From Fibrobacter sp. UWB13 (GTDB lineage Bacteria > Fibrobacterota > Fibrobacteria > Fibrobacterales > Fibrobacteraceae), in the NCBI RefSeq assembly GCF_900177805.1, contig NZ_FXAX01000001.1:1426001-1490000 (forward strand): 64,000 nucleotides of DNA. Direction: 5' to 3'. Under the pieces are notes generated by a model. The model was given only the letters and a program-made list of their open reading frames with translations, made no database searches and was not told where the DNA came from. The position numbers and the translations under genes are program-made. Shown piece by piece: positions 1-64,000 of the stretch; the first letter of the stretch is position 1, and every line of letters starts with the position of its first letter.

Positions 1-714
1 GCCCGTGTCAGCTGGGATGGAACCGATGCCGCCATAGTCGAATATGAAAACATGAACTTCGGCGCGGCGAAGAAACTCTATATTCGAGGAGCTTCTGTGA
101 CGAGTGTAGCGCCTGAAGGCACGGAACATCATGCAGGCACGGTTGAAGACGCTTATTTAGCTTCGAAGATTTACGTTCCTAAAAAGTATCCTCCCAATAG
201 TGAAAATGATTTAAGAGATGGCAAAGTTCAGAATCATAATTATCCCTTGGTTAAGGTTTTCAATCGTATTTGGCTCCGCGATAATTATGCTAGCACCATT
301 GATAAAACAGGAAAAGAATATCAATATGTAGCTGTCGGTGAAGGAACTTTTAATGTTGGCCACGGTTTAGATAACAAGCCCATTCTCATTTACAAAGTCA
401 AAGAGAAGGATAAATTTGTTCCATCAGGATGGAGTATTCCTACTAAGGAAGCATTCCAAGAAATTGAAAAAGTTTTTAAAAACAATAAGATTACTAACTT
501 AGGTGCAGCCATGACGAGAAAGAGCGAATGCGACTCGAAGGATGTTAAAGGAAATATTTGCGGACTTGTTGGGTTAGGATTACGGAAAGATAAGAATGGC
601 TATACGAGTTATTATGCAATAAATAATGGCCAGATCGGTGTGGAAGATGGTGCTAGCACCTTTAATATTTTGGAGGCGGCCGCATATGACGCGCTTATAT
701 TCTATCAGGAATAA
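1..714 (+). CDS. FISUMP-like domain protein, 5' end outside window
   Basis: The reading frame is open from base 1 (frame 1), so the true start lies upstream and only the C-terminal part is present. The visible protein has a segment starting DGKVQNHNYPLVKV, then RIWLRDNY and PSGWSIPTKEAF. These align by eye with the FISUMP signature (DGQxYKTVxIG, QxWMAENLNY, CPSGWHLPS), but the match is divergent. An extracellular or envelope location is inferred from the family, whose function is unknown. A hairpin terminator follows the stop. It lies upstream of a second FISUMP gene on the same strand. Confidence 0.6.
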   Translation, partial: ARVSWDGTDAAIVEYENMNFGAAKKLYIRGASVTSVAPEGTEHHAGTVEDAYLASKIYVPKKYPPNSENDLRDGKVQNHNYPLVKVFNRIWLRDNYASTIDKTGKEYQYVAVGEGTFNVGHGLDNKPILIYKVKEKDKFVPSGWSIPTKEAFQEIEKVFKNNKITNLGAAMTRKSECDSKDVKGNICGLVGLGLRKDKNGYTSYYAINNGQIGVEDGASTFNILEAAAYDALIFYQE

Positions 715-750
715 AATGATTTATCAATAAATTTCACGTATAACAAAAAG

Positions 751-775
751 TTCCCCCGCTTGGGGGAATATTTCT
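751..775 (+). terminator. intrinsic terminator after first FISUMP gene
   Basis: A 7-bp stem TTCCCCC/GGGGGAA with a 4-nt loop (751-768) is followed by a T-rich stretch, 37 nt after the stop codon of the upstream gene. Confidence 0.6.
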
Positions 776-881
776 GCATATAGACTATTCTAAGTTGGAG
801 CGTTGTTCGAGTTTTTTTTATTGAATTCATGTTGAAAAGAATTATTTTAAAATAAAGTATCCGTCAAAGAAGGAGAAAATC

Positions 882-1919
882 ATGAGCTTTGCAAAAAGTT
901 ATAAATTCACGATGATCGCACTTGCTTTGTGTGCGGTCGGTTTCATTGCCTGCTCGGATTCGGACAGTTCTAGTGACGCAAACGGTGAAGACAACGTGCT
1001 CTCTATCAAATTGGGTGAGACGCCTGTCAACGGTGGCGTGCTGTTGCTTGGCAAGGGGGAGAGCTTCTATGAACTAAATCTGGAATCCAACGGTGAGTGG
1101 CGTATCGAAAATAATTCCACTTTTATCGATTCGGTCTTGCCGGAATCGGGTTTGGGTAATGCGGATGTGAAAATCCATGTGAAAAAGAATGATTCAGAGG
1201 GGCAGCGTAAGGGGGAATTACGTGTCGTTTTTCCCAAGGACACTAGTCTGAATACAGTCATTGATTTGAGGCAGATGTATAGCGGAGATTATGAAGATAA
1301 TGACGCTTCTTTTGATTCTCTTGAAATGGGTGCGATTTTCGCTTGTAGTTTTATGGGACTGTTTAGCAAGGAGGCTGCGTTACAGTGCCTGACGGATGCG
1401 TTTGAGAAGAGTGAAAATTATAGGGTTGATCCCCGTGATGGTAAAATGTATAAATTGGAAAAAATCGGCTCGCAACTTTGGATGGCAGAGAATCTTCTGT
1501 ATGAAACACCGAATAGCTATTGCTATGACGACAATGCGGATAATTGTAAAAAATATGGTCGACTTTACGAATGGGATGCGGCTATGGAGGCGTGCCCCAA
1601 AGGGTGGCACTTGCCGAGTAAGTACGAATGGAATGAATTATTTTATGGAATTGTAAAAAATAAGGGCAAGGCTCTCAAATCTACTTCAGACTGGCTGCGC
1701 GATGGAAACGGAAGTGATGACTACGGCCTTAACGTTTTGCCTGCAGGTTACAAGGATAGCGAGTATCGTTCCTTAGGTGATATAGCACGGTTCTGGACTT
1801 CGACAGATGATCACGGCTATACTGCGTTCTTGGTACGTATAGAAGCGCTTAAAGACGATGCCTATCTGAACGAAGAGGTAAAGTACAACGCAAACAGTGT
1901 TCGTTGTCTAAAGGATTAG
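882..1919 (+). CDS. FISUMP domain lipoprotein
   Basis: A lipoprotein signal peptide ends in a lipobox at Cys24 (GFIACS). Residues ~40-135 look like a beta-rich Ig-type domain. The C-terminal FISUMP domain (~185-345) has the hallmarks DGKMYKLEKIGSQLWMAENL, YGRLYEWDAA, CPKGWHLPS, FWTSTD and a final VRCLKD. The start is supported by an AAGGAG ribosome site 8 nt upstream. The domain is highly multiplied in Fibrobacter and of unknown function; surface exposure is inferred from the lipobox. Confidence 0.88.
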   Translation: MSFAKSYKFTMIALALCAVGFIACSDSDSSSDANGEDNVLSIKLGETPVNGGVLLLGKGESFYELNLESNGEWRIENNSTFIDSVLPESGLGNADVKIHVKKNDSEGQRKGELRVVFPKDTSLNTVIDLRQMYSGDYEDNDASFDSLEMGAIFACSFMGLFSKEAALQCLTDAFEKSENYRVDPRDGKMYKLEKIGSQLWMAENLLYETPNSYCYDDNADNCKKYGRLYEWDAAMEACPKGWHLPSKYEWNELFYGIVKNKGKALKSTSDWLRDGNGSDDYGLNVLPAGYKDSEYRSLGDIARFWTSTDDHGYTAFLVRIEALKDDAYLNEEVKYNANSVRCLKD

Positions 1920-1940
1920 TTTTTCAGAACAACAAAAATA

Positions 1941-1966
1941 TTCCCTCGTTTGAGGGAATTTTTTTA
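1941..1966 (+). terminator. intrinsic terminator
   Basis: A stem TTCCCTC/GAGGGAA with a 4-nt loop is followed directly by eight T residues. It ends the FISUMP lipoprotein transcript and lies just upstream of the next gene's start. Confidence 0.85.
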
Positions 1967-1977
1967 TCATTAAGGTA

Positions 1978-3024
1978 ATGATGTTAAGGCTGTTTTTTGG
2001 ATTCTTTCTACTATTTTCGCTGTATGCCTGTTCCAACAGCGAATCTGTTTTTGATGCTGTGCAAAATCGCCCGGGCATAGCGAACATTACGCTTGTGGCA
2101 AGCGTCAACGGCATTGGCGATAATAGCTATAATGACCAGATATTGGCAGGACTATTCCGGTTTAATGAAGATAGTGGAGTGCCCTTCCGTCTGCTGCAGC
2201 CGGAATCTATGGACGAGGCCGATTCACTTGTGCAGGCGTGGCTCAAGGAAAATGCCGACACGGATTCCTCGTTGCTTATCCTGGCGTCTTCGGCGTATGC
2301 CGGGTTGGCGCAAAAACTTGACATCCGTTTTTCGGGTGACGGGAACAAGGTCCTGTTGTTTGAGGCCGACTCGGCGGGCTTTCCGCAAGACGTTTATTCA
2401 TTCTCGATTGACCGCTATGGCGCAAGTTACTTGTCGGGGGCAATTCTGGGCATAAATCCCTGCATGATTTTGGCGGCGGCACCTGGTTTTGCGAGCCTTG
2501 AAACATCGATTGATGGCTTTAGGAAGGGTTACGATGTGCATAAGACGATAGCAGATACTTTGGGGGTGGATTATCTTACTTACAATGAAAATGATGAAAC
2601 GGCTTTTAACAACATTGAATTTGCCTACGTGGCTACTTTTTCGATAACGAATTATATTCTAGATGCGGATAGACCTTCGGCTATTTTTCCTTTGTTGGGG
2701 GGCGCTATCAAGGGCGTGCGTCGGGCCTTGATCGATTATCCGAATACGGGACACTTTATGATTGGGATGGATGTTGACCAAAGCGGCGTGTTGCCAAAGG
2801 TGCCGTTTACTTTGGTCATTGACATTAAGGGGATTGTTATTCGCTACTTGGAAGAATGGGCTTTGGGTAAGGATTGGCCTCGGTTCCGCTCTTTTGGCTT
2901 GGGTGACGGTGCCGCCTCGATTGTGTTTAACAAGAATTTTGACGATACGAAAGAGTTCGAAGCCCGCTATGAAAAGTATTATGACGAAGCGGTTCGCGAG
3001 GAGGCTCGCCATGCAAAGAAGTAA
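1978..3024 (+). CDS. BMP/PnrA-type substrate-binding lipoprotein
   Basis: The signal peptide has a lipobox at Cys18 (SLYAC). The body matches the basic membrane protein (BMP/PnrA) family of periplasmic binding proteins: N-terminal VASVNGIGDNSYNDQ, central IDRYGASYLSGAI, and the C-terminal VGMD-like segment GMDVDQSGVLPKVPFT followed by a VIRYLEEWALGK helix. BMP proteins usually bind nucleosides for an ABC importer, but no permease or ATPase gene is nearby. Its last 14 nt overlap the start of the next gene, so the two are probably translationally coupled and act together. Confidence 0.8.
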   Translation: MMLRLFFGFFLLFSLYACSNSESVFDAVQNRPGIANITLVASVNGIGDNSYNDQILAGLFRFNEDSGVPFRLLQPESMDEADSLVQAWLKENADTDSSLLILASSAYAGLAQKLDIRFSGDGNKVLLFEADSAGFPQDVYSFSIDRYGASYLSGAILGINPCMILAAAPGFASLETSIDGFRKGYDVHKTIADTLGVDYLTYNENDETAFNNIEFAYVATFSITNYILDADRPSAIFPLLGGAIKGVRRALIDYPNTGHFMIGMDVDQSGVLPKVPFTLVIDIKGIVIRYLEEWALGKDWPRFRSFGLGDGAASIVFNKNFDDTKEFEARYEKYYDEAVREEARHAKK

Positions 3025-5158
3025 GCCTGCTCTGCTTTTGATATGGATGACGGTAGCAATACTTTGCCTTTGCGGCTGTTCTGATAATTCCGTCTCTGCC
3101 AAGACCGATACGAAAACGCGTAAAATCAGGGTCGCCGTCATGGCGAAATCTTCTGAAATGGTCCGTTGGAAACGCAGCGCCGAATGGGCTTTGGAAAATA
3201 TGGAAAAAGCTCAGGACGGGCTAGACCAAAAGGTAAAACTGCAACTGGAATTTAAGAACCAGGATGATGCCGATATCGACGAGTATATGGAAAAGGTGGC
3301 TCACGATACGGACTATGCGGCCATTGTGGGGCCCACTCAATCGGACAAGGCGTACCGCATGGCGGAACTTTTGCGGAAAAGTGCGAAGCCGATTCTTTCG
3401 CCCAAGGCGTCGAATGTGGAATACCAGCGTTTTTTTGCCAACATGCCGAATTTGTGGAACTTGGTTGAAAACGACTTTATGCTGATAGAATCCGCTTTCT
3501 CGCATTTGGCTAGTTCTTTTGCGTCTATTTTTATGAATGAACTGAAACTTACACTTTTGGCTCCGTCAAGCGAGTTGAATGGCGGACTCGTAAGTTCTTA
3601 TGTCGACTGGCTAGGTTTTATGGCCGAAGAATTCGGTCTTAAAATAGACAGAATCTTTTTGTACAATGACGAAACCGAACTGCGGAAGCTTACGCAGACT
3701 TATTTGGAACGAAGGAAGCCGTATAGCGTTTTGTTATTTGAACCCTATGATGACAAAATGGCCTTAGCCTTTGATGATGAATTGTATCAACAGGATGTCG
3801 CTTCTCAAGGTGGAATCCGAGTGGTGTGTTCGAATAATTTCGCTTCGGACTCTATCGTGAAAAAACTTCATTACGATTTTTACCGTGGCTTTGATTTGTA
3901 CGCAAGGCCCGAGTCTGGGTTTGCGCAAGCATACCATGAACATTTTGGCGAAGACATTCTCAATGGCGAAGCGCATTTCTTTGATGCTCTGTATATTTTA
4001 GCGTATGCCACGACTTATTCCGTTTCGTCGGGCCTGGAATTGAATGAATCGATTAGAGCTGTGCTCGGAGGAAGGGACGGCACAGGCGGCGATTGGATGG
4101 TTGCCGGAATGCAGGAAAATTTCAAGTCGTTGCAGAACGGACGCTTGCCTGATTTGACGGGGGTATCGAGCTCTTGGACTTTCCTGGATAGGGACAACAG
4201 TGTGAGCGGTTCAGTGTATCGCGGGTGGAATATTGCTGACCATAAATATGTCACGAATGATTTTACCAGCAACGACGACTCGAAACATTCGATAAATCCA
4301 GAAGAAAATTGGCTGGATTTTTTCAAGGCCGATGTGGATACGAGCTTTTTCGAATATGCAGACTCGAATATTTCTTACAATGACGTTTCAAAACATTGGG
4401 CTCTTTTGGTTGCAGCCTCATCGGGCTGGGCAAATTACCGGTTTCAGGCGGACATCTTTGCCATTTACCAGAAACTCAAGAAGATGGGGTACGACGATGA
4501 CCACATTATCGTGATTGCAGAAGATGACATTGCAAATCATCGTCGCAACCTGTATCCGGGGGAGCTGTTTATCCGTTTGGATGGAGACAATGTCTATGAA
4601 AAGGGTGTAGTTGATTACAAATTAAGTTCCGTAACGGCGTCTGACCTAGGAAATATATTAAGGGGAAATTCAAGTGATAAGTTGTCAAAGGTTCTCCGTG
4701 CAAAGTCGACCGACAATGTTTTTGTCTTTTGGAGTGGACACGGAATGCCGGGGTATTTGGAATATGGTAAAGACAAGGTTAGTTATGAGCAGATTGTTGC
4801 GCTGATAAAAGAAATTCCGCACCGCAAGGTGTTGGTTGCCGTGGAGGCCTGCTATAGTGGTGGACTTGGTGAAACGGCGGAAAAGGCGGATATTCCTGGT
4901 ATCGTTTTTCTAACAGCGGCGTCGCCTTATGAAACGAGTAAGGCGGATGAACGAAACGAAGAAATGGGCGTATACTTGACGAATAGTTTTACCCGAGGTT
5001 TTACGAAGTTGCTTGATGAAACACCCGACGCAACGCTGAGGGACATGTATGTCGAAATCGCAAGTAAGATTTCGGGTTCGCACGTGCAGTTGTACAACGT
5101 GAACCATTATGGAAATATCTACAAAGAAACGATAGGTGAATTTTTTGTAATAAAATAA
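3011..5158 (+). CDS. Lipoprotein: periplasmic-binding receptor domain fused to C13 (legumain) peptidase
   Basis: The start at 3011 places a lipoprotein signal peptide at the N-terminus (lipobox LCGC, Cys23); 715 aa. Residues ~35-440 have the two-lobe pattern of a type I periplasmic binding/ligand-receptor domain (RVAVMAKSSE, IVGPTQSDKAYRMAELL, a DALYILAYA helix). Residues ~460-700 match the C13 legumain/GPI8 family: W463 starts WALLVAASSGWANYRFQAD, then a DDIANHRRN..PGEL segment, catalytic His577 in FWSGHG and catalytic Cys614 in VEACYSGG. Both catalytic residues are present. C13 enzymes cleave, or transpeptidate, after Asn/Asp. The fusion suggests a ligand-gated protease facing the periplasm or cell surface; this is inference. 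Confidence 0.85.
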   Translation: MQRSKPALLLIWMTVAILCLCGCSDNSVSAKTDTKTRKIRVAVMAKSSEMVRWKRSAEWALENMEKAQDGLDQKVKLQLEFKNQDDADIDEYMEKVAHDTDYAAIVGPTQSDKAYRMAELLRKSAKPILSPKASNVEYQRFFANMPNLWNLVENDFMLIESAFSHLASSFASIFMNELKLTLLAPSSELNGGLVSSYVDWLGFMAEEFGLKIDRIFLYNDETELRKLTQTYLERRKPYSVLLFEPYDDKMALAFDDELYQQDVASQGGIRVVCSNNFASDSIVKKLHYDFYRGFDLYARPESGFAQAYHEHFGEDILNGEAHFFDALYILAYATTYSVSSGLELNESIRAVLGGRDGTGGDWMVAGMQENFKSLQNGRLPDLTGVSSSWTFLDRDNSVSGSVYRGWNIADHKYVTNDFTSNDDSKHSINPEENWLDFFKADVDTSFFEYADSNISYNDVSKHWALLVAASSGWANYRFQADIFAIYQKLKKMGYDDDHIIVIAEDDIANHRRNLYPGELFIRLDGDNVYEKGVVDYKLSSVTASDLGNILRGNSSDKLSKVLRAKSTDNVFVFWSGHGMPGYLEYGKDKVSYEQIVALIKEIPHRKVLVAVEACYSGGLGETAEKADIPGIVFLTAASPYETSKADERNEEMGVYLTNSFTRGFTKLLDETPDATLRDMYVEIASKISGSHVQLYNVNHYGNIYKETIGEFFVIK

Positions 5159-5183
5159 AAACGCAAGCTTGGTTCTTTTTATT

Positions 5184-6080
5184 TTACGGTTCCAAATAAT
5201 AATCCGGGCGAATACCGAGAGCCTTTTCGTCAGCTTCTAATTCTGCGGCAGGAACATTTCGACCGACAACGAGCGCCGAATCAAATCCCGCAATTTTCGC
5301 GCCATACACGTCTGTTCCAAGCGTATCGCCAATCATCAGCACGCGAGAGCCCACCGGAAGCGAAGCTTTGACACGCTCCCAAATCTGCGGGAAAGGCTTG
5401 CCCAAGTAATAGGTTTCACAACCCACGCCCCCATTAGCGTCGCACATGGAATCACGGCGCAAACGTTCCGAGAGTGCGCCCGAAACAGGCTCGCGTTCAG
5501 TCTCGCCATTTTCATCAGGGGCTTTCGGAGCCCAAGCATCCGAATTCAGCACGAGAAGGATTGCACCCGGTTTCTGCAAAATCTTGACCGCGCGCACATA
5601 AGTTTCTGGCGTGTCTTTCGCAGACGAAATTGCCACAATCGGCTCGGCAGGTTCTGCATCCATTGCAACTGCGGTAATTCCACAAGCTTTCAAAACATTC
5701 CTGCCCGATTCACGGCCGATGTAATAGACTTCGCGCAATTCAAGCGGTTTCGAGGAAGTTCCACCCGCGGTTTCGTTCACAATTCCGGCAGCCGCATTTG
5801 TCGCGACACCCGAACGCAACTGTTCCACGAGTTTCGGTAGCAAGCTTCCCGACGAAATCGTTTCTTCCGTCGAAAAGTCAAAGCCACGCTTTTCCGCAGC
5901 ACGAGCCAAAACGCCGTCCACATCGGAAGCGGCATTTGTCACTAGGCGAAGGATTTTACCCGCATGGCGGAGCGACTGAAACCAATCCATCGCACCGGGG
6001 TAAACAAATCTATCACGATTGTAGAGGGTGCCGTAGCCGTCAAAACAAAACGCATCGTAGTGGTCCAACAAATCCGCCAT
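5184..6080 (-). CDS. HAD-superfamily class IIA hydrolase
   Basis: The N-terminus has the HAD motif I as FDGYGTLY: the nucleophile Asp is kept, but the second Asp is Tyr, as in some class IIA hypotheticals and haloacid dehalogenases. The C-terminus has the motif III/IV block GDTLGTDVYGAK followed by AGFDSALVVG, typical of IIA (NagD-like) phosphatases. The substrate is unknown. The start at 6080 (MADLLDHYD) gives 298 aa. The frame stays open to an upstream ATG at 6272, but that extension is largely a translated interspersed repeat (6114-6198). The original N-terminus may have been MDKFETEIYLRYKQII, interrupted by the repeat. Confidence 0.75.
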   Translation of the reverse strand: MADLLDHYDAFCFDGYGTLYNRDRFVYPGAMDWFQSLRHAGKILRLVTNAASDVDGVLARAAEKRGFDFSTEETISSGSLLPKLVEQLRSGVATNAAAGIVNETAGGTSSKPLELREVYYIGRESGRNVLKACGITAVAMDAEPAEPIVAISSAKDTPETYVRAVKILQKPGAILLVLNSDAWAPKAPDENGETEREPVSGALSERLRRDSMCDANGGVGCETYYLGKPFPQIWERVKASLPVGSRVLMIGDTLGTDVYGAKIAGFDSALVVGRNVPAAELEADEKALGIRPDYYLEP

Positions 6081-6113
6081 GTGAACATGGCGAGGGACTG
6101 CACAGGAATAGCT

Positions 6114-6198
6114 CTGGATCCTATCGGGCAGAGCCCTCCAGGATGGCAATTCAGTTTTGCAAAGAAATGGAGATCCCGGAACTAGTCCGGGATGACAT
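6114..6198. repeat. GGATCC/GTCATCC-type palindromic repeat inside HAD reading frame
   Basis: The copy runs from CTGGATCCTATCGG to CCGGGATGACA and contains an inner hairpin (GATCCCGGAACTAGTCCGGGAT). It is open in frame with the HAD gene on the minus strand, encoding residues beginning CHPG and ending DRIQ, the same peptide edges as in truB. Confidence 0.75.
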
Positions 6199-6277
6199 TT
6201 AAAGGAGCATGCCTTTTGCGATTCAATAATTTGCTTGTAACGCAGGTAGATTTCTGTTTCGAATTTATCCATAGCGA

Positions 6278-6922
6278 TTATGCGTCGCTACGGAGGATGC
6301 CGTAATCGCGACCTTCCACGGGAATCACGAGCTGTAACTTCGAAAGCGTATCGATATGCTTTTCAAAGACGACCTTGAAATCTTCGCCAAGTTCTTCTTC
6401 GTCATCGTGATCGAGATTGTAAGCAACGTAGCTGCCATCCGCAAAAATCGATATGCAGCAATCCCACGTGATATCGCCTTCCTGCGGTTCTTCGTCATCG
6501 GCACGGTCCTTGCTTTCGAGCATCAGAATCGGGCGCGGTGCAGGAATAGGTTCCGCATGTCCATTTTCAAAAATAAAGTAATTGCGGCCAATGAGTTCGT
6601 GTTCAAGAGCCATCGTACTCGGAACGCGAGCAAACTCACCACGCAAGCGATTAATGTTTCCGAGGTCGTCTTCATACGGGTCCTGAAAATCTTCGGGCAA
6701 AACAATCTGATAATAGTCAAATTGCTTTCCGCTAGAGGCATAGTTGTCCTGCCATGACTGCGGCGGTTCAGGGCGGATTGTCAAGAAGTCTTCGAAGGCA
6801 TCCAGAATATCGTTCAAACGGGAATCCCAAGGTTTTTCCTTGAGTTCTTGAACCATTTCCATGAAATTCTTGAGGCTTTCTTCGCCCGTGATAGACTTCA
6901 ATTCATCTTCATTTTCTGCCAT
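6278..6922 (-). CDS. hypothetical acidic protein
   Basis: A 214-aa, very acidic protein (runs such as DHDDEEELGEDF) with no signal peptide or membrane segment, so probably cytoplasmic. I do not recognise the family. The start has an AGAGG ribosome site 7 nt upstream, and a possible TACATTTA promoter box lies about 30 nt upstream. It is followed after 5 nt by the alternative upstream start of the HAD gene, so the two are probably cotranscribed. Confidence 0.75.
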   Translation of the reverse strand: MAENEDELKSITGEESLKNFMEMVQELKEKPWDSRLNDILDAFEDFLTIRPEPPQSWQDNYASSGKQFDYYQIVLPEDFQDPYEDDLGNINRLRGEFARVPSTMALEHELIGRNYFIFENGHAEPIPAPRPILMLESKDRADDEEPQEGDITWDCCISIFADGSYVAYNLDHDDEEELGEDFKVVFEKHIDTLSKLQLVIPVEGRDYGILRSDA

Positions 6923-6983
6923 ATCAGACCTCTGTATTTACGGTATAAATGTAGAAAAGTATCTACGATCCAAAACTAGACTT

Positions 6984-7025
6984 CACTGGATCCTATCGGT
7001 CGCTTGCGCACCCTCCAGGATGACG
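6984..7025. repeat. GGATCC/GTCATCC-type palindromic repeat, short copy
   Basis: CACTGGATCCTATCGG and CCTCCAGGATGACG flank a short variable middle; the same edges occur in the copies at 6114 and 19831. It is intergenic. The rest of the 6923-7210 gap holds a two-hairpin element and no recognisable gene. Confidence 0.7.
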
Positions 7026-7092
7026 AATTCTAAATAAAAGGCGATGCCGTCCCCATTCGCGGATCATGACCACATAAGAACTAGTTGCATTC

Positions 7093-7162
7093 AAGGCGAG
7101 TGTCGCGACAGGCTGCTTGCAGACTGTCATGATTGAGCCGAAGATGCTGACGCAAAGCGTCA
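7093..7162 (-). repeat. two-hairpin interspersed element, copy 1
   Basis: Read on the minus strand: hairpin TGACGC-TTT-GCGTCA, linker containing GGCTCAATCATG, second hairpin (ACAG, CTGC / GCAG, CTGT), then GCGACACTCGCCTT. The linker and tail recur at 27203 and 58554 with different stem sequences. Outer inverted repeats GACCAC..AAGAACT / AGTTCTAAGTGGTC also flank it. Confidence 0.6.
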
Positions 7163-7210
7163 AAGTTCTAAGTGGTCAAAGAGAACGGAGTCCGGCATGA
7201 CAATGCGAAC

Positions 7211-8119
7211 TTACCACTCTTCCACGGTTTTCACCGTGAGGCTCATGGCAATGTCTTTCTCGTAGTACGCAGGTTCGTTGATGAAAATCGGATAGACCGA
7301 GCGGCCATCCGGTTCGCCCTCGAACAAGATGTCCTTGCCATCAAACGTACGGAAAAGCTTGTCGCCTTGTCTGAGTTCGCGGTAATCGTGACCATCCAAT
7401 TCCGGGTGGATCATCGCCTGTATAGCGCCACCGCCCTGCGGCTTCGGGTAGCCCAAGTCTCGCAGCTGCGTATAAACTTCAACCTTAATCGGAGCGCGCT
7501 TTTGCAACTCTCCACGGTTCCATTCCTCAGCAAGTTCCAAATAACGTTTCACAAGCTTTTCGGAACGTTCAAAAATAGCGGCGTTCAGCGTTCCATGCTG
7601 TTGCGGACCAATTTCAATGCACACGTCCGCCTTGGCAACCGTTCCAAAGTACGGCGAAGCGCTACGTTCTTCGGGCTGGTAATAAATCCAGGCGTCCTCG
7701 AATTCTTGCGTGAGCACGGCCGAAGCCTTCATCGTAAACGGATCACGTGTCGAAAGAATCAGGCAATAGCCCATGTTCGAACCCGTGTTATGCACGTCCA
7801 AAATCAAGTCCGTGCGCGTATTTTCGCCCTTGGGCCCATAAACCTTATTGAGTTCACGAGCACGGCGGAATTCGTAGTGCACAGGCTCCACAGACATATC
7901 CAAGCAAGTCTGAGCAAATGCGCGATTCAAGTCATGGTCACGGTAACGGCGATTCAGGCGAACCGCCTCCGGATTTGCAAGCACAACATCAACCGTTGCC
8001 GATTTACAAAGCGTATTATAACATTCAGGATGAGCCTTCCACTTTTCGACCAGGCTCACGCCCGTGCGTTCGTTGCCATGCGTTCCACCGGCAACGACAA
8101 TTGTGTTGATTTTACTCAT
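7211..8119 (-). CDS. aspartoacylase-like zinc deacylase
   Basis: A 302-aa member of the succinylglutamate desuccinylase/aspartoacylase family of M14-like zinc enzymes. The N-terminus VVAGGTHGNERTG carries the zinc-binding His and Glu; LANPEAVRLNRRY and DLNRAF are substrate-binding segments; LDVHNTGSN holds the third zinc His; CIEIGPQQHG contains the catalytic-region Glu. By family it would hydrolyse an N-acyl amino acid such as N-acetylaspartate; the exact substrate is not readable. The start has an AAGGATGA ribosome site. It lies 9 nt downstream of the MMPL gene's stop, so likely in one operon. Confidence 0.85.
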   Translation of the reverse strand: MSKINTIVVAGGTHGNERTGVSLVEKWKAHPECYNTLCKSATVDVVLANPEAVRLNRRYRDHDLNRAFAQTCLDMSVEPVHYEFRRARELNKVYGPKGENTRTDLILDVHNTGSNMGYCLILSTRDPFTMKASAVLTQEFEDAWIYYQPEERSASPYFGTVAKADVCIEIGPQQHGTLNAAIFERSEKLVKRYLELAEEWNRGELQKRAPIKVEVYTQLRDLGYPKPQGGGAIQAMIHPELDGHDYRELRQGDKLFRTFDGKDILFEGEPDGRSVYPIFINEPAYYEKDIAMSLTVKTVEEW

Positions 8120-8128
8120 AAATCATCC

Positions 8129-10762
8129 TTATTTCTTTTCACCTTTTTTCCTGAGCCAGGAGCCACAAAGATACATCGAGAAGATGACACTTGTCACGAG
8201 GAACATGAAGATTCCCATGCAAGCGAGGTGCCCAATGCCCTGCAAGCCGCGATGCGTCGTAAAGAGGAAGCCGACAAAGCCTGCAATCGTAGTCAAGGAG
8301 CTTGCCATCACGTTACGACCCGTCGTGTCAAAGAGCTGACGAAGGGTCATCCCTTCATTGGATTTCGAACACCAAGACGTAATGAAGTGGATTGTCGCAT
8401 CAATGCCAATACCCAGCGTCATCGGAATCACAATCACGTTGTAGATGCTGATTTTTCCAAATTCAAAGAAGTACGTGAGCGCACCCAAAAGTCCAAGCGT
8501 GAGAAGCGCCCCCATGCCAAACGAGACACCTCCCGCCAAGAACATCGAAGGTTTGCGGAACGAAACAATCAACGTGAGGAAAATGACAAGCACAATGACC
8601 GAAGCCAGGTTAAAGCTGTCCGCCTTCACCGATTCAATCACGTCCGAAAGGATGAACTGCGACGAGAACGTGCGCAAGCGTTCGCCATCAAAGTTCCAGT
8701 TGCCATAGCGTTCCTGGAAGCGGTGCAACGCATGGGCATCCCAGCTCGGGAAGTCACCGTAAATAAAGCCAATCTTACCGTAAGAGCCATCCTTTTCGCG
8801 GAGCAAGTCGAGCGTCCATGCCGGGACATCTTCGGCGGCAAACGGCTTTTCAACTTGAGCAAGTTTGCGGAGCGTCGAGACGTTTGCGGAATCGTCGCCT
8901 TCGGCCTTGTCAAAGACTCTCGCTTCGACCAAGTCACGAATTTCTTCGATAACTTCAAGGCGCTTTTCCTGGGAATCCGCAGGCGGCACAAAGCTCTTGA
9001 GCGTAAGGAAACTGCCTAACAGCGGATCCTTTTCGTCATGGAGTCGAACCATCAACGTGTCATAAAGCTTATCAAGCTGTTCGGCCTTGGAGCCCATCAC
9101 AGCTGCAGGAGTCGAAGTCACAGCACGGTTTGTCGCGCGAGTGACCTTGGTCGAAATTTTCTGTTCTGCGGCAGGAACAACCTTATCCGTATGCACACGG
9201 CGCAAATTCTTCAAGTTGTGTTCAAAATCCACATGTGGTGCAAACCAGAGCGCTACGGCACCGAGCACAAAGCCAATCAAAGCGGCATGCTTGAAGAAAC
9301 TGAAAATGCGCTGTTCGCTCCAGGAATCCGGCAACAGAGACTTCTGCGGAGCCGCAGGAATACCGCCCATGCAAGCGACAAAGACCGGCAAAACGAGGAC
9401 GGACGTCATCATACTGAAGAGCACACCCATCGATGCCACAATGCCGAATTCATAGAAGCCACGGAAGTGTGCGACCAAGAGCGTGAGGAACGCGGCAATC
9501 GTCGTGAAGCTCGCCAAAATAAACGGCTTGAGCATCTTGCGCTGCGTTTCTTCGAGAACTTCTTCAAGAGAACTGTACTTGTTCAAAAGTTTCTGCGCAT
9601 TGCCCAAAATGTGAATAGAATAGTCAATGCCGATACCCAAAATAATCGATGCGACAAACACCGTAAACGGATTCAACTTGCCATAGAAAAGTGCGGTAAA
9701 AGCAAGCGTCGGGAGGCAAGCGTAAAGCACAGAGCCGGTCACGAGAATCGGGCCCTTCACACTCCTGAAGAAGAATGCGGTCAAGAGGAAAATCAAGACA
9801 AGGCTAATGCCGAACGAGAAGATACTGTCGTTTGCAACTTCATCAACTTCCTTCAAGCCTTCGTAAGTGCCTTCCACCGTAAAGCGAGTCGGCACCGGGT
9901 ATTGCTTGCTACGGAAAAACGCCAAAAGCTCATCAGTCTTTGCCAAAATTTTCGTCACAAATTCATAGTCCGTCGAGGGCTTAATCAACTTTGCGTTCAC
10001 AACCGCGTTAAAGAGAATCTTGCCCGTGCTATCGGGTTCCGGACTACCAATCAAGCGATTCTTCAAACTATCCGGAAGGTAAGCCTTCGGGTTCCATTCC
10101 TTTTTACCCGTTTCGGTTTCAGCAGGAGTATTTTTCTTGAAGAACGCATCGAATGCACTTACCGCTTCTTCGGGGAGACCGAGTTCCATCGGCAAATTTG
10201 CATCGAACCAGACGCGTTCCTTTTTCGAAGTAGCTTCGCCGTTTGCAGAACTAGCAGAATCCGTCGGACCATCGCCGAGCAAGTCGACAACGAGCGGACC
10301 ATTTTTGCGTCCAATTTCAAGCTGCAGATCTTCAAGATTATCGCGGATGTTTTCAAGGTGCTTGACCGGGAGGTACAAAAGCGCATTGTCCTTGAAGAAC
10401 TGGTTATCGTTATCCACCTGCGTCGAGACAAAATCGCCCTGCCAGTTTTTGTGGATGTAATCCTGAATGGAATCCTGCAAAGCGGCGGCAAGTTCCACGC
10501 TTTCGCTCTGGATGGCAATCATGAATCGGTCGGTACTGCCGAAACGCTCATACGATTCTTCAAGCGCCTTAACGCTCGGCGTATCTTCGGGCAAGAGGTG
10601 CGAAAGGTCAGCGTCGAGTTTCAACCCCGGCTTCACGAGAATCGGAAACGCGAGGAGGAGCGCTAAGAAGAAATAGAAGGTAAGAGCCTTATACTTATTT
10701 TTGCAAATGAGTGGAATGTACCACTGTGAGAATTTTTCAGCAAACGACTTTTTCGTATTCAT
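8129..10762 (-). CDS. MMPL/RND-superfamily exporter
   Basis: An 877-aa membrane protein with the two-fold RND layout: one transmembrane helix, a large extracytoplasmic loop, a helical bundle (with GIGIDYSIH), then a second loop and a second bundle with TLGIGIDATIHF. The repeated GxGxDxxIH motif and Asp residues are the proton-relay helix of MMPL/hydrophobe exporters, which move lipids or hopanoids to the outer envelope. The start at 10762 is preferred over an upstream ATG at 10813 because of the topology and a TATATTTC box 5 nt before it. The neighbouring membrane sulfatase suggests an envelope lipid role (inference). Confidence 0.87.
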   Translation of the reverse strand: MNTKKSFAEKFSQWYIPLICKNKYKALTFYFFLALLLAFPILVKPGLKLDADLSHLLPEDTPSVKALEESYERFGSTDRFMIAIQSESVELAAALQDSIQDYIHKNWQGDFVSTQVDNDNQFFKDNALLYLPVKHLENIRDNLEDLQLEIGRKNGPLVVDLLGDGPTDSASSANGEATSKKERVWFDANLPMELGLPEEAVSAFDAFFKKNTPAETETGKKEWNPKAYLPDSLKNRLIGSPEPDSTGKILFNAVVNAKLIKPSTDYEFVTKILAKTDELLAFFRSKQYPVPTRFTVEGTYEGLKEVDEVANDSIFSFGISLVLIFLLTAFFFRSVKGPILVTGSVLYACLPTLAFTALFYGKLNPFTVFVASIILGIGIDYSIHILGNAQKLLNKYSSLEEVLEETQRKMLKPFILASFTTIAAFLTLLVAHFRGFYEFGIVASMGVLFSMMTSVLVLPVFVACMGGIPAAPQKSLLPDSWSEQRIFSFFKHAALIGFVLGAVALWFAPHVDFEHNLKNLRRVHTDKVVPAAEQKISTKVTRATNRAVTSTPAAVMGSKAEQLDKLYDTLMVRLHDEKDPLLGSFLTLKSFVPPADSQEKRLEVIEEIRDLVEARVFDKAEGDDSANVSTLRKLAQVEKPFAAEDVPAWTLDLLREKDGSYGKIGFIYGDFPSWDAHALHRFQERYGNWNFDGERLRTFSSQFILSDVIESVKADSFNLASVIVLVIFLTLIVSFRKPSMFLAGGVSFGMGALLTLGLLGALTYFFEFGKISIYNVIVIPMTLGIGIDATIHFITSWCSKSNEGMTLRQLFDTTGRNVMASSLTTIAGFVGFLFTTHRGLQGIGHLACMGIFMFLVTSVIFSMYLCGSWLRKKGEKK

Positions 10763-10767
10763 GCGTA

Positions 10768-10775
10768 GAAATATA
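10768..10775 (-). promoter_or_regulatory. TAnnTTTC promoter box, MMPL gene
   Basis: TATATTTC lies 5 nt before the ATG at 10762 and there is no ribosome site. It matches the Bacteroidetes -7 consensus TAnnTTTG except at the last base, and would place the transcript start at or near the ATG. Confidence 0.5.
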
Positions 10776-10840
10776 TTAATAATCTTACAACATACGCACA
10801 TCGCCATCGGCAAATTCCGACGAACTGCCTAAAAACAGGA

Positions 10841-12775
10841 CTAGTGGGGCAGCATATTGTCGTTACGCAAAAGCGAACGCAAAACTTTGCTTGCACCAAC
10901 GGCATGCGCCTTCCACTTAAGCGACAAGGAATCCGAAACATGCTCAAAAGAGCCGTTTTTCCCTTTATACACTTCATCGGATTCTAAGCCTCCCGTCAAC
11001 ACGGAATCGCGGAAACCGAGATAATAGGCGTTCTGCGTGTAAAATAGCGCAGGCTGTTCTGCCGGGCGTTTTTCGGTAAGCAAGTCGTAACCCCAAAAAT
11101 GGCTCGGAGCGCGAACTTGAGCCAAATCGAAAATCGTAGGGCCAATATCCAGCTGAGACGCCACATCTTCACGAATTTCAAGACCTTTAAAGAGGTTTGT
11201 GTCTGCAGAGAAAATCCCCATAAAAATCTGCGCCGCAGAAACACCAAGCGGTTGAGGAACCTTATAGTCAATGGAATCCACAGGTGTATCGTGGTCACCA
11301 ACAACAAATACCACCGTCCGGTCAAAATCAGGCCTTGCATAAAGCGCTTCGAAGAATCGACCCATCTGTTCATCCGTATAACGTAAAGCATTCTTGAAAC
11401 GCACCATCGCGTCTTCGGGCTTGGCAGCGTAACTATCCGGGTAGCCGTAGAACGGAATGTGGGTCGCTATCGTATTTGCCGCCAAGAACCAAGCGCTATC
11501 CGTCGGCATTGTCTTAAGCATTTCTATGGCGAGATCCATCCCAATGCTATCCGAGGTTCCGATGATTTTCGGGTCTTCTGCCACGCGCCAATTGCCACCA
11601 TAGAAGCGTTCCACGAAAGGCAAGGTGTGGTCAAACACTGGATTTGATACCGTCATGTACGCACGATGATAATTTGTCAGATATTCCTGGAAACCCTTGA
11701 AATGATTCGAGGCATAGAACGCAGGCACATCGCGGTTCGGGTGTGACGGGAATCCGAGATAAGCCGAAGTCGTGCCGCGAACCGTAGGATAGCTTCCGCT
11801 GAACGCATTCTTGAACCAGAATCCACCGACATTTGCCATTTTCCACAAGTTCGGAGCAAGCGCCGTATCGCCTTCGAGCATTTGATTCAGCACGCGGCCT
11901 TTATAGGATTCACCGAATATAAAGACGATGTTATACGGACGCGTTGCCTTGTATTCGTGTGTCGGAGCTTTACGATATCCAGGGTAGTTTTTATCCGAGC
12001 GAGCCCCTGCGAAATCCGCCGGCAAAAATGCATCGAGATCATGGACAAGTTCATCGGTAATAGAATAGCCATCACGGAAAAATTCAAACGTTTCAAGCCC
12101 TGCAATATGCAGCACCGGAGCCGTAAGCGTGTATTTACCAAGCGTAAAACGCCAATCGATTTGAAACGGGAAATTCGTAACGCCACGAGCGCCAATAATG
12201 AACAAAAGCAACGGAATCAGCGAAAGCGTCAATCCCGAAGAGAGCATCGTGACTGCAATTCTCTTGTTCGGCTTTTGTGCAATCGCAATTTGAGCCATCG
12301 TCATGCGCTTTTGACGCATGGAATACGTCACACAAAATGCGATGCCACCCGCCAAAATGAGGAAAATAAGTCCAACCCACAAAACCGTTCCAAAACCATC
12401 GCCACCAAGCGTCGAGACCGTCGTAGCATCGGTGATATTGGAAATATGGAAATAGGTACGGATAAACGAATACGAAAGGCGTTGGTGATTAAAGCGGAAG
12501 ACCTCGTAATCGGCGATTGCAAAGAAAAAGTAAAATACGTAAAATACGGCAAGCGCCCGAGGGCTTTTCAAGAACGTGAAGATGGAAGACATCACGAGAA
12601 TTGCGCCATACGCCATGAAAATTTGCCAAATGGTCTTGCCCGCAAACATTTCGGACATCGAAAGCCCAAGCGGATCCGGCAACGCATAGAACAGGACAAG
12701 CATAACCGTCTGCAACAAAAAAGCCACAGACGTAATCAAGATAAACGGATTTTTGAAAAGCTGTTTAATCATCAT
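10841..12775 (-). CDS. membrane sulfatase / LTA synthase-type transferase
   Basis: About five N-terminal transmembrane helices (residues ~1-210) precede an extracytoplasmic alkaline-phosphatase-fold domain (~270-600). Visible motifs are NIVFIFGESYKGR (metal/nucleophile region), a YPTVRGTTSAYLG segment and VFVVGDHDTPVDS (metal-binding Asp-His). This is the layout of LtaS/OpgB/EptA-type enzymes that move phosphoglycerol or phosphoethanolamine onto envelope glycans or lipids. The acceptor is unknown. The start MMIK at 12775 is chosen because upstream codons add no plausible sequence; 12772 is equally possible. Confidence 0.8.
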   Translation of the reverse strand: MMIKQLFKNPFILITSVAFLLQTVMLVLFYALPDPLGLSMSEMFAGKTIWQIFMAYGAILVMSSIFTFLKSPRALAVFYVFYFFFAIADYEVFRFNHQRLSYSFIRTYFHISNITDATTVSTLGGDGFGTVLWVGLIFLILAGGIAFCVTYSMRQKRMTMAQIAIAQKPNKRIAVTMLSSGLTLSLIPLLLFIIGARGVTNFPFQIDWRFTLGKYTLTAPVLHIAGLETFEFFRDGYSITDELVHDLDAFLPADFAGARSDKNYPGYRKAPTHEYKATRPYNIVFIFGESYKGRVLNQMLEGDTALAPNLWKMANVGGFWFKNAFSGSYPTVRGTTSAYLGFPSHPNRDVPAFYASNHFKGFQEYLTNYHRAYMTVSNPVFDHTLPFVERFYGGNWRVAEDPKIIGTSDSIGMDLAIEMLKTMPTDSAWFLAANTIATHIPFYGYPDSYAAKPEDAMVRFKNALRYTDEQMGRFFEALYARPDFDRTVVFVVGDHDTPVDSIDYKVPQPLGVSAAQIFMGIFSADTNLFKGLEIREDVASQLDIGPTIFDLAQVRAPSHFWGYDLLTEKRPAEQPALFYTQNAYYLGFRDSVLTGGLESDEVYKGKNGSFEHVSDSLSLKWKAHAVGASKVLRSLLRNDNMLPH

Positions 12776-12849
12776 ACCAACGCAGAAAAATTCACATAAA
12801 TAATAACAAAAACCACCGCACTTCATTTGTTCATTTGTGCAGTTTTTAC

Positions 12850-12857
12850 TATATTTG
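12850..12857 (+). promoter_or_regulatory. TAnnTTTG promoter box, SNF2 gene
   Basis: TATATTTG lies 5 nt before the ATG at 12863. A TTGTTC hexamer sits 17 nt upstream of TATATT, so this also reads as a -35/-10 pair. Either way the transcript should start at the ATG. Confidence 0.6.
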
Positions 12858-12862
12858 GGCGC

Positions 12863-15800
12863 ATGGATTTTGGAAGTTATGGTAAGACATGGTGGGCAAA
12901 CAAGTGGCTAAACTCGATTCTTGCAACGGCAAGCGAGCAAGCTATTTTGCAGGGAATCAAGTTCGCCGCCCGTGGTCAAGTCACAAGCATCGATATAGTT
13001 GACAACCGCGTGATTTCTGTGGTAAAGGGTCCGAATGGCGGGCTCCACAACAACTACATCGTCTTCCCGAAATTTTCAAAAGAATCTTCCGAAATTTTCG
13101 TGAACTTTTTGAAGCAGCAGCCTGCGGAACTTTTGGCGTTGAACAACAAGGCGCTTAGCCCTTCGCTTGAACTCCTGATGAACAAAAGCGGTCTCCAGCT
13201 TTTTGATGACCCCGCCAAAGTCAACATGGGTTGCGACTGCCGCGATGAACGCCCATGCAAATACCTCATTGCCACGTTTTTGAAAATCGCAGAACAGGCA
13301 GACAAAGAGCCTAACGTCCTTTTCAAGATTCACGGACTCGACCTGGAATTTATCAAGGACTACAAGCCGGACGCGATGGAAATGGAAGCGCCCAGCGAAA
13401 CAAATCTCATAAGGTCGTTCAGCAAAGCGACGAGACTCGTAGGGAATGCTGCAAGCACGGATGCTGCGAGCGTTTCGGGAAATGCCACCGAGAATGGCAA
13501 CGGGGATAGCGACGAGCGCGCAGAACAAGAAGCAAGGCACGCCGCCGAACTTTCTCACGCAGAAGACGCGAGTGCTAGTTTATTTGGTGGGTATAAAGGC
13601 TCGGGCCGCGAATCGCAAAACAGCATCCCGCCCAAGCAACTGCCGACATTCGATTTCAAGAGTTGGAAAGACTACTCACACATTCTGCCCGCGATGTTGC
13701 AAAACTTCCCGAAGTTCTGCCCCGCCGGGAATTTCCGCAAGAGTTTTACAGATGAACTAGAATCATGCCACAAGTTCTTTACCGGCTTTGATAATTTCGA
13801 CGCATTCTCGGAACAGTTCCGCGTGAACAACGCAAAGACGTTCCTAATGGAAAACGAGCAACTGCGACTGTTCCACAAGCCCGGATGGCATTGGAATTTC
13901 GAGCAGTCGATGGCAGACAAAGTTATCAATAGCAACCTCACCGTCACAAACGTGATGGGCGCACTTTGCTGCCTGAGCGCCGGGAATTTTTCGTGGCACC
14001 ATTACTCCGTGCGTTACTTGCACTTGATGTTGCAAGTGGCGTTTTACCTTGTGCGCACCGGAGCGATTTACCCGCAAGTTTTCTGGATAGGGAAAGACGT
14101 GGCTCAAATGCGCTGGCTCCCCGCCGAGATGCTCCCCGAGATTTTGTACATTGTCGCAGACCTTGAAGTTACCGCCCCGCGAGAACTCGCGTGGACAAGC
14201 AAAGAAGAATCCTTCTTCGAAATTGCAGAACCCGCCGAGCACATTCTTTCGCTGTTCATCTCGCAGCTCTTGAAATTTGCACGCAAGTACAAGACGCCGA
14301 TCAAGACGAATCACGGCAATTTGCTCTCGTTCTTTTTCGATAGCGTTTCGGGAAAGCTAGCGAACAACTCACATGCCATTCCGGGGAAAATCCAGCAATG
14401 GCTTTCGGTATATTCTTGCCTCGGTTGTCGTACGCAGATTCTCTTTGTCTGTAGCGAAAAGGATGAAGATGTGGCGCTGGACGTTTTTGTGCTAGACGAA
14501 GACGCTGCGAGTGCCGCCGGAAATATCGCAAGACGCACGCCACTTTCGGAACTATTCGAAAACAACGACTCGCGACTGCTCTCGATTATGAGCGTTCTGA
14601 ACGGCATTGCCGATGGCTTCAAGCCGCTCGATGCATACTTGGAACGCCGTGCAAGCGAACCCATTTTGATGCGAGGCGCCGAACTCCTCGACTTTTTGCA
14701 GGATTGCCTCAAAAAACTCCAACTGTTCGGCATCCAGACGGAAATTCCAAAGAACCTTTTGAACATCGGAAAGCCGAAGCCCAAGATGCGCTTGCAAGGC
14801 AGCATGAGCTTTGGTGCATTTACTGCTGGCGACCTGCTTGACTTCGATTGGGAAATCGCCATCGGAGACGAAAATATTTCAGCAAAGGAATTCTTGGAAC
14901 TCGCCGAACAAGCGGACGGACTTTTAAAATACAAGTCCAGTTACGTGCAAATTACCGAACAGGATTTGCAATCCATCCGCGATAAAATTGAAGGCAAGTC
15001 CGGAGAGTCTGCGAAAAACAGCAAAGGCAAAAAAGCAGCTAGGGATGATGCGGGAACGTCTTCTGAAAATGCCGCGGAAAACGCCGCGACCTCCACAGAC
15101 GAAATCCTCGAAGAAGATTCCGTTCCAGAAATCACGCAAGCCAAACTCGTACAAGCTTGCTTCACCGGCGAATGCGACAACATCCCGGTTGAAATGGCGA
15201 GCGATTTCAAGCAGCAGTTCGATGCCTGGCGCGCCGAAACAGATATTCCGTTGCCCGAGAATCTGAATGCAACACTCCGCCCCTACCAAATGCGCGGCTA
15301 CTCCTGGATGTACAAGAATCTGGAAATCGGATTCGGTTGCATTCTCGCCGATGACATGGGTCTTGGCAAGACGCTGCAAGTCATTACGTTCCTCCTCAAG
15401 ATGAAACAGGAAGGCAAGTTCGCGGAGAAAAAAGCCATCGTCGTGATGCCCGCCGGCCTCCTTTGCAACTGGCAAGTCGAAATCAAGAAGTTTGCTCCAG
15501 AACTCACGTTCTTTGCGTACCACGGAGGCCGCCGCGACTTGCAAAAGTTCAGCGCCGACGTATTGCTCACGACGTACGCCACGTTCCGCAAGGACTTTGC
15601 TGAACTCGACAAGCACGAATGGCAAACGATTATCATCGACGAAGCTCAAAATATCAAGAACGCCGATAGCGAACAGAGTAAATTGCTCCGTCGGATGCGC
15701 GCCCCCATGAAAATTGCCATGAGTGGTACCCCTGTCGAAAATCGCCTCATGGAATTCTGGACCATCATGGATTTTGCAAACCACGGATTCTTCCCGAGCG

Positions 15801-16771
15801 CAAGTGAATTCCGCGAAAAGTTCGAAACGCCGATTCAAAAGAACGGCAATCAAGTCGTTGCCGAAACGTTCCGCAAAATCACAGCACCGTTCATGCTGCG
15901 CCGCCTCAAGACCGACAAGAGCATCATCAGCGACTTGCCCGACAAAATCATCCAGGACGAATACGCCGAACTCACGCGCTCACAAGCCGCCCTTTATCAA
16001 AAAACGCTCGAACACTTTATGCAAGAGCTTGAGATGGAGCAGGCGCTCAGCGAAAAGGCAAACGATGCCCACGCACTATTCAAGCGCAAGGGCATTATTT
16101 TGCAGATGATTCTTGCGCTCAAGCAAATCTGCAACCACCCCGCCACATTCCTAAAAGGCCTCGCCACAACCTCAGCACAAGACGCCGCGGCAGTCCCTAC
16201 AGAAAGCGCCGCGCCCCAAAAGTCCAATAAGCTCGAATCCGGCAAGATGCAAATGCTCTTGGACCTTCTCACCTCCATCCAAGAGCAAGGCGAAAAGACG
16301 CTCATCTTCACGCAATTCGCCGAAATGGGCCACCTGCTGAAATCAACCATTGAAAGCGAACTCGGCCTCCGCACGCATTTCTACCACGGCGGTTGCACAC
16401 AAACGCAGCGCTCCGAAATGATCCAGGATTTCCAGGAAAACCCGGACTGCAAAGTGCTCATACTCTCGCTCAAGGCTGGTGGCACCGGTCTCAACCTCGT
16501 CGCCGCCTCGCAAGTCATCCATTACGATTTGTGGTGGAACCCCGCCATCGAAGCGCAAGCCACCGACCGCGCCTTCCGTATCGGGCAAAAGCGCAACGTC
16601 CAAGTCCACCGCTTTATCACCAAAGGCACCTTCGAAGAGAAGATCAACTCCCTCCTCGAAACCAAAAAAGCCATCGCCAACTTGACCGTGAACGCTGGCG
16701 AAACATGGCTCGCCGACATGGACGACAAGCAACTCGCCGAAGTCTTCTGCCTGGACAACACGATTGTGTAG
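12863..16771 (+). CDS. SWI2/SNF2 family DEAD-like helicase with SWIM-like zinc site
   Basis: A 1302-aa protein. N-terminal region: SWIM-like zinc site CDCRDERPCKY (C124, C126, C132), with Tyr where the fourth ligand His is expected. A long middle part (~160-780) has low-complexity Ala/Glu insertions. The SNF2 ATPase core follows: DDMGLGKT (Lys836), DEAQ box (926-929), SGTPVENR, and the C-terminal lobe with IFTQFAEM, FYHGG, LKAGGTGLNL, QATDRAFRIGQ. Family members remodel DNA-protein or RNAP-DNA complexes; the bacterial SWIM subgroup is poorly characterised. The start was set at 12863 from the promoter box; an upstream in-frame start exists at 12827. Confidence 0.93.
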   Translation: MDFGSYGKTWWANKWLNSILATASEQAILQGIKFAARGQVTSIDIVDNRVISVVKGPNGGLHNNYIVFPKFSKESSEIFVNFLKQQPAELLALNNKALSPSLELLMNKSGLQLFDDPAKVNMGCDCRDERPCKYLIATFLKIAEQADKEPNVLFKIHGLDLEFIKDYKPDAMEMEAPSETNLIRSFSKATRLVGNAASTDAASVSGNATENGNGDSDERAEQEARHAAELSHAEDASASLFGGYKGSGRESQNSIPPKQLPTFDFKSWKDYSHILPAMLQNFPKFCPAGNFRKSFTDELESCHKFFTGFDNFDAFSEQFRVNNAKTFLMENEQLRLFHKPGWHWNFEQSMADKVINSNLTVTNVMGALCCLSAGNFSWHHYSVRYLHLMLQVAFYLVRTGAIYPQVFWIGKDVAQMRWLPAEMLPEILYIVADLEVTAPRELAWTSKEESFFEIAEPAEHILSLFISQLLKFARKYKTPIKTNHGNLLSFFFDSVSGKLANNSHAIPGKIQQWLSVYSCLGCRTQILFVCSEKDEDVALDVFVLDEDAASAAGNIARRTPLSELFENNDSRLLSIMSVLNGIADGFKPLDAYLERRASEPILMRGAELLDFLQDCLKKLQLFGIQTEIPKNLLNIGKPKPKMRLQGSMSFGAFTAGDLLDFDWEIAIGDENISAKEFLELAEQADGLLKYKSSYVQITEQDLQSIRDKIEGKSGESAKNSKGKKAARDDAGTSSENAAENAATSTDEILEEDSVPEITQAKLVQACFTGECDNIPVEMASDFKQQFDAWRAETDIPLPENLNATLRPYQMRGYSWMYKNLEIGFGCILADDMGLGKTLQVITFLLKMKQEGKFAEKKAIVVMPAGLLCNWQVEIKKFAPELTFFAYHGGRRDLQKFSADVLLTTYATFRKDFAELDKHEWQTIIIDEAQNIKNADSEQSKLLRRMRAPMKIAMSGTPVENRLMEFWTIMDFANHGFFPSASEFREKFETPIQKNGNQVVAETFRKITAPFMLRRLKTDKSIISDLPDKIIQDEYAELTRSQAALYQKTLEHFMQELEMEQALSEKANDAHALFKRKGIILQMILALKQICNHPATFLKGLATTSAQDAAAVPTESAAPQKSNKLESGKMQMLLDLLTSIQEQGEKTLIFTQFAEMGHLLKSTIESELGLRTHFYHGGCTQTQRSEMIQDFQENPDCKVLILSLKAGGTGLNLVAASQVIHYDLWWNPAIEAQATDRAFRIGQKRNVQVHRFITKGTFEEKINSLLETKKAIANLTVNAGETWLADMDDKQLAEVFCLDNTIV

Positions 16772-16829
16772 AAATTTAAATCGAAACCTATATTATATTT
16801 AAATCCAAACAGTAAAAAGTTGAGGAAAA

Positions 16830-17378
16830 ATGCGGCGCAAGGACAGAGAAGTTTTAGGCGACGAAAACATCGCAAAGATTATCGAACAATGTACAACTTG
16901 TCATGTCGCAATGACTGATGATGCAGACCCAAGCATGCCCTACGTGATTCCATTGTCATTCGGATACAGCCTTAACAGCGGTGTTCTGGAACTGTATTTC
17001 CATTGTGCACATGTCGGCAAAAAGCTCGACTGCATCCGCAAAAATCCGAATGTCGCGTTCAGCATGTGCGTGGAGAATCGCATCGAGATTCACGAAGAAG
17101 CATATTGCAAGAGCGGGCGCTTTTATGCAAGCGTTGTCGGGCAAGGCAAAGCTGAAATCGTCGAAGACATCGCCGAAAAATGCCGTGGACTCTCGCTCCT
17201 AATGAAACGACAAGCCGCCCATGAGCCTCACCACCCAGATTCCGCGCATTCCTCGCAATCAGCGATCCCGCACAAGTTCGAATTCACGCCCGAACAAGCC
17301 GCCACCGTGACCGTTTTCAAGATAACGAGCACTAACTTTACCGGAAAAGCGAAAAACGACAAGGCACAAAAGTGCTAG
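16830..17378 (+). CDS. NimA-like pyridoxamine 5'-phosphate oxidase-fold flavoprotein
   Basis: Begins MRRKDREV and has PYVIPLSFGY, LELYFHCAHVGKKLD and a C-terminal FTGKA, the typical pattern of the small PPOX-fold/NimA (5-nitroimidazole reductase-like) flavin-binding proteins of anaerobes. At 182 aa it fits the family. The fold is well supported; the substrate is not known and drug resistance should not be assumed. The start has a GAGG ribosome site. It converges on the FISUMP gene, sharing the hairpin at its stop codon. Confidence 0.85.
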   Translation: MRRKDREVLGDENIAKIIEQCTTCHVAMTDDADPSMPYVIPLSFGYSLNSGVLELYFHCAHVGKKLDCIRKNPNVAFSMCVENRIEIHEEAYCKSGRFYASVVGQGKAEIVEDIAEKCRGLSLLMKRQAAHEPHHPDSAHSSQSAIPHKFEFTPEQAATVTVFKITSTNFTGKAKNDKAQKC

Positions 17379-17392
17379 AAAAATCCTAGCAC
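17372..17392 (-). terminator. terminator between convergent genes
   Basis: GTGCTAG/CTAGCAC stem with a 7-nt A/T loop; on the minus strand it is followed by TTTTG. It includes the stop codon of the plus-strand flavoprotein and lies 10 nt past the stop of the minus-strand FISUMP gene. Confidence 0.6.
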
Positions 17393-17401
17393 GCTACACA
17401 T

Positions 17402-18118
17402 TTAGTCCTTGACACAACGAACAGAAAAGCCACTGCTCTTGCCGAAGTCGAATGTGCTTATTGCCGCGTTACCATATTTGGACAAGTACATGTAGTACGC
17501 AGTCAAGTTATCGACCTCTGTAGAACTCCAGAAGTACGCATAGTCGCCCGTGCCCTCGTGATTATAACAGTCGCCCGAGCCATAGGGACCAACACTGATA
17601 CCGCTGTGGCCAACAGGCAACGCCGAAAACGAGAAATCATCCGTATTGCCGTAATTATTCCAATCGGTTGTGGACTTGAGTCTTGTATCGATGTGTGCCA
17701 GTGGGTCGCCGAGTTTGACTGCATTGAATAGGGTACTCCACTCGTCTTGGCTTGGCAGGTGCCAACCACTAGGGCAAGCCGTTGTCGCCACATCCCACGT
17801 GTACAGGCGACCACCGTACTCGGCGCATTTTGCGCAGTAGCTCTGGGTGAAGTAGCCACCTGGTGCGTAGTTCACATTTACGGTCTTCATCTCGGCGCAT
17901 CTAACGCAACAGCTGCCTTTTGTTTCGTAGTTCAGATTTTCGGCCATCCATGTCTGCGAACCGATGACAACCGTTTTATAGACCTGCCCATCGCGAGAAT
18001 CAGTGAATGGGATTATTTCCGCAGCCTGAATTGGAGACGTGCCCACAGAATCTGACGAAGAATCACCACACGCCCACAGCAACAGAACAGGAGCAAATAA
18101 CAAAATTTGTTTGGTCAT
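17402..18118 (-). CDS. FISUMP domain lipoprotein
   Basis: A 238-aa lipoprotein (lipobox LLWAC, Cys17) that is little more than one complete FISUMP domain: DGQVYKTVVIGSQTWMAENL, YGGRLYTWDVA, CPSGWHLPSQDEW, FWSSTE and the terminal FSVRCVKD. An insertion of four Cys residues (CCVRCAE and CAKC) in the first third may form disulfides or a metal site. The start at 18118 is chosen because it opens directly into the signal peptide; the longer frame has no plausible leader. Function of the family is unknown. Confidence 0.88.
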   Translation of the reverse strand: MTKQILLFAPVLLLWACGDSSSDSVGTSPIQAAEIIPFTDSRDGQVYKTVVIGSQTWMAENLNYETKGSCCVRCAEMKTVNVNYAPGGYFTQSYCAKCAEYGGRLYTWDVATTACPSGWHLPSQDEWSTLFNAVKLGDPLAHIDTRLKSTTDWNNYGNTDDFSFSALPVGHSGISVGPYGSGDCYNHEGTGDYAYFWSSTEVDNLTAYYMYLSKYGNAAISTFDFGKSSGFSVRCVKD

Positions 18119-18207
18119 AACACTACACCTTAGCAAAAGCACTACTAAATGTAAAAAAGAGCGATACATTGTCAAGTTTTTATTTTCGCTCATGTGTTTT
18201 ACGATAG

Positions 18208-18232
18208 CACATGTTCCGTTTTGGAACATGTG
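18208..18232. repeat. perfect inverted repeat upstream of FISUMP gene
   Basis: CACATGTTCC/GGAACATGTG with a 5-nt T-rich loop, 90 nt upstream of the FISUMP start. It could be an operator or part of a double terminator, since it follows the ribF terminator on the minus strand. Confidence 0.45.
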
Positions 18233-18270
18233 AAAAAAAAGGCAACTCGTAAAGATTATTTACAAGTTGC
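18233..18270 (-). terminator. intrinsic terminator of rimP-ribF operon
   Basis: On the minus strand a 12-bp stem starting GCAACT, with one mismatch and a 5-nt loop, is followed by CTTTTTTTT. It begins 14 nt after the ribF stop codon. Confidence 0.85.
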
Positions 18271-18283
18271 TCATGCTAGTTCT

Positions 18284-19177
18284 CTACTCCGCCCAATGGT
18301 TTCCGTTGTAATTCTTGGCGGTGTCCGCGTCCATGCCGATTTGGCGAACCAAATCTTCAATGCTTGCGAATTTCTTTTCAGGGCGCAAGAAGGCGAGCAA
18401 GTCCAGCGCTAAGTGCTGGCCGTAAATGTCTTCGTTAAAGTCAAGCAGATACGCTTCGACCGCAAGGTTATGCGTTCCGGGCGTTGTCGGTTGCGTTCCG
18501 ATGTTCACGACAGAGCGATAAATGCGACCGTCCGAGAGTCTTGCGCTTGCAACATACACGCCGCCTTTCGGCAAGAACTTGAACTGTTCCATCTGCACAT
18601 TAGCCGTCGGAAACCCGATCGTATGACCAAGGCGCTTGCCTACCACAACAGTTCCAGACAAGCGATACGGGCGCCCCAGATAAGTCTGCGCGCGGTCCAC
18701 ATCGCCGTTCAAAAGCGCATTGCGCACTGCAGAAGAGCTCACGCGTTCGCCCTTGTGCAAAACCATTGAAAGCATCTGCGTCGAGAGTTCCGGGAACGCA
18801 GCGGTAATCGTCTCGTAATTGCCTTTGCCGCCAGCGCCAAAGCAATGGTCATGTCCAAAAAACATCGAAACGACTTCGCGCTTTTCAATCAGTTCCGTGC
18901 GGACAAATTTATCAAACGGGAGTTTTGCCAATTCGTGCGTGAACGGCAAAACCAAAAATTCAATACCGAGGCTCTCGACGAATTCGCGTTTTTCTTCGGT
19001 CGTCGTGAGGAGCAACGGATCGCCCGGCCCACGCAAGACGTAATTAGAATGGGGTTCAAAGCTGATGACCGTCGGCTGCAAATGGTTCACTTCGGCAACC
19101 GCTTTCAGCGTACGGAAAAGCGCCTGGTGCCCCAAATGGCATCCGTCAAAATTACCCATTGTCACAGCGCGTTTCAT
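18284..19177 (-). CDS. ribF: bifunctional riboflavin kinase / FAD synthetase
   Basis: A 297-aa RibF. N-terminal FAD synthetase (nucleotidyltransferase) domain: MGNFDGCHLGHQAL with the HxGH signature, SFEPHS and FGHDHCFG; SSSAVRNALLNGD closes it. C-terminal flavokinase domain (~180-290): GHTIGFPTANV, GVYVA, NIGTQPTT and the late VEAYLLDFNEDIYG with the catalytic Glu. It makes FMN and FAD from riboflavin in the cytoplasm. It is the last gene of the rimP-nusA-infB-rbfA-truB-ribF operon, 16 nt after truB, with a terminator behind it. Confidence 0.95.
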   Translation of the reverse strand: MKRAVTMGNFDGCHLGHQALFRTLKAVAEVNHLQPTVISFEPHSNYVLRGPGDPLLLTTTEEKREFVESLGIEFLVLPFTHELAKLPFDKFVRTELIEKREVVSMFFGHDHCFGAGGKGNYETITAAFPELSTQMLSMVLHKGERVSSSAVRNALLNGDVDRAQTYLGRPYRLSGTVVVGKRLGHTIGFPTANVQMEQFKFLPKGGVYVASARLSDGRIYRSVVNIGTQPTTPGTHNLAVEAYLLDFNEDIYGQHLALDLLAFLRPEKKFASIEDLVRQIGMDADTAKNYNGNHWAE

Positions 19178-19192
19178 CCAATCATCACCTTT

Positions 19193-20149
19193 TTAATCAT
19201 CACCTAAAAAGAACTTGGGGCAAATGCGGCCCGGGTCATAAACGCCAAGCCCAATCACAGCGCCATCTTTATCGGCGGTAAAGACAAACTTTTCCGACCC
19301 AGGCGTCGTGCTTAAATTTTCAACAGGAGTGCGCCACGGCACCCAATTTCCTAAACGAATCGCTTTCACCTGGTCGTCATTCAAGCGAACAACCGGAAAA
19401 TCAAGCACCTGGTCCACAGGGAGCAAATGTTCCGGCGTGAGAGCGTCCCCGCGAACAGCACGATCCACAGTCACATCGCCAATGCGATGGCGGCGGATCA
19501 TCGAGACGCAGCCGCACGTTCCAAGCGCACGGGCCAAATCACGACCGAGCGAACGGATGTACGTTCCCTTGCTACAGTTGCATTCCAAATCAAACGAGGC
19601 AAAGCTCTTGCCAGTGCAGCCTTCCGTCACAAGCCCCTCGCCCACGACTTTGAGCGATTCGATATGGATGCGGCGTGGCTTGAGTTCAATTTCACGACCA
19701 CGATTTGCCAAGTCGCTTGCGCGATGTCCGTCGATTTTCACAGCACTGTAATTCGGCGGAACCTGGTCAATGTCGCCAATGAACTGCGGCAAAACCGCTT
19801 CGAGGTCCGCACGCGTCACCGAAGGCACTCCGCACTGGATCCTATCGCCTTCGGCTCCAGGATGACAACCCATCTTATCCTGTTCCACGACTTCCCCGTC
19901 CCATTCCAGGGTGTCGGTTTCGTAGCCAAGGTGGAGCCTGAACGTATAGCACTTGTCCTTCGCCTCAATGTAGGGCAAAAGGCGCGTTGCACGACCAGTG
20001 GCAGCAATAATGAGCCCGCTTGCACGCAAATCGAGCGTACCCGCGTGGCCCACGCGTTTAGTACAAAAGACCCTTTTCAGAGGGAAAAGGGCCTTAAAAG
20101 ATGTTTCACCTGCAATTTTGTCCAAGAGGACGAAGCCGGAAGAGGACAA
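19193..20149 (-). CDS. truB: tRNA pseudouridine-55 synthase
   Basis: TruB, 318 aa. GHAGTLDLRASGLI contains the catalytic Asp40; later TruB motifs are YTFRLHLGYETDT, QVPPNYSAVKIDGHRA, CSKGTYIRSLGRDLA and VSMIRRHRIG. The enzyme modifies U55 of the tRNA T-loop. The start is a TTG directly after the rbfA stop (TAATTG), with an AAAGGGG ribosome site; no suitable ATG exists. Residues ~95-107 (CHPGAEGDRIQC) are encoded by an interspersed palindromic repeat placed in frame between the GEVVEQ and VTRADLEAVL segments. Confidence 0.93.
   Translation of the reverse strand: MSSSGFVLLDKIAGETSFKALFPLKRVFCTKRVGHAGTLDLRASGLIIAATGRATRLLPYIEAKDKCYTFRLHLGYETDTLEWDGEVVEQDKMGCHPGAEGDRIQCGVPSVTRADLEAVLPQFIGDIDQVPPNYSAVKIDGHRASDLANRGREIELKPRRIHIESLKVVGEGLVTEGCTGKSFASFDLECNCSKGTYIRSLGRDLARALGTCGCVSMIRRHRIGDVTVDRAVRGDALTPEHLLPVDQVLDFPVVRLNDDQVKAIRLGNWVPWRTPVENLSTTPGSEKFVFTADKDGAVIGLGVYDPGRICPKFFLGDD
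19831..19867. repeat. palindromic repeat inserted in frame in truB
   Basis: CTGGATCCTATCG..CTCCAGGATGAC, the same edges as the copies at 6114 and 6984, with an inner GCCTTCGGC hairpin. It is translated as part of TruB. Confidence 0.75.
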
Positions 20150-20503
20150 TTAAAGTTCCCCTTTCTGCTTCAGTTCTGCAAGGATTTCTTCAATGTGCAT
20201 GGCATGTTCGAGATTTTCGTCAAGAACGAACTTGAGCTCCGGAACCTTGAAAATCTTCAAGGCCTTGCCCAAGACGCCACGGATAAAGCCGGCGGAATTG
20301 TTGAGTCCGACAAGCGTATCGCGCTTTTCTTTATCGGAACCCATCACCGAGACGAGGGCCTTTGCATAGCTCAGGTCTTCAGTAATGTCCACACGGGTAA
20401 TGCTCGCGAGAGTGCTCACGCGCGGATCCTTCAAGCCCTTCTGGATGAGCTTGGAGATCTCTTCGCGGAACTGCTCGCCTAATCTATCGGTTCTACGAGT
20501 CAT
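20150..20503 (-). CDS. rbfA: 30S ribosome-binding factor A
   Basis: A 117-aa RbfA: N-terminal RRTDRLGEQFREEISKLI helix, LKDPRV, ITRVDITEDLSYAKALVSV and the C-terminal LKFVLDENLEHAMHIEEIL. It binds the 30S subunit and helps mature the 16S rRNA 5' end. The start overlaps the infB stop by one base (TAATG), and its own stop abuts the truB TTG start, so translation is coupled in the operon. Confidence 0.95.
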   Translation of the reverse strand: MTRRTDRLGEQFREEISKLIQKGLKDPRVSTLASITRVDITEDLSYAKALVSVMGSDKEKRDTLVGLNNSAGFIRGVLGKALKIFKVPELKFVLDENLEHAMHIEEILAELKQKGEL

Positions 20504-23500
20504 TAAGCGTTTTCCTTCGCTGCGGCAGCTTCTTCAGCAGCCTTCTTTGCCTTTTCTTCAGCTTCTTCGCGGGCAACGTCTTCCAACGTACGGGCGACCT
20601 TGACTTCCTTGAAGAAGATGAGGCTATCGCCTTCCTTGATATCGTCGTAACCCTTGAGGCCGATACCGCACTCGAAGCCACGAGCGACAGACTTGACGTC
20701 GTCCTTCATACGCTTCAAGGACTGAACCACGGTCGTACCGAGTTCGATACCGTTGCGGTAAACGCGGACATGGCTCGTGCGGTCGACTTCGCCGTCGGTA
20801 ACCATACAGCCAGCGATGAGACCGACCTTCGGGACCTTGAACACCTGGCGGATTTCGGCTTCGCCAACGAGTTCTTCGCGCATGATCGGCTTGAGGAGGC
20901 CTTCCACAGCGTTCTTGATATCTTCAATGCAGTCGTAAATCACGCGGTAGTTGCGGATTTCGATGCCTTCCTTCTGAGCCATTTCGCGGACAGCGAGAGA
21001 CGGCATAAGGTGGAAGGAAATAATGATAGCCTGTGCGGTCGTTGCAAACAGGATATCGGATTCAGTAATCGTACCCACGCCCTTGCGGATGATGTTGACG
21101 CGGACTTCCTTGTTGGTAAGCTTTTCGAGGGAAGCGGCCAAAGCTTCTGCAGAACCACCCACGTCGGCCTTGACGATGAGGTTGAGTTCGGAGAGCGTAC
21201 CTTCCTTCTTTGCGTTGAAGGAGTTTTCGAGAGAGACCGTCTTACGGGCGCGGAGATCGCGTTCACGAGCAGCCATACGGCGCTTGGAAGCAATTTCACG
21301 TGCGGTCTTTTCGTCTTCCACCACGACAAGTTCGTCACCGGCCTGCGGAGTACCGTCAAAGCCGAGCACCTGACACGGAGCAGAAGGAGGAGCTTCCTTC
21401 ATCTGTTCACCGCGTTCGTTAAACATGGCACGGACACGGCCAGCGTAGATACCGCAAACAAACGGGTCACCCACATGGAGCGTACCGTTCTGCACGAGGA
21501 TCGTAGCCATGGAACCCTTACCCACGTCGAGCTTGGATTCAACGACAGCGCCACGGGCGTGCGTATCCGGATTGGCTTTAAGTTCAAGAATTTCAGCTTC
21601 GAGAGCGAGCGTTTCAAGGAGGACATCCATGCCCTGACCCGTACGAGCAGAAACTTCGATACAGCTGGTCTGACCGCCCCACTGTTCGACTTCCACACCG
21701 CGTTCTGCGAGCTGGGCGCGAATCTTGTCCGGGTTTGCGGTCGGGAGGTCCATCTTTGTAATGGCAACGACCATCGGGACGTTTTCGCGCTTTGCAAGTT
21801 CAATACATTCAACCGTCTGCGGCATCACCATGGAGTCAGCAGCTACGACGAGAACGATAACGTCGGTCACCTGGGAACCGCGAGCACGCATAGCACTGAA
21901 GGCTTCGTGACCCGGAGTATCGAGGAAGGTAACCTTGCCCTGCTTGGTGGTGACTTCGTATGCACCGATGTGCTGCGTAATGCCACCCGATTCGCCGGAC
22001 ACCACGTGGGTCTTACGAATCCAGTCGAGGAGAGAAGTCTTACCATGGTCAACGTGGCCCATAACGGTAACCACCGGATGACGCGGCTGGAGATTTTCCT
22101 GAGATTCTTCCTCGATGCCGAGAGCTTCTTCTTCGTATTCTTCCATCAGCTGAGCTTCGTAACCGAATTCATCAGCCAAAATCTGGATCGTTTCGAAATC
22201 AAGGCGAGCGTTGATGGTCACCATCATGCCCATTTCCATGCACTTTGCAATGACGCGTGCCGGCATCTGGTCCATGAGACCTGCGAGTTCGCCCACGGTA
22301 ATGAAGTCAGAAGTCTTGAGGATCTTCTTTTCTTCACCCGAGTTGTTTTCGGAATGTTCCTTGTGATAAACTTTCTTGACCGGGTTCTTGGAGAGGGATG
22401 CCATCACGCGGGAAACGTTCTGACGAACGGCTTCCTGCTGCTGTTCCCTCTGCATTTCCTGACGGTCCTTAGTATTGCTGCGGCGGTTCTTGTCGTTGCC
22501 ATGGCGGCCGTTCTGACCCTTGCCATTGCCCTTACCATTCTGGTTGTTCTGACCGAGAGACTGGTTATTGTTGTTGGAAGCATTGAAAGCTTCCTGCATG
22601 GAACCGCTGGAGAATCCACCGTTACGACCGGTATAGCCGCGGCTACTGCTGCTAGCGTTACCGCCGTTCGGGCGACGATTATTGTTGTTATTGTTGCGGT
22701 TATCGTTACCGCCATTGCCGTTGTTCGAGAGACGGCCAAACGTACCCGTGTAACCCTGGCCATTGCCGCCATTGCGGTTTCCGCCATTCGGGCGATGGTT
22801 GTTGCGAGCGGCCTGAGCCTGCTGGCGAGACTTTTCGATACGGGCAAGGATTGCTGCATCGGGCTTGAAGACCTGAGCCTTCATCGGCGGCTGCTTGAGT
22901 TCCGTCGTAGCAGACATCATAGTCGGCTGCGGAGCAGCGGGCTTTGCGACGGCCGGAGCGGCAGGCTTTGCAGCCGGAGCAGGAGCAGCGGGCTTCGGAG
23001 CGGCTTGTGCAGGCGCCGGGGCGGCAGGCTTTGCCTGAGGTGCCGGGGCCGGGGCGGGAGCGGCGGGCTTAACAGCCGGAGCAGCAGGTGCTGCGGCCGG
23101 TGCGGGAGCAGGTGCTGCCGGCTTCGGTGCCGGAGCGGCAGGAGCCACTTGAGCCGGAGCAGGTGCGGCAGGCTTCGGTGCAACTTGTGCCGGGGCCGGG
23201 GCGGCCGGTTTTACGGTAGCCGGAGCAGCGGGTTTTGCAATCGTGGATTTCAATTCCGGTTTAGCAGCAGGCTTCGGAGCCTCCTTGCGGGGACCCGGGC
23301 CTTTCTTGAGGCTCACCTTCAAGCCAAGTCTGTTCGTCGCAACCGACGTTTCCTTCTTCTTTGCAGGAGCGGAAGCGGAAGAATCAGATTCAGAAGCGGT
23401 CGGCCTCTTGAGATTCTTGTTGCGGGCATCCTGCTTCTGTTTTTCGGCAGCGGCAGCATCCTCGATTTTAGCAAAGTCTGCCATATCCAATTTGGACATA

Positions 23501-23610
23501 TGGGTACGAACTGCAACGCCTGCATCGCGGAGCAGCTTCATCACCACATCAACCTTCAATCCATGAGCATCAGCCCAATCCTTAGGTTTCATTTGAGATT
23601 CATTCGTCAT
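20503..23610 (-). CDS. infB: translation initiation factor IF-2
   Basis: A 1035-aa IF-2. The N-terminal IF2_N module (~7-45) is followed by a ~200-residue Ala/Pro-rich linker of repeated APAPA-type units and a ~100-residue Asn/Gly/Arg-rich linker, then a second IF2_N-like segment and the GTPase domain: GHVDHGKT (518-525), DTPGHEAF, TKMD. The C-terminal domains that bind fMet-tRNA follow. The start ATG at 23610 has AGG 9 nt upstream and is preferred over an in-frame TTG at 23625. Cytoplasmic; acts with rbfA and nusA products in the same operon. Confidence 0.95.
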   Translation of the reverse strand: MTNESQMKPKDWADAHGLKVDVVMKLLRDAGVAVRTHMSKLDMADFAKIEDAAAAEKQKQDARNKNLKRPTASESDSSASAPAKKKETSVATNRLGLKVSLKKGPGPRKEAPKPAAKPELKSTIAKPAAPATVKPAAPAPAQVAPKPAAPAPAQVAPAAPAPKPAAPAPAPAAAPAAPAVKPAAPAPAPAPQAKPAAPAPAQAAPKPAAPAPAAKPAAPAVAKPAAPQPTMMSATTELKQPPMKAQVFKPDAAILARIEKSRQQAQAARNNHRPNGGNRNGGNGQGYTGTFGRLSNNGNGGNDNRNNNNNNRRPNGGNASSSSRGYTGRNGGFSSGSMQEAFNASNNNNQSLGQNNQNGKGNGKGQNGRHGNDKNRRSNTKDRQEMQREQQQEAVRQNVSRVMASLSKNPVKKVYHKEHSENNSGEEKKILKTSDFITVGELAGLMDQMPARVIAKCMEMGMMVTINARLDFETIQILADEFGYEAQLMEEYEEEALGIEEESQENLQPRHPVVTVMGHVDHGKTSLLDWIRKTHVVSGESGGITQHIGAYEVTTKQGKVTFLDTPGHEAFSAMRARGSQVTDVIVLVVAADSMVMPQTVECIELAKRENVPMVVAITKMDLPTANPDKIRAQLAERGVEVEQWGGQTSCIEVSARTGQGMDVLLETLALEAEILELKANPDTHARGAVVESKLDVGKGSMATILVQNGTLHVGDPFVCGIYAGRVRAMFNERGEQMKEAPPSAPCQVLGFDGTPQAGDELVVVEDEKTAREIASKRRMAARERDLRARKTVSLENSFNAKKEGTLSELNLIVKADVGGSAEALAASLEKLTNKEVRVNIIRKGVGTITESDILFATTAQAIIISFHLMPSLAVREMAQKEGIEIRNYRVIYDCIEDIKNAVEGLLKPIMREELVGEAEIRQVFKVPKVGLIAGCMVTDGEVDRTSHVRVYRNGIELGTTVVQSLKRMKDDVKSVARGFECGIGLKGYDDIKEGDSLIFFKEVKVARTLEDVAREEAEEKAKKAAEEAAAAKENA

Positions 23611-23673
23611 GAATAGCCTATTCAATTCCTTTTCTTATTCTTCCGTTAAACTATTTGCCCTGCGCAAAAGTTT

Positions 23674-24897
23674 TTAAGCGTTCACGTCCTTCTTGACAGC
23701 TGCGGCCTTTGCCTTTCTGTCTTCGTCCATACGCTTCGCTCTCATTCTTCTTTCATCCTCATAGTTCGGAGCGAGGATGTTGTTCTTGGCTTCTTCGTCC
23801 ATCTGAGACCATTCCTGTTCTCCATGGACATCGAGCTTGCGATCCACCAAACGGCCGGCGAGTTCCACGTTCTGGCCACCCTTACCGATAGCCTGAGCGA
23901 GGTTTTCGTCATCCACGATGATCACGATACGGTCCGTATCCGGAACCGGGAACATCTTGAGGACAGAAGCCGGAGCCAAGGAACGCTGAACGAACACATC
24001 GAAGTTTTCGTCCCAGTGAACGATGTCGATACGTTCGTTGCCGAGTTCGCGGACAATCGTCTGCACGCGAGCACCCTTCATGCCGACGCAAGCGCCAACC
24101 GGGTCAATCTTTTCGTCACGAGAATAGACGGCAATCTTTGCACGGCGATTCTTGGAGTCACGGGCAACAGCCTTGATTTCGACAGTGCCTTCGTAGATTT
24201 CCGGAACTTCCTGACGGAGAAGCGCCTTGAGGAAGTCGGCGTTGGATCTAGACAAAATAACCTGAGCACCGCTCTTCGTAGATTCTTCCACGCGAGCAAT
24301 CACAGCCTTCACAGAAGCGCCCTGAGTCAAGCGTTCGTGCGGGATCTGTTCGCGAGCCGGGAGCTCAGCTTCAATCTTGTTGCCAAGGTCAACGATAACA
24401 TTACGTTGTTCCAAACGGAGCACCGTACCGTTGATGATCGTACCGATGCGGCTGCGGTAGATGTCCATGATGCGCTGGCATTCGGCACTGCGGATGTGCT
24501 GGGTCAAGAGCTGCTTTGCAGTCTGGATGGCCTGACGACCAAAGGAGGAGGTCGGGAGTTCCATATAAAGGCTGTCGCCTGCCTGAGCATCTTCGTTGAA
24601 GTCGCGAGCTTCATCGACGAGCATGTAGCCTTCGTCCATTTCAGCCACTTCGTCGGCAGTCATGTTCGGGTCGTAGTCCGGATAGTCATCAACAACTTCG
24701 ACGTTCAAGAACACATGGACTTCGTTGGTTTCCATGTCGATATCGACGTTAATCTTCTTTTCGATGTGCAGATACTTGCGGGCCGCAGAAATAAGAGCCT
24801 TCTTGAGGGCGTCCAAAATCACGGAATCATCGACACTCTTGTCTTCAACGACTTCCTTGAGTACGTCGAGCAAGTTTACTTTCGGTTCGTTCTTCAT
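23674..24897 (-). CDS. nusA: transcription termination/antitermination factor NusA
   Basis: A 407-aa NusA. The N-terminal RNAP-binding domain (~1-130) is followed by an S1 domain (GTIINGTVLRLEQRNVIVDLG), KH1 (DPVGACVGMKGARVQTI, then NERIDIVHW) and KH2 (AQAIGKGGQNVELAGRL). It lacks the C-terminal acidic repeats of proteobacterial NusA and ends in a short charged tail. It binds RNA polymerase and nascent RNA. It lies 13 nt after rimP and upstream of infB, the conserved order. Confidence 0.95.
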   Translation of the reverse strand: MKNEPKVNLLDVLKEVVEDKSVDDSVILDALKKALISAARKYLHIEKKINVDIDMETNEVHVFLNVEVVDDYPDYDPNMTADEVAEMDEGYMLVDEARDFNEDAQAGDSLYMELPTSSFGRQAIQTAKQLLTQHIRSAECQRIMDIYRSRIGTIINGTVLRLEQRNVIVDLGNKIEAELPAREQIPHERLTQGASVKAVIARVEESTKSGAQVILSRSNADFLKALLRQEVPEIYEGTVEIKAVARDSKNRRAKIAVYSRDEKIDPVGACVGMKGARVQTIVRELGNERIDIVHWDENFDVFVQRSLAPASVLKMFPVPDTDRIVIIVDDENLAQAIGKGGQNVELAGRLVDRKLDVHGEQEWSQMDEEAKNNILAPNYEDERRMRAKRMDEDRKAKAAAVKKDVNA

Positions 24898-24910
24898 ATA
24901 GTTGACCTTC

Positions 24911-25363
24911 CTATTTAATTTCTACTTCGACCTTGGCCGAAAGCACTTCGGACCGCGGTATGACGATTTCGCCGGCATTGCCCTTGAGCTTGAGCGTCAG
25001 ATTTTCTTCGTCGGCATTCAAAAGTTCACCAGTCACTGGCTTGCCCGTCGAGCGTGTCACACGGAGCAGGCGCCCCTTGTTGCGTTCAAAATCCGCCATA
25101 GACTTGAGGGGGCGGTCTATTCCCGGAGAAGAAACTTCAAGCGTATAAGCGCCCTCGATCAACTCGGGATCCAGGTCCAGCGCATCCGAAAGGAAATGAC
25201 TCACGTTCGTGCAGTCATCGATAGTAACACCTTCGGGCTTGTCGATAAAGATTCGCAATGTCTTGCGTTTGCCAGCACGGAACACATCAGCTTCCACAAG
25301 CGTAACAGATGCGGACTTGCATGCATCGGCAATGAGAGAATTCAGTTTTTCTTGGGCGACCAA
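24911..25363 (-). CDS. rimP: ribosome maturation factor RimP
   Basis: A 150-aa RimP with the family core LRIFIDKPEGVTIDDC, SHFLSDALD and YTLEVSSPGIDRPLK, and a C-terminal SH3-like part (GELLNADEENLTLKL). It helps assemble the 30S subunit. The start is TTG: no ATG fits, and AAGAGG sits 5 nt upstream. First gene of the rimP-ribF operon; the ~140 nt upstream contains no clear promoter that I could assign with confidence. Confidence 0.92.
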   Translation of the reverse strand: MVAQEKLNSLIADACKSASVTLVEADVFRAGKRKTLRIFIDKPEGVTIDDCTNVSHFLSDALDLDPELIEGAYTLEVSSPGIDRPLKSMADFERNKGRLLRVTRSTGKPVTGELLNADEENLTLKLKGNAGEIVIPRSEVLSAKVEVEIK

Positions 25364-25504
25364 ATAAACCTCTTACAATAAACGGCGTTCGTATTCGGGC
25401 CCGAATCCGGCTCGTTCAAGCCAAATTTGAACCCACGAACGTCAGTACATACCAAATAGAGAAATTTTTTTGCCCTTAGGCAACTCTCCTAAATGACTTT
25501 AGCG

Positions 25505-27112
25505 TCAATTAACGCAATTTTCGTCATCAGCGCCCTTCTTATCCGATTCACCAGAACCTGCAATTTCTCCAGGATCAACAGCAAAAGACGAAGGTAGCGA
25601 CATCGAGAAATCAGAGATTTCGGTCTGACGGTTAGCGACAAAGAAATGCAAATGGTGCAAGGATCCATCCGCCCAGCCCGTCACATCAGAAGCCCCCTCA
25701 CAATTCGAATGCTGCGCTAACGGTTCTCCGATATGGCAACCATGATTATTTTGGGCTAGAGTCTGTATTTTTACACTACCCGGAGCAGGCATGTGCGTAC
25801 CGCCCAAATCAATGACCAAAACACCATCGACAAACACCCACAAGTCTCCACTACTAACAAACTTCAGTTCTTCTGGTTCCGGCAACTGGTTTGACGCCTT
25901 ATACTGGAAACTCATGTACCCCATCATGGTAAAACCATAATTGCGCAAGTGTTGCAAACCAAGTTTTCCATTTGCTATTGCGGCCTGCAAGGCGGCGCTA
26001 TGTCCAGTACCATTAGAATTTACAGCACGCGGACCACCCGCATTCAACCAGTCTGCACAAAGCTTATAGGTGTTCTGACCAGACAGATCCTCCTGAGTTC
26101 TTGCATACTGATAATCATAAGGCGGACAGAAAATAGAGAGCGACTGAGGTTCAAAGACTTCACAAGAACCCGTCGGCTGGATAAATTCAATACAAGATTT
26201 TGCACTTACCCATTCATGATTCACCGGATTCACGCTATCTAGCGGGAAGAACCCTCCATTATTAGAATTAAAATTGTAAACAAAGTCATTACTTTCGTCT
26301 GTGGACTTCGGAAGTTCAAGAACCATATTGACGCGCTTGTTTACAGTAGGATCATCCACAAACCACTGGTCAAAGTTCTTATTGTCACAGCGTTCATTCA
26401 GCTTTTGGATGACAACATCATACATATCGACAGATCCGTCATCGCCCATGTTATTAAACAACAAATGAGGATTCACCATGCCCGGTGTATAAACAACCGG
26501 GTTTGCCCAATTATTTTTTTCATCAGAGCACTTATCGCCATTCACGTTACCAAGAGCATTTTTGTAGCCGCGTAAAAACTTAATCCCAGATTGAACATTC
26601 ACAACCTGAAAGCATTCCCCGTATTCCAAGACCGGACCCGCAGAAACCTGCTGCAAATACTCTGGCAAAACAGGATTTTTCCGCATCGGTAAGCCATCTA
26701 CGCCAATTTGTATTCCAGTACCATTTTTTTCAAAAGAATACATATTGCCACATGAACTATGATAAGCCGCAGCCGAATACCATTCTTCATCAAAGCCAAA
26801 AGCTTTCATGGCAGCGCCGGTTGTACTCTCATAGCTATAGATATCATCCAGATGTTCAACCGTTTCTTCCGAGAAATTTTCAAAATCAGAATGATTCTGC
26901 TGAAAATCGCGAATAACGACATCTAAATTAAGCGAAGAAATTTCAGCACTACTCCCCTCTTTCGCAAGAGGTCTAGCCCCATCCGTAGGGCAAGTCGTTT
27001 TTTCTGGAGATCCACTAACAGGATCATCTGGCGCCGGGTCAACTTCTGAGCAAGCGGCGCAAAACATCATCATAGGCACAATTAGTGCCATCTTTCTTTT
27101 ATTCCTATTCAT
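25505..27112 (-). CDS. fibro-slime domain lipoprotein
   Basis: A 535-aa lipoprotein (lipobox FCAAC, Cys21) starting with a perfect AAGGAGG ribosome site 5 nt upstream. After a short linker the protein shows the fibro-slime domain: LNLDVVIRDF near residue 60, a DVTGWADG and LHHLHFFVANRQTEISDF near the end, and LWVFVDGVLVIDLGG, which resembles PA14-type carbohydrate-binding domains. Fibrobacter uses such proteins on the cell surface, where adhesion to cellulose has been proposed for some. Cys residues are numerous, suggesting disulfides outside the cytoplasm. Confidence 0.88.
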   Translation of the reverse strand: MNRNKRKMALIVPMMMFCAACSEVDPAPDDPVSGSPEKTTCPTDGARPLAKEGSSAEISSLNLDVVIRDFQQNHSDFENFSEETVEHLDDIYSYESTTGAAMKAFGFDEEWYSAAAYHSSCGNMYSFEKNGTGIQIGVDGLPMRKNPVLPEYLQQVSAGPVLEYGECFQVVNVQSGIKFLRGYKNALGNVNGDKCSDEKNNWANPVVYTPGMVNPHLLFNNMGDDGSVDMYDVVIQKLNERCDNKNFDQWFVDDPTVNKRVNMVLELPKSTDESNDFVYNFNSNNGGFFPLDSVNPVNHEWVSAKSCIEFIQPTGSCEVFEPQSLSIFCPPYDYQYARTQEDLSGQNTYKLCADWLNAGGPRAVNSNGTGHSAALQAAIANGKLGLQHLRNYGFTMMGYMSFQYKASNQLPEPEELKFVSSGDLWVFVDGVLVIDLGGTHMPAPGSVKIQTLAQNNHGCHIGEPLAQHSNCEGASDVTGWADGSLHHLHFFVANRQTEISDFSMSLPSSFAVDPGEIAGSGESDKKGADDENCVN

Positions 27113-27202
27113 TTTTCCTCCTTACTATAGCTATAGCGACAAAAATCGCACTAGCACCGAATAAAAGTTTGTTCTTAAAATATATTATTTTTTTGCCAAT
27201 AT

Positions 27203-27280
27203 GCTATATGGCACTCCGTTGGAGTGCATATAGCTCAGCTCGGTCATGCCAACAAGTAAACTTGTTGTCGCGACGCTCGC
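27203..27280 (+). repeat. two-hairpin interspersed element, copy 2
   Basis: First hairpin 27203-27234 (core GCACTCC-GTT-GGAGTGC, extended by GCTATAT/ATATAGC), linker CTCAGCTCGGTCATG, second hairpin CAACAAGT/ACTTGTTG (27250-27267), then GCGACGCTCGC. Direct repeats ATGCTATAT flank it at 27201-27209 and 27284-27292, and the right-hand one carries the promoter box of the next gene. Confidence 0.65.
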
Positions 27281-27287
27281 TTTATGC

Positions 27288-27295
27288 TATATTTA
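27288..27295 (+). promoter_or_regulatory. TAnnTTTA promoter box, small membrane protein
   Basis: TATATTTA lies 4 nt before the ATG at 27300, with no ribosome site, so the mRNA would be leaderless. Confidence 0.5.
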
Positions 27296-27299
27296 GTAT

Positions 27300-27509
27300 A
27301 TGGCTTACGTATTACTCATCCTTATCAGCATCGGCGGGCTTGCGCTCTGCGGTTTTTATCTCAAAAAGAACATTATCCGAATCAAGGATAAGAATAAGGA
27401 TGAACCGAAAAAATACAAGCGTATACTGAACTACGTCCCGACCGGACTTTGGTACGGCTACTTGATCCTATTCTTCGCAGGACTTACAATCAACAATACG
27501 ATTTTCTAG
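27300..27509 (+). CDS. small membrane protein, hypothetical
   Basis: A 69-aa protein with an N-terminal membrane helix (AYVLLILISIGGLALCGFY), a basic Lys-rich middle (KDKNKDEPKKYKR) and a second hydrophobic helix near the C-terminus. I do not recognise a family. It is the only plus-strand gene between two minus-strand groups. Support comes from the promoter box just before the ATG and the sensible two-helix topology. TAGTCA-type repeats begin at its stop codon. Confidence 0.6.
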   Translation: MAYVLLILISIGGLALCGFYLKKNIIRIKDKNKDEPKKYKRILNYVPTGLWYGYLILFFAGLTINNTIF

Positions 27510-27612
27510 TCATTAGTCAATAGTCAATAGTCATTGGTCATTAGCATAGTAACTGCAGCATAGCCGCCTAACTTCAAACTAATAACTAGAAACAAACAAC
27601 TAATAGCTAATA
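27507..27612. repeat. TAGTCA-type heptamer tract
   Basis: Imperfect tandem copies of TTAGTCA/TAGTCAA (27507-27545), then ACTAATAACTAG..CTAATAGCTAATAA (27576-27610), fill the gap between the small membrane protein and the Nudix gene. Similar tracts occur at 55486, 58862, 62450, 62520 and 63305. Confidence 0.6.
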
Positions 27613-28329
27613 ATACACTTTCTGGGCTTCGAGCCAGCGTTCGTACAAGAACAACGCAATCAGGTTCTTTCCATCAATGAACTTGTGAGCAGCTTCTTCG
27701 TACGGCAAAACTTCCGTACGGATCCATTCGTTCTCGTCGGTGTAGGTCTGGTTCTTGCCATCCATCGCTTCAAGTTCTTCGCGCGTCACGCTACGTTCAA
27801 TCGCATAAAGGCGGATGCGCTCGTCCAAAAGACCACAGCTCCCGGCAAAGCCTTCGCTTGAGCCCTTGTACCAGAAGTCCATCAAGTCAATCAGTTCAGA
27901 ATCCTTAGCCTTGATTTGCGCTTCTTCTTCAAGTTCCGAGAGCGCCACCTTGCGAAAATCGCCCGACCAGTCGAGAATCCCCGCCGGGATTTCAAGCGAC
28001 GCCGTTTCCGAGATTGCAAATCGCGGTTGGCGCACCAAGAGCAAATAGCGTTTGCCTTCGCAATGGAGCACGACAAGCACACCCACGGCATGGCCACGCA
28101 CAAGCACAATCCCATGCACCGGCTTGCCGTCCGGCAAAAAAGCGGTCGCATTCAGCTTGATGAACAGCGGTTCGTGGCGCTTGCTAAAATAGTCGACCGA
28201 AGCAAAATGCACCTTCGTGATATTGAATTTTTTTTCAGAAGCTTCAAGCCACTGCTTATAAATCTTGCTTTCAAGAATTACAGGCTTGTCTTCTTCGGCA
28301 ATTTCAGCGGCAAAGGTATATTCAATCAT
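27607..28329 (-). CDS. Nudix hydrolase, ADP-sugar pyrophosphatase type
   Basis: A 240-aa Nudix protein. The central block LEIPAGILDWSG..ALSELEEEAQ is a Nudix box in the ADP-ribose/UDP-sugar subfamily style, with the metal-binding Glu cluster (ELEEEA) kept and the usual Gly at the end replaced. It would cleave a nucleoside diphosphate-sugar to sugar phosphate and NMP. The start at 28329 (MIEYTF) overlaps the lipoprotein stop upstream by 4 nt (ATGA), so it is translated from the same mRNA as the envelope genes. Confidence 0.82.
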   Translation of the reverse strand: MIEYTFAAEIAEEDKPVILESKIYKQWLEASEKKFNITKVHFASVDYFSKRHEPLFIKLNATAFLPDGKPVHGIVLVRGHAVGVLVVLHCEGKRYLLLVRQPRFAISETASLEIPAGILDWSGDFRKVALSELEEEAQIKAKDSELIDLMDFWYKGSSEGFAGSCGLLDERIRLYAIERSVTREELEAMDGKNQTYTDENEWIRTEVLPYEEAAHKFIDGKNLIALFLYERWLEAQKVYY

Positions 28330-29438
28330 TTTGACTCCGTCGAATCGGTGCGGAGCGTATCGTTTGCAACCGTCGCCGACTTCCAAATATTATACAAACT
28401 ATCTATAGGCGATTCTTCGTCATCTTCGCTTTCGAGTACGAGTGCATTTTTATCTAAGCGATAAGCCACCCAGTCTTCTTTTGTCGAAGGTCCACAAGAA
28501 CGTTCGCTTTCATCAGGCACAAAAAGCTGCCGTACAAACGTAGTTTTAGCACCATAAGTAAAACCTGAATACAAAAAGCCGTTCATCATCGCGCACTTGG
28601 GAATTTCTTCGACGTAATACGTGCTCGTATGCCAAACCGTATCCAAGCGTTCCATGATCTTACCCAAAGATGTCGAATCGTATTCCCATTTAGAACTCAG
28701 GCAGTACGTGGAATCCGAAGATGCGCAAGCATAACGTACCGGCACAAGCGCCGTATCATTTTCGCTCCAACTCGACGGATAAATCGTATCTGCAACAACC
28801 TCATCGCACATATCCACACGCATGGTGCAGTTTGCACGGAGCGTCCTCCAATGGAATTTCTGCGGAGTCAGAGAATCCAAGACTCGCAAAATCGAAGGAG
28901 ATTCCTTCGTGCGTAACGGAAGTGAAGCAGGTTCAGCAAATGCAGAATCCACAAAGATGCGGAACGTATCGAGTTCAATTTTTCCACGACGCAGCATAAT
29001 GGAATCCAAAAGCGAATCCACATCATTTTTCACAACGATCTTCGTGATATTCGAAGACACACTATTCGTGAGCATCTTGAACGTCGAATCCGGGCGGTAC
29101 ATCGGCGATGGGCAATCGTCCGTATTAACCTTGATATTCACAGTCGGCGCAAAAACGACAACCGAATCATCAAAGGAATAATTCAAGTCAATCGATGTAA
29201 GCGAGCAATTCGAAAAAGACCAAATCTTCGAAAGCGTAATATAAAGCGTATCCGAAATCAGATGAATCGTCTTGCCAGAATCCAGTGATGCCGCCTCAAA
29301 AAATCCCTTGCCTTCTACAGATTGTCCATTAGGCATCACATCCAGCGGGCCATCGCCATCCTGAGCACAAGACGCGAAAAAAGCTACCAGCAGGGAAAAT
29401 AGAAAAACAAGAGAAAACTTGACAGACTTAGGGTTCAT
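28326..29438 (-). CDS. lipoprotein, hypothetical
   Basis: A 370-aa protein with signal peptide and lipobox (FFASC, Cys24). The rest is Ser/Asp/Thr-rich and apparently beta-structured, with scattered Cys residues (e.g. DMCDEV, SERSCG) consistent with a disulfide-bonded extracytoplasmic protein. No known domain is recognised. It lies 10 nt downstream of the M23-like gene and overlaps the Nudix start, in the middle of a five-gene envelope operon. Confidence 0.78.
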   Translation of the reverse strand: MNPKSVKFSLVFLFSLLVAFFASCAQDGDGPLDVMPNGQSVEGKGFFEAASLDSGKTIHLISDTLYITLSKIWSFSNCSLTSIDLNYSFDDSVVVFAPTVNIKVNTDDCPSPMYRPDSTFKMLTNSVSSNITKIVVKNDVDSLLDSIMLRRGKIELDTFRIFVDSAFAEPASLPLRTKESPSILRVLDSLTPQKFHWRTLRANCTMRVDMCDEVVADTIYPSSWSENDTALVPVRYACASSDSTYCLSSKWEYDSTSLGKIMERLDTVWHTSTYYVEEIPKCAMMNGFLYSGFTYGAKTTFVRQLFVPDESERSCGPSTKEDWVAYRLDKNALVLESEDDEESPIDSLYNIWKSATVANDTLRTDSTESK

Positions 29439-29448
29439 ACAAACTCAC

Positions 29449-30363
29449 TCAAAAAGGCAACTTCTTTTTGAAACTAGCAATTTGGGCGGAGTCCACCGGA
29501 TGCGTCAACTTGTAGAAATCTTTCCAACGCACAAACAAGCCGTTCTGTCGCACCGTCAAGAAAAACGAGGAACTGTCCTGCGGAGAGAGGCGCCCCACGG
29601 CATCACTAACATTCAGCATTTTACCCACCGTAGGTGCCATCTTCCAGGACCCGATGCCAAACATGCGCGAAGTAATCCCGTTTCCGTGATTGAGTTCCAC
29701 AAACATGCCAAGAGAATCGCGCCCTGCCTCAAGCACAATACCCGGAAGCACAGGGTAAATAGGAGCTTCCCCAAGACCTTTAAACAAGTCCGCCGACAAG
29801 AGCTGTTCCAAGCCTTCAAAGTCAAAGTTGTCTACAATCGCAAGAGCAGACCATCCGAGCGGCACGTGCGGGCACGGCCCCGGGAAAAGGCAACCCGTCT
29901 TGCTCGAAATCCAGACTTTCGAAGAATCCTCTCGCATCATGTGTAAAAAGACATTGCGCGTTGAATCTTCAAGGACCACCAGGAGAGCATCGCCAAAATC
30001 TTTCTTGGATGCCACCCAATGAATTTTCGACCCGTCCGACGCCAAATTTTTCACATAGCGCAAGAACGTGTTCGGAAGCGCCAAAGAGTCGGTTACAATC
30101 CACGAACACTGGGCATAGTCATTCTTGAGTTCAAACGGAGTCCCGTCATACGAAGTACACCCCGCAATCCAATCCTCAACAACAGGAGGTGCAGGTTCTT
30201 CGTTCCCAGGCAGCGGGAGTTTATCCACCAACATACGGAACCACCCATTGGTATAGGCGGCAATAGTCAATGAAAAGACTATAATAATCCTAATTAGCGG
30301 AAATTTACGAGCTTCCCGTTTTCTTTTCCGTTTACCGTGATACTCAGAAAATTCAACAGCCAT
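29449..30363 (-). CDS. membrane-anchored degenerate M23 (LytM-like) protein
   Basis: 304 aa: a basic N-terminus (KRKRKREARK), one membrane helix (~23-40), a Pro-rich linker, then an extracytoplasmic region. Residues ~210-275 follow the LytM/M23 pattern (LPGIVLEAGRDSLGMFVELN, HGNGITSRM, then VGKMLNVSDAVGRL), but the catalytic HxH is replaced (MFGIGSW). It is therefore probably a non-enzymatic scaffold or an activator of cell-wall hydrolases, like EnvC/NlpD (inference). It lies 3 nt from the STAS gene. Confidence 0.72.
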   Translation of the reverse strand: MAVEFSEYHGKRKRKREARKFPLIRIIIVFSLTIAAYTNGWFRMLVDKLPLPGNEEPAPPVVEDWIAGCTSYDGTPFELKNDYAQCSWIVTDSLALPNTFLRYVKNLASDGSKIHWVASKKDFGDALLVVLEDSTRNVFLHMMREDSSKVWISSKTGCLFPGPCPHVPLGWSALAIVDNFDFEGLEQLLSADLFKGLGEAPIYPVLPGIVLEAGRDSLGMFVELNHGNGITSRMFGIGSWKMAPTVGKMLNVSDAVGRLSPQDSSSFFLTVRQNGLFVRWKDFYKLTHPVDSAQIASFKKKLPF

Positions 30364-30366
30364 CGG

Positions 30367-30957
30367 TTACAAGACCAAATAAGATACAACCGCTATGAGA
30401 ATCAGCAAAAGCACCAAAACCGCAACAAGAGTTCCCTTCGAAGAAGAAGTCTCGTCCACTAGCGGATTTGTATCCATGATTTTCGGAGCGACCGGAGCTT
30501 GCGGAGCAGGGCTTGCCTGAAGAATAGCATCTGCGGGTTTCTCGACCGCAGCATTTTTTGCAGGCTCAACAGCAGCTTTAGCAGGTTCCTCAGCAGGAGC
30601 CACCCCCTGTTCGACCCGAGGATACGCAGCCATATCCGCTTCACTCATGAATATACGGATAAAGCGTTCAAGCCCCACCTTTTTTAAGCTCCTGGCTAGC
30701 GATTCCCTATCGGCAAGAACCGCAAACGTACCATTACGTTTGGAAAGTTCCTGATGGAACTGCATAAAGGCGTTATACGCATCGCTATAGACAAAATCGA
30801 GTCCGGACAAATCTACGCCTATAAACTTGGCGTCAGCTTTTTCCGTCATCAAAGAACGGAAATTCGCCTTGAACGTTTCGGCATCGAAAGCTCCAATCGG
30901 ATTGAGTGGAGCGGGAAGCACAAGGAATAAACCCACATTTTTTGTTTCAGTCATCAT
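30367..30957 (-). CDS. STAS-domain protein with C-terminal membrane anchor
   Basis: 196 aa. Residues ~1-110 form a STAS domain (anti-anti-sigma-like): FIGVDLSGLDFVYSDAYNAF corresponds to the switch-Ser region, and FIRIF closes the fold. A Pro/Ala/Glu-rich linker (~115-165) leads to a single C-terminal helix (LVAVLVLLLILIAVVSYLVL), so the STAS domain would face the cytoplasm as a tail-anchored protein. STAS domains usually bind a kinase or anti-sigma partner. Neighbouring genes encode an outer-membrane barrel and a periplasmic M23-like protein. Confidence 0.75.
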   Translation of the reverse strand: MMTETKNVGLFLVLPAPLNPIGAFDAETFKANFRSLMTEKADAKFIGVDLSGLDFVYSDAYNAFMQFHQELSKRNGTFAVLADRESLARSLKKVGLERFIRIFMSEADMAAYPRVEQGVAPAEEPAKAAVEPAKNAAVEKPADAILQASPAPQAPVAPKIMDTNPLVDETSSSKGTLVAVLVLLLILIAVVSYLVL

Positions 30958-30965
30958 GTAGCCCT

Positions 30966-32285
30966 CTATTCCAAGATTTCATCATCAGTTTCAATAATCG
31001 GAGTTGCTGGCGCCGTAGGTGCAATCGGTGCAGCAGGCGTTACCGGAGTAGTAGCTGTCGGAGCTGAAGCCGGAGCTGTTGCAGGAGCCGTTTCAACCTT
31101 TGGAGATTCCACTTTTTCTGGAGCTTCATTCAAAGCAGGTTTTACCGGAGCGACAGGAGTTTCCTCCACGCGTTCTTCCACAAATTCATCCGCTGGGAAT
31201 TCATCTTCCGTCACAAGTTTCTTTGCGGCATCAGTCTTGCTCAAGTGTCCTTCTTTCTTCGGCTTGTGGCCAAAGAGGTACGGGCTAAAGCTTACACTCA
31301 CGCGATGCACCGGAGAGAACACCGGATGCGATTCAAACGCGTAATCCACCACAAGGAAATTTGCAATCGTAAGACCGGCACCAGCCGTCACGCTCTTGAA
31401 TGTCGTAAAGCTGCTGAGGCCGACTCGCAACTTGAGTCCAAAATCAAACGCAAATTCGACGCCACCACGACCGCCAGACAGCCAATCCAACGGATCTTCC
31501 CAAATGCGATCGCCACCATGGGTATCTTCGTCAAAGTCCAAGTCTCTTGCATCATGATGGAAAAAACCTGCACTCTGCCAGTAAAAATTGAACTTGCCAT
31601 ACAAGTACTGGACGGGCAGCCCATAGCTTAAAGCCAAGTAAAATTCAGGAGCGGAATATTCAAATTCGCCAGATTCCCAAGAAGTCGCCGAAGAAGTCCA
31701 GCCTTTCAAAAGACCCGCTACGTAAAAATCATCCATGATTTGATAACGAGCGCTAGCATCGCCGCGGAAGCCCCAGCCAGTCTGGTCCATATCACGATAA
31801 AGCACATGGAACGCAATTCCCAAGTCCAAGCGGTCTATAATGCGACGCCCCCAGGCGACAGAAAATACCCAGTCCGCATAGGAGAGCGTGTTGTAGTCCG
31901 AGCCTTCAGGCACCGGTTCCCCTTCCCTAATGTACGGGATATCATCGGCACCAAACCTTGAGAAAGAAACACCTAACCCCTGGTTTTTAGGGAGAGGGAT
32001 GACCATGGATGCATAATCGTACTTGGTATCTTCGTAATAAGCCGTATGCGAAAACGATGCCCACATGTATTTGGCTTGAGATAACTGGTACGCATTGGTC
32101 AAAAGTCCAAGGTAATCGCCCTCAACAGCCAGAGTTGCAGAACCCAAAGCCGCAGAGCGTGCACCCGGTTCCATATCAAGAGTCGCATTCGCACCCACAA
32201 CGCGGTCAGCAGCAAAAGCCGATGACGCAAACGCACAGGCAAGGAAACAAGTCCGCAGAGATATAAATTTTTTCAAAAAAGACAT
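30966..32285 (-). CDS. PorV/PorQ-like outer-membrane beta-barrel protein with C-terminal tail
   Basis: A 439-aa protein with a Sec signal peptide (cleavage after SAFA, ~residue 25). The start of the mature part (MEPGARSAALGSATLAVEGD) is typical of the PorV/PorQ (UPF0164-like) outer-membrane family, and alternating hydrophobic beta strands continue to ~residue 335. An extra ~100-residue Pro/Ala/Thr/Glu-rich tail would then be periplasmic. In other phyla these barrels help type IX secretion and surface attachment; that role here is inference. First gene of the envelope operon. Confidence 0.75.
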   Translation of the reverse strand: MSFLKKFISLRTCFLACAFASSAFAADRVVGANATLDMEPGARSAALGSATLAVEGDYLGLLTNAYQLSQAKYMWASFSHTAYYEDTKYDYASMVIPLPKNQGLGVSFSRFGADDIPYIREGEPVPEGSDYNTLSYADWVFSVAWGRRIIDRLDLGIAFHVLYRDMDQTGWGFRGDASARYQIMDDFYVAGLLKGWTSSATSWESGEFEYSAPEFYLALSYGLPVQYLYGKFNFYWQSAGFFHHDARDLDFDEDTHGGDRIWEDPLDWLSGGRGGVEFAFDFGLKLRVGLSSFTTFKSVTAGAGLTIANFLVVDYAFESHPVFSPVHRVSVSFSPYLFGHKPKKEGHLSKTDAAKKLVTEDEFPADEFVEERVEETPVAPVKPALNEAPEKVESPKVETAPATAPASAPTATTPVTPAAPIAPTAPATPIIETDDEILE

Positions 32286-32335
32286 TTGGTGACAACTAAA
32301 ATAGATATTTTTCTTTTTGAAAACACTTTAAAAAA

Positions 32336-33280
32336 ATGCTTTTAGACGATTACATCCAAAATTTCTTGATATACCTGCAAACCCAGCGCAGGTATTCCGA
32401 AAGAACAGTCATTACATACCGCAAATCGCTCGAAAAATACCTCGCGATGCTAGCCGGGGATGCACAGCGCAACCCCAATGCACAGCAAGCAACCGCAACC
32501 AAGACGGCTGCGCCTCTTGAATCGTTCTCTGAAACAAACGTCAAGAATTTCGTGTGGGACATGAAAATCAAGCAGAAACTTGCACCCACAAGCATCTGCG
32601 AGCACCTCGCCGCACTGAAAAGCTTTGGCAAATACCTCGTGCGTTCGAAGATTTTGCAAAAGAACCCCGCCGAAGCAGTCCCCATGCCCAAGCGCCCCAA
32701 GCGCCTTGTGCAATTCCTCGGGCAAAAGGACCTCGCCGAAGAAAAATTCCCTGAATTACCTGAAAATCCGACTCTCCCGCAAGTCCGCGCACGACTTTTG
32801 CTCGAACTCATTTACGGCTCGGGACTGCGAATTTCGGAATGTCAAAGCCTCTGCTGGAACCAATTACAGACAAAAGAAAAACTTGTCCGAGTCATCGGTA
32901 AAGGCAACAAGGAACGCATCGTTCCAATTACTGACGTGCTCATTTCTTGGCTCGAAAAATTCAGGGCTGCTGAGATTGAAGCCGGACACGCCCCAACAAT
33001 TACAAGCTACGTTTTCCTAAGCGAAAACGGAAAGCCCTATGACATCCGCACATTGCGAAACGACATTCACGACCTGCTCCGAGAAATCGGCTGGGAAGGG
33101 AAAGCAAGCCCGCACGTGCTGCGCCACAGTTTTGCCACGCACCTGCTCGAAAACGGCGCCGAAATCATGAGCGTCAAAGAAATGCTCGGGCATTCGAACA
33201 TTTCCACCACGCAAATCTACACGCACGTGAATGCCGAACGACTAAAACAAGCCTTCAAGAAGACGCACCCGCGCGCATAG
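32336..33280 (+). CDS. xerC: tyrosine recombinase, XerC/XerD type
   Basis: A 314-aa site-specific recombinase. N-terminal SAM-like DNA-binding domain (~1-115), then the catalytic domain with Arg165 (GSGLRISE), the Lys in GKGNKERIVPI, SPHVLRHSFATHL (His and Arg), GHSNISTTQIYTH (His and the Tyr nucleophile). All six catalytic residues are present. XerC/D resolve chromosome dimers at dif; no dif-like site was sought here, and a plasmid or integron role is less likely as there is no mobile context. C vs D cannot be separated by eye. Confidence 0.85.
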   Translation: MLLDDYIQNFLIYLQTQRRYSERTVITYRKSLEKYLAMLAGDAQRNPNAQQATATKTAAPLESFSETNVKNFVWDMKIKQKLAPTSICEHLAALKSFGKYLVRSKILQKNPAEAVPMPKRPKRLVQFLGQKDLAEEKFPELPENPTLPQVRARLLLELIYGSGLRISECQSLCWNQLQTKEKLVRVIGKGNKERIVPITDVLISWLEKFRAAEIEAGHAPTITSYVFLSENGKPYDIRTLRNDIHDLLREIGWEGKASPHVLRHSFATHLLENGAEIMSVKEMLGHSNISTTQIYTHVNAERLKQAFKKTHPRA

Positions 33281-33288
33281 CCCTCTAA

Positions 33289-34410
33289 CTAAAAGAAGCT
33301 TCCCTTAACGCCAACGGCGATAGTCCACTGCTGACCGATATCACTCCAGTCCGGAGCGTTCCACTTCTTCATCGGCTTTTCGCTGTATTCATTCATTGCA
33401 TCAGCGCCACCCGCCTTGTCATGGATCGGGAGCGAGAACGCAAGGAACACCGGGAAGTCCGGGTTCGAGAATTCCAAGCTATACACAAGCGAAACAGACC
33501 AAGCCTGGTGATCTGGATCCGGCCTTGGGTCGTAAGTTCCTTCGGATTCAGAAGAAATCCAAGCCACGCCAAGCGGGATCGAGAAATTCAAGCCAAACGA
33601 CTGGACAATGCCCGTACGACCACGATAACCATAAGCGACAGAACCACCAATCGAAGGCGGAGTAAATGCACCGAGGTCATTTTCGCCATATGGCTTGAAG
33701 CGGTACTTGAAGCGGTCTCCATGCTTCTTGATATTCTTCCAATAGCTGTCGTTAAACTCATTTTCGCCCGAGAACAAGTGCATCGCAAACGGGTGCGTGT
33801 AGCTCAAGCTATAGAGCCAGATGCCCTTGTCCGTATCGCGGCTGTAGTCCCATCCAAGCGTCAGTGAATAAAGACCGCTCCCCTTCTGGAAACTACTCGG
33901 CAAGATTTCCTTACCGCCATCCTTACCGCGCTTGATATCATACTGCCCCGTCGGAATCGAGAGCGATGCCGAAAGCGATGCTGCACCGCCACTGCCAATC
34001 GTTTTCGAAAAATCAAACGAGATATCGCCAAGACCGCCCGTAGTGCGGTCAGTCGGAGTCTGGTTGCTGCGATACTGCACTTCGCCCTGATGGCTCATGA
34101 ACGGGATCGTCACACCAACCTTCGTATCCCACGTTGGCTTGATCGAGAAATGCGGATTCACCGTAAGAGCTGAGAAATTCTGCCCCACGTTGTACTTCGT
34201 AAAGACTTCAGCTTCGAGATAACCGCCCGAAACGCCCTGACCAATCCACTTGATGCCATCGCCGGAACCGCCACCGGAACCGCCAGCACCGCAACCGCCA
34301 ATGGACTCCCACGGAGTCGCAGGCGTCACAGGGGAATTAAAGCCAGCATAAAAAGCAACCGCAACAAGTGCGACAAGAGAACAGCCTTCAATCAAAAAAT
34401 TCTTCTTCAT
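33289..34410 (-). CDS. outer-membrane beta-barrel protein, hypothetical
   Basis: 373 aa. A signal-anchor-like N-terminus is followed by a Gly/Ser-rich stretch with one Cys (GGCGAGGSGGGSGDG), then beta-barrel strands and a final aromatic GVKGSFF. The pattern resembles phenol-degradation/transporter-type barrels (a porin-like family), but no specific substrate can be assigned. The start at 34410 has GAGGTG 5 nt upstream; a GTG 12 nt earlier is less likely. It follows the propeller lipoprotein by 8 nt. Confidence 0.7.
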   Translation of the reverse strand: MKKNFLIEGCSLVALVAVAFYAGFNSPVTPATPWESIGGCGAGGSGGGSGDGIKWIGQGVSGGYLEAEVFTKYNVGQNFSALTVNPHFSIKPTWDTKVGVTIPFMSHQGEVQYRSNQTPTDRTTGGLGDISFDFSKTIGSGGAASLSASLSIPTGQYDIKRGKDGGKEILPSSFQKGSGLYSLTLGWDYSRDTDKGIWLYSLSYTHPFAMHLFSGENEFNDSYWKNIKKHGDRFKYRFKPYGENDLGAFTPPSIGGSVAYGYRGRTGIVQSFGLNFSIPLGVAWISSESEGTYDPRPDPDHQAWSVSLVYSLEFSNPDFPVFLAFSLPIHDKAGGADAMNEYSEKPMKKWNAPDWSDIGQQWTIAVGVKGSFF

Positions 34411-34418
34411 ACCGCACC

Positions 34419-35609
34419 TCACGGAAGCTTAAGCAAATAAGCGTACTTATAGCCAGTCGACAAGAACTTGCCATCGGGAGAACGCCCGCCAATCATCGGG
34501 ACCGGCGCAAGTTCCACATTATCGTCTACCCATTCCACCAGTTCACTCTTAGAAGCACCCGTTTTCAAGCGAACCTCACGCATTACCGTACGCCCGGCAG
34601 AACCGTCCTGAGCCGAAGCATTATCTAAATGGATCTTGTTGTAGTATGACGTTTGAGTAAATTCCGTCCAAACCACAAACAGGCGCCCATCCGATTCAAA
34701 CCAGTGCGGCTGAGCCGGTTCAGACTTCATGTCCTTCGTAAGAGGGATTTTAACACCTTCGGCATCTTTGGAAAGTTCCTGGATATAGGCTTCCCAGTTA
34801 TCTTCCGATTTCGTCATCAAGTTATACACGACAAAATTACCATCCGGCGAAATCATCGGGCTTTCAACTTTCCAGTTGCTACGATCCGTAGGCTTCTTAA
34901 GCTTAATCGCCTTCGACTTTCCGCCATTGGCATAATCGATAAATACGATATTTTGCGGATCTCCATCCGTTCCGTCCGCATAAGTCAGACGCACATTTTT
35001 CGTACCAAAGAAGCCTTCGACGGTCGATTCATCCCCATCGGCTTCCGCTTTAGCCGTAGGATCTACCCACACATGCGGAGTCGCCTGTTCAATAATGTCT
35101 TTGTCAAAGAACCAGAACTTTTTCTTGTCCGACGTACGGACCGCAAAAATGCCGTAATCCAAGACGTCACCACATGAACCCCCATTGAGTCCCTGACCGC
35201 GCAACGAGACGATGAAATCAGGATGAGTACTCCATTCCGGGTCCTGGAACTGGCATTCGCCCTTATCCTTATCAATCATCAAATACCACTTCACGTTATT
35301 CGCGGTATCCGAAACGGTCAAACGATCATGCTGCTTAACATCTGTAACGGGGAATTCGTCATCATGTTTATTGACTTTAATCTTGCTAAAGTTCAACCAA
35401 AGCATCGAAGCCGGGAAATTGACCGTATCCTGCGAGATGGACGGGTTGCAGATTTGCTCACTTCCATTGACAGAGTATATCGTCCCCATTTCAGAACTAC
35501 TCTGCTTTTTGGAATCATCATCCAAAGATTCAGCCTCGAATGGTTTGGGGCTATAGCACGCCAAAAACGTAAGGGTCGAAAGACCTAGGAGTAAAAGCTT
35601 CTTATTCAT
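34419..35609 (-). CDS. lipoprotein with TolB-like beta-propeller repeats
   Basis: A 396-aa lipoprotein (lipobox TFLAC, Cys18). Repeats such as ESPMISPDGNFVVYNL and GGRSPDGKFLSTGYKY have the SPDGxxxxY pattern of TolB/WD40-like propellers. It is predicted to sit in the periplasm or at the outer membrane and to bind a partner, possibly the barrel encoded 8 nt downstream. The start ATG at 35609 opens the signal peptide; 35615 is a close alternative. Confidence 0.75.
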   Translation of the reverse strand: MNKKLLLLGLSTLTFLACYSPKPFEAESLDDDSKKQSSSEMGTIYSVNGSEQICNPSISQDTVNFPASMLWLNFSKIKVNKHDDEFPVTDVKQHDRLTVSDTANNVKWYLMIDKDKGECQFQDPEWSTHPDFIVSLRGQGLNGGSCGDVLDYGIFAVRTSDKKKFWFFDKDIIEQATPHVWVDPTAKAEADGDESTVEGFFGTKNVRLTYADGTDGDPQNIVFIDYANGGKSKAIKLKKPTDRSNWKVESPMISPDGNFVVYNLMTKSEDNWEAYIQELSKDAEGVKIPLTKDMKSEPAQPHWFESDGRLFVVWTEFTQTSYYNKIHLDNASAQDGSAGRTVMREVRLKTGASKSELVEWVDDNVELAPVPMIGGRSPDGKFLSTGYKYAYLLKLP

Positions 35610-35704
35610 CAGCATGCAATATAAAAAGAATTGGAACATCGAGAAACGTCCTTCTCGACCAAAGGGAGGGAATCTAGCAAAAATTCCTAATTTCGAACTC
35701 CGGA

Positions 35705-36238
35705 TTATCCCTTGCGCGCTTTCTTGAACTTTTCACGGATAAGCTGTAAATCGTGCTGGTAGGGATTTCGCACAAAGTCATCAAACGCCCAGGCGGTCGG
35801 GTGGAATACGCCCTTCGCATACGTCAAAAGCATATCGAGCCATACGCCCTTGCCCGCATAAAGCTTGAACGGTCCACGCTTGTAGCTCGGGAGCACCACC
35901 TTGTCCATATCCATGTAGCCAATGTCAATGTTCACATGGCGCAGTTCCGGGGTTTCCGCCGATGCGGTCGTGAGTTCTAATGCGTTACTGCGTTCCTTTT
36001 CTTCGGCAATCGTCTCTGGCGGGATTTCCTTTTCAAAAGAGACCACCCCACGATACAAGTCATCACCCATTTCAGGCTTGTAATAATCCGTCTTATCAAA
36101 TGCAAAAAGGCGCCCCTTATGGCGGATAGGGCCCCAAGTTTTTTCCAAAAGCTCAATGACGTTTGGGTCCCATTCAGACCCTTTTTGCAACACAAACGCA
36201 ATCAACTGCGCATTTTCAGAGAATTGAGAAGCTTTCAT
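35705..36238 (-). CDS. DUF4416 family protein
   Basis: A 177-aa protein with the DUF4416 pattern: RLFAFDKTDYYKPEMGDDLYR, RHVNIDIGYMDMDKVVLPSYK, the HxxY/LYAGKGV segment and FHPTAWAFDDF. No signal peptide or membrane helix. Function is unknown; a GTP-binding role is sometimes suggested in annotations but has no motif support here. It lies 3 nt from the metzincin gene, so likely cotranscribed. Confidence 0.85.
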   Translation of the reverse strand: MKASQFSENAQLIAFVLQKGSEWDPNVIELLEKTWGPIRHKGRLFAFDKTDYYKPEMGDDLYRGVVSFEKEIPPETIAEEKERSNALELTTASAETPELRHVNIDIGYMDMDKVVLPSYKRGPFKLYAGKGVWLDMLLTYAKGVFHPTAWAFDDFVRNPYQHDLQLIREKFKKARKG

Positions 36239-36241
36239 TTT

Positions 36242-37573
36242 TTAGTGCGGGATAATCGACAATGTCGATCGGATTATTTCCATCTGCTGTTCCGAGAACG
36301 AGAGATCCTGAGCACATTCGACCGTTACCGGGAACATAATGTTACTTAAATCAGGACAAATATAAATAGACGAATAACGTTTGCGGTCTGAACAGCTTTC
36401 GTGAATCGCCCTATAAACAAAACCTGAGGCTTCAAAGGCGGGTTCTTCAGCCTGCTTGTATAAATTACTCCTTAAAATTTCTTCACAAAACGGCGTATCC
36501 GTTAATCCATCATCAATATTGGACCAGTCGCCGACCAAAACGCCAGTCTTTTCATCACCACCGAGATATTGCTTCATATCGAGCTTCGTCGCCGATGTAT
36601 GCCTGAGACCAAAAGAATGCCCAGTTTCGTGAATCATCGTCATCACAATGTTGTACGACGACTGCAATTCAAGTTCGCCATCTTGGTTATGGACATATTC
36701 TCCAATAACAACAGCATTTTCCTCGCCCGCACCAAGTTCCCCGGCAAAGAGACGCGAGAGCCCCATGACATTGTTTCCCGCAATACTATGCATGAAAAAC
36801 ACATTCAAGGTATTGCTATGCTTTTCGTCAATCGAACTAGCAAGGTCCCCCAAAAAGATATCTTCGGAACTCGTCCCAGCCTCCCAAGGATAATCAGCCG
36901 TATACTTACGCCCTAATGTAGGATGCTCGTGGGCATAGAGGACATATAGAGTATCAATCGTTACACCATAATACTTTTCACGAAACGCTTCTAGCATATA
37001 ATGCGACAGTTCTTCGATATCCATGCCATCTTTCGTTTTCCCGACAGCACCAACAACAATCAGATTCAAAGCAAAATGATCTTTATAAGTTCCAGTCCCG
37101 GTAAAGCTAATGTTCTTAACTTCGCCTTCGTAATACTTGCCATTGTTACCGAGCGATGTATACCACACCGTCATTTCATTTTCTTCGCAGATAAAAGAAT
37201 AGACATATCGCTTTCCGACAACTGTAGGCGTCAAAGTACGGACCTTACTCAACCCGAAAAGCCCCGCATCGATGCTATAGGGGCGGAACAACTGCAATTC
37301 CGGAGCCGGAACAGTAGAATCGATATCAAAAGAAAGCTTGTACGAAGCCCCTGGATGCACAGCGAGCATGATTCCGTGCGCAATATTTGCGGCTGCCGAA
37401 TCGTTTCTAGCCAAGTCATTCGGATAAAGTTTATGGACAATATATCGACTTGTATCGGGTTTTAGGATTATTTCACCATCAGCCTCAACTGATGTCGTGC
37501 ATGCAGTAATAAAAAACGACAACAACAGAGCCAAAAAACCTAAAATCCACACTTTTTTACAAAAATTTTTCAT
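36242..37573 (-). CDS. lipoprotein metzincin-type zinc protease
   Basis: 443 aa with signal peptide and lipobox (ITAC, Cys25). The zinc motif HETGHSFGLRH places ligands at His315, His319 and His325 with catalytic Glu316, followed by NIMFPV, a Met-turn candidate, ~90 residues later. This is the metzincin layout (HExxHxxGxxH-like). An N-terminal ~150-residue beta region precedes the catalytic part. It would be exposed on the cell surface or in the periplasm and cleave proteins; the substrate is unknown. Start 37573 opens directly into the signal peptide. Confidence 0.82.
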   Translation of the reverse strand: MKNFCKKVWILGFLALLLSFFITACTTSVEADGEIILKPDTSRYIVHKLYPNDLARNDSAAANIAHGIMLAVHPGASYKLSFDIDSTVPAPELQLFRPYSIDAGLFGLSKVRTLTPTVVGKRYVYSFICEENEMTVWYTSLGNNGKYYEGEVKNISFTGTGTYKDHFALNLIVVGAVGKTKDGMDIEELSHYMLEAFREKYYGVTIDTLYVLYAHEHPTLGRKYTADYPWEAGTSSEDIFLGDLASSIDEKHSNTLNVFFMHSIAGNNVMGLSRLFAGELGAGEENAVVIGEYVHNQDGELELQSSYNIVMTMIHETGHSFGLRHTSATKLDMKQYLGGDEKTGVLVGDWSNIDDGLTDTPFCEEILRSNLYKQAEEPAFEASGFVYRAIHESCSDRKRYSSIYICPDLSNIMFPVTVECAQDLSFSEQQMEIIRSTLSIIPH

Positions 37574-37651
37574 AAATACCCGAAACAAACACTCCTCAAA
37601 TGCGTGTATAGAAAGTAAACACCACATATAAAATACAAAAGAAAAAAGAAA

Positions 37652-40036
37652 ATGAAAAAAAATAGCAAAGAAAAAATATTTAACGCATTTAAGGACCTTA
37701 TTGCTCCCCTTGACGGTAAACCCGCCTTGGTGAGTGCAATAGTCGTTGCAACAACGATAGCCTCCCTAGATGAGCCCAAATTTGCCCTTTTTATGCTTGG
37801 ATCGCTGATTTTACTCACACATTTCTTCAGAAGGCACATCCAATGGGTGATTTTTGTGTCTTTAGCGGCAGGAATTATCGCCCATGAAGGGGTGGTCGAA
37901 ATAGCCGAAACTGTTCGCAAAAATGATGCCATCAGCAATACCGACTGCGGGAAAGTCGAATCCAGGCTCCCACGGCCTAAAGGGACGGCTTTTATCATCA
38001 ATGTTTCGGGAAATGCCGAGGAGACGGCTATTGGAAATACTCATGAGAGTGCGCGCGAGGGGTATAAAGTACGTCTGACTGAGAAGCGGAATTTGCCGGA
38101 CCTCCCCTTGCCAGGGGATTCCATCTGTTTTGAGGCTTCGTGGTACCCCGAGACACCACCAAGCGTGCCTGGCGCTTTTGATACGCAAAACTGGCTAAAA
38201 TCACAGGGACTCGCCGCTTACGGCAAGTTCAAACAGTGGACGGCTTACCCCGGCGACTGGACTTTCGAACGGAGCTTTTTTAAGTTTAGGCAATTTATGC
38301 AGGCGAGATTCGCAAAGTTCCTCGACCCTGCCGAAACGGGGCTTTTGATGGGGCTATTGGCGGGTGACCGCTCGGGCATTCCAGAGGTGTTACGTAGCGA
38401 TTTTCAACGGTCGGGGCTTGTGCACGTGCTTGCAATTAGCGGTTTTCACGTCGTTTTGCTTGCAGGCATGCTCATGATTTTCTTGAAAGCGACCGGACTT
38501 CCGCATAAAGCGGTAACCATCATCGCCGTCACACTCCTTGCTATTTACGTTCCCGTCACGGGAGGCTCGCCAGCCGTGCGCCGTGCGGTCATGATGTTCG
38601 CCATTCCGCAAATTGGCACTTTATTCGGGAAACCCGCAAATACGCTCAACAGCTTGGGTGTCGCATTGCTCCTCATCATCTTGCCAGAGCCAAGCGTCAT
38701 TTGGAATCCGGGATTCCAGCTTTCGTTTGCTGCGACCGCAGGGATTATCATCGGCACACCGCATAACCCGACAAAGCTTTTGCCCGATAGCCTCAAGCAA
38801 AACAAGCTTTGGCAAAAGATTCAAGCATTCGCCATTGACCCCACGTATGTGACGCTTTGTGCAACGCTCGCCACAGCACCATTCCTCATATACCATTTCA
38901 AGACACTATCGCCGTTCGCATGGTTCGGGAATATCATCATCGTGCCAGCCATTTCGCTAGGCATGCAGGCGGGGCTTTTCGCACAGCTCTCGCCTGTAGA
39001 CTTTATCTGCGGAACATTCTGCGCCGCCGCGAGATTCTTTTTGCGTTTGGCATCGCTTTTGACGCGAATTCTTTCGGATTCTGCGGCCGCCTCGATGACC
39101 GTCGGACCATTCTCGCCTGCGGTTCTGCTAGCACTCGGAATCTTGATTTTACTTTTGCCGGTTTGCTACAAGAACTACATCGCCCGCAAGTACGCGTTTA
39201 TATGCGTTCTAGCCGCCGCCGCTTTATTCGCATTTGAAAGTTACTGCGAAGTTCTGCACCCGTCGTGGACGCTCACGACCATCGATGTCGGGCAAGGCGA
39301 CAGCCATCTCATCAAGGCGCCATCCGGCAGATATTTTCTCGTGGACGCTGGCGACAACAGCCGCCAAGATTCCGGCAAAGACATCATCGTTCCGTTTTTA
39401 CACCACATCGGCGTAAGCAAGCTCGATGCGCTCATCATCACACACCCCGACAAGGATCATTTCGGCGGAGCGCTTTCGCTTTTGAAAATGTTCCCCGTCA
39501 AGGAACTTTGGGCAAGCGATTGTTCAATGAAAGAAAGCAAACCCGACTGGCAACAAGTCCTCAGCGAAGCCCGCAAAAGGAACATACCAATCCGCAACAT
39601 CCATCGCGGCTTTCTGTGGAAAGAAAACTTCTTCGAAATGCGAACAATCCATCCGCGAAACGATGTTTGCGTCGAAGCGAACGAAGGGAGCATCACGCTT
39701 CGGCTCAAAGGACTCGGGCATTCTGCGGTACTTACCGGAGACCTCACCGTCAAAGGCGAAAAAGAAATCATGAAGACAGACGCTTATCTGAAAAGCGATG
39801 TGCTAAAGCTCGGGCACCACGGTTCCAAAACATCTAGCAGCGTACCGTTCTTGAACGCAGTCTCCCCCATGTACGCCATAATCCCCAGTGGTCGCAAAAA
39901 CAAGTTCCGACACCCGCACAAGCAAGTGACCGACCGCCTCGATTCGCTCCACATTCCTTACATCAACACCGCAAAAAAAGGGACGATAACATTCACATTC
40001 GTCCCTGATTCCATCAGCTATACAACAATGTGGTAA
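37652..40036 (+). CDS. comEC: ComEC/Rec2 DNA-uptake channel protein
   Basis: 794 aa with the full ComEC architecture: N-terminal helices plus an OB-like part (~1-200), the competence transmembrane domain (HVLAISGFHVVLLAG, VPVTGGSPAVRRAVMMF) and a C-terminal metallo-beta-lactamase-like domain (DVGQGDSHLI, HPDKDH at 598-603, LGHHGSKTSSS). It imports single-stranded DNA in transformable bacteria; no other competence genes are in the window. Upstream is A-rich without a strong ribosome site. Confidence 0.93.
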   Translation: MKKNSKEKIFNAFKDLIAPLDGKPALVSAIVVATTIASLDEPKFALFMLGSLILLTHFFRRHIQWVIFVSLAAGIIAHEGVVEIAETVRKNDAISNTDCGKVESRLPRPKGTAFIINVSGNAEETAIGNTHESAREGYKVRLTEKRNLPDLPLPGDSICFEASWYPETPPSVPGAFDTQNWLKSQGLAAYGKFKQWTAYPGDWTFERSFFKFRQFMQARFAKFLDPAETGLLMGLLAGDRSGIPEVLRSDFQRSGLVHVLAISGFHVVLLAGMLMIFLKATGLPHKAVTIIAVTLLAIYVPVTGGSPAVRRAVMMFAIPQIGTLFGKPANTLNSLGVALLLIILPEPSVIWNPGFQLSFAATAGIIIGTPHNPTKLLPDSLKQNKLWQKIQAFAIDPTYVTLCATLATAPFLIYHFKTLSPFAWFGNIIIVPAISLGMQAGLFAQLSPVDFICGTFCAAARFFLRLASLLTRILSDSAAASMTVGPFSPAVLLALGILILLLPVCYKNYIARKYAFICVLAAAALFAFESYCEVLHPSWTLTTIDVGQGDSHLIKAPSGRYFLVDAGDNSRQDSGKDIIVPFLHHIGVSKLDALIITHPDKDHFGGALSLLKMFPVKELWASDCSMKESKPDWQQVLSEARKRNIPIRNIHRGFLWKENFFEMRTIHPRNDVCVEANEGSITLRLKGLGHSAVLTGDLTVKGEKEIMKTDAYLKSDVLKLGHHGSKTSSSVPFLNAVSPMYAIIPSGRKNKFRHPHKQVTDRLDSLHIPYINTAKKGTITFTFVPDSISYTTMW

Positions 40037-40064
40037 GCACGTCATCCCGAAACACCTCACTCAC

Positions 40065-40154
40065 CGTCATCCTGAGCAAAGCGAAGGATCCAGTCAAATC
40101 TTGTAGTTACTTAACTTAACTGGATTCTTCAGGCTTTCAGCCTTCAGAATGACG
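40065..40154. repeat. GTCATCCTG-type inverted repeat, hisN/comEC gap
   Basis: CGTCATCCTGAGCAAAGCGAAGGATCCAGT faces ACTGGATTC..CAGCCTTCAGAATGACG, a ~30-bp imperfect inverted repeat. It covers the end of hisN: the last five codons and the stop are repeat sequence. Confidence 0.75.
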
Positions 40155-40985
40155 TGTAAGGAAATCAAGTGCAGTATCGTGCAACAGCCCGTTCGTCGCA
40201 ATGCTCGTGAAGCCTTCGTAAATCGGAGCAGTCGGCTTGCCGTTTGCATCGAAGAGTTCCGTCTTGCCATCGATGGTACTGAACTTGCCACCCGCTTCCT
40301 TCATCAAAAGCGGGAACGGGGCAATGTCCCACATCGACACAACCGGATCCACCATGATTTCGGCACGACCTGCAGCCACGAGGTAATAGCCGTAGCAATC
40401 GCCCCAGCCGCGATGCAAGCGAGCGCTGCGGCGGAGCTTCGTAAAGCCTTCGCCAAAACCCTTGTCTTCCATCGTGTTGACCGTACCCGAAAGCACGAGC
40501 GCATCGCTCAACTGCGATACCTTCGAAGCGCGAACTTCGCGACCGTCCAAAAAGGCGCCGCCACCATTCACCGCCCACACAGCGCTCTTCATTGCCGGCA
40601 AGCGGATCACACTTGCAATCGGAACGTTCTTATGCCACAGCCCAATGAGCGTTCCGAACAAAGGCACACCGTGGATAAACGACTTGGTGCCGTCAATCGG
40701 GTCAATCACCCACTGGTATTCCGCATCCGGGCTTTCAATGCCAAATTCTTCGCCAATGACGCCAAAGCCGGGAGTTTCCTTCGCCCAAAATTTGCGGGCG
40801 AGTTCTTCCGTTCCCTTGTCCGCAATCGTCACGGGAGTCTTGTCAGCCTTCCATTCGACACCCACATCGTTCTGGTAAAACTTGAGGATGTTCTCTTCGG
40901 CAAGTTCAGCCGTCTTGAGCGCAATCTTCAAGAGTTCCAAATTCTCGGGAGCGACACCAGCCTTTGCAATTTCGCGATTTTCCAT
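40137..40985 (-). CDS. hisN: inositol-monophosphatase family histidinol-phosphatase
   Basis: A 282-aa IMPase-fold enzyme: GEEFG (metal-binding Glu), WVIDPIDGTKSFIHG (metal Asp residues), and the C-terminal VSMWDIAPFPLLMKEAGG (WDxAP). It is next to and downstream of hisC, so the HisN type of histidinol-phosphate phosphatase is the most likely role; inositol-1-phosphatase is the alternative. The start has an AGGAG ribosome site. The last five residues (RHSEG) are encoded by a palindromic repeat, suggesting the native C-terminus was replaced. Confidence 0.82.
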   Translation of the reverse strand: MENREIAKAGVAPENLELLKIALKTAELAEENILKFYQNDVGVEWKADKTPVTIADKGTEELARKFWAKETPGFGVIGEEFGIESPDAEYQWVIDPIDGTKSFIHGVPLFGTLIGLWHKNVPIASVIRLPAMKSAVWAVNGGGAFLDGREVRASKVSQLSDALVLSGTVNTMEDKGFGEGFTKLRRSARLHRGWGDCYGYYLVAAGRAEIMVDPVVSMWDIAPFPLLMKEAGGKFSTIDGKTELFDANGKPTAPIYEGFTSIATNGLLHDTALDFLTRHSEG

Positions 40986-40994
40986 AACAAGCTC

Positions 40995-42092
40995 CTAGCC
41001 AACCCACTTCTTGACAAGCGAAACGAGGAGTTCGTTTTCTTCGGGCTTGCCGACCGTGATGCGGATATGTTCCGGCATACCAAAGCTCGTAAGACCACGA
41101 ACGATCATACCGTTCTGTTCCAAGAACGAAACGAGTTCCTTGGCACGTTCACCGATGTGCACGCAAATAAAGTTTGCCTGCGTCGGAAGCACCTTGAAAC
41201 CAAGCGCACCAAGTTCGCGGTTCAAATATTCAAAGCCAACAGCGTTGTTTTTGCGGGTCGCTTCAACGTGAGCGGTATCAGCAAGAGCTGCCACGGCAGC
41301 CACCTGAGCAGCCTGGTTCACGTCAAACGGCGGCTTAATTTTCCACATGGCACGGACGACTTCAACACTAGCCATCGCATAACCCACGCGGAGCCCAGCT
41401 AAACCGTAAATCTTACTGAAAGTACGGTTGAGGAACAAGTTCGGATATTCCGAAAGCAGCGGAGCCATCTTCGGATAATCGGCAGCCGTTGCAAATTCAG
41501 CGTAAGCTTCATCCAAGAACACGAGAACATTCGATGGCACTTTTGCAAGGAAACTGCGAATTTCAGCTTCGGTGTAATAGTGACCGGTCGGGTTGTTCGG
41601 GTTGCAAATGAAAGCCACGCGAGTCTTTTCGTTAACAGCAGCAGCGAGCTTATCAAGCGTTGCCTTTTCATCGCCTTCGCCAACGCCAATAAAATCGGCA
41701 CCGTTCGAAAGCGTCGTAAACTTGTACACGGAGAACGTCGGCGTAATGCCCACGCAATTGTCACCCTGGCGGATAAAAGCCTTGCCCACCATGTCGATGA
41801 TTTCATCGGAACCGTTACCAATCACAATCTGATTGGTAGAAACGCCATACATCTTTGCAATAGCATCAATGAGCTTCGGAGCATCGCCGCGTGGGTACAA
41901 GTGCAACGAATTTGCAATTTCGTGGAACGCTTCCACCGCCTTCGGAGAAGCACCCAACGGATTTTCGTTAGACGCAAGCTTTACAACATTCTTAAGACCA
42001 TAACGTTCACGAATTTCGTCGATGGACTTGCCTGGGACGTAATCGGAAAGTTTTGAAAGTTCTGGACGCGGTTCGACCACAAATACCTCCAT
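40995..42092 (-). CDS. hisC: histidinol-phosphate aminotransferase
   Basis: A 365-aa class-I PLP aminotransferase with the HisC signature: KLASNENPLG, YPRGD, GNGSDEIID, CNPNNPTG, FLDEAYAEF, RTFSKIYGLAGLRVGYA (Lys binds PLP). It converts imidazole-acetol phosphate and glutamate to histidinol phosphate. hisN follows after 9 nt. A TAAATTTA box lies 11 nt before the ATG, giving a very short leader. Confidence 0.92.
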   Translation of the reverse strand: MEVFVVEPRPELSKLSDYVPGKSIDEIRERYGLKNVVKLASNENPLGASPKAVEAFHEIANSLHLYPRGDAPKLIDAIAKMYGVSTNQIVIGNGSDEIIDMVGKAFIRQGDNCVGITPTFSVYKFTTLSNGADFIGVGEGDEKATLDKLAAAVNEKTRVAFICNPNNPTGHYYTEAEIRSFLAKVPSNVLVFLDEAYAEFATAADYPKMAPLLSEYPNLFLNRTFSKIYGLAGLRVGYAMASVEVVRAMWKIKPPFDVNQAAQVAAVAALADTAHVEATRKNNAVGFEYLNRELGALGFKVLPTQANFICVHIGERAKELVSFLEQNGMIVRGLTSFGMPEHIRITVGKPEENELLVSLVKKWVG

Positions 42093-42103
42093 TTTAACGC
42101 GTG

Positions 42104-42111
42104 TAAATTTA
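42104..42111 (-). promoter_or_regulatory. TAnnTTTA box, hisC
   Basis: TAAATTTA lies 11 nt before the hisC ATG. No ribosome site is seen between them. Confidence 0.4.
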
Positions 42112-42132
42112 GCTTTTACCGAGCGATTTATC

Positions 42133-42140
42133 TAACTTTG
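42133..42140 (+). promoter_or_regulatory. TAnnTTTG box, outer-membrane protein gene
   Basis: TAACTTTG lies 6 nt before the ATG at 42147. Its position argues that 42147, not the in-frame ATG at 42141, is the start. Confidence 0.45.
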
Positions 42141-42146
42141 ATGGAC

Positions 42147-42845
42147 ATGAAACACATTCTTTGCCTGCTATTTGCGATTTTAGTAACAAATGCTTTTGCA
42201 GTGGACCATTTCTGGGACATGCGCTACAACTTTGGTCCCGAAAGCCGCCCCTCTCCAAAGATTGGCGTCGGTCTCGGCATCCGCTCGCCGTTCAATTCCG
42301 ATGTGCTTTTTCCCATCAACTTCACCACTAGACTCAACAAACAATTCGACGTCGGTGCAAAGCTCGACATCAACACTTACGGTCAGCTCGAAGAAATCAA
42401 CACTGCCTTGGACATCGGTGTCCGTTACCGCTACAGACCAAGTTCATTCATCGCATTTGACGGCTACCTCGACTTGAGCGAAACAAGCCAGAGCGCATTG
42501 GCATTCACCATCGGCACACAACAGTTTATCGCGAAGTGCTTCGCAAACTACTACGAACTCCGCGCAGGTTTCCTTGACGGTGCAACCGGCAAAGACGGCT
42601 ACGTAAAGTTCTCGGCATCCATGATTCCGACACTTGTTTTTGGACAAGTCCTCCGCATGTTCCTTGAAGTCACATCATCGGCTAGCGTGGGTAACCTGAA
42701 GGAAGATTTCATGGTCGACATTATCCCGAAGATTGAACTTACCTTTGGCGGTACGCACGTCCGTATTGACTTCGACGTGGGCGTTATGCAAGAAAAGAAC
42801 AATGATCGCAAGACCATTGCTCTTTACGTTATGACAGCATTGTAG
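42147..42845 (+). CDS. outer-membrane beta-barrel protein, hypothetical
   Basis: A 232-aa protein from ATG 42147 (42141 possible) with a Sec signal peptide (MKHILCLLFAILVTNAFA) and alternating beta strands ending FDVG..IALYVMTAL. It looks like a small outer-membrane porin-like barrel; no family name is certain. It is divergent from hisC and convergent with clpB, with only 5 nt between stops and no terminator seen. Confidence 0.72.
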   Translation: MKHILCLLFAILVTNAFAVDHFWDMRYNFGPESRPSPKIGVGLGIRSPFNSDVLFPINFTTRLNKQFDVGAKLDINTYGQLEEINTALDIGVRYRYRPSSFIAFDGYLDLSETSQSALAFTIGTQQFIAKCFANYYELRAGFLDGATGKDGYVKFSASMIPTLVFGQVLRMFLEVTSSASVGNLKEDFMVDIIPKIELTFGGTHVRIDFDVGVMQEKNNDRKTIALYVMTAL

Positions 42846-42850
42846 ACTAA

Positions 42851-45418
42851 TTATTTCACCACAAACATTCCGTCCTTGTAGTCCACCACGGCAGGCTTTG
42901 CCGCACTCACGGTTCCCGAGAGTATAGCGTGGCTCAACGGACGTTCTATGTTGCGTTCGATGTAACGCTGAATCGGGCGAGCGCCGAATTCCGGCTGGTA
43001 AGCACCTTCCGCAATAGCATCAAGTGCCGCATCCGAAAGCGTAAGCACCAAGTCCTGACGGGCAGCGCGGTTCGCCAAATCCGCAAATTTGAGTTTCACG
43101 ATTTCGCGAATTTGCTTCTTCGAGAGGCTCTGGAACACAAGCACTTCGTCCAAACGGTTCAAGAATTCCGGGCGGAAGAATGCATGCAAGTCGGCTTCGA
43201 CATCCGCAAGCGCAACCTGCGGCGGTTCACCGTTCTTGGCGTTAGCCGCACTCAAGCGGAACTTCTCGGCACCCAAGTTCGAGGTCATCAAAATCAAGGT
43301 GTTCTTGAAGTTCACCGTACGGCCCTTGCCGTCCGTCAAACGACCGTCATCGAGAACCTGCAACAGCGTATTGAACACGTCCGGGTGCGCCTTTTCGATT
43401 TCGTCGAGCAAAATCACGCAGTACGGATGCGTACGCACAGCTTCGGTCAGCTGACCGCCTTCTTCGTAGCCCACGTATCCCGGAGGAGCACCGATCAAAC
43501 GGCTAACGCTATGCTTTTCCATGTATTCGCTCATGTCGATACGAACAAGAGCATTTTCGCTATCGAAAAGTTCCACAGCCAAAGCCTTTGCAAGTTCCGT
43601 CTTACCCACGCCCGTCGGGCCCAAGAAGAGGAAGCTTCCAATCGGCGCATTCTCGCGGCTTAAACCGCTACGGTTACGTAAAATCGCTTCGGACACAGCT
43701 TCAACAGCTTCGTCCTGGCCAATCACGCGAGCATGCAAACGTTCGTCCAAGTGCAACAACTTCGCCTTTTCACCTTCGCAAAGCTTTGTCACCGGAATAC
43801 CCGTCCAACGGCTCACCACAAGGGCAATCGTCTCTTCGGTCACTTCTTCGCTCAAGCCACCTTCTTCGGCACTCTTGCGGAGCGCTTCGGTCTTTTGAGC
43901 CAGTTCCTTTTCGATGTTCACGATCTTGTTGTACTTGAGTTCCGCAGCACGGTTCAAGTCGTAACGGGCTTCGGCCTGTTCCATCTCGTCCTTTGCAGCC
44001 TTCAAGGATTTCTTCAAGTCCTGAACTTCGGCAAATGCGGCACGGCGATCCTGCCAGCGTTCCTGCATCTGCTTTACCGCAGCATCGGTCACGGCAAGGT
44101 CTTCACGGAGTTCTTTCAAGCGCTTGACGCTCGCTTCGTCCGTTTCCTTCGAAAGTGCCTGCTCCTCGATTTTCATCTGGAGTTCCTTACGCTGCAACGT
44201 ATCGAGCGCTTCTGGAACCGTGTCCATCTGCGTTTTCACAAGGCTTGCCGCCTCGTCGATCAAGTCAATTGCCTTATCCGGGAGGAATCGGTCACTGATG
44301 TAACGGTTCGAAAGTTTCACTGCAGCCACGAGCGCGTTATCGTGCAGACGCACGCCGTGGTGCGCATCAAAGCCATCCTTAATGCCACGCAAGATGGAAA
44401 TTGCTTCGTCTTCGCTCGGTTCCGAAACCTGCACCGGCTGGAAACGACGTTCCAAAGCAGAATCCTTTTCAATGTACTTGCGGTATTCCTGAGTCGTCGT
44501 TGCACCAATGCAATGGAGTTCGCCACGAGCAAGCTTCGGCTTAAGCATATTGCCCAAGTCCATCGAGCCTTCGGTCTTACCAGCCCCCACAATGTTGTGG
44601 AGTTCGTCGATGAACATAAGCGTATTGCCATCTTCTTCAATAGCATCAATCACAGATTTGAGACGTTCTTCAAAGTCGCCACGGTACTTGGCACCCGCCA
44701 TCAAGGCAGACAAATCAAGCGCAAAGACCTTCTTGCCCTTCAACGCATCCGGCACGTCGCCGCGGTAAATACGTTCGGCAAGGCCTTCGACAATAGCCGT
44801 CTTACCCACGCCCGGTTCACCGACCAAGCAAGGGTTGTTCTTTGTCTTACGGCTCAAAATCAAAATCACACGGCGGATTTCTTCTTCACGGCCAATCACC
44901 GGCGAGAGCTTTCCATCAGCCGCCATTTCCACGAGTTCACGACCGTAGAGTTTCAGCGGAGATTGTTCCTCGGCATTCGCGGCACCCGCAAACGGGTCCG
45001 AAAGCCAAGTTTCCACCACTTCGGTCGAACCAAGGGCATCTTCAAAAACCTTCGCCAGTCCGCGGTCGCCCGAGAACTTCATCAACGCCACGAGCAAATC
45101 GCCTGGCGTTACCATACGGCTGACCTGACGGGCCGCCTGCACAGCGGCACGCAAAATACGGTTCAAGTCGCTATCCGGTTCTACATCCGGGTTCACGCCT
45201 TCCATGCGCGGGATTTTCTGGACAAAAGGTTCCAAACGACCACGGAGTTCGTTCGTCTTGACGCCCTTGGACTTATAAAGTTTCTTCAGGGTTGCATCGG
45301 GGCCTTCAACAAGACCAACGGCCAAATGAGCCGCACCCAGATAAGAGTGCGAACAGCGGTCGCGCAAGCTTTGCGCCTTGGCCAAGACCTTTTCTGCATC
45401 GTTAGTAAAATCTGACAT
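42851..45418 (-). CDS. clpB: ATP-dependent disaggregase ClpB
   Basis: 855 aa, close to E. coli ClpB length. Clp-N repeat domain (~1-150), first AAA+ module ([15 protein letters not shown]), coiled-coil middle domain (~390-520), second AAA+ module (GPTGVGKT, then [26 protein letters not shown]) and the C-terminal AAA lid. It rescues aggregated proteins with DnaK. Start 45418 has AAGG 7 nt upstream; a longer frame to 45559 is a hydrophobic artefact. No CIRCE-like inverted repeat was seen upstream. Confidence 0.95.
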
Positions 45419-45512
45419 AATAGACCTTCTTTCTTTTTTACGCCTTACCCTATGCAAATGGCGTGCCAAAAAGAAGAATTTGCCTTTTTTGAGCAAAAAA
45501 TGCGAAAAAACA

Positions 45513-45546
45513 AAAAGAATGTCGCATTTTACTGCGACATTCTTTT
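45513..45546 (-). terminator. intrinsic terminator of lipoprotein gene
   Basis: A 14-bp perfect stem (AAAAGAATGTCGCA and its complement) with a 6-nt loop, followed by TTTTTG on the minus strand. It lies 22 nt after the stop of the gene at 45568. Confidence 0.85.
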
Positions 45547-45567
45547 CAAAATAAAACACTCAAGTGT

Positions 45568-45981
45568 TTACTGCGGCAACGTCGTTCCGCCCAATTCCTG
45601 GCAAGACTTGCCATGAGCATTCAGAATCTGGACAGCATCGCCACTCACCACCGGACGAATAAAGCGCCACGGCCAGAAACCAAATCTCTGAGAACCTCTA
45701 TAGTTCGCGACAGCGTTACCACCACGAGCCTTAGCCTTCGCTTCCAACTTCGGCAAAAGACCAGCAGCGGAACCATAAGTACCACCACCAACCTGGACCT
45801 TGCCCATGACCTTAAATGCAGCGCCATTCGGTTCAGTTTCAAAATAGCAGAATTCTTCGAAAGGCACGACTTCTTCGCCTTCAACCAGCGGGACTTCGTT
45901 ATAAACACGAGCCTGGTAGTTAGAACAAGCCTGCAAAGCTACAGCGGCAAGCGCCAAAAAACAAATTTTCTTTATTTGCAT
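45568..45981 (-). CDS. lipoprotein, hypothetical
   Basis: A 137-aa lipoprotein (lipobox ALQAC, Cys19) with a perfect AAGGAG ribosome site. The mature protein is small and has the segment EAKAKARGGNAVANY, seen in small YhcN/Rcs-type-like lipoproteins; this is only a resemblance. Three further Cys occur. It is a single-gene unit with its own strong terminator before clpB. Confidence 0.78.
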   Translation of the reverse strand: MQIKKICFLALAAVALQACSNYQARVYNEVPLVEGEEVVPFEEFCYFETEPNGAAFKVMGKVQVGGGTYGSAAGLLPKLEAKAKARGGNAVANYRGSQRFGFWPWRFIRPVVSGDAVQILNAHGKSCQELGGTTLPQ

Positions 45982-46094
45982 AAAATACTCCTTGAATTTT
46001 CACGAAATATAATAACAAAAGAGTATTCTAGTTCAAATAAATACTTTTTTTACTGAAAAATTAAGCAAATACCAAATAAAAGAGCAAATTACAA

Positions 46095-47768
46095 CTAAAC
46101 GAGTCGCACCGTTTCATCGCACATTTCACACACAGCAGTCCTGTGCGTCACGAAAATCATCGTTTTTTCCGGGAAGGCTTCAAACAAACGGTGATAAAGT
46201 TCCGACTCGGTCGCCTCATCCAACGACGAACTGATTTCATCCAAAAGCAAGATATTTCCCGGTCGCAAAAGTCCTCGGGCAATCGCAATACGCTGAGCCT
46301 GACCTTCGCTGAGACCGTGTCCGCGTTCTCCAATTTCACAATCCAAGCCCTTCGGCAGTTCGTTCACAAATTCAGCACAAGCGATTTGCAAAACCCGCTG
46401 CATTTCATCTTCAGTCGCATCCGGTTTTGCAAGCTGTAAATTATAGCGCACGGAGCCGTTCATCAAGGTATTGCCCTGCGGAACATACACAAAATTCGAT
46501 CGGGTCGCCTCCGAAACAGACTCCATTCCTGCGACATTTTCGCCTTCCGAATAAAGAACCATTCGACCCATGTCAGGCTTTATAAAGCCGAGCAAAAGCC
46601 GGAACAAAGTCGTCTTGCCCTTGCCCGTCTCGCCCATGACGGCATTCTTGCTACCGGGCTTAAAATCGTGCGAGAACCCGCAAATGACTTCGCGGTCTCC
46701 ACCCGAATAGCCAAAACTTACGTTGTCCAACCGCAATCCGAGCCGCCCGCGCATTCCCGAAAGCTTTTCTGCACGTATTTCAGAAAGCATTCCCGAGCGC
46801 GATTCGCTCAAAGTCCCGTTAGCGTCCTTTTCCAGTTCATCCAAGCGGTCTATGCTCGCCGTAGAATGCACTAGCTGCGGCACCAAGCCAAGCAAAGTCA
46901 GAATCGGGTGCTGGATTTGCCCCACCAACTGCAAAAAAGACGTCATCACGCCAAACGTAATCGTACCGTCACGAAGCCCAAGCCCGCCCCAAACAAAAGC
47001 CAACAAGTAACCAAGTCCAAACGCAGAACCAATCGCAAAACGCGCCACCGTCGTAAAGCGGGTCCGCCTCATCACATCATTTACGAGTTTATCCTGTTTT
47101 AACCCAAGCCTCTCCACCACCCATTTTTCGCTTTCTAGCGAGCGCAATACGGCATTGTATTCCACGCCTTCCTGCACCTGCATCTGGATGCGGCTTTCGC
47201 ATTCACGAATTTCCAGAGTCATATTGCGGAGCTTACGAGAAATCAGCTTCCCTACCACAACCATCACAGGAGTAAGTAGCAACAAAGCCCATGCCAATCG
47301 CGCATCGAACCAGCGCATCAGCAAAAACGCCCCAACAAGCTGAATTCCAGTTACCGCCATCTGCGGGAGCGTATCAATCATAGACGTCGATACCGTTTCG
47401 ATATCCTTCGAAAGTCTCGAAGACACATCGCCCGAATGTAACTCATGACCGTCAAAAAGACTACGCTTGAACAACGTTCCAAAATAGAACAGCCTAAGTG
47501 CATTCGTCATTTTCACTGTGGCAGAGGCAGTCATGTAGTAATACAAAAGCCTAAGAACAATCGACCCCACCACTGTGAGCACCAAAAGTAGGATCATCCG
47601 CACAACATCGTTTTGCGTCCCGGTGAGAATCGTCTCGTCTATAAACCGCTTGCTGAGCCATATCATCAAAAGGCCGCACACCACGCGTGCAGACCCCGCC
47701 AAAATGCGGGTGACGATATTTACGCGAAAGCCTTTCGTCCCGCGCCACAGCCAAGCGACATACTTCAT
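46095..47768 (-). CDS. ABC exporter, fused permease/ATPase
   Basis: A 557-aa type IV ABC exporter half-transporter: ~six membrane helices (1-300) then the ATPase: Walker A GETGKGKTTLF, signature GLSEGQAQRIAIARGLL (LSEGQ instead of LSGGQ), Walker B ILLLDEISSSLD, switch His in FVTHRTA. It has no C39 peptidase domain, so any leader cleavage would need another enzyme, perhaps the S26-like protein of the same operon. Start 47768 overlaps the PqqD-like stop (ATGA); an ATG at 47792 is possible. Confidence 0.88.
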   Translation of the reverse strand: MKYVAWLWRGTKGFRVNIVTRILAGSARVVCGLLMIWLSKRFIDETILTGTQNDVVRMILLLVLTVVGSIVLRLLYYYMTASATVKMTNALRLFYFGTLFKRSLFDGHELHSGDVSSRLSKDIETVSTSMIDTLPQMAVTGIQLVGAFLLMRWFDARLAWALLLLTPVMVVVGKLISRKLRNMTLEIRECESRIQMQVQEGVEYNAVLRSLESEKWVVERLGLKQDKLVNDVMRRTRFTTVARFAIGSAFGLGYLLAFVWGGLGLRDGTITFGVMTSFLQLVGQIQHPILTLLGLVPQLVHSTASIDRLDELEKDANGTLSESRSGMLSEIRAEKLSGMRGRLGLRLDNVSFGYSGGDREVICGFSHDFKPGSKNAVMGETGKGKTTLFRLLLGFIKPDMGRMVLYSEGENVAGMESVSEATRSNFVYVPQGNTLMNGSVRYNLQLAKPDATEDEMQRVLQIACAEFVNELPKGLDCEIGERGHGLSEGQAQRIAIARGLLRPGNILLLDEISSSLDEATESELYHRLFEAFPEKTMIFVTHRTAVCEMCDETVRLV

Positions 47769-48034
47769 TCGAGCACGTTCACCTTTAGCCATTCGCCGAC
47801 AATTGCAGCAACATCGATCCGAGCCTGTTCTTCGCTCACTTCATACTCTTCGCAAAGAGCCTGGGCAAGCGAATCCACCGTAAAATCACCTTGCAGTTCC
47901 GCCTGCTTCCAAAGCCATGCAGCCGTTTCATTCAGGCACAAGAGGCGCCCAAAATCCAGAGCGCCAATACCTTCGCCCATAATGACCTGTTCGCCACACA
48001 CTTCGCGCAATACAAAGCCTTTCTTGATTTTCAT
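47765..48034 (-). CDS. PqqD-like peptide carrier (HPr-rel type)
   Basis: An 89-aa protein of the PqqD fold: strands REVCGEQVIMG and GALDFGRLLCLNETAAWLW, then the helices SLAQALCEEYEVSEEQARIDVAAIVGEWLK. PqqD domains bind the leader part of ribosomal peptides and present it to modifying enzymes. It is the middle gene of three coupled by 4-nt overlaps, between the S26-like peptidase and the exporter. The start ATG at 48034 has AAGG 8 nt upstream. Confidence 0.85.
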   Translation of the reverse strand: MKIKKGFVLREVCGEQVIMGEGIGALDFGRLLCLNETAAWLWKQAELQGDFTVDSLAQALCEEYEVSEEQARIDVAAIVGEWLKVNVLE

Positions 48035-48510
48035 TTTTTTACCTTCTTGTATATCCAAAGTAAATAACGCCTAAAGGGTAACAGAATATACCAAATTTTC
48101 GCTGCGCACCTTTCGGCAAAAGTCCCTTGCAGGCTTTTTTTCCCATTGGGTCTGACCACGCCAATTACCTTGGCATAAACATCAGTTCGTTTGCAGTATT
48201 CTCGCTGCACTAGGTTTCCATCCCCCATGAGGACCACATTTTCGCCCGAGAACGCAACGATTCTATGGATAACATAATGCTTTTCGACATTTTCCAGATG
48301 AAGAACATTATCCGGGATTGTAAGCGCCAATACCACATCGCCTACGCACAAGTCCACAGGCTTTTCTAGAATCACGCTATCGCGACCGCCCACAATAAAA
48401 GGCAACATGCTACACCCGTTCACGGGGAACGTTACACTCACGCCCTCGTTTACCAGACGAATGGCTTCCGCCATAATCAGCGCATCACTTTTTTTTGCGG
48501 AATCCATCAT
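48031..48510 (-). CDS. S24/S26 signal-peptidase-like protein
   Basis: 159 aa with the serine-peptidase block NGCSMLPF (Ser34), GRDSVILEKP, GDVVLAL, then VIHRIV (His82) and GDGN. The Ser-His pairing (HRIV in place of a Lys motif) is that of the archaeal/eukaryotic S26B type. A C-terminal helix (IWYILLPFRRYLLWIY) suggests membrane attachment. In this operon it is the obvious candidate to cleave an exported peptide leader. It overlaps the kinase gene and the PqqD gene by 4 nt on each side. Confidence 0.82.
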   Translation of the reverse strand: MMDSAKKSDALIMAEAIRLVNEGVSVTFPVNGCSMLPFIVGGRDSVILEKPVDLCVGDVVLALTIPDNVLHLENVEKHYVIHRIVAFSGENVVLMGDGNLVQREYCKRTDVYAKVIGVVRPNGKKSLQGTFAERCAAKIWYILLPFRRYLLWIYKKVKK

Positions 48511-49400
48511 TGAATCTCACGTACCACCGTTTGGCAACACAGCCTTGCCGCGTCTTCGTCCGGCAAGCATTCCAAGAACCACACAGGGACACACGAAGCA
48601 AGTCCATTTTCAGTTTGGTGCAATCCATCGGCAAGATTCTTGTTCCAGCGCATTCCCGAGATACTCGGCATTATCGCCGCATAGGCAGAAACGCCCCTAA
48701 GCGGAGAAATCTTGTTAAACGGAGCTTGCGACAACAGCACAAAACCGCCCAATTCCATTTCAACATTCTTGTAGCAAGGGGTCTTTCCACTCCACGGCGA
48801 GCCATAGGCAACCGCAAACTTTCGGCCGTCTTTTTCGAACAAACGCACGACAGGATTATCGTCATTGAACAACTCCGAGCCCTCATTGTACTTGAGCCAC
48901 AACCGTGCGTGCGTGCTTTTGCCAGTACCACTTTTTCCCAAGAACAAGTAGCCCAAGCCCTTGTATTGAATTCCTGCCGCATGGAATAAAGCCGTTTCAA
49001 AGCCCGCAGTCGCAAGAGCATACAAGACCATCAATGCATTGTTTACCGCAAAATTGCTCGATTCAGCAGGGATTTTTTCCTTACCCAATAACAACACCGC
49101 ATGCTTAAAATCCTTTTCACAAACAAGCACGCCCATAGGCTTTCCAAAAAGCCAAAAATCAAACGCAGGCAAACCATCAGACGTTCGCCCGCATATAATC
49201 ACCTGCCCTTCTTCATCCTGTCGAATATCCTCGGTATATTCAGGAGCGACCTCATTCTGCACATCAAGCGAAAACACAGAATTTTTGCAAGACGATTCAG
49301 CACCCGAGTCAACCGCAAAAGGCGCATAATTACTCATTTGCGACAAGATTTCATCGCAGGCATTGACCTCAAAAATATGCTCGGCAACTTTATAGAACAT
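48507..49400 (-). CDS. HPr kinase-like (HprK-related) protein
   Basis: 297 aa. The P-loop GYLFLGKSGTGKST (Lys161) and following STHARLWL, FNDDNPVV and SGKTPC match the HPr kinase/PEPCK-like fold of HprK-related proteins found with PqqD-type carriers in peptide-modification loci. The usual N-terminal HprK domain is absent. It probably phosphorylates a peptide or carrier protein rather than HPr. It ends overlapping the peptidase gene. Confidence 0.82.
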   Translation of the reverse strand: MFYKVAEHIFEVNACDEILSQMSNYAPFAVDSGAESSCKNSVFSLDVQNEVAPEYTEDIRQDEEGQVIICGRTSDGLPAFDFWLFGKPMGVLVCEKDFKHAVLLLGKEKIPAESSNFAVNNALMVLYALATAGFETALFHAAGIQYKGLGYLFLGKSGTGKSTHARLWLKYNEGSELFNDDNPVVRLFEKDGRKFAVAYGSPWSGKTPCYKNVEMELGGFVLLSQAPFNKISPLRGVSAYAAIMPSISGMRWNKNLADGLHQTENGLASCVPVWFLECLPDEDAARLCCQTVVREIQ

Positions 49401-49414
49401 TTAAACGCCCCAAT

Positions 49415-50542
49415 TCATTTCGTATTTTTCAAATACCATAGCGACAACCGTCTAAACTTGATTCGAATCCAAATCGACTTGATAAAACCGAACCAATAAT
49501 TCAATTCGCAGCCCAAGATTTCAACGGGAGAAAACCAAAACTTGCGTATAATATGATACCGGCGCCAAAGCCAAAGAACAGCCCAATGTTTACTTTTACT
49601 GGACTTACAATACATGCCAAAATTTCCGCCAACAAATATTTCGTCAAGCATCTTTTTTCCGAGTTTTTGATTCGGCGAACAAATCATCTTAGATGCATCA
49701 AGTCCAAAGATACGCCCCAAGATCCACATCAAGGCTCCCGCAAACCTTAAAAGTCCTAAAGAAGACAACTTGGCATTTATTTCTCGACGATTTTCCTCGG
49801 TAGCATGCTTCAGCAAAATAAAATAATCGATAATTTGCTTTAAACCGATACCATCCATCAAAAAATGATGCTGGATATGCGAAAGCTGCATCGCAAGGGC
49901 AAATGTCATCGAAGGAATATTGAATCCTTCAGGCACACGCTCCACATTCTGAATTTTTTCTTCCAGATAACGCATCAGTCGCGCACTCGAAAATGGACTC
50001 CAATTCTTGGAAGAGGGCTTATAATGGATTTCAACAGAAACGTCTCCCTCCGGTCGCAATTGAACATGATGCGCCGAGAGCAAGTCCTTTTCGAACAATT
50101 GATAGCCCATTTGTTTAAGCAAGGCAATCACACTATCTCGACCACCTTCAACCCACAAGTCGATATCTCCTGCTTGCCGCATATTGGGGTCGGGATAAAG
50201 CCTCGCATTGGCAGGTCCCTTAAGCACCGCCGTTTTGCGCCCCTGAGCTTCAAAAAGTTGCGTAAGACGAGATGCTTCTGCGTTCAGAAGACCATTATGT
50301 CCTTTAACAATTTCAGCCTCGACTGCCCACTGGAACATTAATTTCGAGGGAGGTTGCTGTTCCGCCGGCAAATGGGAAACGGCTCGATAGACAACAGCAC
50401 TAATCTGCTGCTTGTGGCACATCGACCGCAATGACCGCCATTCTTCATCATTCAGCTTGCGCGTAAAAAAACGCGGAGAACAGTCGTCATCGACCGCCAT
50501 TCGCAAAAGATCGAACAAAGCTTCATCTTGAGAAAATTTCAT
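49415..50542 (-). CDS. nucleotidyltransferase family protein (NTP_transf_5), copy 2
   Basis: 375 aa. The core is VLKGPANARLYPDPNMRQAGDIDLWV with the metal-binding DID, and then VEIHYKPSS and helical C-terminal domain (MQLSHIQHHFLMDGIGLKQ), the pattern of the uncharacterised nucleotidyltransferase family often found with PqqD/HprK-like genes. It is about the same length as, and clearly similar to, the gene immediately upstream, so a tandem duplicate. It ends in a basic tail. Product and substrate are unknown. Confidence 0.82.
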   Translation of the reverse strand: MKFSQDEALFDLLRMAVDDDCSPRFFTRKLNDEEWRSLRSMCHKQQISAVVYRAVSHLPAEQQPPSKLMFQWAVEAEIVKGHNGLLNAEASRLTQLFEAQGRKTAVLKGPANARLYPDPNMRQAGDIDLWVEGGRDSVIALLKQMGYQLFEKDLLSAHHVQLRPEGDVSVEIHYKPSSKNWSPFSSARLMRYLEEKIQNVERVPEGFNIPSMTFALAMQLSHIQHHFLMDGIGLKQIIDYFILLKHATEENRREINAKLSSLGLLRFAGALMWILGRIFGLDASKMICSPNQKLGKKMLDEIFVGGNFGMYCKSSKSKHWAVLWLWRRYHIIRKFWFSPVEILGCELNYWFGFIKSIWIRIKFRRLSLWYLKNTK

Positions 50543-50569
50543 CAGCTTGCAAACTAGAAAAAATGTGTT

Positions 50570-51670
50570 TTAAATGACACCTCTCAATGAGACGCGCCTC
50601 ATCTTGATGCGTAGAGGAATAAATTTAAAAAATGTTTTCCAATACGCCAATTCACAACAGACAACATCAACAGGAGCAAACCAGAACATCCGAATCATAC
50701 GCCAACGGCGCTTTAACCAGAGAATAAAAAAATGATTACCCTTATTGGATTCACAATGCCTGCCAAAATTACCTTCGGACTGAATCATGGAAAGCACCTT
50801 TTGACCATTTTTCGCATCGGGTTTGCAAATCATTTGAGACGGAGCAAGTCCCCAAATATATTCCATAATCCACATCAGCGCACTGCCCATTTTCGAAAGT
50901 CCCAAACTCGAAAGTAGAGCAGACACATCGCGCCTATCCTCCTCAGAAGCTTGTTTCAACAGAACAAAATAATCGACAACTTGCTTTAAGCCAATCCCTT
51001 CCCACAAAAAATGATGCTGGATATGCGATAGCTGCATCACAAGGGCAAACTTCATCGAAGGAACACAAAATCCCTCGGGCACACGCTCCACGTTCTGGAT
51101 TTCTTTTTCCAGGTAACGCATCAGCCGTGCATTCGAGAACGGATTCCAATTCCCTGAAGATGGCTTATAATGTATTTCAACAACAATCCCCGATTTTCCA
51201 TCCAAATGGACATGATGATCCACTTTGAGATGTTCTGCAGAAATTTCATAGCCCATTTTTTTCAGCAATTCAAGCACACTATCACGCCCGCCATCAACCC
51301 ACAAGTCTATATCACCAGCGTTTCGCATATAAGGGTCAGGATACAGCCTAGCATTTGCCGGTCCCTTGAGCACCGCCGTTTTCCGCCCTTGAGCCATAAA
51401 CAGCTCTGTAAGCCGGGCAGCTTCGGCATTCAACAGCTTATTATGCCCCTTGATTGCCTCCACTTCACTAGCCCACTGGAACATCAACATTTTCGGAGGT
51501 TGTTTACCGCAAGGCAAACGACAAATTCCACGATAGATGATTCCCGCAATCTGCTGTTTAAGGCTTTCCGAATGCAAATATTGCCATTGAGCAGAATCAA
51601 ACTCTTGCGCAGGCACTCCAAAAGCGATTCGCAAAAGTTCAAAAAAATCATTTTTTTCAGCGTGATTCAT
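50570..51670 (-). CDS. nucleotidyltransferase family protein (NTP_transf_5), copy 1
   Basis: 366 aa, a paralogue of the next gene: shared blocks include GRKTAVLKGPANARLYPDP, AGDIDLWV, VEIHYKPSS, NARLMRYLE and QNVERVPEGF. First gene of the six-gene operon; a TAACTTTC box lies 6 nt before its ATG with no ribosome site. Both copies keep the DxD metal site, so both are probably active. Confidence 0.82.
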   Translation of the reverse strand: MNHAEKNDFFELLRIAFGVPAQEFDSAQWQYLHSESLKQQIAGIIYRGICRLPCGKQPPKMLMFQWASEVEAIKGHNKLLNAEAARLTELFMAQGRKTAVLKGPANARLYPDPYMRNAGDIDLWVDGGRDSVLELLKKMGYEISAEHLKVDHHVHLDGKSGIVVEIHYKPSSGNWNPFSNARLMRYLEKEIQNVERVPEGFCVPSMKFALVMQLSHIQHHFLWEGIGLKQVVDYFVLLKQASEEDRRDVSALLSSLGLSKMGSALMWIMEYIWGLAPSQMICKPDAKNGQKVLSMIQSEGNFGRHCESNKGNHFFILWLKRRWRMIRMFWFAPVDVVCCELAYWKTFFKFIPLRIKMRRVSLRGVI

Positions 51671-51676
51671 TGTTGT

Positions 51677-51684
51677 GAAAGTTA
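51677..51684 (-). promoter_or_regulatory. TAnnTTTC box, nucleotidyltransferase operon
   Basis: TAACTTTC lies 6 nt before the ATG at 51670. Upstream (51685-52061) I see no gene: the stretch is AT-rich and holds an orphan terminator and a bidirectional hairpin. Confidence 0.5.
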
Positions 51685-51890
51685 GAAAATATAATTCAGA
51701 TCAATTATTGGGGCTTTATTACAATATACGGAATACAAAAATCGCCGTTTTTCATCAAATTTCGCCAATTTTTCATAAAAAGCCTGTTGTAAGTGTTGTA
51801 AACCTTTACATCAGAAATGTTCTAAAAAATACCACTAATACTCCAATTTAAACTATTTTATGGATACAAAACCAAACATCCCATACACCA

Positions 51891-51931
51891 AAACAACGGC
51901 ACCTCTCACGAGATGCCGTTGTTTCTTTTTT
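51891..51931 (+). terminator. orphan plus-strand terminator
   Basis: An 11-bp perfect stem (AAACAACGGCA / TGCCGTTGTTT) with a 12-nt loop, followed by seven T residues. No plus-strand gene precedes it, so a small RNA of ~70-90 nt starting around 51860 is possible (see findings). Confidence 0.65.
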
Positions 51932-51998
51932 ACATGCTTTTCTTGTTTTATTCGAAATGGTTTTGTACTTTACTTGTATTGACAACCCATAATACTCC

Positions 51999-52023
51999 AA
52001 AGCCCTCTTACGAGGGCTTTTCC
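51999..52023. terminator. bidirectional hairpin after tldD
   Basis: AAAGCCCTC/GAGGGCTTT stem, loop TTAC, T-run on the plus strand; downstream of the tldD stop on the minus strand. Confidence 0.55.
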
Positions 52024-52061
52024 ATTTTCATGGGAATGTTCCAATTTCGTTGGGAGCGCGA

Positions 52062-53462
52062 CTACCGTCCGCCGACGAGGATTTGATCGACCTTAATGGA
52101 GGGCTGACCAACAGTCACCGGCACATGTCCCGAAGAGGCTCCGCAAACACCTGCGGCCTGCTCAAAGTCTGAGCCGACCATGCTAATGCGCGGCATAATC
52201 TCGTGACCTTTACCGATAAGCGTTGCGCCACGGACCGGTTCACAAATCTTGCCATTGCGAATGACGTAACCTTCATCGACGGCAAAGTTGAATTCACCCG
52301 TTGCCGGGTTCACAGAACCACCAGCCATGCGAGCCGCATAGAGACCGTTGTCCACGCTTGCAATCATGGAATCGAGCGTATCCTTGCCCGGAGCGATAAA
52401 CGTATTGCGCATACGGCTTACAGGCGCGTACTTGTAGCTTTCACGGCGGGCACTTCCGGTGCGTTCCACACCCACTTCCATAGCGCCCACACGGTCGCTC
52501 ATGTACGTTTTCAAGATGCCGTTTTCGATAAGCGTCGTGCGCTGCGTCGGCGTTCCTTCGTCATCGTACTTGAGGCTACCCCACACACCATCCATCGTGC
52601 CATCGTCAATGGCAGTCAAGCAAGGCTGACCAATCGCTTCACCAAGCTTTCCGCAGAACGGGCTTGCATTGCGACGGATAGATTCCGTTTCAAGCGGATG
52701 GCCGCAAGCTTCATGGAAAATCACGCCGCCAAAGCCATTACCCATCACGACCGGCATCTGACCGCCAGTGATGTAGCCGGCATCGAGCATGCGCAGCACG
52801 CGCTCGCCACATTCCGTTGCCAAAGCTTCTGGAGAATAATTTGCTAAAAGTTCATAGCCACCGAGCGCACCCGGTGCTTCGTGCGTCGTCAAACGTTCCG
52901 TGCCGTCTGTTGCCGTCACGTTCACGTTTACACGCAAACGACCGCGCGTCATTTCCAGATGCAAGCCTTCGCTATTCATAAGCGAAATCGAAGTGCAGCT
53001 GTCGGTTACGCTGGCGCCCACCTGGGCAATCTTCGGCGAGAGCGCACGAGCCGTCTTGTCCGCACGGAACAAGAAGTCCTGCTTTATAGCCTGACCGAGC
53101 ACACGCGGATCCTTGTAAGCGCCAAAATTATAATCGCAAATGCGCTTTTCCGGTGCAAATTCAAACGGCCTTGCAGCCAAGCCTTCCGCCCCCGCTGCGG
53201 CGGCGATGCGCCCGAACGCAAGCGTCTTCACAAGCTTCACGAGAGCTTCTTCGCTGTCGTCGCTCGTGAATCCGTACAGGACTTCCGTCCCGTACAAAAG
53301 GCGAACGCCGATACCGTACTCGGTACCCGCGGTCGCCGTTTCAATCTGGCGGTCCTTCAAGCCGAGGCTTGAACTGCGGGTCTCTTCTTCGAAAATTTCA
53401 ACAAAGTCAGCCCCGGCACTCTTGCCGGCTTCAAAAATCTTGACGGCAACTTCCGGATTCAT
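52062..53462 (-). CDS. tldD: TldD-type metalloprotease
   Basis: 466 aa. GGVIFHEACGHPLE carries the HExxxH zinc motif (His250, Glu251, His255), followed by GSLKYDDEGTP, RTTLIENGILKTYMSD and the C-terminal GACGxSSGHVPV-like glycine-rich end. TldD pairs with TldE/PmbA to cleave modified peptides (e.g. microcin B17 leader) and CcdA. No tldE is in the window. It is the only gene family here, with the 46-52 kb operon next door, that is known for peptide maturation. Confidence 0.92.
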   Translation of the reverse strand: MNPEVAVKIFEAGKSAGADFVEIFEEETRSSSLGLKDRQIETATAGTEYGIGVRLLYGTEVLYGFTSDDSEEALVKLVKTLAFGRIAAAAGAEGLAARPFEFAPEKRICDYNFGAYKDPRVLGQAIKQDFLFRADKTARALSPKIAQVGASVTDSCTSISLMNSEGLHLEMTRGRLRVNVNVTATDGTERLTTHEAPGALGGYELLANYSPEALATECGERVLRMLDAGYITGGQMPVVMGNGFGGVIFHEACGHPLETESIRRNASPFCGKLGEAIGQPCLTAIDDGTMDGVWGSLKYDDEGTPTQRTTLIENGILKTYMSDRVGAMEVGVERTGSARRESYKYAPVSRMRNTFIAPGKDTLDSMIASVDNGLYAARMAGGSVNPATGEFNFAVDEGYVIRNGKICEPVRGATLIGKGHEIMPRISMVGSDFEQAAGVCGASSGHVPVTVGQPSIKVDQILVGGR

Positions 53463-53463
53463 C

Positions 53464-54255
53464 TTACACCTCGCCGTTCATTTTCTTGCGTACCGGGATT
53501 CCCGCAGCAAGCATTTCGCCCTTGATACCAGGGACCGTATAATCGCCAAAATGCACCATCGACGCGACCAGTGCCGCATCGGCACTCGTCTTGCGGAACA
53601 AGTCCACGATATGCGCCGGAGTTCCAGCACCACCACTTGCAATCACAGGCACCTGAACCGCCTTTGCAATCATGTCGGTAATCGTGAGTTCGTAACCGTT
53701 CTTGACGCCATCAGTGTCAATGGAGTTCAAGCAGATTTCGCCAACGCCGAGTTCCTCGGCGCGCTTTGCCCACTGCAAAGCGTCGATGCCCATCGCCTGG
53801 CGACCACCGCGGATAAACACTTCGTAACCGCTCGGAATCTTGTCCGAAACGCCCACGAACTTCGCATCCATGCCAAGCACGATGCACTGGCGACCAAACG
53901 CCTTAGCACCTTCGGCAATGATTTCAGGATGAAGCACAGCAAGGCTGTTCACGCTCACCTTTTCTGCACCCGCGAGGAGCGCTTCGTGCATGTCGTCCAA
54001 GTTGCGGATACCGCCACCCACTGCAAATGGGATAAACACGCGCTTTGCAATCTGGCGAATCATTTCCATGTCGCATGGGCGGTTCTCGGCACTCGCTGTG
54101 ATATCATAAAAAACAAGTTCATCGACACCTTCATCGCTATAGCGTGCGCCCATTTCTACGGGATCGCCAATGTCGATATTACCTTTAAACTTTACACCCT
54201 TCGTGACCTTGCGGTTACGGACATCCAAGCAGACAATTAAACGTTTCGTGAGCAT
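53464..54255 (-). CDS. hisF: imidazole glycerol phosphate synthase, cyclase subunit
   Basis: A 263-aa TIM barrel with the HisF signature: RLIVCLDVRNRKVTKGVKF (first catalytic Asp), DELVFYDITAS, PFAVGGGIRN, SVNSLAV, LNSIDTDGVKNGYEL, PVIASGGAGTPAH. It makes the imidazole ring in histidine synthesis with HisH. It is one base from tldD, which is a coincidental pairing or an operon. A TACATTTG box 4 nt before the ATG suggests a leaderless transcript. Confidence 0.94.
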   Translation of the reverse strand: MLTKRLIVCLDVRNRKVTKGVKFKGNIDIGDPVEMGARYSDEGVDELVFYDITASAENRPCDMEMIRQIAKRVFIPFAVGGGIRNLDDMHEALLAGAEKVSVNSLAVLHPEIIAEGAKAFGRQCIVLGMDAKFVGVSDKIPSGYEVFIRGGRQAMGIDALQWAKRAEELGVGEICLNSIDTDGVKNGYELTITDMIAKAVQVPVIASGGAGTPAHIVDLFRKTSADAALVASMVHFGDYTVPGIKGEMLAAGIPVRKKMNGEV

Positions 54256-54259
54256 ATTC

Positions 54260-54267
54260 CAAATGTA
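54260..54267 (-). promoter_or_regulatory. TAnnTTTG box, hisF
   Basis: TACATTTG lies 4 nt before the hisF ATG; no ribosome site is present. Confidence 0.55.
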
Positions 54268-54293
54268 GAAAACTGGCTAAAGCCGTCAACAAA

Positions 54294-54327
54294 CAAAGAG
54301 CCCGGCACATTCCGCCCGAGCTCTTTC
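54294..54327 (-). terminator. intrinsic terminator of trxA
   Basis: GAGCTCGG/CCGGGCTC stem with one T-G wobble, then TTTG; 21 nt after the trxA stop. Confidence 0.65.
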
Positions 54328-54347
54328 AAACGCCTTTTTCCAAGCGA

Positions 54348-54671
54348 TTAGAGATTCTTTTCGATAGCGTTCTTGAGCGTGTTCTTTGGCACGGCACCGA
54401 CGACGTTACCCACTTCGACACCGTTTTTGAACAACTTCATGTTCGGGATGTTCGTGATGCCAAAACGAGCGCAAATGTCCGAAACACCTTTGTCATCGAC
54501 GTTGATCTTTGCAATGATTGCGCGACCATCAAATTCGTTGGAAAGTTCTTCAACCACCGGACCCATCATCATGCACGGACGGCACCAGGTTGCCCAAAAA
54601 TCAACGAGCACAAGCTGACCCGAAGAAATAACTTTGTCAAAGGATTCTGCAGTAAGATTCAATGCTGCCAT
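54348..54671 (-). CDS. trxA: thioredoxin with CRPC active site
   Basis: 107 aa, full thioredoxin length. The active site reads FWATWCRPCMMMGPV: Arg replaces the Gly of the common WCGPC. The cis-Pro segment ITNIPNMKLFKNG and the buried Asp in VDFWA are normal. Cytoplasmic disulfide reductase is inferred; no signal peptide. AGGAG ribosome site 8 nt upstream. A monocistronic unit between an RNA methyltransferase and hisF. Confidence 0.92.
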   Translation of the reverse strand: MAALNLTAESFDKVISSGQLVLVDFWATWCRPCMMMGPVVEELSNEFDGRAIIAKINVDDKGVSDICARFGITNIPNMKLFKNGVEVGNVVGAVPKNTLKNAIEKNL

Positions 54672-54711
54672 AAAAATTTCTCCTATTTACCGATAGATAA
54701 TATAGCAATTA

Positions 54712-55473
54712 TTAAACCATTTTTCTCATCTTCGCACAATAGATGGGGCCACAACCATGAGCTTTGTCCGGCAGAATGTGAACGCCGAGTTCCGTGCGAT
54801 CCGCCCCCCCCGGCAAGTCCTCAATTCGAACAAATTCCATCATCTTGCGTTTCTTCAGGATTTTAGCGACCACGGCATCGTTTTCGAGAGGCGAAAGCGC
54901 ACAAGTTCCGTAAATCAATTCGCCGCCCGGTCTAAGCGCATCCACAGCTGAGGCAAGGAGCGAGCCCTGTTCCACCGACAAGCGCTTCACACGCTTTACC
55001 GACCACACTTCCAAATGCGAAGGAGAATTCAGCACATGCCTATCCGAAGAGCACGGTGCATCGAGCAAAATGCGATCGTAGCATTCCTTCTTGTGCATGC
55101 CGAATTTCACGCCATCATAGCCCGTGACGTTGATAATCGAGCGCCAGGACTCCGGCAAGGAATTTTCGAGCACATGCTGCAAGCGGAGACGCCTATCCGG
55201 CGAGCGGTCGTTGCACTGGAGCGAACCTTCGCCCTTGAGCATCGAGGCAATCACGAGCGATTTACCACCCGGAGCGGCACACATGTCAAGCACATCCATT
55301 CCCGGTTCTACAGCAAGAGCCTTAGCCGCAAACACCGAAGCTTCGTCCAAAAAGTACGGTTCCAGAGCATCATCAAACTGGAGCTTCGTTGCGCAGCCTT
55401 CGCCCTTCAGCGATTCCAGCAACGTAGGCCAGCGCTCGCCATAAACCTCTTCAAAGTAATCGAAAAATTCCAT
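54712..55473 (-). CDS. RsmB/NSUN-family RNA (cytosine-5) methyltransferase
   Basis: 253 aa. SAM-binding VLDMCAAPGGKSL, motif IV LLDAPCSSDRH (releasing Cys) and motif VI YGTCALSPLEND (catalytic Cys) are all present. The lack of an N-terminal NusB-like part resembles the short NSUN4/RsmF-like group. The target rRNA or tRNA cytosine is unknown. The coding strand has a G8 run within LPGGADR. The promoter box TAAATTTG, 4 nt before the ATG, suggests a leaderless mRNA. Confidence 0.87.
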   Translation of the reverse strand: MEFFDYFEEVYGERWPTLLESLKGEGCATKLQFDDALEPYFLDEASVFAAKALAVEPGMDVLDMCAAPGGKSLVIASMLKGEGSLQCNDRSPDRRLRLQHVLENSLPESWRSIINVTGYDGVKFGMHKKECYDRILLDAPCSSDRHVLNSPSHLEVWSVKRVKRLSVEQGSLLASAVDALRPGGELIYGTCALSPLENDAVVAKILKKRKMMEFVRIEDLPGGADRTELGVHILPDKAHGCGPIYCAKMRKMV

Positions 55474-55477
55474 GACA

Positions 55478-55485
55478 CAAATTTA
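55478..55485 (-). promoter_or_regulatory. TAnnTTTG box, RNA methyltransferase
   Basis: TAAATTTG lies 4 nt before the ATG at 55473. It is part of a TAGTCA-type repeat tract. Confidence 0.55.
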
Positions 55486-55899
55486 GTCATTAGTCAATAG
55501 TTCTTAGTCATTGACTCTCCAAACTCAATAAAAATGCCCTTTAAAAACCGACAAATCAGCCAGCACAAACAAACTAAATCACCTGAAAAAATCCAAATTT
55601 TTGAAAAATGCCCCAATTTACGTGAAACTAAATCCATATCATCAAATTTTCACGTAATTTTTCAACATTATCTGTAATATTTTTTGATTTTTCCCAAATT
55701 TAGCCCATACTCAAGTGTTTTCTTCAGTAAAAACATTACAAAACACCCGCAAAAAGCACCCTCTTTATTCAATTTTGCTTAATTTATATACAAAATTACG
55801 TAAATTTCCGCATTTTCCCCTAATTTTTCACGTAAAAAACGCACTTTTTCCAAATTTCGCACATCCGGCGGCATCTCGAGGCATTCTGCCGCCGCACAA
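55486..55899. other. AT-rich intergenic stretch, no gene seen
   Basis: After a short TAGTCA-type tract (55486-55513), the stretch is >70% AT and contains four copies of TTTTCACGTAA or its complement (around 55619, 55650, 55796 and 55828). The plus-strand frame at 55715-56041 is a tRNA shadow, not a gene. I see no other coding signal. Confidence 0.5.
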
Positions 55900-55940
55900 A
55901 ACAAAAAACTCTCTGCTCAGGAGTAAGAGCAAAGAGTTTT
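55900..55940 (-). terminator. intrinsic terminator of tRNA-Gln
   Basis: On the minus strand ACTCT-TTGCTC / GAGC-AGAGAGT forms a stem that ends in TTTTTTG; it begins a few bases after the tRNA 3' end. Confidence 0.7.
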
Positions 55941-55943
55941 TAG

Positions 55944-56014
55944 TTGAGCTACCAGGATTCGAACCTAGACAAACAGAGTCAGAATCTGTTGTGCTACCGT
56001 TACACCATAGCTCA
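55944..56014 (-). tRNA. tRNA-Gln(CUG)
   Basis: 71 nt with a complete cloverleaf: 7-bp acceptor TGAGCTA/TAGCTCA, D arm with GTGTAACGGTAGC, anticodon stem ACAGA/TCTGT with loop TTCTGAC (anticodon CTG), T arm CTAGG-TTCGAAT-CCTGG, discriminator A. CCA is not encoded. A single-gene unit with its own terminator. Confidence 0.92.
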
Positions 56015-56070
56015 TCAGTGCGCACCAATTTTAGAAAATAATTTTCAGCTTGGCAAGGGATAATTGAAAA

Positions 56071-57480
56071 TTATTTTTCGTTTTGTAAAGTTGGCGGTTC
56101 AAAAGTCATCCATTGCTGGTCAAGAGTATCATTTTTCGGCAACTGGACGTGTGCAATTCTCACATAATCCTCAAAAGGAACGTCAGCTTCCTGGAGCGTC
56201 TTGACCACTTTCGGGTCACCCGAGTAAAGCACAATATCATGACCACCAGCCGGAAGGTCACCAATACGCAGCATATTGCAAGTCACTTCTCTCACAAAAT
56301 GGCTCGTACCCTTCAGCCCCACAACAACGCTATTCACCATAGACATGCAATTAGTCGTCTTCGTGGTATCCGTATCATCAATGGCAAGCATAACACCACT
56401 GACAAGCACAGACGGCTTTACAAGGGTCGTATCGCCCACATCAAGCGTATCCTTCAAACCTTTAAGCTTCGAAGCACGAATGTAACGGCTCACACCTGCG
56501 AGTTCAACCTTTCCATCTTCTCCCAGCAAGCGGTATTCCATGCGAAGGCTATCATACGGAACTTTTTCCGGAGCAGGCAAGACCCAGCGGCCAGAATCAT
56601 CTGTCACCGTCTGCATCATAAAGCCTACGGAATCGCCTTCAACAAAGTCAAAGCCGTACAAATCCGTAATCATCTGCACCTGAACATTCGAGCAAGCGCT
56701 ATCGCCGCACTTCACAGTACCAGACAAATACGGCTTAGCCCTCTTCTTTTCTTCAAGCTTGATCAAGGAATCCACCTGCATCGTCGGGCTCCAGATAAAC
56801 GGTCCCTTCGAAATCGTATCACCAGACTTAACCTCACCATCCATGTTCCATGTACGATAAATTAACGTATCGGCAACACCGGAATCGGCAAGTCGAGCCA
56901 CAATCTGCGGATCGCCCGGGCAGAACCCAAGCCACCATTCACCGGCAGGAATCAGTATCGAGAACGAATCCCCAGCAAACACGCTCTGCGAGAACGGCGT
57001 ACCCGGCACGTAGACCTTAAAGTGAGAGCCAACTGCCATCGACGGTTCGACGACGTCTTCGTAATAAAGCACGCTACTGAACACGGCTGCCTTTTCAAGC
57101 TTGATGCTATCCAAAGAGCCTGCACTCTTTGTTGCACGCGGCTGGTACGAGATTTCCTTGTACTCTGCATCGACAACAGCAAGCTGGAAAGTATCTGCAA
57201 ATACAGAGTCAAACGAGAACACCCCCTGCGAGTCCGTCACAGTCTCGATATATTCAGATTCAGTAAGAGTATCACTTGCAGAAGGTTCACGGGCAACACG
57301 GACCATCGCCGCAACAGCACGAGAACCATCGGTACGAGTCACCACGCCACCAAGCGCAATCGTATTACCCGTATCCGTAACAGTACCTGCAACACCACCA
57401 TTTTCACTTGTGCAAGCATACATGCAAGCACAAACTGCAACCAGCAGTCCAACATACGACTTAGCAAATTTCATGTTCAT
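56071..57480 (-). CDS. lipoprotein with carboxypeptidase-regulatory-like repeats
   Basis: 469 aa with signal peptide and lipobox (MYAC, Cys23). A GGVVTRTDGSRAVAAMVRV segment and TVTDSQGVFSFDSV match carboxypeptidase-regulatory/CnaB-like beta-sandwich modules; a second, looser unit lies after residue 240. It is probably surface-exposed. It is overlapped by 20 nt with the upstream regulator gene, the arrangement often seen for TIGR02147 genes in Fibrobacter. Confidence 0.8.
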   Translation of the reverse strand: MNMKFAKSYVGLLVAVCACMYACTSENGGVAGTVTDTGNTIALGGVVTRTDGSRAVAAMVRVAREPSASDTLTESEYIETVTDSQGVFSFDSVFADTFQLAVVDAEYKEISYQPRATKSAGSLDSIKLEKAAVFSSVLYYEDVVEPSMAVGSHFKVYVPGTPFSQSVFAGDSFSILIPAGEWWLGFCPGDPQIVARLADSGVADTLIYRTWNMDGEVKSGDTISKGPFIWSPTMQVDSLIKLEEKKRAKPYLSGTVKCGDSACSNVQVQMITDLYGFDFVEGDSVGFMMQTVTDDSGRWVLPAPEKVPYDSLRMEYRLLGEDGKVELAGVSRYIRASKLKGLKDTLDVGDTTLVKPSVLVSGVMLAIDDTDTTKTTNCMSMVNSVVVGLKGTSHFVREVTCNMLRIGDLPAGGHDIVLYSGDPKVVKTLQEADVPFEDYVRIAHVQLPKNDTLDQQWMTFEPPTLQNEK

Positions 57481-58330
57481 CCTCCTCGACGTCCGTCTCA
57501 GGTGGAAGATTCATCTTTTCCTTGCTCAGCGGGAAGAACTGGATGTTCAATTCACAAACCATGGATTCACCCTCGTCCGAGCGCACGATATCCACGATTT
57601 CCTTGCGGAACAAATCAATTTTGCTAATGATACGTTCCAAACCCTGCGCCGACACACTCATCGTCATACAAGATACATTTCTGCGTTCCGTACTGTAGTG
57701 ATCCAACGCATCTTTACCCAAATCAATCATCTGCTTTTGGAACTGATGAACGAAAAGCGGGGCGATTTCACTGCCATTCGTAATTGCCTTGTTTACGGAA
57801 TGGTAGAATCCATCTTCGCCGAGCTCTATAAGTCCCAAGTTGAGAAGGAGCTGGATAGTCTGTTTAGCCTGCGGGAGTGAAATTTTCGGATTCAAGAAGA
57901 GCGCGAGTTCCTGAATGTTCTTGTCGTTAATCTTCAAGACGGCTAGAGCTTCACGAGCCACAACGTAATACCACTTGCTGTAGTATTCCTGCTGGTTCTT
58001 GGTCAAGTTCTTGATAGTTCGCGGGAGGAGCGCGGACATCTGATCAAAGATCTGCTGCTTCGAAGACGCCGTAGTCGCATGCGTGAAATCCACCATCAAG
58101 GCGAAATATCGACCTTCCCTTTCGTTGAGCCCGAGAGCTTCGATAAACTTCGGGATCATCTGTTGAGTGAGCGACTTGCGGCCGCGAATCAAATCCAAGT
58201 AAAGACCGGACGAGGAATACCCAGCCTTCTTTGCAAAAGACCGGTACGAGAAATACCTCTGCACGGACTTACGATACTCGTAGTAGTCCTGGAGGTACTT
58301 TCGATAATTGTAGTAGGCATAAACGTTCAT
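57461..58330 (-). CDS. TIGR02147-type (DUF4423) regulator
   Basis: 289 aa. The N-terminal YLQDYYEYRK..SYRSFAKKAGYSSSGLYLDLIRGRK is an HTH-like opening, followed by LNEREGRYFALMVDF and the C-terminal winged-helix-like IQLLLNLGLIELGEDGFYH, SVSAQGLERIISKIDLFRKEI. This is the Fibrobacter TIGR02147 paralogous family; a DNA-binding regulator is likely but not proven. The start at 58330 is set by a TAGATTTC box 6 nt upstream. It overlaps the lipoprotein gene. Confidence 0.85.
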   Translation of the reverse strand: MNVYAYYNYRKYLQDYYEYRKSVQRYFSYRSFAKKAGYSSSGLYLDLIRGRKSLTQQMIPKFIEALGLNEREGRYFALMVDFTHATTASSKQQIFDQMSALLPRTIKNLTKNQQEYYSKWYYVVAREALAVLKINDKNIQELALFLNPKISLPQAKQTIQLLLNLGLIELGEDGFYHSVNKAITNGSEIAPLFVHQFQKQMIDLGKDALDHYSTERRNVSCMTMSVSAQGLERIISKIDLFRKEIVDIVRSDEGESMVCELNIQFFPLSKEKMNLPPETDVEEDEHEIC

Positions 58331-58336
58331 CGGAAG

Positions 58337-58344
58337 GAAATCTA
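58337..58344 (-). promoter_or_regulatory. TAnnTTTC box, TIGR02147 gene
   Basis: TAGATTTC lies 6 nt before the ATG at 58330; no ribosome site is present. Confidence 0.5.
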
Positions 58345-58515
58345 ATTTTTTTTGAGTTTTTTGGGAACACCTATTTTTGAAAATATCCCGTAAAAAAGCC
58401 CTATTCCATTCTGAAATCGACAAAAAAGAACACCTTGGGAACACTTTTTATTTTTGAAGTGATACGCTTTCAAAAAAAATTGCTTAATTTAAAGGAACAC
58501 CCAATCCCATCCCTC

Positions 58516-58555
58516 GGACTTCCGGTTGTACTCCACCGGAAGTCCTTTTGTTTTT
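58516..58555 (+). terminator. orphan plus-strand terminator
   Basis: A 10-bp perfect stem (GGACTTCCGG / CCGGAAGTCC) with a 10-nt loop, followed by TTTTGTTTTT. No plus-strand gene precedes it; a ~50-nt RNA starting near 58495 is possible. Confidence 0.65.
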
Positions 58556-58631
58556 GACCCAAAGGGTCAAAAACAAAACGCGACGGCTCGGTCATACCCA
58601 AGCTAGCTTGGGTGCGACACTCGCCTTAGGC
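58554..58631 (+). repeat. two-hairpin interspersed element, copy 3
   Basis: First hairpin TGACCC-AAA-GGGTCA (58555-58569), linker GACGGCTCGGTCAT, second hairpin ACCCAAGCTAGCTTGGGT (58596-58613), then GCGACACTCGCCTT. GTTTTTG flanks it on both sides. A partial copy of the tail (TCTCGCCTTAGGCG) recurs at 58692. Confidence 0.65.
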
Positions 58632-58724
58632 GTTTTTGCGTTATAGGCTCACGCATTTGTGTATTTTGGCGCAGCCCCCTTTCTAGCATCTCTCGCCTTA
58701 GGCGTTTGTGTTTATTCGCATTTC

Positions 58725-58798
58725 GTCATGCTGAGTGTAACGAAGCATCCAGTTACTTTTCATCATCAAACAAACTTCACGTTCGTTCAGGATGACAA
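58725..58798. repeat. GTCATGCTGAG-type inverted repeat
   Basis: CGTCATGCTGAGTGTAACGAAGCATCCAGT..CGTTCAGGATGAC, the same family as 40065-40154. Together with the two-hairpin element and the TAGTCA tract it fills the 58331-58930 gap; no gene is seen there. Confidence 0.7.
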
Positions 58799-58861
58799 TT
58801 CCTAATTCCGACTTCCAAACTCCTAACGTTCAACCATTCCCCACAATCTTTTCTAAATTCA

Positions 58862-58930
58862 CTACTAACTAAAAACATTGACTAGTAACTATTGACTAAA
58901 GACCAATAACCAACAACCATTAACTAATCC
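58862..58930. repeat. TAGTCA-type tract before a gene start
   Basis: Imperfect tandem ACTAACTA, GACTAGTAACTATTGACTAAAGACC, ATTAACTAATCC units run up to the ATG at 58931. Confidence 0.55.
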
Positions 58931-59707
58931 ATGAAGATAAAAGAACTCGCCCTGGGAACACTGAGCCGCATTTTACGTTACGCAGGAATTCTTCTCCTTA
59001 TATATATCAGCATGGTCTTTTACCTTGCTTTAACTGAACGCCGCAACGCCTTCCCTCGTGCCATCACACACAACGAAGCACGCACCGCCATCACAGACAA
59101 GGCAAGAGCCATCAACTGCACACTCGATGACGGAACAAAGCTCGAAGGTTTTGTTGTCGGAAACGAACAGAATAACGTTCTTCTCTACTACCCCGATGCA
59201 GACGAAGATGCAGCACAGTTCCTCGCCGAGCTAGACAGTCTTCCAGGCTTTGCCGCAGCTACATTCAACTACCGCGGAAGCGGCGAGAACAAAGGCACGC
59301 CATCACAGGAAACTTTTGAATCCGACGCAAAAATGATTTACGAATGCGCATCACAAATAAACGGAAACGCTCCAAAAGTTATTGCAGGTCGCGGCACAGG
59401 CGCCATTTTAGCGACAAAAATGGTCAAAAAGGAGAATATTACAATCTTGATTGACCCAGTTTGGAGCATTGCCAATGCGATTTCTGACAAATACCGTTTC
59501 CTTTACCCCAAATTTCTTGTTCGTGCAGACGTAAAGATCGAAAAAAAGGATATTTCGACCTCAAATAACATAGTAATCCTTTCAGATAGAGCCCGTTTTA
59601 ATGACCGAACACAAGCAATTTCGCAAACTATAGTGGGTGTTAACTTGTCAAAGCGAGACTCAAAATCCCTTTCTGAAGCCATATTAGACGTGATTACGCG
59701 CAAATAA
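58931..59707 (+). CDS. membrane-anchored alpha/beta-hydrolase-like protein lacking the nucleophile
   Basis: 258 aa with one N-terminal membrane helix (ILLLIYISMVFYLAL) and an alpha/beta-hydrolase-like rest: FAAATFNYRGSGENKG (oxyanion region) and AGRGTGAILAT in place of GxSxG. The nucleophile Ser is Gly here, so hydrolase activity is doubtful. Likely a structural or regulatory relative of cell-envelope esterases. No ribosome site is visible; the upstream region is a TAGTCA tract. Confidence 0.65.
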   Translation: MKIKELALGTLSRILRYAGILLLIYISMVFYLALTERRNAFPRAITHNEARTAITDKARAINCTLDDGTKLEGFVVGNEQNNVLLYYPDADEDAAQFLAELDSLPGFAAATFNYRGSGENKGTPSQETFESDAKMIYECASQINGNAPKVIAGRGTGAILATKMVKKENITILIDPVWSIANAISDKYRFLYPKFLVRADVKIEKKDISTSNNIVILSDRARFNDRTQAISQTIVGVNLSKRDSKSLSEAILDVITRK

Positions 59708-59830
59708 AGAAAAAATTTTTTCATTTGTTGCAATATTTTACTTTTTTATTATTATTTTTTATACAACAAATGTTATTGGTTACGAAAAAGCTATTTTTAT
59801 CATTTGTACATGCTTTTTTCGTGAAATTCT

Positions 59831-59859
59831 TTGACATTTGGACTATAAATTTTTATTTT
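59831..59859 (+). promoter_or_regulatory. possible promoter, TTGACA-N17-TATTTT
   Basis: TTGACA (59831-59836) and TATTTT (59854-59859) with a 17-nt spacer, 34 nt before an ATG that has a good ribosome site. Unlike most other starts here, this gene has a conventional leader. Confidence 0.45.
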
Positions 59860-59892
59860 ATCGTCAATCAAAAACAAACAAAAGAGGTGTAA

Positions 59893-60630
59893 ATGGAAAA
59901 CGTAATCGTTAAAATGGATGTTCGTGGATTCATCAGATTCCCGGAAGAAGCTGTCAAGGCTCTTAAGCTCGACAAGCTCGCCACTCAAACAAAAACTGAA
60001 GACGGTCGCACAGTTGATGTTGGTCCTTATGTAGATGTCGAAGTCGACCCGGTCGGCAAGCGCGTCGCAATCACTCCTATCAAAACTCCGAAGTCCACTT
60101 CTTTCCGTTTCATCAACGGCATTATCGGCTCCAAGTCCAAATTCCTCTATTTCAAGGGCGCATTCAACGCCATCGGTCTCCAGGTCGCCACTGGCGCTTA
60201 CACATTGGTCAAGGAAGGCAACAAGTATGTCTTCACAGCAAAGGGCGCAAAGAAGAAAGGCGAATGGACGACTCTCGCTTGCCGTAACGCAGTGGGCAAC
60301 AAGACTATGCTTTCCATCGATACCCGCGGTACAATCATTTTTGACCACAACACCAAAAATGCATTGAACACCAAGGAAAACAAGACGATGGTTGCTGAAT
60401 ACGATGCATCCAAGAAGACCTTCAAGCTCACATTCAGCAAGAACAAGGGTTTCATTAACGTCCGTACAATCGCTAGCCATGCCAATGCATCCTTCATGGG
60501 TACGCTTTCTTCTCACGGCATCGCTCTTCCGCTCAAGAGCTTCCGTACTGAAAGCCAGGTAGACAAGAACGTCCTCACGTTCAGCGTCGCCGCCCTTGTC
60601 GCACAGCAGAAGGCAGCAAAGAAGAAGTAA
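59893..60630 (+). CDS. protein with two AbrB-like repeats, hypothetical
   Basis: 245 aa, no signal peptide, Lys-rich. Residues ~3-28 (VIVKMDVRGFIRFPEEAVKAL) and ~137-157 (KTMLSIDTRGTIIFDHNTKNAL) share the D-x-R-G-x-I-x-F pattern of SpoVT/AbrB swapped-hairpin DNA-binding domains; the second repeat is weaker. A DNA-binding or nucleoid role is inference only. AGAGGTG ribosome site 5 nt upstream. Followed after 25 nt by a membrane protein gene with its own ribosome site. Confidence 0.68.
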   Translation: MENVIVKMDVRGFIRFPEEAVKALKLDKLATQTKTEDGRTVDVGPYVDVEVDPVGKRVAITPIKTPKSTSFRFINGIIGSKSKFLYFKGAFNAIGLQVATGAYTLVKEGNKYVFTAKGAKKKGEWTTLACRNAVGNKTMLSIDTRGTIIFDHNTKNALNTKENKTMVAEYDASKKTFKLTFSKNKGFINVRTIASHANASFMGTLSSHGIALPLKSFRTESQVDKNVLTFSVAALVAQQKAAKKK

Positions 60631-60655
60631 TTCTTCGAGCTAGAGGGGAGATAAA

Positions 60656-61087
60656 ATGATTGAAGTATTCAAAGTATTTTATCCGACTCATTACAACTTC
60701 GCCGCGCTCACTATATTATTAGTTCTGCTTTTAATATATCTGCTGACGAAGAAGAACTTCAAGTGGAGCATCATAACCTTAGTCCTGCTTGTGGCGTTCA
60801 ATCTCGCTATTTACAAGCGCACTGCAGACAGGACTTGGACGATCACCATTGAACCGGAAGCATCCTCCGATCCTTATTATACCCCGCAGGCAAAGAAAAT
60901 GACCTTCTCGGTACATAAGGACTGGACGATAACCGACGAAAAAGGCGAAGTCCACCACTGGTGCTGGGTAGAAGAATACTGGCAAGAATTTGCAAGCATC
61001 GACCTTGTCGCAAAGCTCTGGGGTGAAAACTCGAGCAAAAAGATGGTCAAATCCACCGAAGGTCGAGCAAGCGATATCAACGAGTAG
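60656..61087 (+). CDS. small membrane protein, hypothetical
   Basis: 143 aa with two N-terminal membrane helices (AALTILLVLLLIYLLT and WSIITLVLLVAFNLAIY) and a ~85-residue soluble tail, possibly periplasmic. No family recognised. AGAGGGGAG ribosome site 8 nt upstream. Same strand and 25 nt after the AbrB-like gene, so probably one operon. It converges on the LpxH-like gene without a visible terminator. Confidence 0.7.
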   Translation: MIEVFKVFYPTHYNFAALTILLVLLLIYLLTKKNFKWSIITLVLLVAFNLAIYKRTADRTWTITIEPEASSDPYYTPQAKKMTFSVHKDWTITDEKGEVHHWCWVEEYWQEFASIDLVAKLWGENSSKKMVKSTEGRASDINE

Positions 61088-61107
61088 CTTCTACTTACAA
61101 AAACCGC

Positions 61108-61827
61108 TTAAAGAGAAATCAACTTTAACCCACCATTTTCCATAGAGAGAATGGTGGGCTTTTTTATAAACTCGCCCGGAGAAGCAACGATTCCATTGGG
61201 CATATTCCAGATTCCCGAAATATGATGATGTCCATGGATACAGTAATCGCAGTGTTCCTTTTCCAACATGCGGTTTCCCCATTCCAGGTATTCATCAACC
61301 TTAATGACCCTAGTTTGACCATATTTGCGGCTGTTACGCCCCACAAAACGCGCAAGCCCCATTCCCCAATCAGGGTGGATTTGCTTGAAAAGGAAACGGT
61401 TTAACGGCAAGTCAAGGACTTTTCGCATAAAGCGGTAACCGTAATCAGACTTCGGAACTCCATCGCCATGGGTCAAATAAACACGCTTGCCCTGAATTTC
61501 AAGGATCAGGGATTTATGTACAGCCACGCCAAGACGCTTCGGGAAAAATTCTCCATACGCAAAGTCGTGATTCCCTTGCAAGACGTGGACTTCGACACCA
61601 GATTCTACAAGTTCCGCGAAGGCACGGTACAAATCCAAATGGGCAGAAGCAACATAATAACTATACTCGTACCAAAACTCAAAAAGGTCGCCAATGACAA
61701 CGACATGGCTCGCCTTGCCTTTCCATGAGGAAAGCAACTGGATTAGTTTTTGTTCCCTGTCGGGGACCGCTCCAGGAGGGTCAATTCCCAAGTGTGCGTC
61801 ACTTATAAAATAAGCAGGTAATTCCAT
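61108..61827 (-). CDS. LpxH-like metallophosphoesterase (UDP-2,3-diacylglucosamine hydrolase type)
   Basis: 239 aa. Calcineurin-like motifs: FISDAHLG, VIGDLFEFWYEY (the FEFW is typical of LpxH), LQGNHDFAYGEFF, YLTHGDG, CIHGHHHISG. LpxH makes lipid X for lipid A; GNHD instead of GNRD and the long FxFW segment leave LpxH versus a related hydrolase open. Start 61827 (MELPAYF) has TTGGAG 5 nt upstream; the longer frame reads back through the divergent gene. Confidence 0.83.
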   Translation of the reverse strand: MELPAYFISDAHLGIDPPGAVPDREQKLIQLLSSWKGKASHVVVIGDLFEFWYEYSYYVASAHLDLYRAFAELVESGVEVHVLQGNHDFAYGEFFPKRLGVAVHKSLILEIQGKRVYLTHGDGVPKSDYGYRFMRKVLDLPLNRFLFKQIHPDWGMGLARFVGRNSRKYGQTRVIKVDEYLEWGNRMLEKEHCDYCIHGHHHISGIWNMPNGIVASPGEFIKKPTILSMENGGLKLISL

Positions 61828-61867
61828 AACTCCAATCTTAATAAAATCAAGAGCTTTCGTTTTTTTA

Positions 61868-61875
61868 TATCTTTG
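61868..61875 (+). promoter_or_regulatory. TAnnTTTG box, lipoprotein gene
   Basis: TATCTTTG lies 4 nt before the ATG at 61880, in a 52-nt divergent gap; no ribosome site. Confidence 0.55.
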
Positions 61876-61879
61876 AGAC

Positions 61880-62446
61880 ATGCGCTCCATCGTCAAAATT
61901 TTGTGTTTCACAACTGTTCTGGCAGCCATTTTTTCCGGTTGCTCCATGAAACTCACACAGGGCGACCTAGAGGGGATCCCGCTAACAGACGAAAAATTCA
62001 GCTTTTTCGGGAACATCCCATTTATTTATGGAGGCGATTCACTAGAACTATCCCACGACCTGCTACGAGCCTACACAAAAGCTGCCAGTGAAACGGATTT
62101 TCCAAGAAACTCCTGCCGCGGAGAAGCAACAATCAAGGCGACTGTAAAACAGAACGAGCCAAACTCCGCTTGGAATATTGGCGTACTCATTCCGCTTTGG
62201 CCCATCCTCCCCGTCAACGAATCCTGGACTTATGAACTTTCGGCACGCGTCTTTTGCAATGGGACACTCGTACGCCACGTGGAATTCATTGAGCAACAAG
62301 ACGTTAACGCCATTTTATATGGGCGTCTCCGCACCGATCTCGTGAACAAGGCTTCCGACGAAATGCACCGCAAGCTCGTACAGCGCTTGGCGTTTGAACT
62401 CAACGCAAACAGACTTACCGATTTAAACAGCGTGAGCGACTATTAG
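61880..62446 (+). CDS. lipoprotein, hypothetical
   Basis: A 188-aa lipoprotein (lipobox FSGCS, Cys21). The mature part holds two more Cys that could pair (NSCRGE, FCNGT) and no known domain. It may be outer-membrane or periplasmic. Divergent from the LpxH-like gene, so a shared lipid A role is possible but not shown. A TAGTCA-type tract begins just after the stop. Confidence 0.72.
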   Translation: MRSIVKILCFTTVLAAIFSGCSMKLTQGDLEGIPLTDEKFSFFGNIPFIYGGDSLELSHDLLRAYTKAASETDFPRNSCRGEATIKATVKQNEPNSAWNIGVLIPLWPILPVNESWTYELSARVFCNGTLVRHVEFIEQQDVNAILYGRLRTDLVNKASDEMHRKLVQRLAFELNANRLTDLNSVSDY

Positions 62447-62617
62447 CACTTAGTTATTAGTCATTGGTCTTTGGTTATAAATCTCTAGTTTAAAAAATGA
62501 AGCCCATATGCAATTATAAAACTAATAACTAATGACTAACGACCATTGACAAATTCTAATTACTATCTTTCGTCTATAGTCAATAGGGCAAAGCCCGTTC
62601 TTTCGTCTTAATCTAGT
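62447..62617. repeat. TAGTCA-type tracts around a short spacer
   Basis: TTAGTTATTAGTCATTGGTC (62450-62470) and AACTAATAACTAATGACTAACG (62520-62545) frame a spacer; a third short run TAGTCAATAG and a GGGC/GCCC mini-hairpin lie at 62576-62595. No gene is seen. Confidence 0.55.
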
Positions 62618-63304
62618 ATGTCATACACTTTATACATCGTAGCAACTCCCATCGGGAACATGGAAGATATCACCTACCGCGCTGTGCGCATCCTTAAAGA
62701 AGTTCCCCTCGTCCTTGCCGAAGACACCCGCCATTCGAGAATTCTCTTTGACAATTACGGCATCACGACGCCCATGGAAGCCTACCATGACTTCAACAAA
62801 GAAAAGGTCACGCCCAAGTACGTCGACTTTTTGAAGAACACCGGCGACATCGCCCTCGTAAGCGATGCAGGAACGCCCGGCGTTGCAGACCCGGCATTCA
62901 ATCTCGTACGCGAATGCGTCCGCGAAGGCATTGACGTTCGCGCCATCCCAGGACCATGCGCGATGATTACCGCACTCGTCTCTTGCGGCATGCCGACCGA
63001 CCACTTTACGTTCCAGTATTTCTCTCCCAAGAAGAGCGCCCAGCGCATCCACTTGCTCGAGAAGTTGAAAGACGAAGAAGCTACTCAAATTTTCTACGCC
63101 AGCCCGCACAACATCGACAAGTTCGTCGAAGAAATCAAGCTTGTCTTTGGCGATATCAAGATTGCACTCATGCGCGAGCTCACCAAGAAGTTCGAGGAAC
63201 ACCTCATCGGAACGCCAACGGAAATTTCTGCGCACTTCAAATCGCACCCGCCCAAAGGCGAATTCGTACTCGTGTTCAATCCCCAAGACAAAAGCGGTCT
63301 TTAA
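62618..63304 (+). CDS. rsmI: 16S rRNA 2'-O-ribose C1402 methyltransferase
   Basis: A 228-aa SAM-dependent tetrapyrrole-methylase-fold enzyme: LYIVATPIGNMEDIT, LAEDTRHS, ALVSDAGTPGVADP, IPGPCAMITAL and the C-terminal LTKKFEEH, PPKGEFVLV. These are the RsmI motifs. It methylates the C1402 ribose in the ribosomal decoding site. Shorter at the C-terminus than E. coli RsmI (no extra RsmI C-terminal HTH), as often seen. No ribosome site is evident. Confidence 0.93.
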   Translation: MSYTLYIVATPIGNMEDITYRAVRILKEVPLVLAEDTRHSRILFDNYGITTPMEAYHDFNKEKVTPKYVDFLKNTGDIALVSDAGTPGVADPAFNLVRECVREGIDVRAIPGPCAMITALVSCGMPTDHFTFQYFSPKKSAQRIHLLEKLKDEEATQIFYASPHNIDKFVEEIKLVFGDIKIALMRELTKKFEEHLIGTPTEISAHFKSHPPKGEFVLVFNPQDKSGL

Positions 63305-63332
63305 GTTCTACCGACTAACGACTAATGACTAT
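63305..63332. repeat. TAGTCA-type tract containing the lnt start
   Basis: CCGACTAACGACTAATGACTATCGACC: the start codon of the next gene is the ATG of ACTAATGACT. Confidence 0.55.
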
Positions 63333-64000
63333 CGACCAGTTCCTAAACAAGCTTAAAGCTCTTCCGCGGGCTTACAAGATTTACATTGCAGTTCTTGTTG
63401 CAATAGAATTTGTGTTGTTCCTGTTGCGTCCGGACACGCCCGGGCTTTACACGCAGATTCCGCAGCTGTTGCCAATCATTGCCGCACTCCCGTTCTTGTT
63501 CATAAAGAACGTCCGCCGTCCGTTTGCGCGGTACATGAACACGTACGGCATCATCGTCTTTGCGTTCCTAGCCTTGGATTACCTCACGCGCAGCCATGCG
63601 GGGCTTTACCAGATTGTAACGACATTTATCCCGATGATGCTTTACTGGTTCGCGCTTTTTGCACGCTGGAACGTGAAGCTCTTTAAGCAAAAAGATGCAC
63701 GCATCGCACTTGCACTCGCTACGATTTCCTGGGGATTTGTCGCATTCGCCTTCCCGCCTTTGCCGCTTGGTCCCGCCATGCTCGTGCTACTTGTTCCATG
63801 GTTCATCATGCTCAACAAGTACAATCGCGAGACTGCAGTCTTTGCGACATTCTGGGCAAGCATGGTCTACAACACCGTCAATTACTATTGGATCCGCAAT
63901 GTGATGAACGTGGAAACTGCGCCTTCGGGACTTATCTTCCTTGGGCTTATCCTCCTCATCGCCTACTTGAGCTTGTTCAACGTCCTCGCCGCATTCGCTT
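63325..64000 (+). CDS. lnt: apolipoprotein N-acyltransferase, 3' end outside window
   Basis: The first 225 codons are visible and open to the window end. Several hydrophobic helices, FAFPPLPLGPAMLVLLVPW and NTVNYYWIRNVMN match the N-terminal membrane part of Lnt, which adds the third acyl chain to lipoproteins; the nitrilase domain would follow outside. Fits the many lipobox proteins here. The start is ATG 63325 (MTIDQFL), inside a TAGTCA tract and without a ribosome site; no other upstream ATG fits. Confidence 0.78.
   Translation, partial: MTIDQFLNKLKALPRAYKIYIAVLVAIEFVLFLLRPDTPGLYTQIPQLLPIIAALPFLFIKNVRRPFARYMNTYGIIVFAFLALDYLTRSHAGLYQIVTTFIPMMLYWFALFARWNVKLFKQKDARIALALATISWGFVAFAFPPLPLGPAMLVLLVPWFIMLNKYNRETAVFATFWASMVYNTVNYYWIRNVMNVETAPSGLIFLGLILLIAYLSLFNVLAAFA

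Follow-up and report, generated by a model that had tools for sequence, protein, structure and literature searches.

What does an operon that encodes a kinase, a peptidase, a PqqD-family protein and an exporter act upon when no substrate gene stands beside it? This question is raised by a locus of Fibrobacter sp. UWB13, which was examined within a window of 64,000 nucleotides (i.e. the whole stretch of DNA analysed; contig NZ_FXAX01000001.1, positions 1,426,001 to 1,490,000). A sequence-only reading had described six genes on one strand at 46095-51670, with 4-nt overlaps at the last three joins and an exporter devoid of the C39 leader peptidase, and had inferred peptide modification without a precursor or a maturase. 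The arrangement was confirmed and all six ORFs are intact (Table 1). Given ATG starts, the overlaps lie at 48507-48510, 48031-48034 and 47765-47768. A Pfam domain search of the ABC exporter gave PF00664 and PF00005 and no C39 peptidase domain. The best NCBIfam models for this protein (i.e. bacteriocin exporter, type I secretion, CydD and MsbA) were all below cut-off, and an alternative, longer start is possible at 47792. The HprK-like kinase and this type of PqqD protein are each present once in the genome, and the two NTP_transf_5 genes are the only copies of their family. The G+C content of these two transferase genes is 0.41-0.45 as compared to 0.48-0.56 in the surrounding genes (window 49000-52000), suggesting, from composition, that they may have been acquired separately. 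Near the operon are a tRNA-Gln (CTG) gene at 55943-56014 and a TIGR02147-like gene at 57461-58444.

Table 1. Genes of the operon, with positions in the window and the evidence for each assignment
Feature	Length (aa)	Position	Strand	Evidence
NTP_transf_5 nucleotidyltransferase-like protein 1 (LppN/PsmN-like)	366	50570..51670	-	PF14907, E 2.7e-45
NTP_transf_5 nucleotidyltransferase-like protein 2 (LppN/PsmN-like)	375	49415..50542	-	PF14907, E 3.3e-46
HprK-like peptide kinase (LppK-like)	297	48507..49400	-	alignments, AlphaFold model
S26B-like Ser/His peptidase (LppS-like leader peptidase)	159	48031..48510	-	TIGR02228, E 2.8e-4; alignments; fold
PqqD-family discrete RRE (LppB-like)	89 (from ATG)	47765..48034	-	PF05402, E 2.9e-13
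ABC half-transporter (LppD-like), MsbA/peptide-exporter homology		46095..47768	-	PF00664 + PF00005

The identities of the kinase and peptidase were examined using alignments and structural models. Sequence matches of the HprK-like protein were weak (PF07475, E 0.04; ScmC, 6e-4). Residues H140, K161 and D180-D181 were invariant in alignments of 25 and 29 sequences, matching the His-Lys-Asp-Asp motif described for lasso-peptide kinases (PMC9266682), and comparison of the AlphaFold model (pLDDT 92.8) retrieved PEPCK/HPr kinase structures. The best family match of the S26-like protein was a weak one, below cut-off, to the archaeal/bacterial signal peptidase I model TIGR02228. Its residues Ser34, His82 and Asp97 were invariant in the alignments, and its model, which is of moderate confidence (pLDDT 77.7), has the LexA/UmuD/signal-peptidase (S24/S26) fold. 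A PDB sequence search gave no matches for either protein, whereas the fold comparison did. Kinase and peptidase are fused into a single protein at three other loci (i.e. L039, L062 and L106). The PqqD profile matched TfuB1, a lasso RRE (6jx3), with an E value of 0.0025.

This set of components corresponds to that of the linear polyphosphorylated peptides (LPPs), a class of RiPPs reported in May 2026 (Popov et al. 2026; PMC13381572), whose clusters encode an HprK-like kinase, a discrete RRE, a SipW-like leader peptidase with an S/H/D triad, an MsbA-like exporter and an NTP-transferase but no cyclase. The window operon contains an H/K/D-D kinase, a discrete RRE, an S/H/D peptidase, an MsbA-like exporter and NTP-transferases. 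Experiments on LPPs demonstrated a +80 Da series produced by the kinase, multiple phosphates on core Ser3, and RRE-dependent leader cleavage two residues before this Ser, with the S/H/D triad being tested by experiment; deletion of lppN had no visible effect (PMC13381572). The proposals of the sequence-only reading that the locus modifies a peptide, perhaps by phosphorylation, with the PqqD protein binding the leader and the S26-like protein standing in for the leader peptidase, are all supported by their fit with this experimentally studied pathway. Its view that a maturase is missing did not hold, since the kinase likely fills the role of modifying enzyme. The operon probably provides maturation and export for an LPP-type RiPP pathway, the precursors of which are encoded elsewhere.

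LPPs have been described as 'restricted to the Bacillota', each cluster having 1-3 precursors of its own and often belonging to a capsule locus (PMC13381572). The kinase was found in 63 of 70 genomes of the genus Fibrobacter and, within the family, in a single further genus, with at least 585 relatives in species-level genomes; the best 80 of these belong to Fibrobacter, Prevotella and other Bacteroidales, come mostly from ruminant sources and are for the most part accompanied by the same cassette, sometimes rearranged. Some 35 of 40 Fibrobacter neighbourhoods and most of 66 further loci keep the order HprK-S26-PqqD-ABC, more than expected by chance. Fibrobacter cassettes occupy several chromosomal sites and have 0-2 transferase genes (40 neighbourhoods). 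At six loci (i.e. L066, L067, L068, L069, L111 and L112) the S26, PqqD and ABC genes are not found next to the kinase; two of these loci, L067 and L069, have a precursor ~180 nt upstream of the kinase, as if the pair had moved off from the remaining genes. The cassette is thus near-universal in Fibrobacter and frequent in rumen Bacteroidota, a phylum range that is new with respect to the published one. Co-occurrence with an exopolysaccharide locus, which would have refuted a peptide-directed function, was looked for and not seen: no polysaccharide or exosortase family recurred around the cassette in 106 neighbourhoods. Searches of the literature found nothing relevant on PF14907, or on this gene set in Bacteroidota or Fibrobacter.

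Precursors were sought by comparing all against all the small ORFs from the gaps of 107 neighbourhoods, without a prior motif, followed by profile iteration. A single dominant small-ORF family emerged, present in 33 of the 107 loci and consisting of peptides of 36-60 aa with a leader of the form YxxPxM...LLxxS. Iteration yielded 126 unique peptides, with Ser at Tyr+20 in 102 and Leu at +16 and +17 in 110 and 102, respectively. The YxxP count is partly a product of the profile; the starting set was chosen without the motif. No family in Pfam or NCBIfam corresponds to these peptides. Their cores, downstream of the Ser, are acidic and variable, and 44 of the 126 have an aromatic-acidic motif (e.g. 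YCDELG, YDDEFG or DDWFG) that is possibly a metal-binding or export signal. Occurrences of this motif, which is seen in about a third of peptides, include those in L066-L069, L169, L175 and L215-L233.

The earlier statement that no precursor ORF is visible stood for the window, where the best match to the peptide-family HMM had an E value of 1.1, but failed for the genome. The check proposed with it, a search for short ORFs elsewhere in the genome that share a leader, succeeded, with exactly two matches (E 5e-12 and 8e-8) in tandem on another contig (C2, ~52.98-53.22 kb; starts at 9218 and 9079 of L164, minus strand). One is MKKNYIAPEMTVVQFEHEGCLLGCSTNNQEEGCGYGNGFGYNDGVSDVEHV, for which an ATG further upstream is possible, and the other is MSNTSKKEYVTPEIKVIVIEAQVPLLESSPYLPDHISVGREE. 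A counterpart pair is also present in genome G050. An ORF of 23 aa that precedes the operon (~51705-51776) was rejected as a precursor, no locus having a relative of it.

Kinase and peptide occur together across genomes: 63 genomes contained both, 34 neither, one the kinase only and three the peptide only (Fisher p 3e-22; p 2e-5 in the 72 nearest genomes). The genome set includes drafts, and all four exceptions (G077 for the kinase without a detected peptide; G072, G085 and G098 for the peptide without a kinase) are incomplete drafts. Among the matches listed, a peptide gene was located ≤3.5 kb upstream of the kinase on the same strand in at least 27 of the 64 genomes with the kinase, as compared to ~0.17 expected. 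The Fisher and Poisson values take related genomes as independent and use only the matches listed, and hence are guides and not exact probabilities. Fibrobacter genomes have 1-13 precursors, many of which are unlinked to the cassette. As the C2 peptides are the only precursors in a genome with one HprK and one such PqqD protein, and given the pattern in relatives, they are the likely substrates of the operon.

The C2 precursors stand directly behind a gene for a secreted protein, and this pairing was found to be general. The gene preceding the peptides encodes a protein of ~290 to >2700 aa with a common C-terminal domain (here SURF, from alignment A2), ending for example in FDLKGRKLNxKPTxKGTYYNNGKKVIIK. 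Among SURF genes with 3' context, 57 of 60 were directly followed by a peptide gene. Since the peptide profile was made from cassette loci, an independent test is provided by 20 loci picked only by SURF matches away from the cassette, where 20 of 21 SURF genes were followed by a peptide. In the reverse test, SURF was upstream in ~19 of 20 Fibrobacter loci picked by peptide matches. The pairing is common, not universal, in Bacteroidota, and transferase genes also occur behind several distant SURF-peptide pairs. A single-protein query had given no SURF match in the genome of the window, a sensitivity artefact; the profile search found one, and this sole match adjoins the C2 precursors. The protein (L164:9248-14950) is ~1900 aa in length and has repeated WYVV.GEV.Y.CSDF blocks and Ser-rich linkers. 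In a Prevotellaceae locus (L098:6083-9823), two secreted proteins encoded in tandem differ in body from SURF proteins but end in a GLYIVNGKKV tail, and each has a nearly identical precursor behind it, indicating that the pairing reaches beyond the SURF domain.

The SURF tail ends in F/Y-D-x-x-G-R ... G-x-Y ... basic residues, like motifs B (Gly and a basic residue), D (GxY) and E (basic) of the short type IX secretion system (T9SS) signals of Prevotella intermedia (PMC11969387), but differs from that cargo in that no curated CTD model matched; the SURF domain is likewise without a family in Pfam or NCBIfam. The T9SS translocon protein SprA is encoded in the genome of the window, and T9SS use has been proposed for F. 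succinogenes. In the absence of a curated match and of secretion data, export of SURF proteins by the T9SS remains an inference from the resemblance of the tail.

At the chromosomal site of the window, sister strains (i.e. L033, L034, L035 and L037) have a SURF and a peptide gene between TldD and the kinase, the order in L035 being transferase, SURF, peptide, transferase, kinase. In the window, the flank of which is 98% identical to L035, only the two transferases are found. The SURF-peptide module is therefore absent from this site in the sequenced strain, having been lost or never acquired, and the cassette would act on precursors in trans.

A pathway can be proposed in which every chemical step, as well as the role of the surface protein, is inferred, there being no product, transcript or biochemical data from the organism. 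The PqqD-like RRE would bind the YxxPxM leader of the 36-60 aa precursor and the HprK-like kinase would phosphorylate the conserved Ser 20 residues past the Tyr. The S26B-like peptidase would then remove the leader just before this Ser; as LPP leaders are cut two residues ahead of the phosphorylated Ser, the probable site, by analogy, is the one that follows the LL of LLxxS. The NTP_transf_5 proteins may subsequently add a nucleotide or sugar onto the phosphoserine, PsmN, a related transferase, having been linked to hexose addition on the phosphoserine of a lasso peptide (PMC9266682); the lack of a visible effect of lppN deletion leaves this role open. The linear peptide would be exported by the ABC protein, and the likely substrates in this strain would be the two tandem C2 precursors behind the 1900-aa surface protein. 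The system shares with LPPs the component set, a YxxP leader and a conserved Ser just past the expected cut. In contrast to the LPP motif YxxPxVLxHQxIxFETxxS (PMC13381572), the Fibrobacter leaders have LLxxS for FETxxS and the Ser at Tyr+20 rather than Tyr+18, and the precursors, many of which are unlinked in Fibrobacter, are paired with a T9SS-type surface protein whereas those of the Bacillota are in-cluster. Common descent is likely but untested, as the leader middle and spacing differ and LppB and LppS were not compared directly.

The operon could alternatively be a tailoring locus for a paeninodin-like lasso peptide with its cyclase and B2 protease lost or distant. Clusters of the paeninodin and pseudomycoidin type (PadeK, PsmK, PsmN; PMC9266682) share the HKDD kinase, nucleotidyltransferase-like partner, PqqD-type B1 protein and exporter, and a paeninodin precursor model weakly matched four of 38 precursors (best E 0.027). 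These clusters, however, encode a cyclase along with a B2 cysteine protease, and their peptides are phosphorylated on a C-terminal Ser, whereas in Fibrobacter the conserved Ser sits where leader and core meet. A search of the genome for a B2-type transglutaminase-like protease (PF13471) was negative, with matches in two control genomes, and no cyclase gene was present in the operon or recurrent in the 106 neighbourhoods (these loci only, without a genome-wide PF00733 search). None of the leaders has Trp only, the preference of paeninodin (PMC13381572), Tyr being used instead, and a lasso origin is considered very improbable. Just as little weight is given to the operon being an orphan under loss in this strain, an idea to which the module kept by the four sisters, and missing beside an almost identical flank, lends some colour; against it, none of the six frames is broken, no catalytic residue has been lost, and C2 carries two precursors of the family, with the counterpart pair in G050.

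A further possibility is that the cassette is directed at the surface proteins encoded nearby. T9SS-type cargo or its anchor would then be modified by the kinase and transferases, and the peptide would be an RRE-presented helper or adaptor instead of an exported product. Such a role is compatible with the direct succession of SURF and peptide genes (57/60) and with the short-CTD-like motifs of the tail, T9SS cargo being modified at the C-terminus (PMC11969387). Nevertheless, SURF proteins have a Sec-type signal peptide (judged by eye) and the RRE, leader, leader peptidase and exporter fit a cytoplasmic peptide pathway. Moreover, the same gene set modifies the peptide directly in Bacilli (PMC13381572), and some Bacteroidota precursors have no SURF neighbour. 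A function directed at the surface proteins themselves is accordingly regarded as unlikely, though less remote than the lasso and orphan explanations. With the operon read as an LPP-type pathway acting on peptides, each precursor might give a modified peptide dedicated to the preceding surface protein (e.g. a phospho- or glycopeptide joined to it or co-displayed with it after T9SS export), a suggestion that is no more than tentative.

The phylum range, the split architecture and the pairing of precursors with surface proteins are new here. LPPs had been known from the Bacillota only and without a known role; the present findings indicate that dominant fibre degraders of the rumen (i.e. Fibrobacter and relatives of Prevotella) commonly possess their machinery. 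Candidate precursors can be found in trans through their leader. Genome mining in which a precursor or cyclase is required next to the RRE would pass over many such systems, the kinase having at least 585 relatives. In the surface protein whose gene directly precedes the peptide (57/60) there is a concrete partner and a first clue to the role of the peptide. If the peptides are indeed dedicated to these proteins, one central cassette would supply many surface protein-peptide pairs with different cores.
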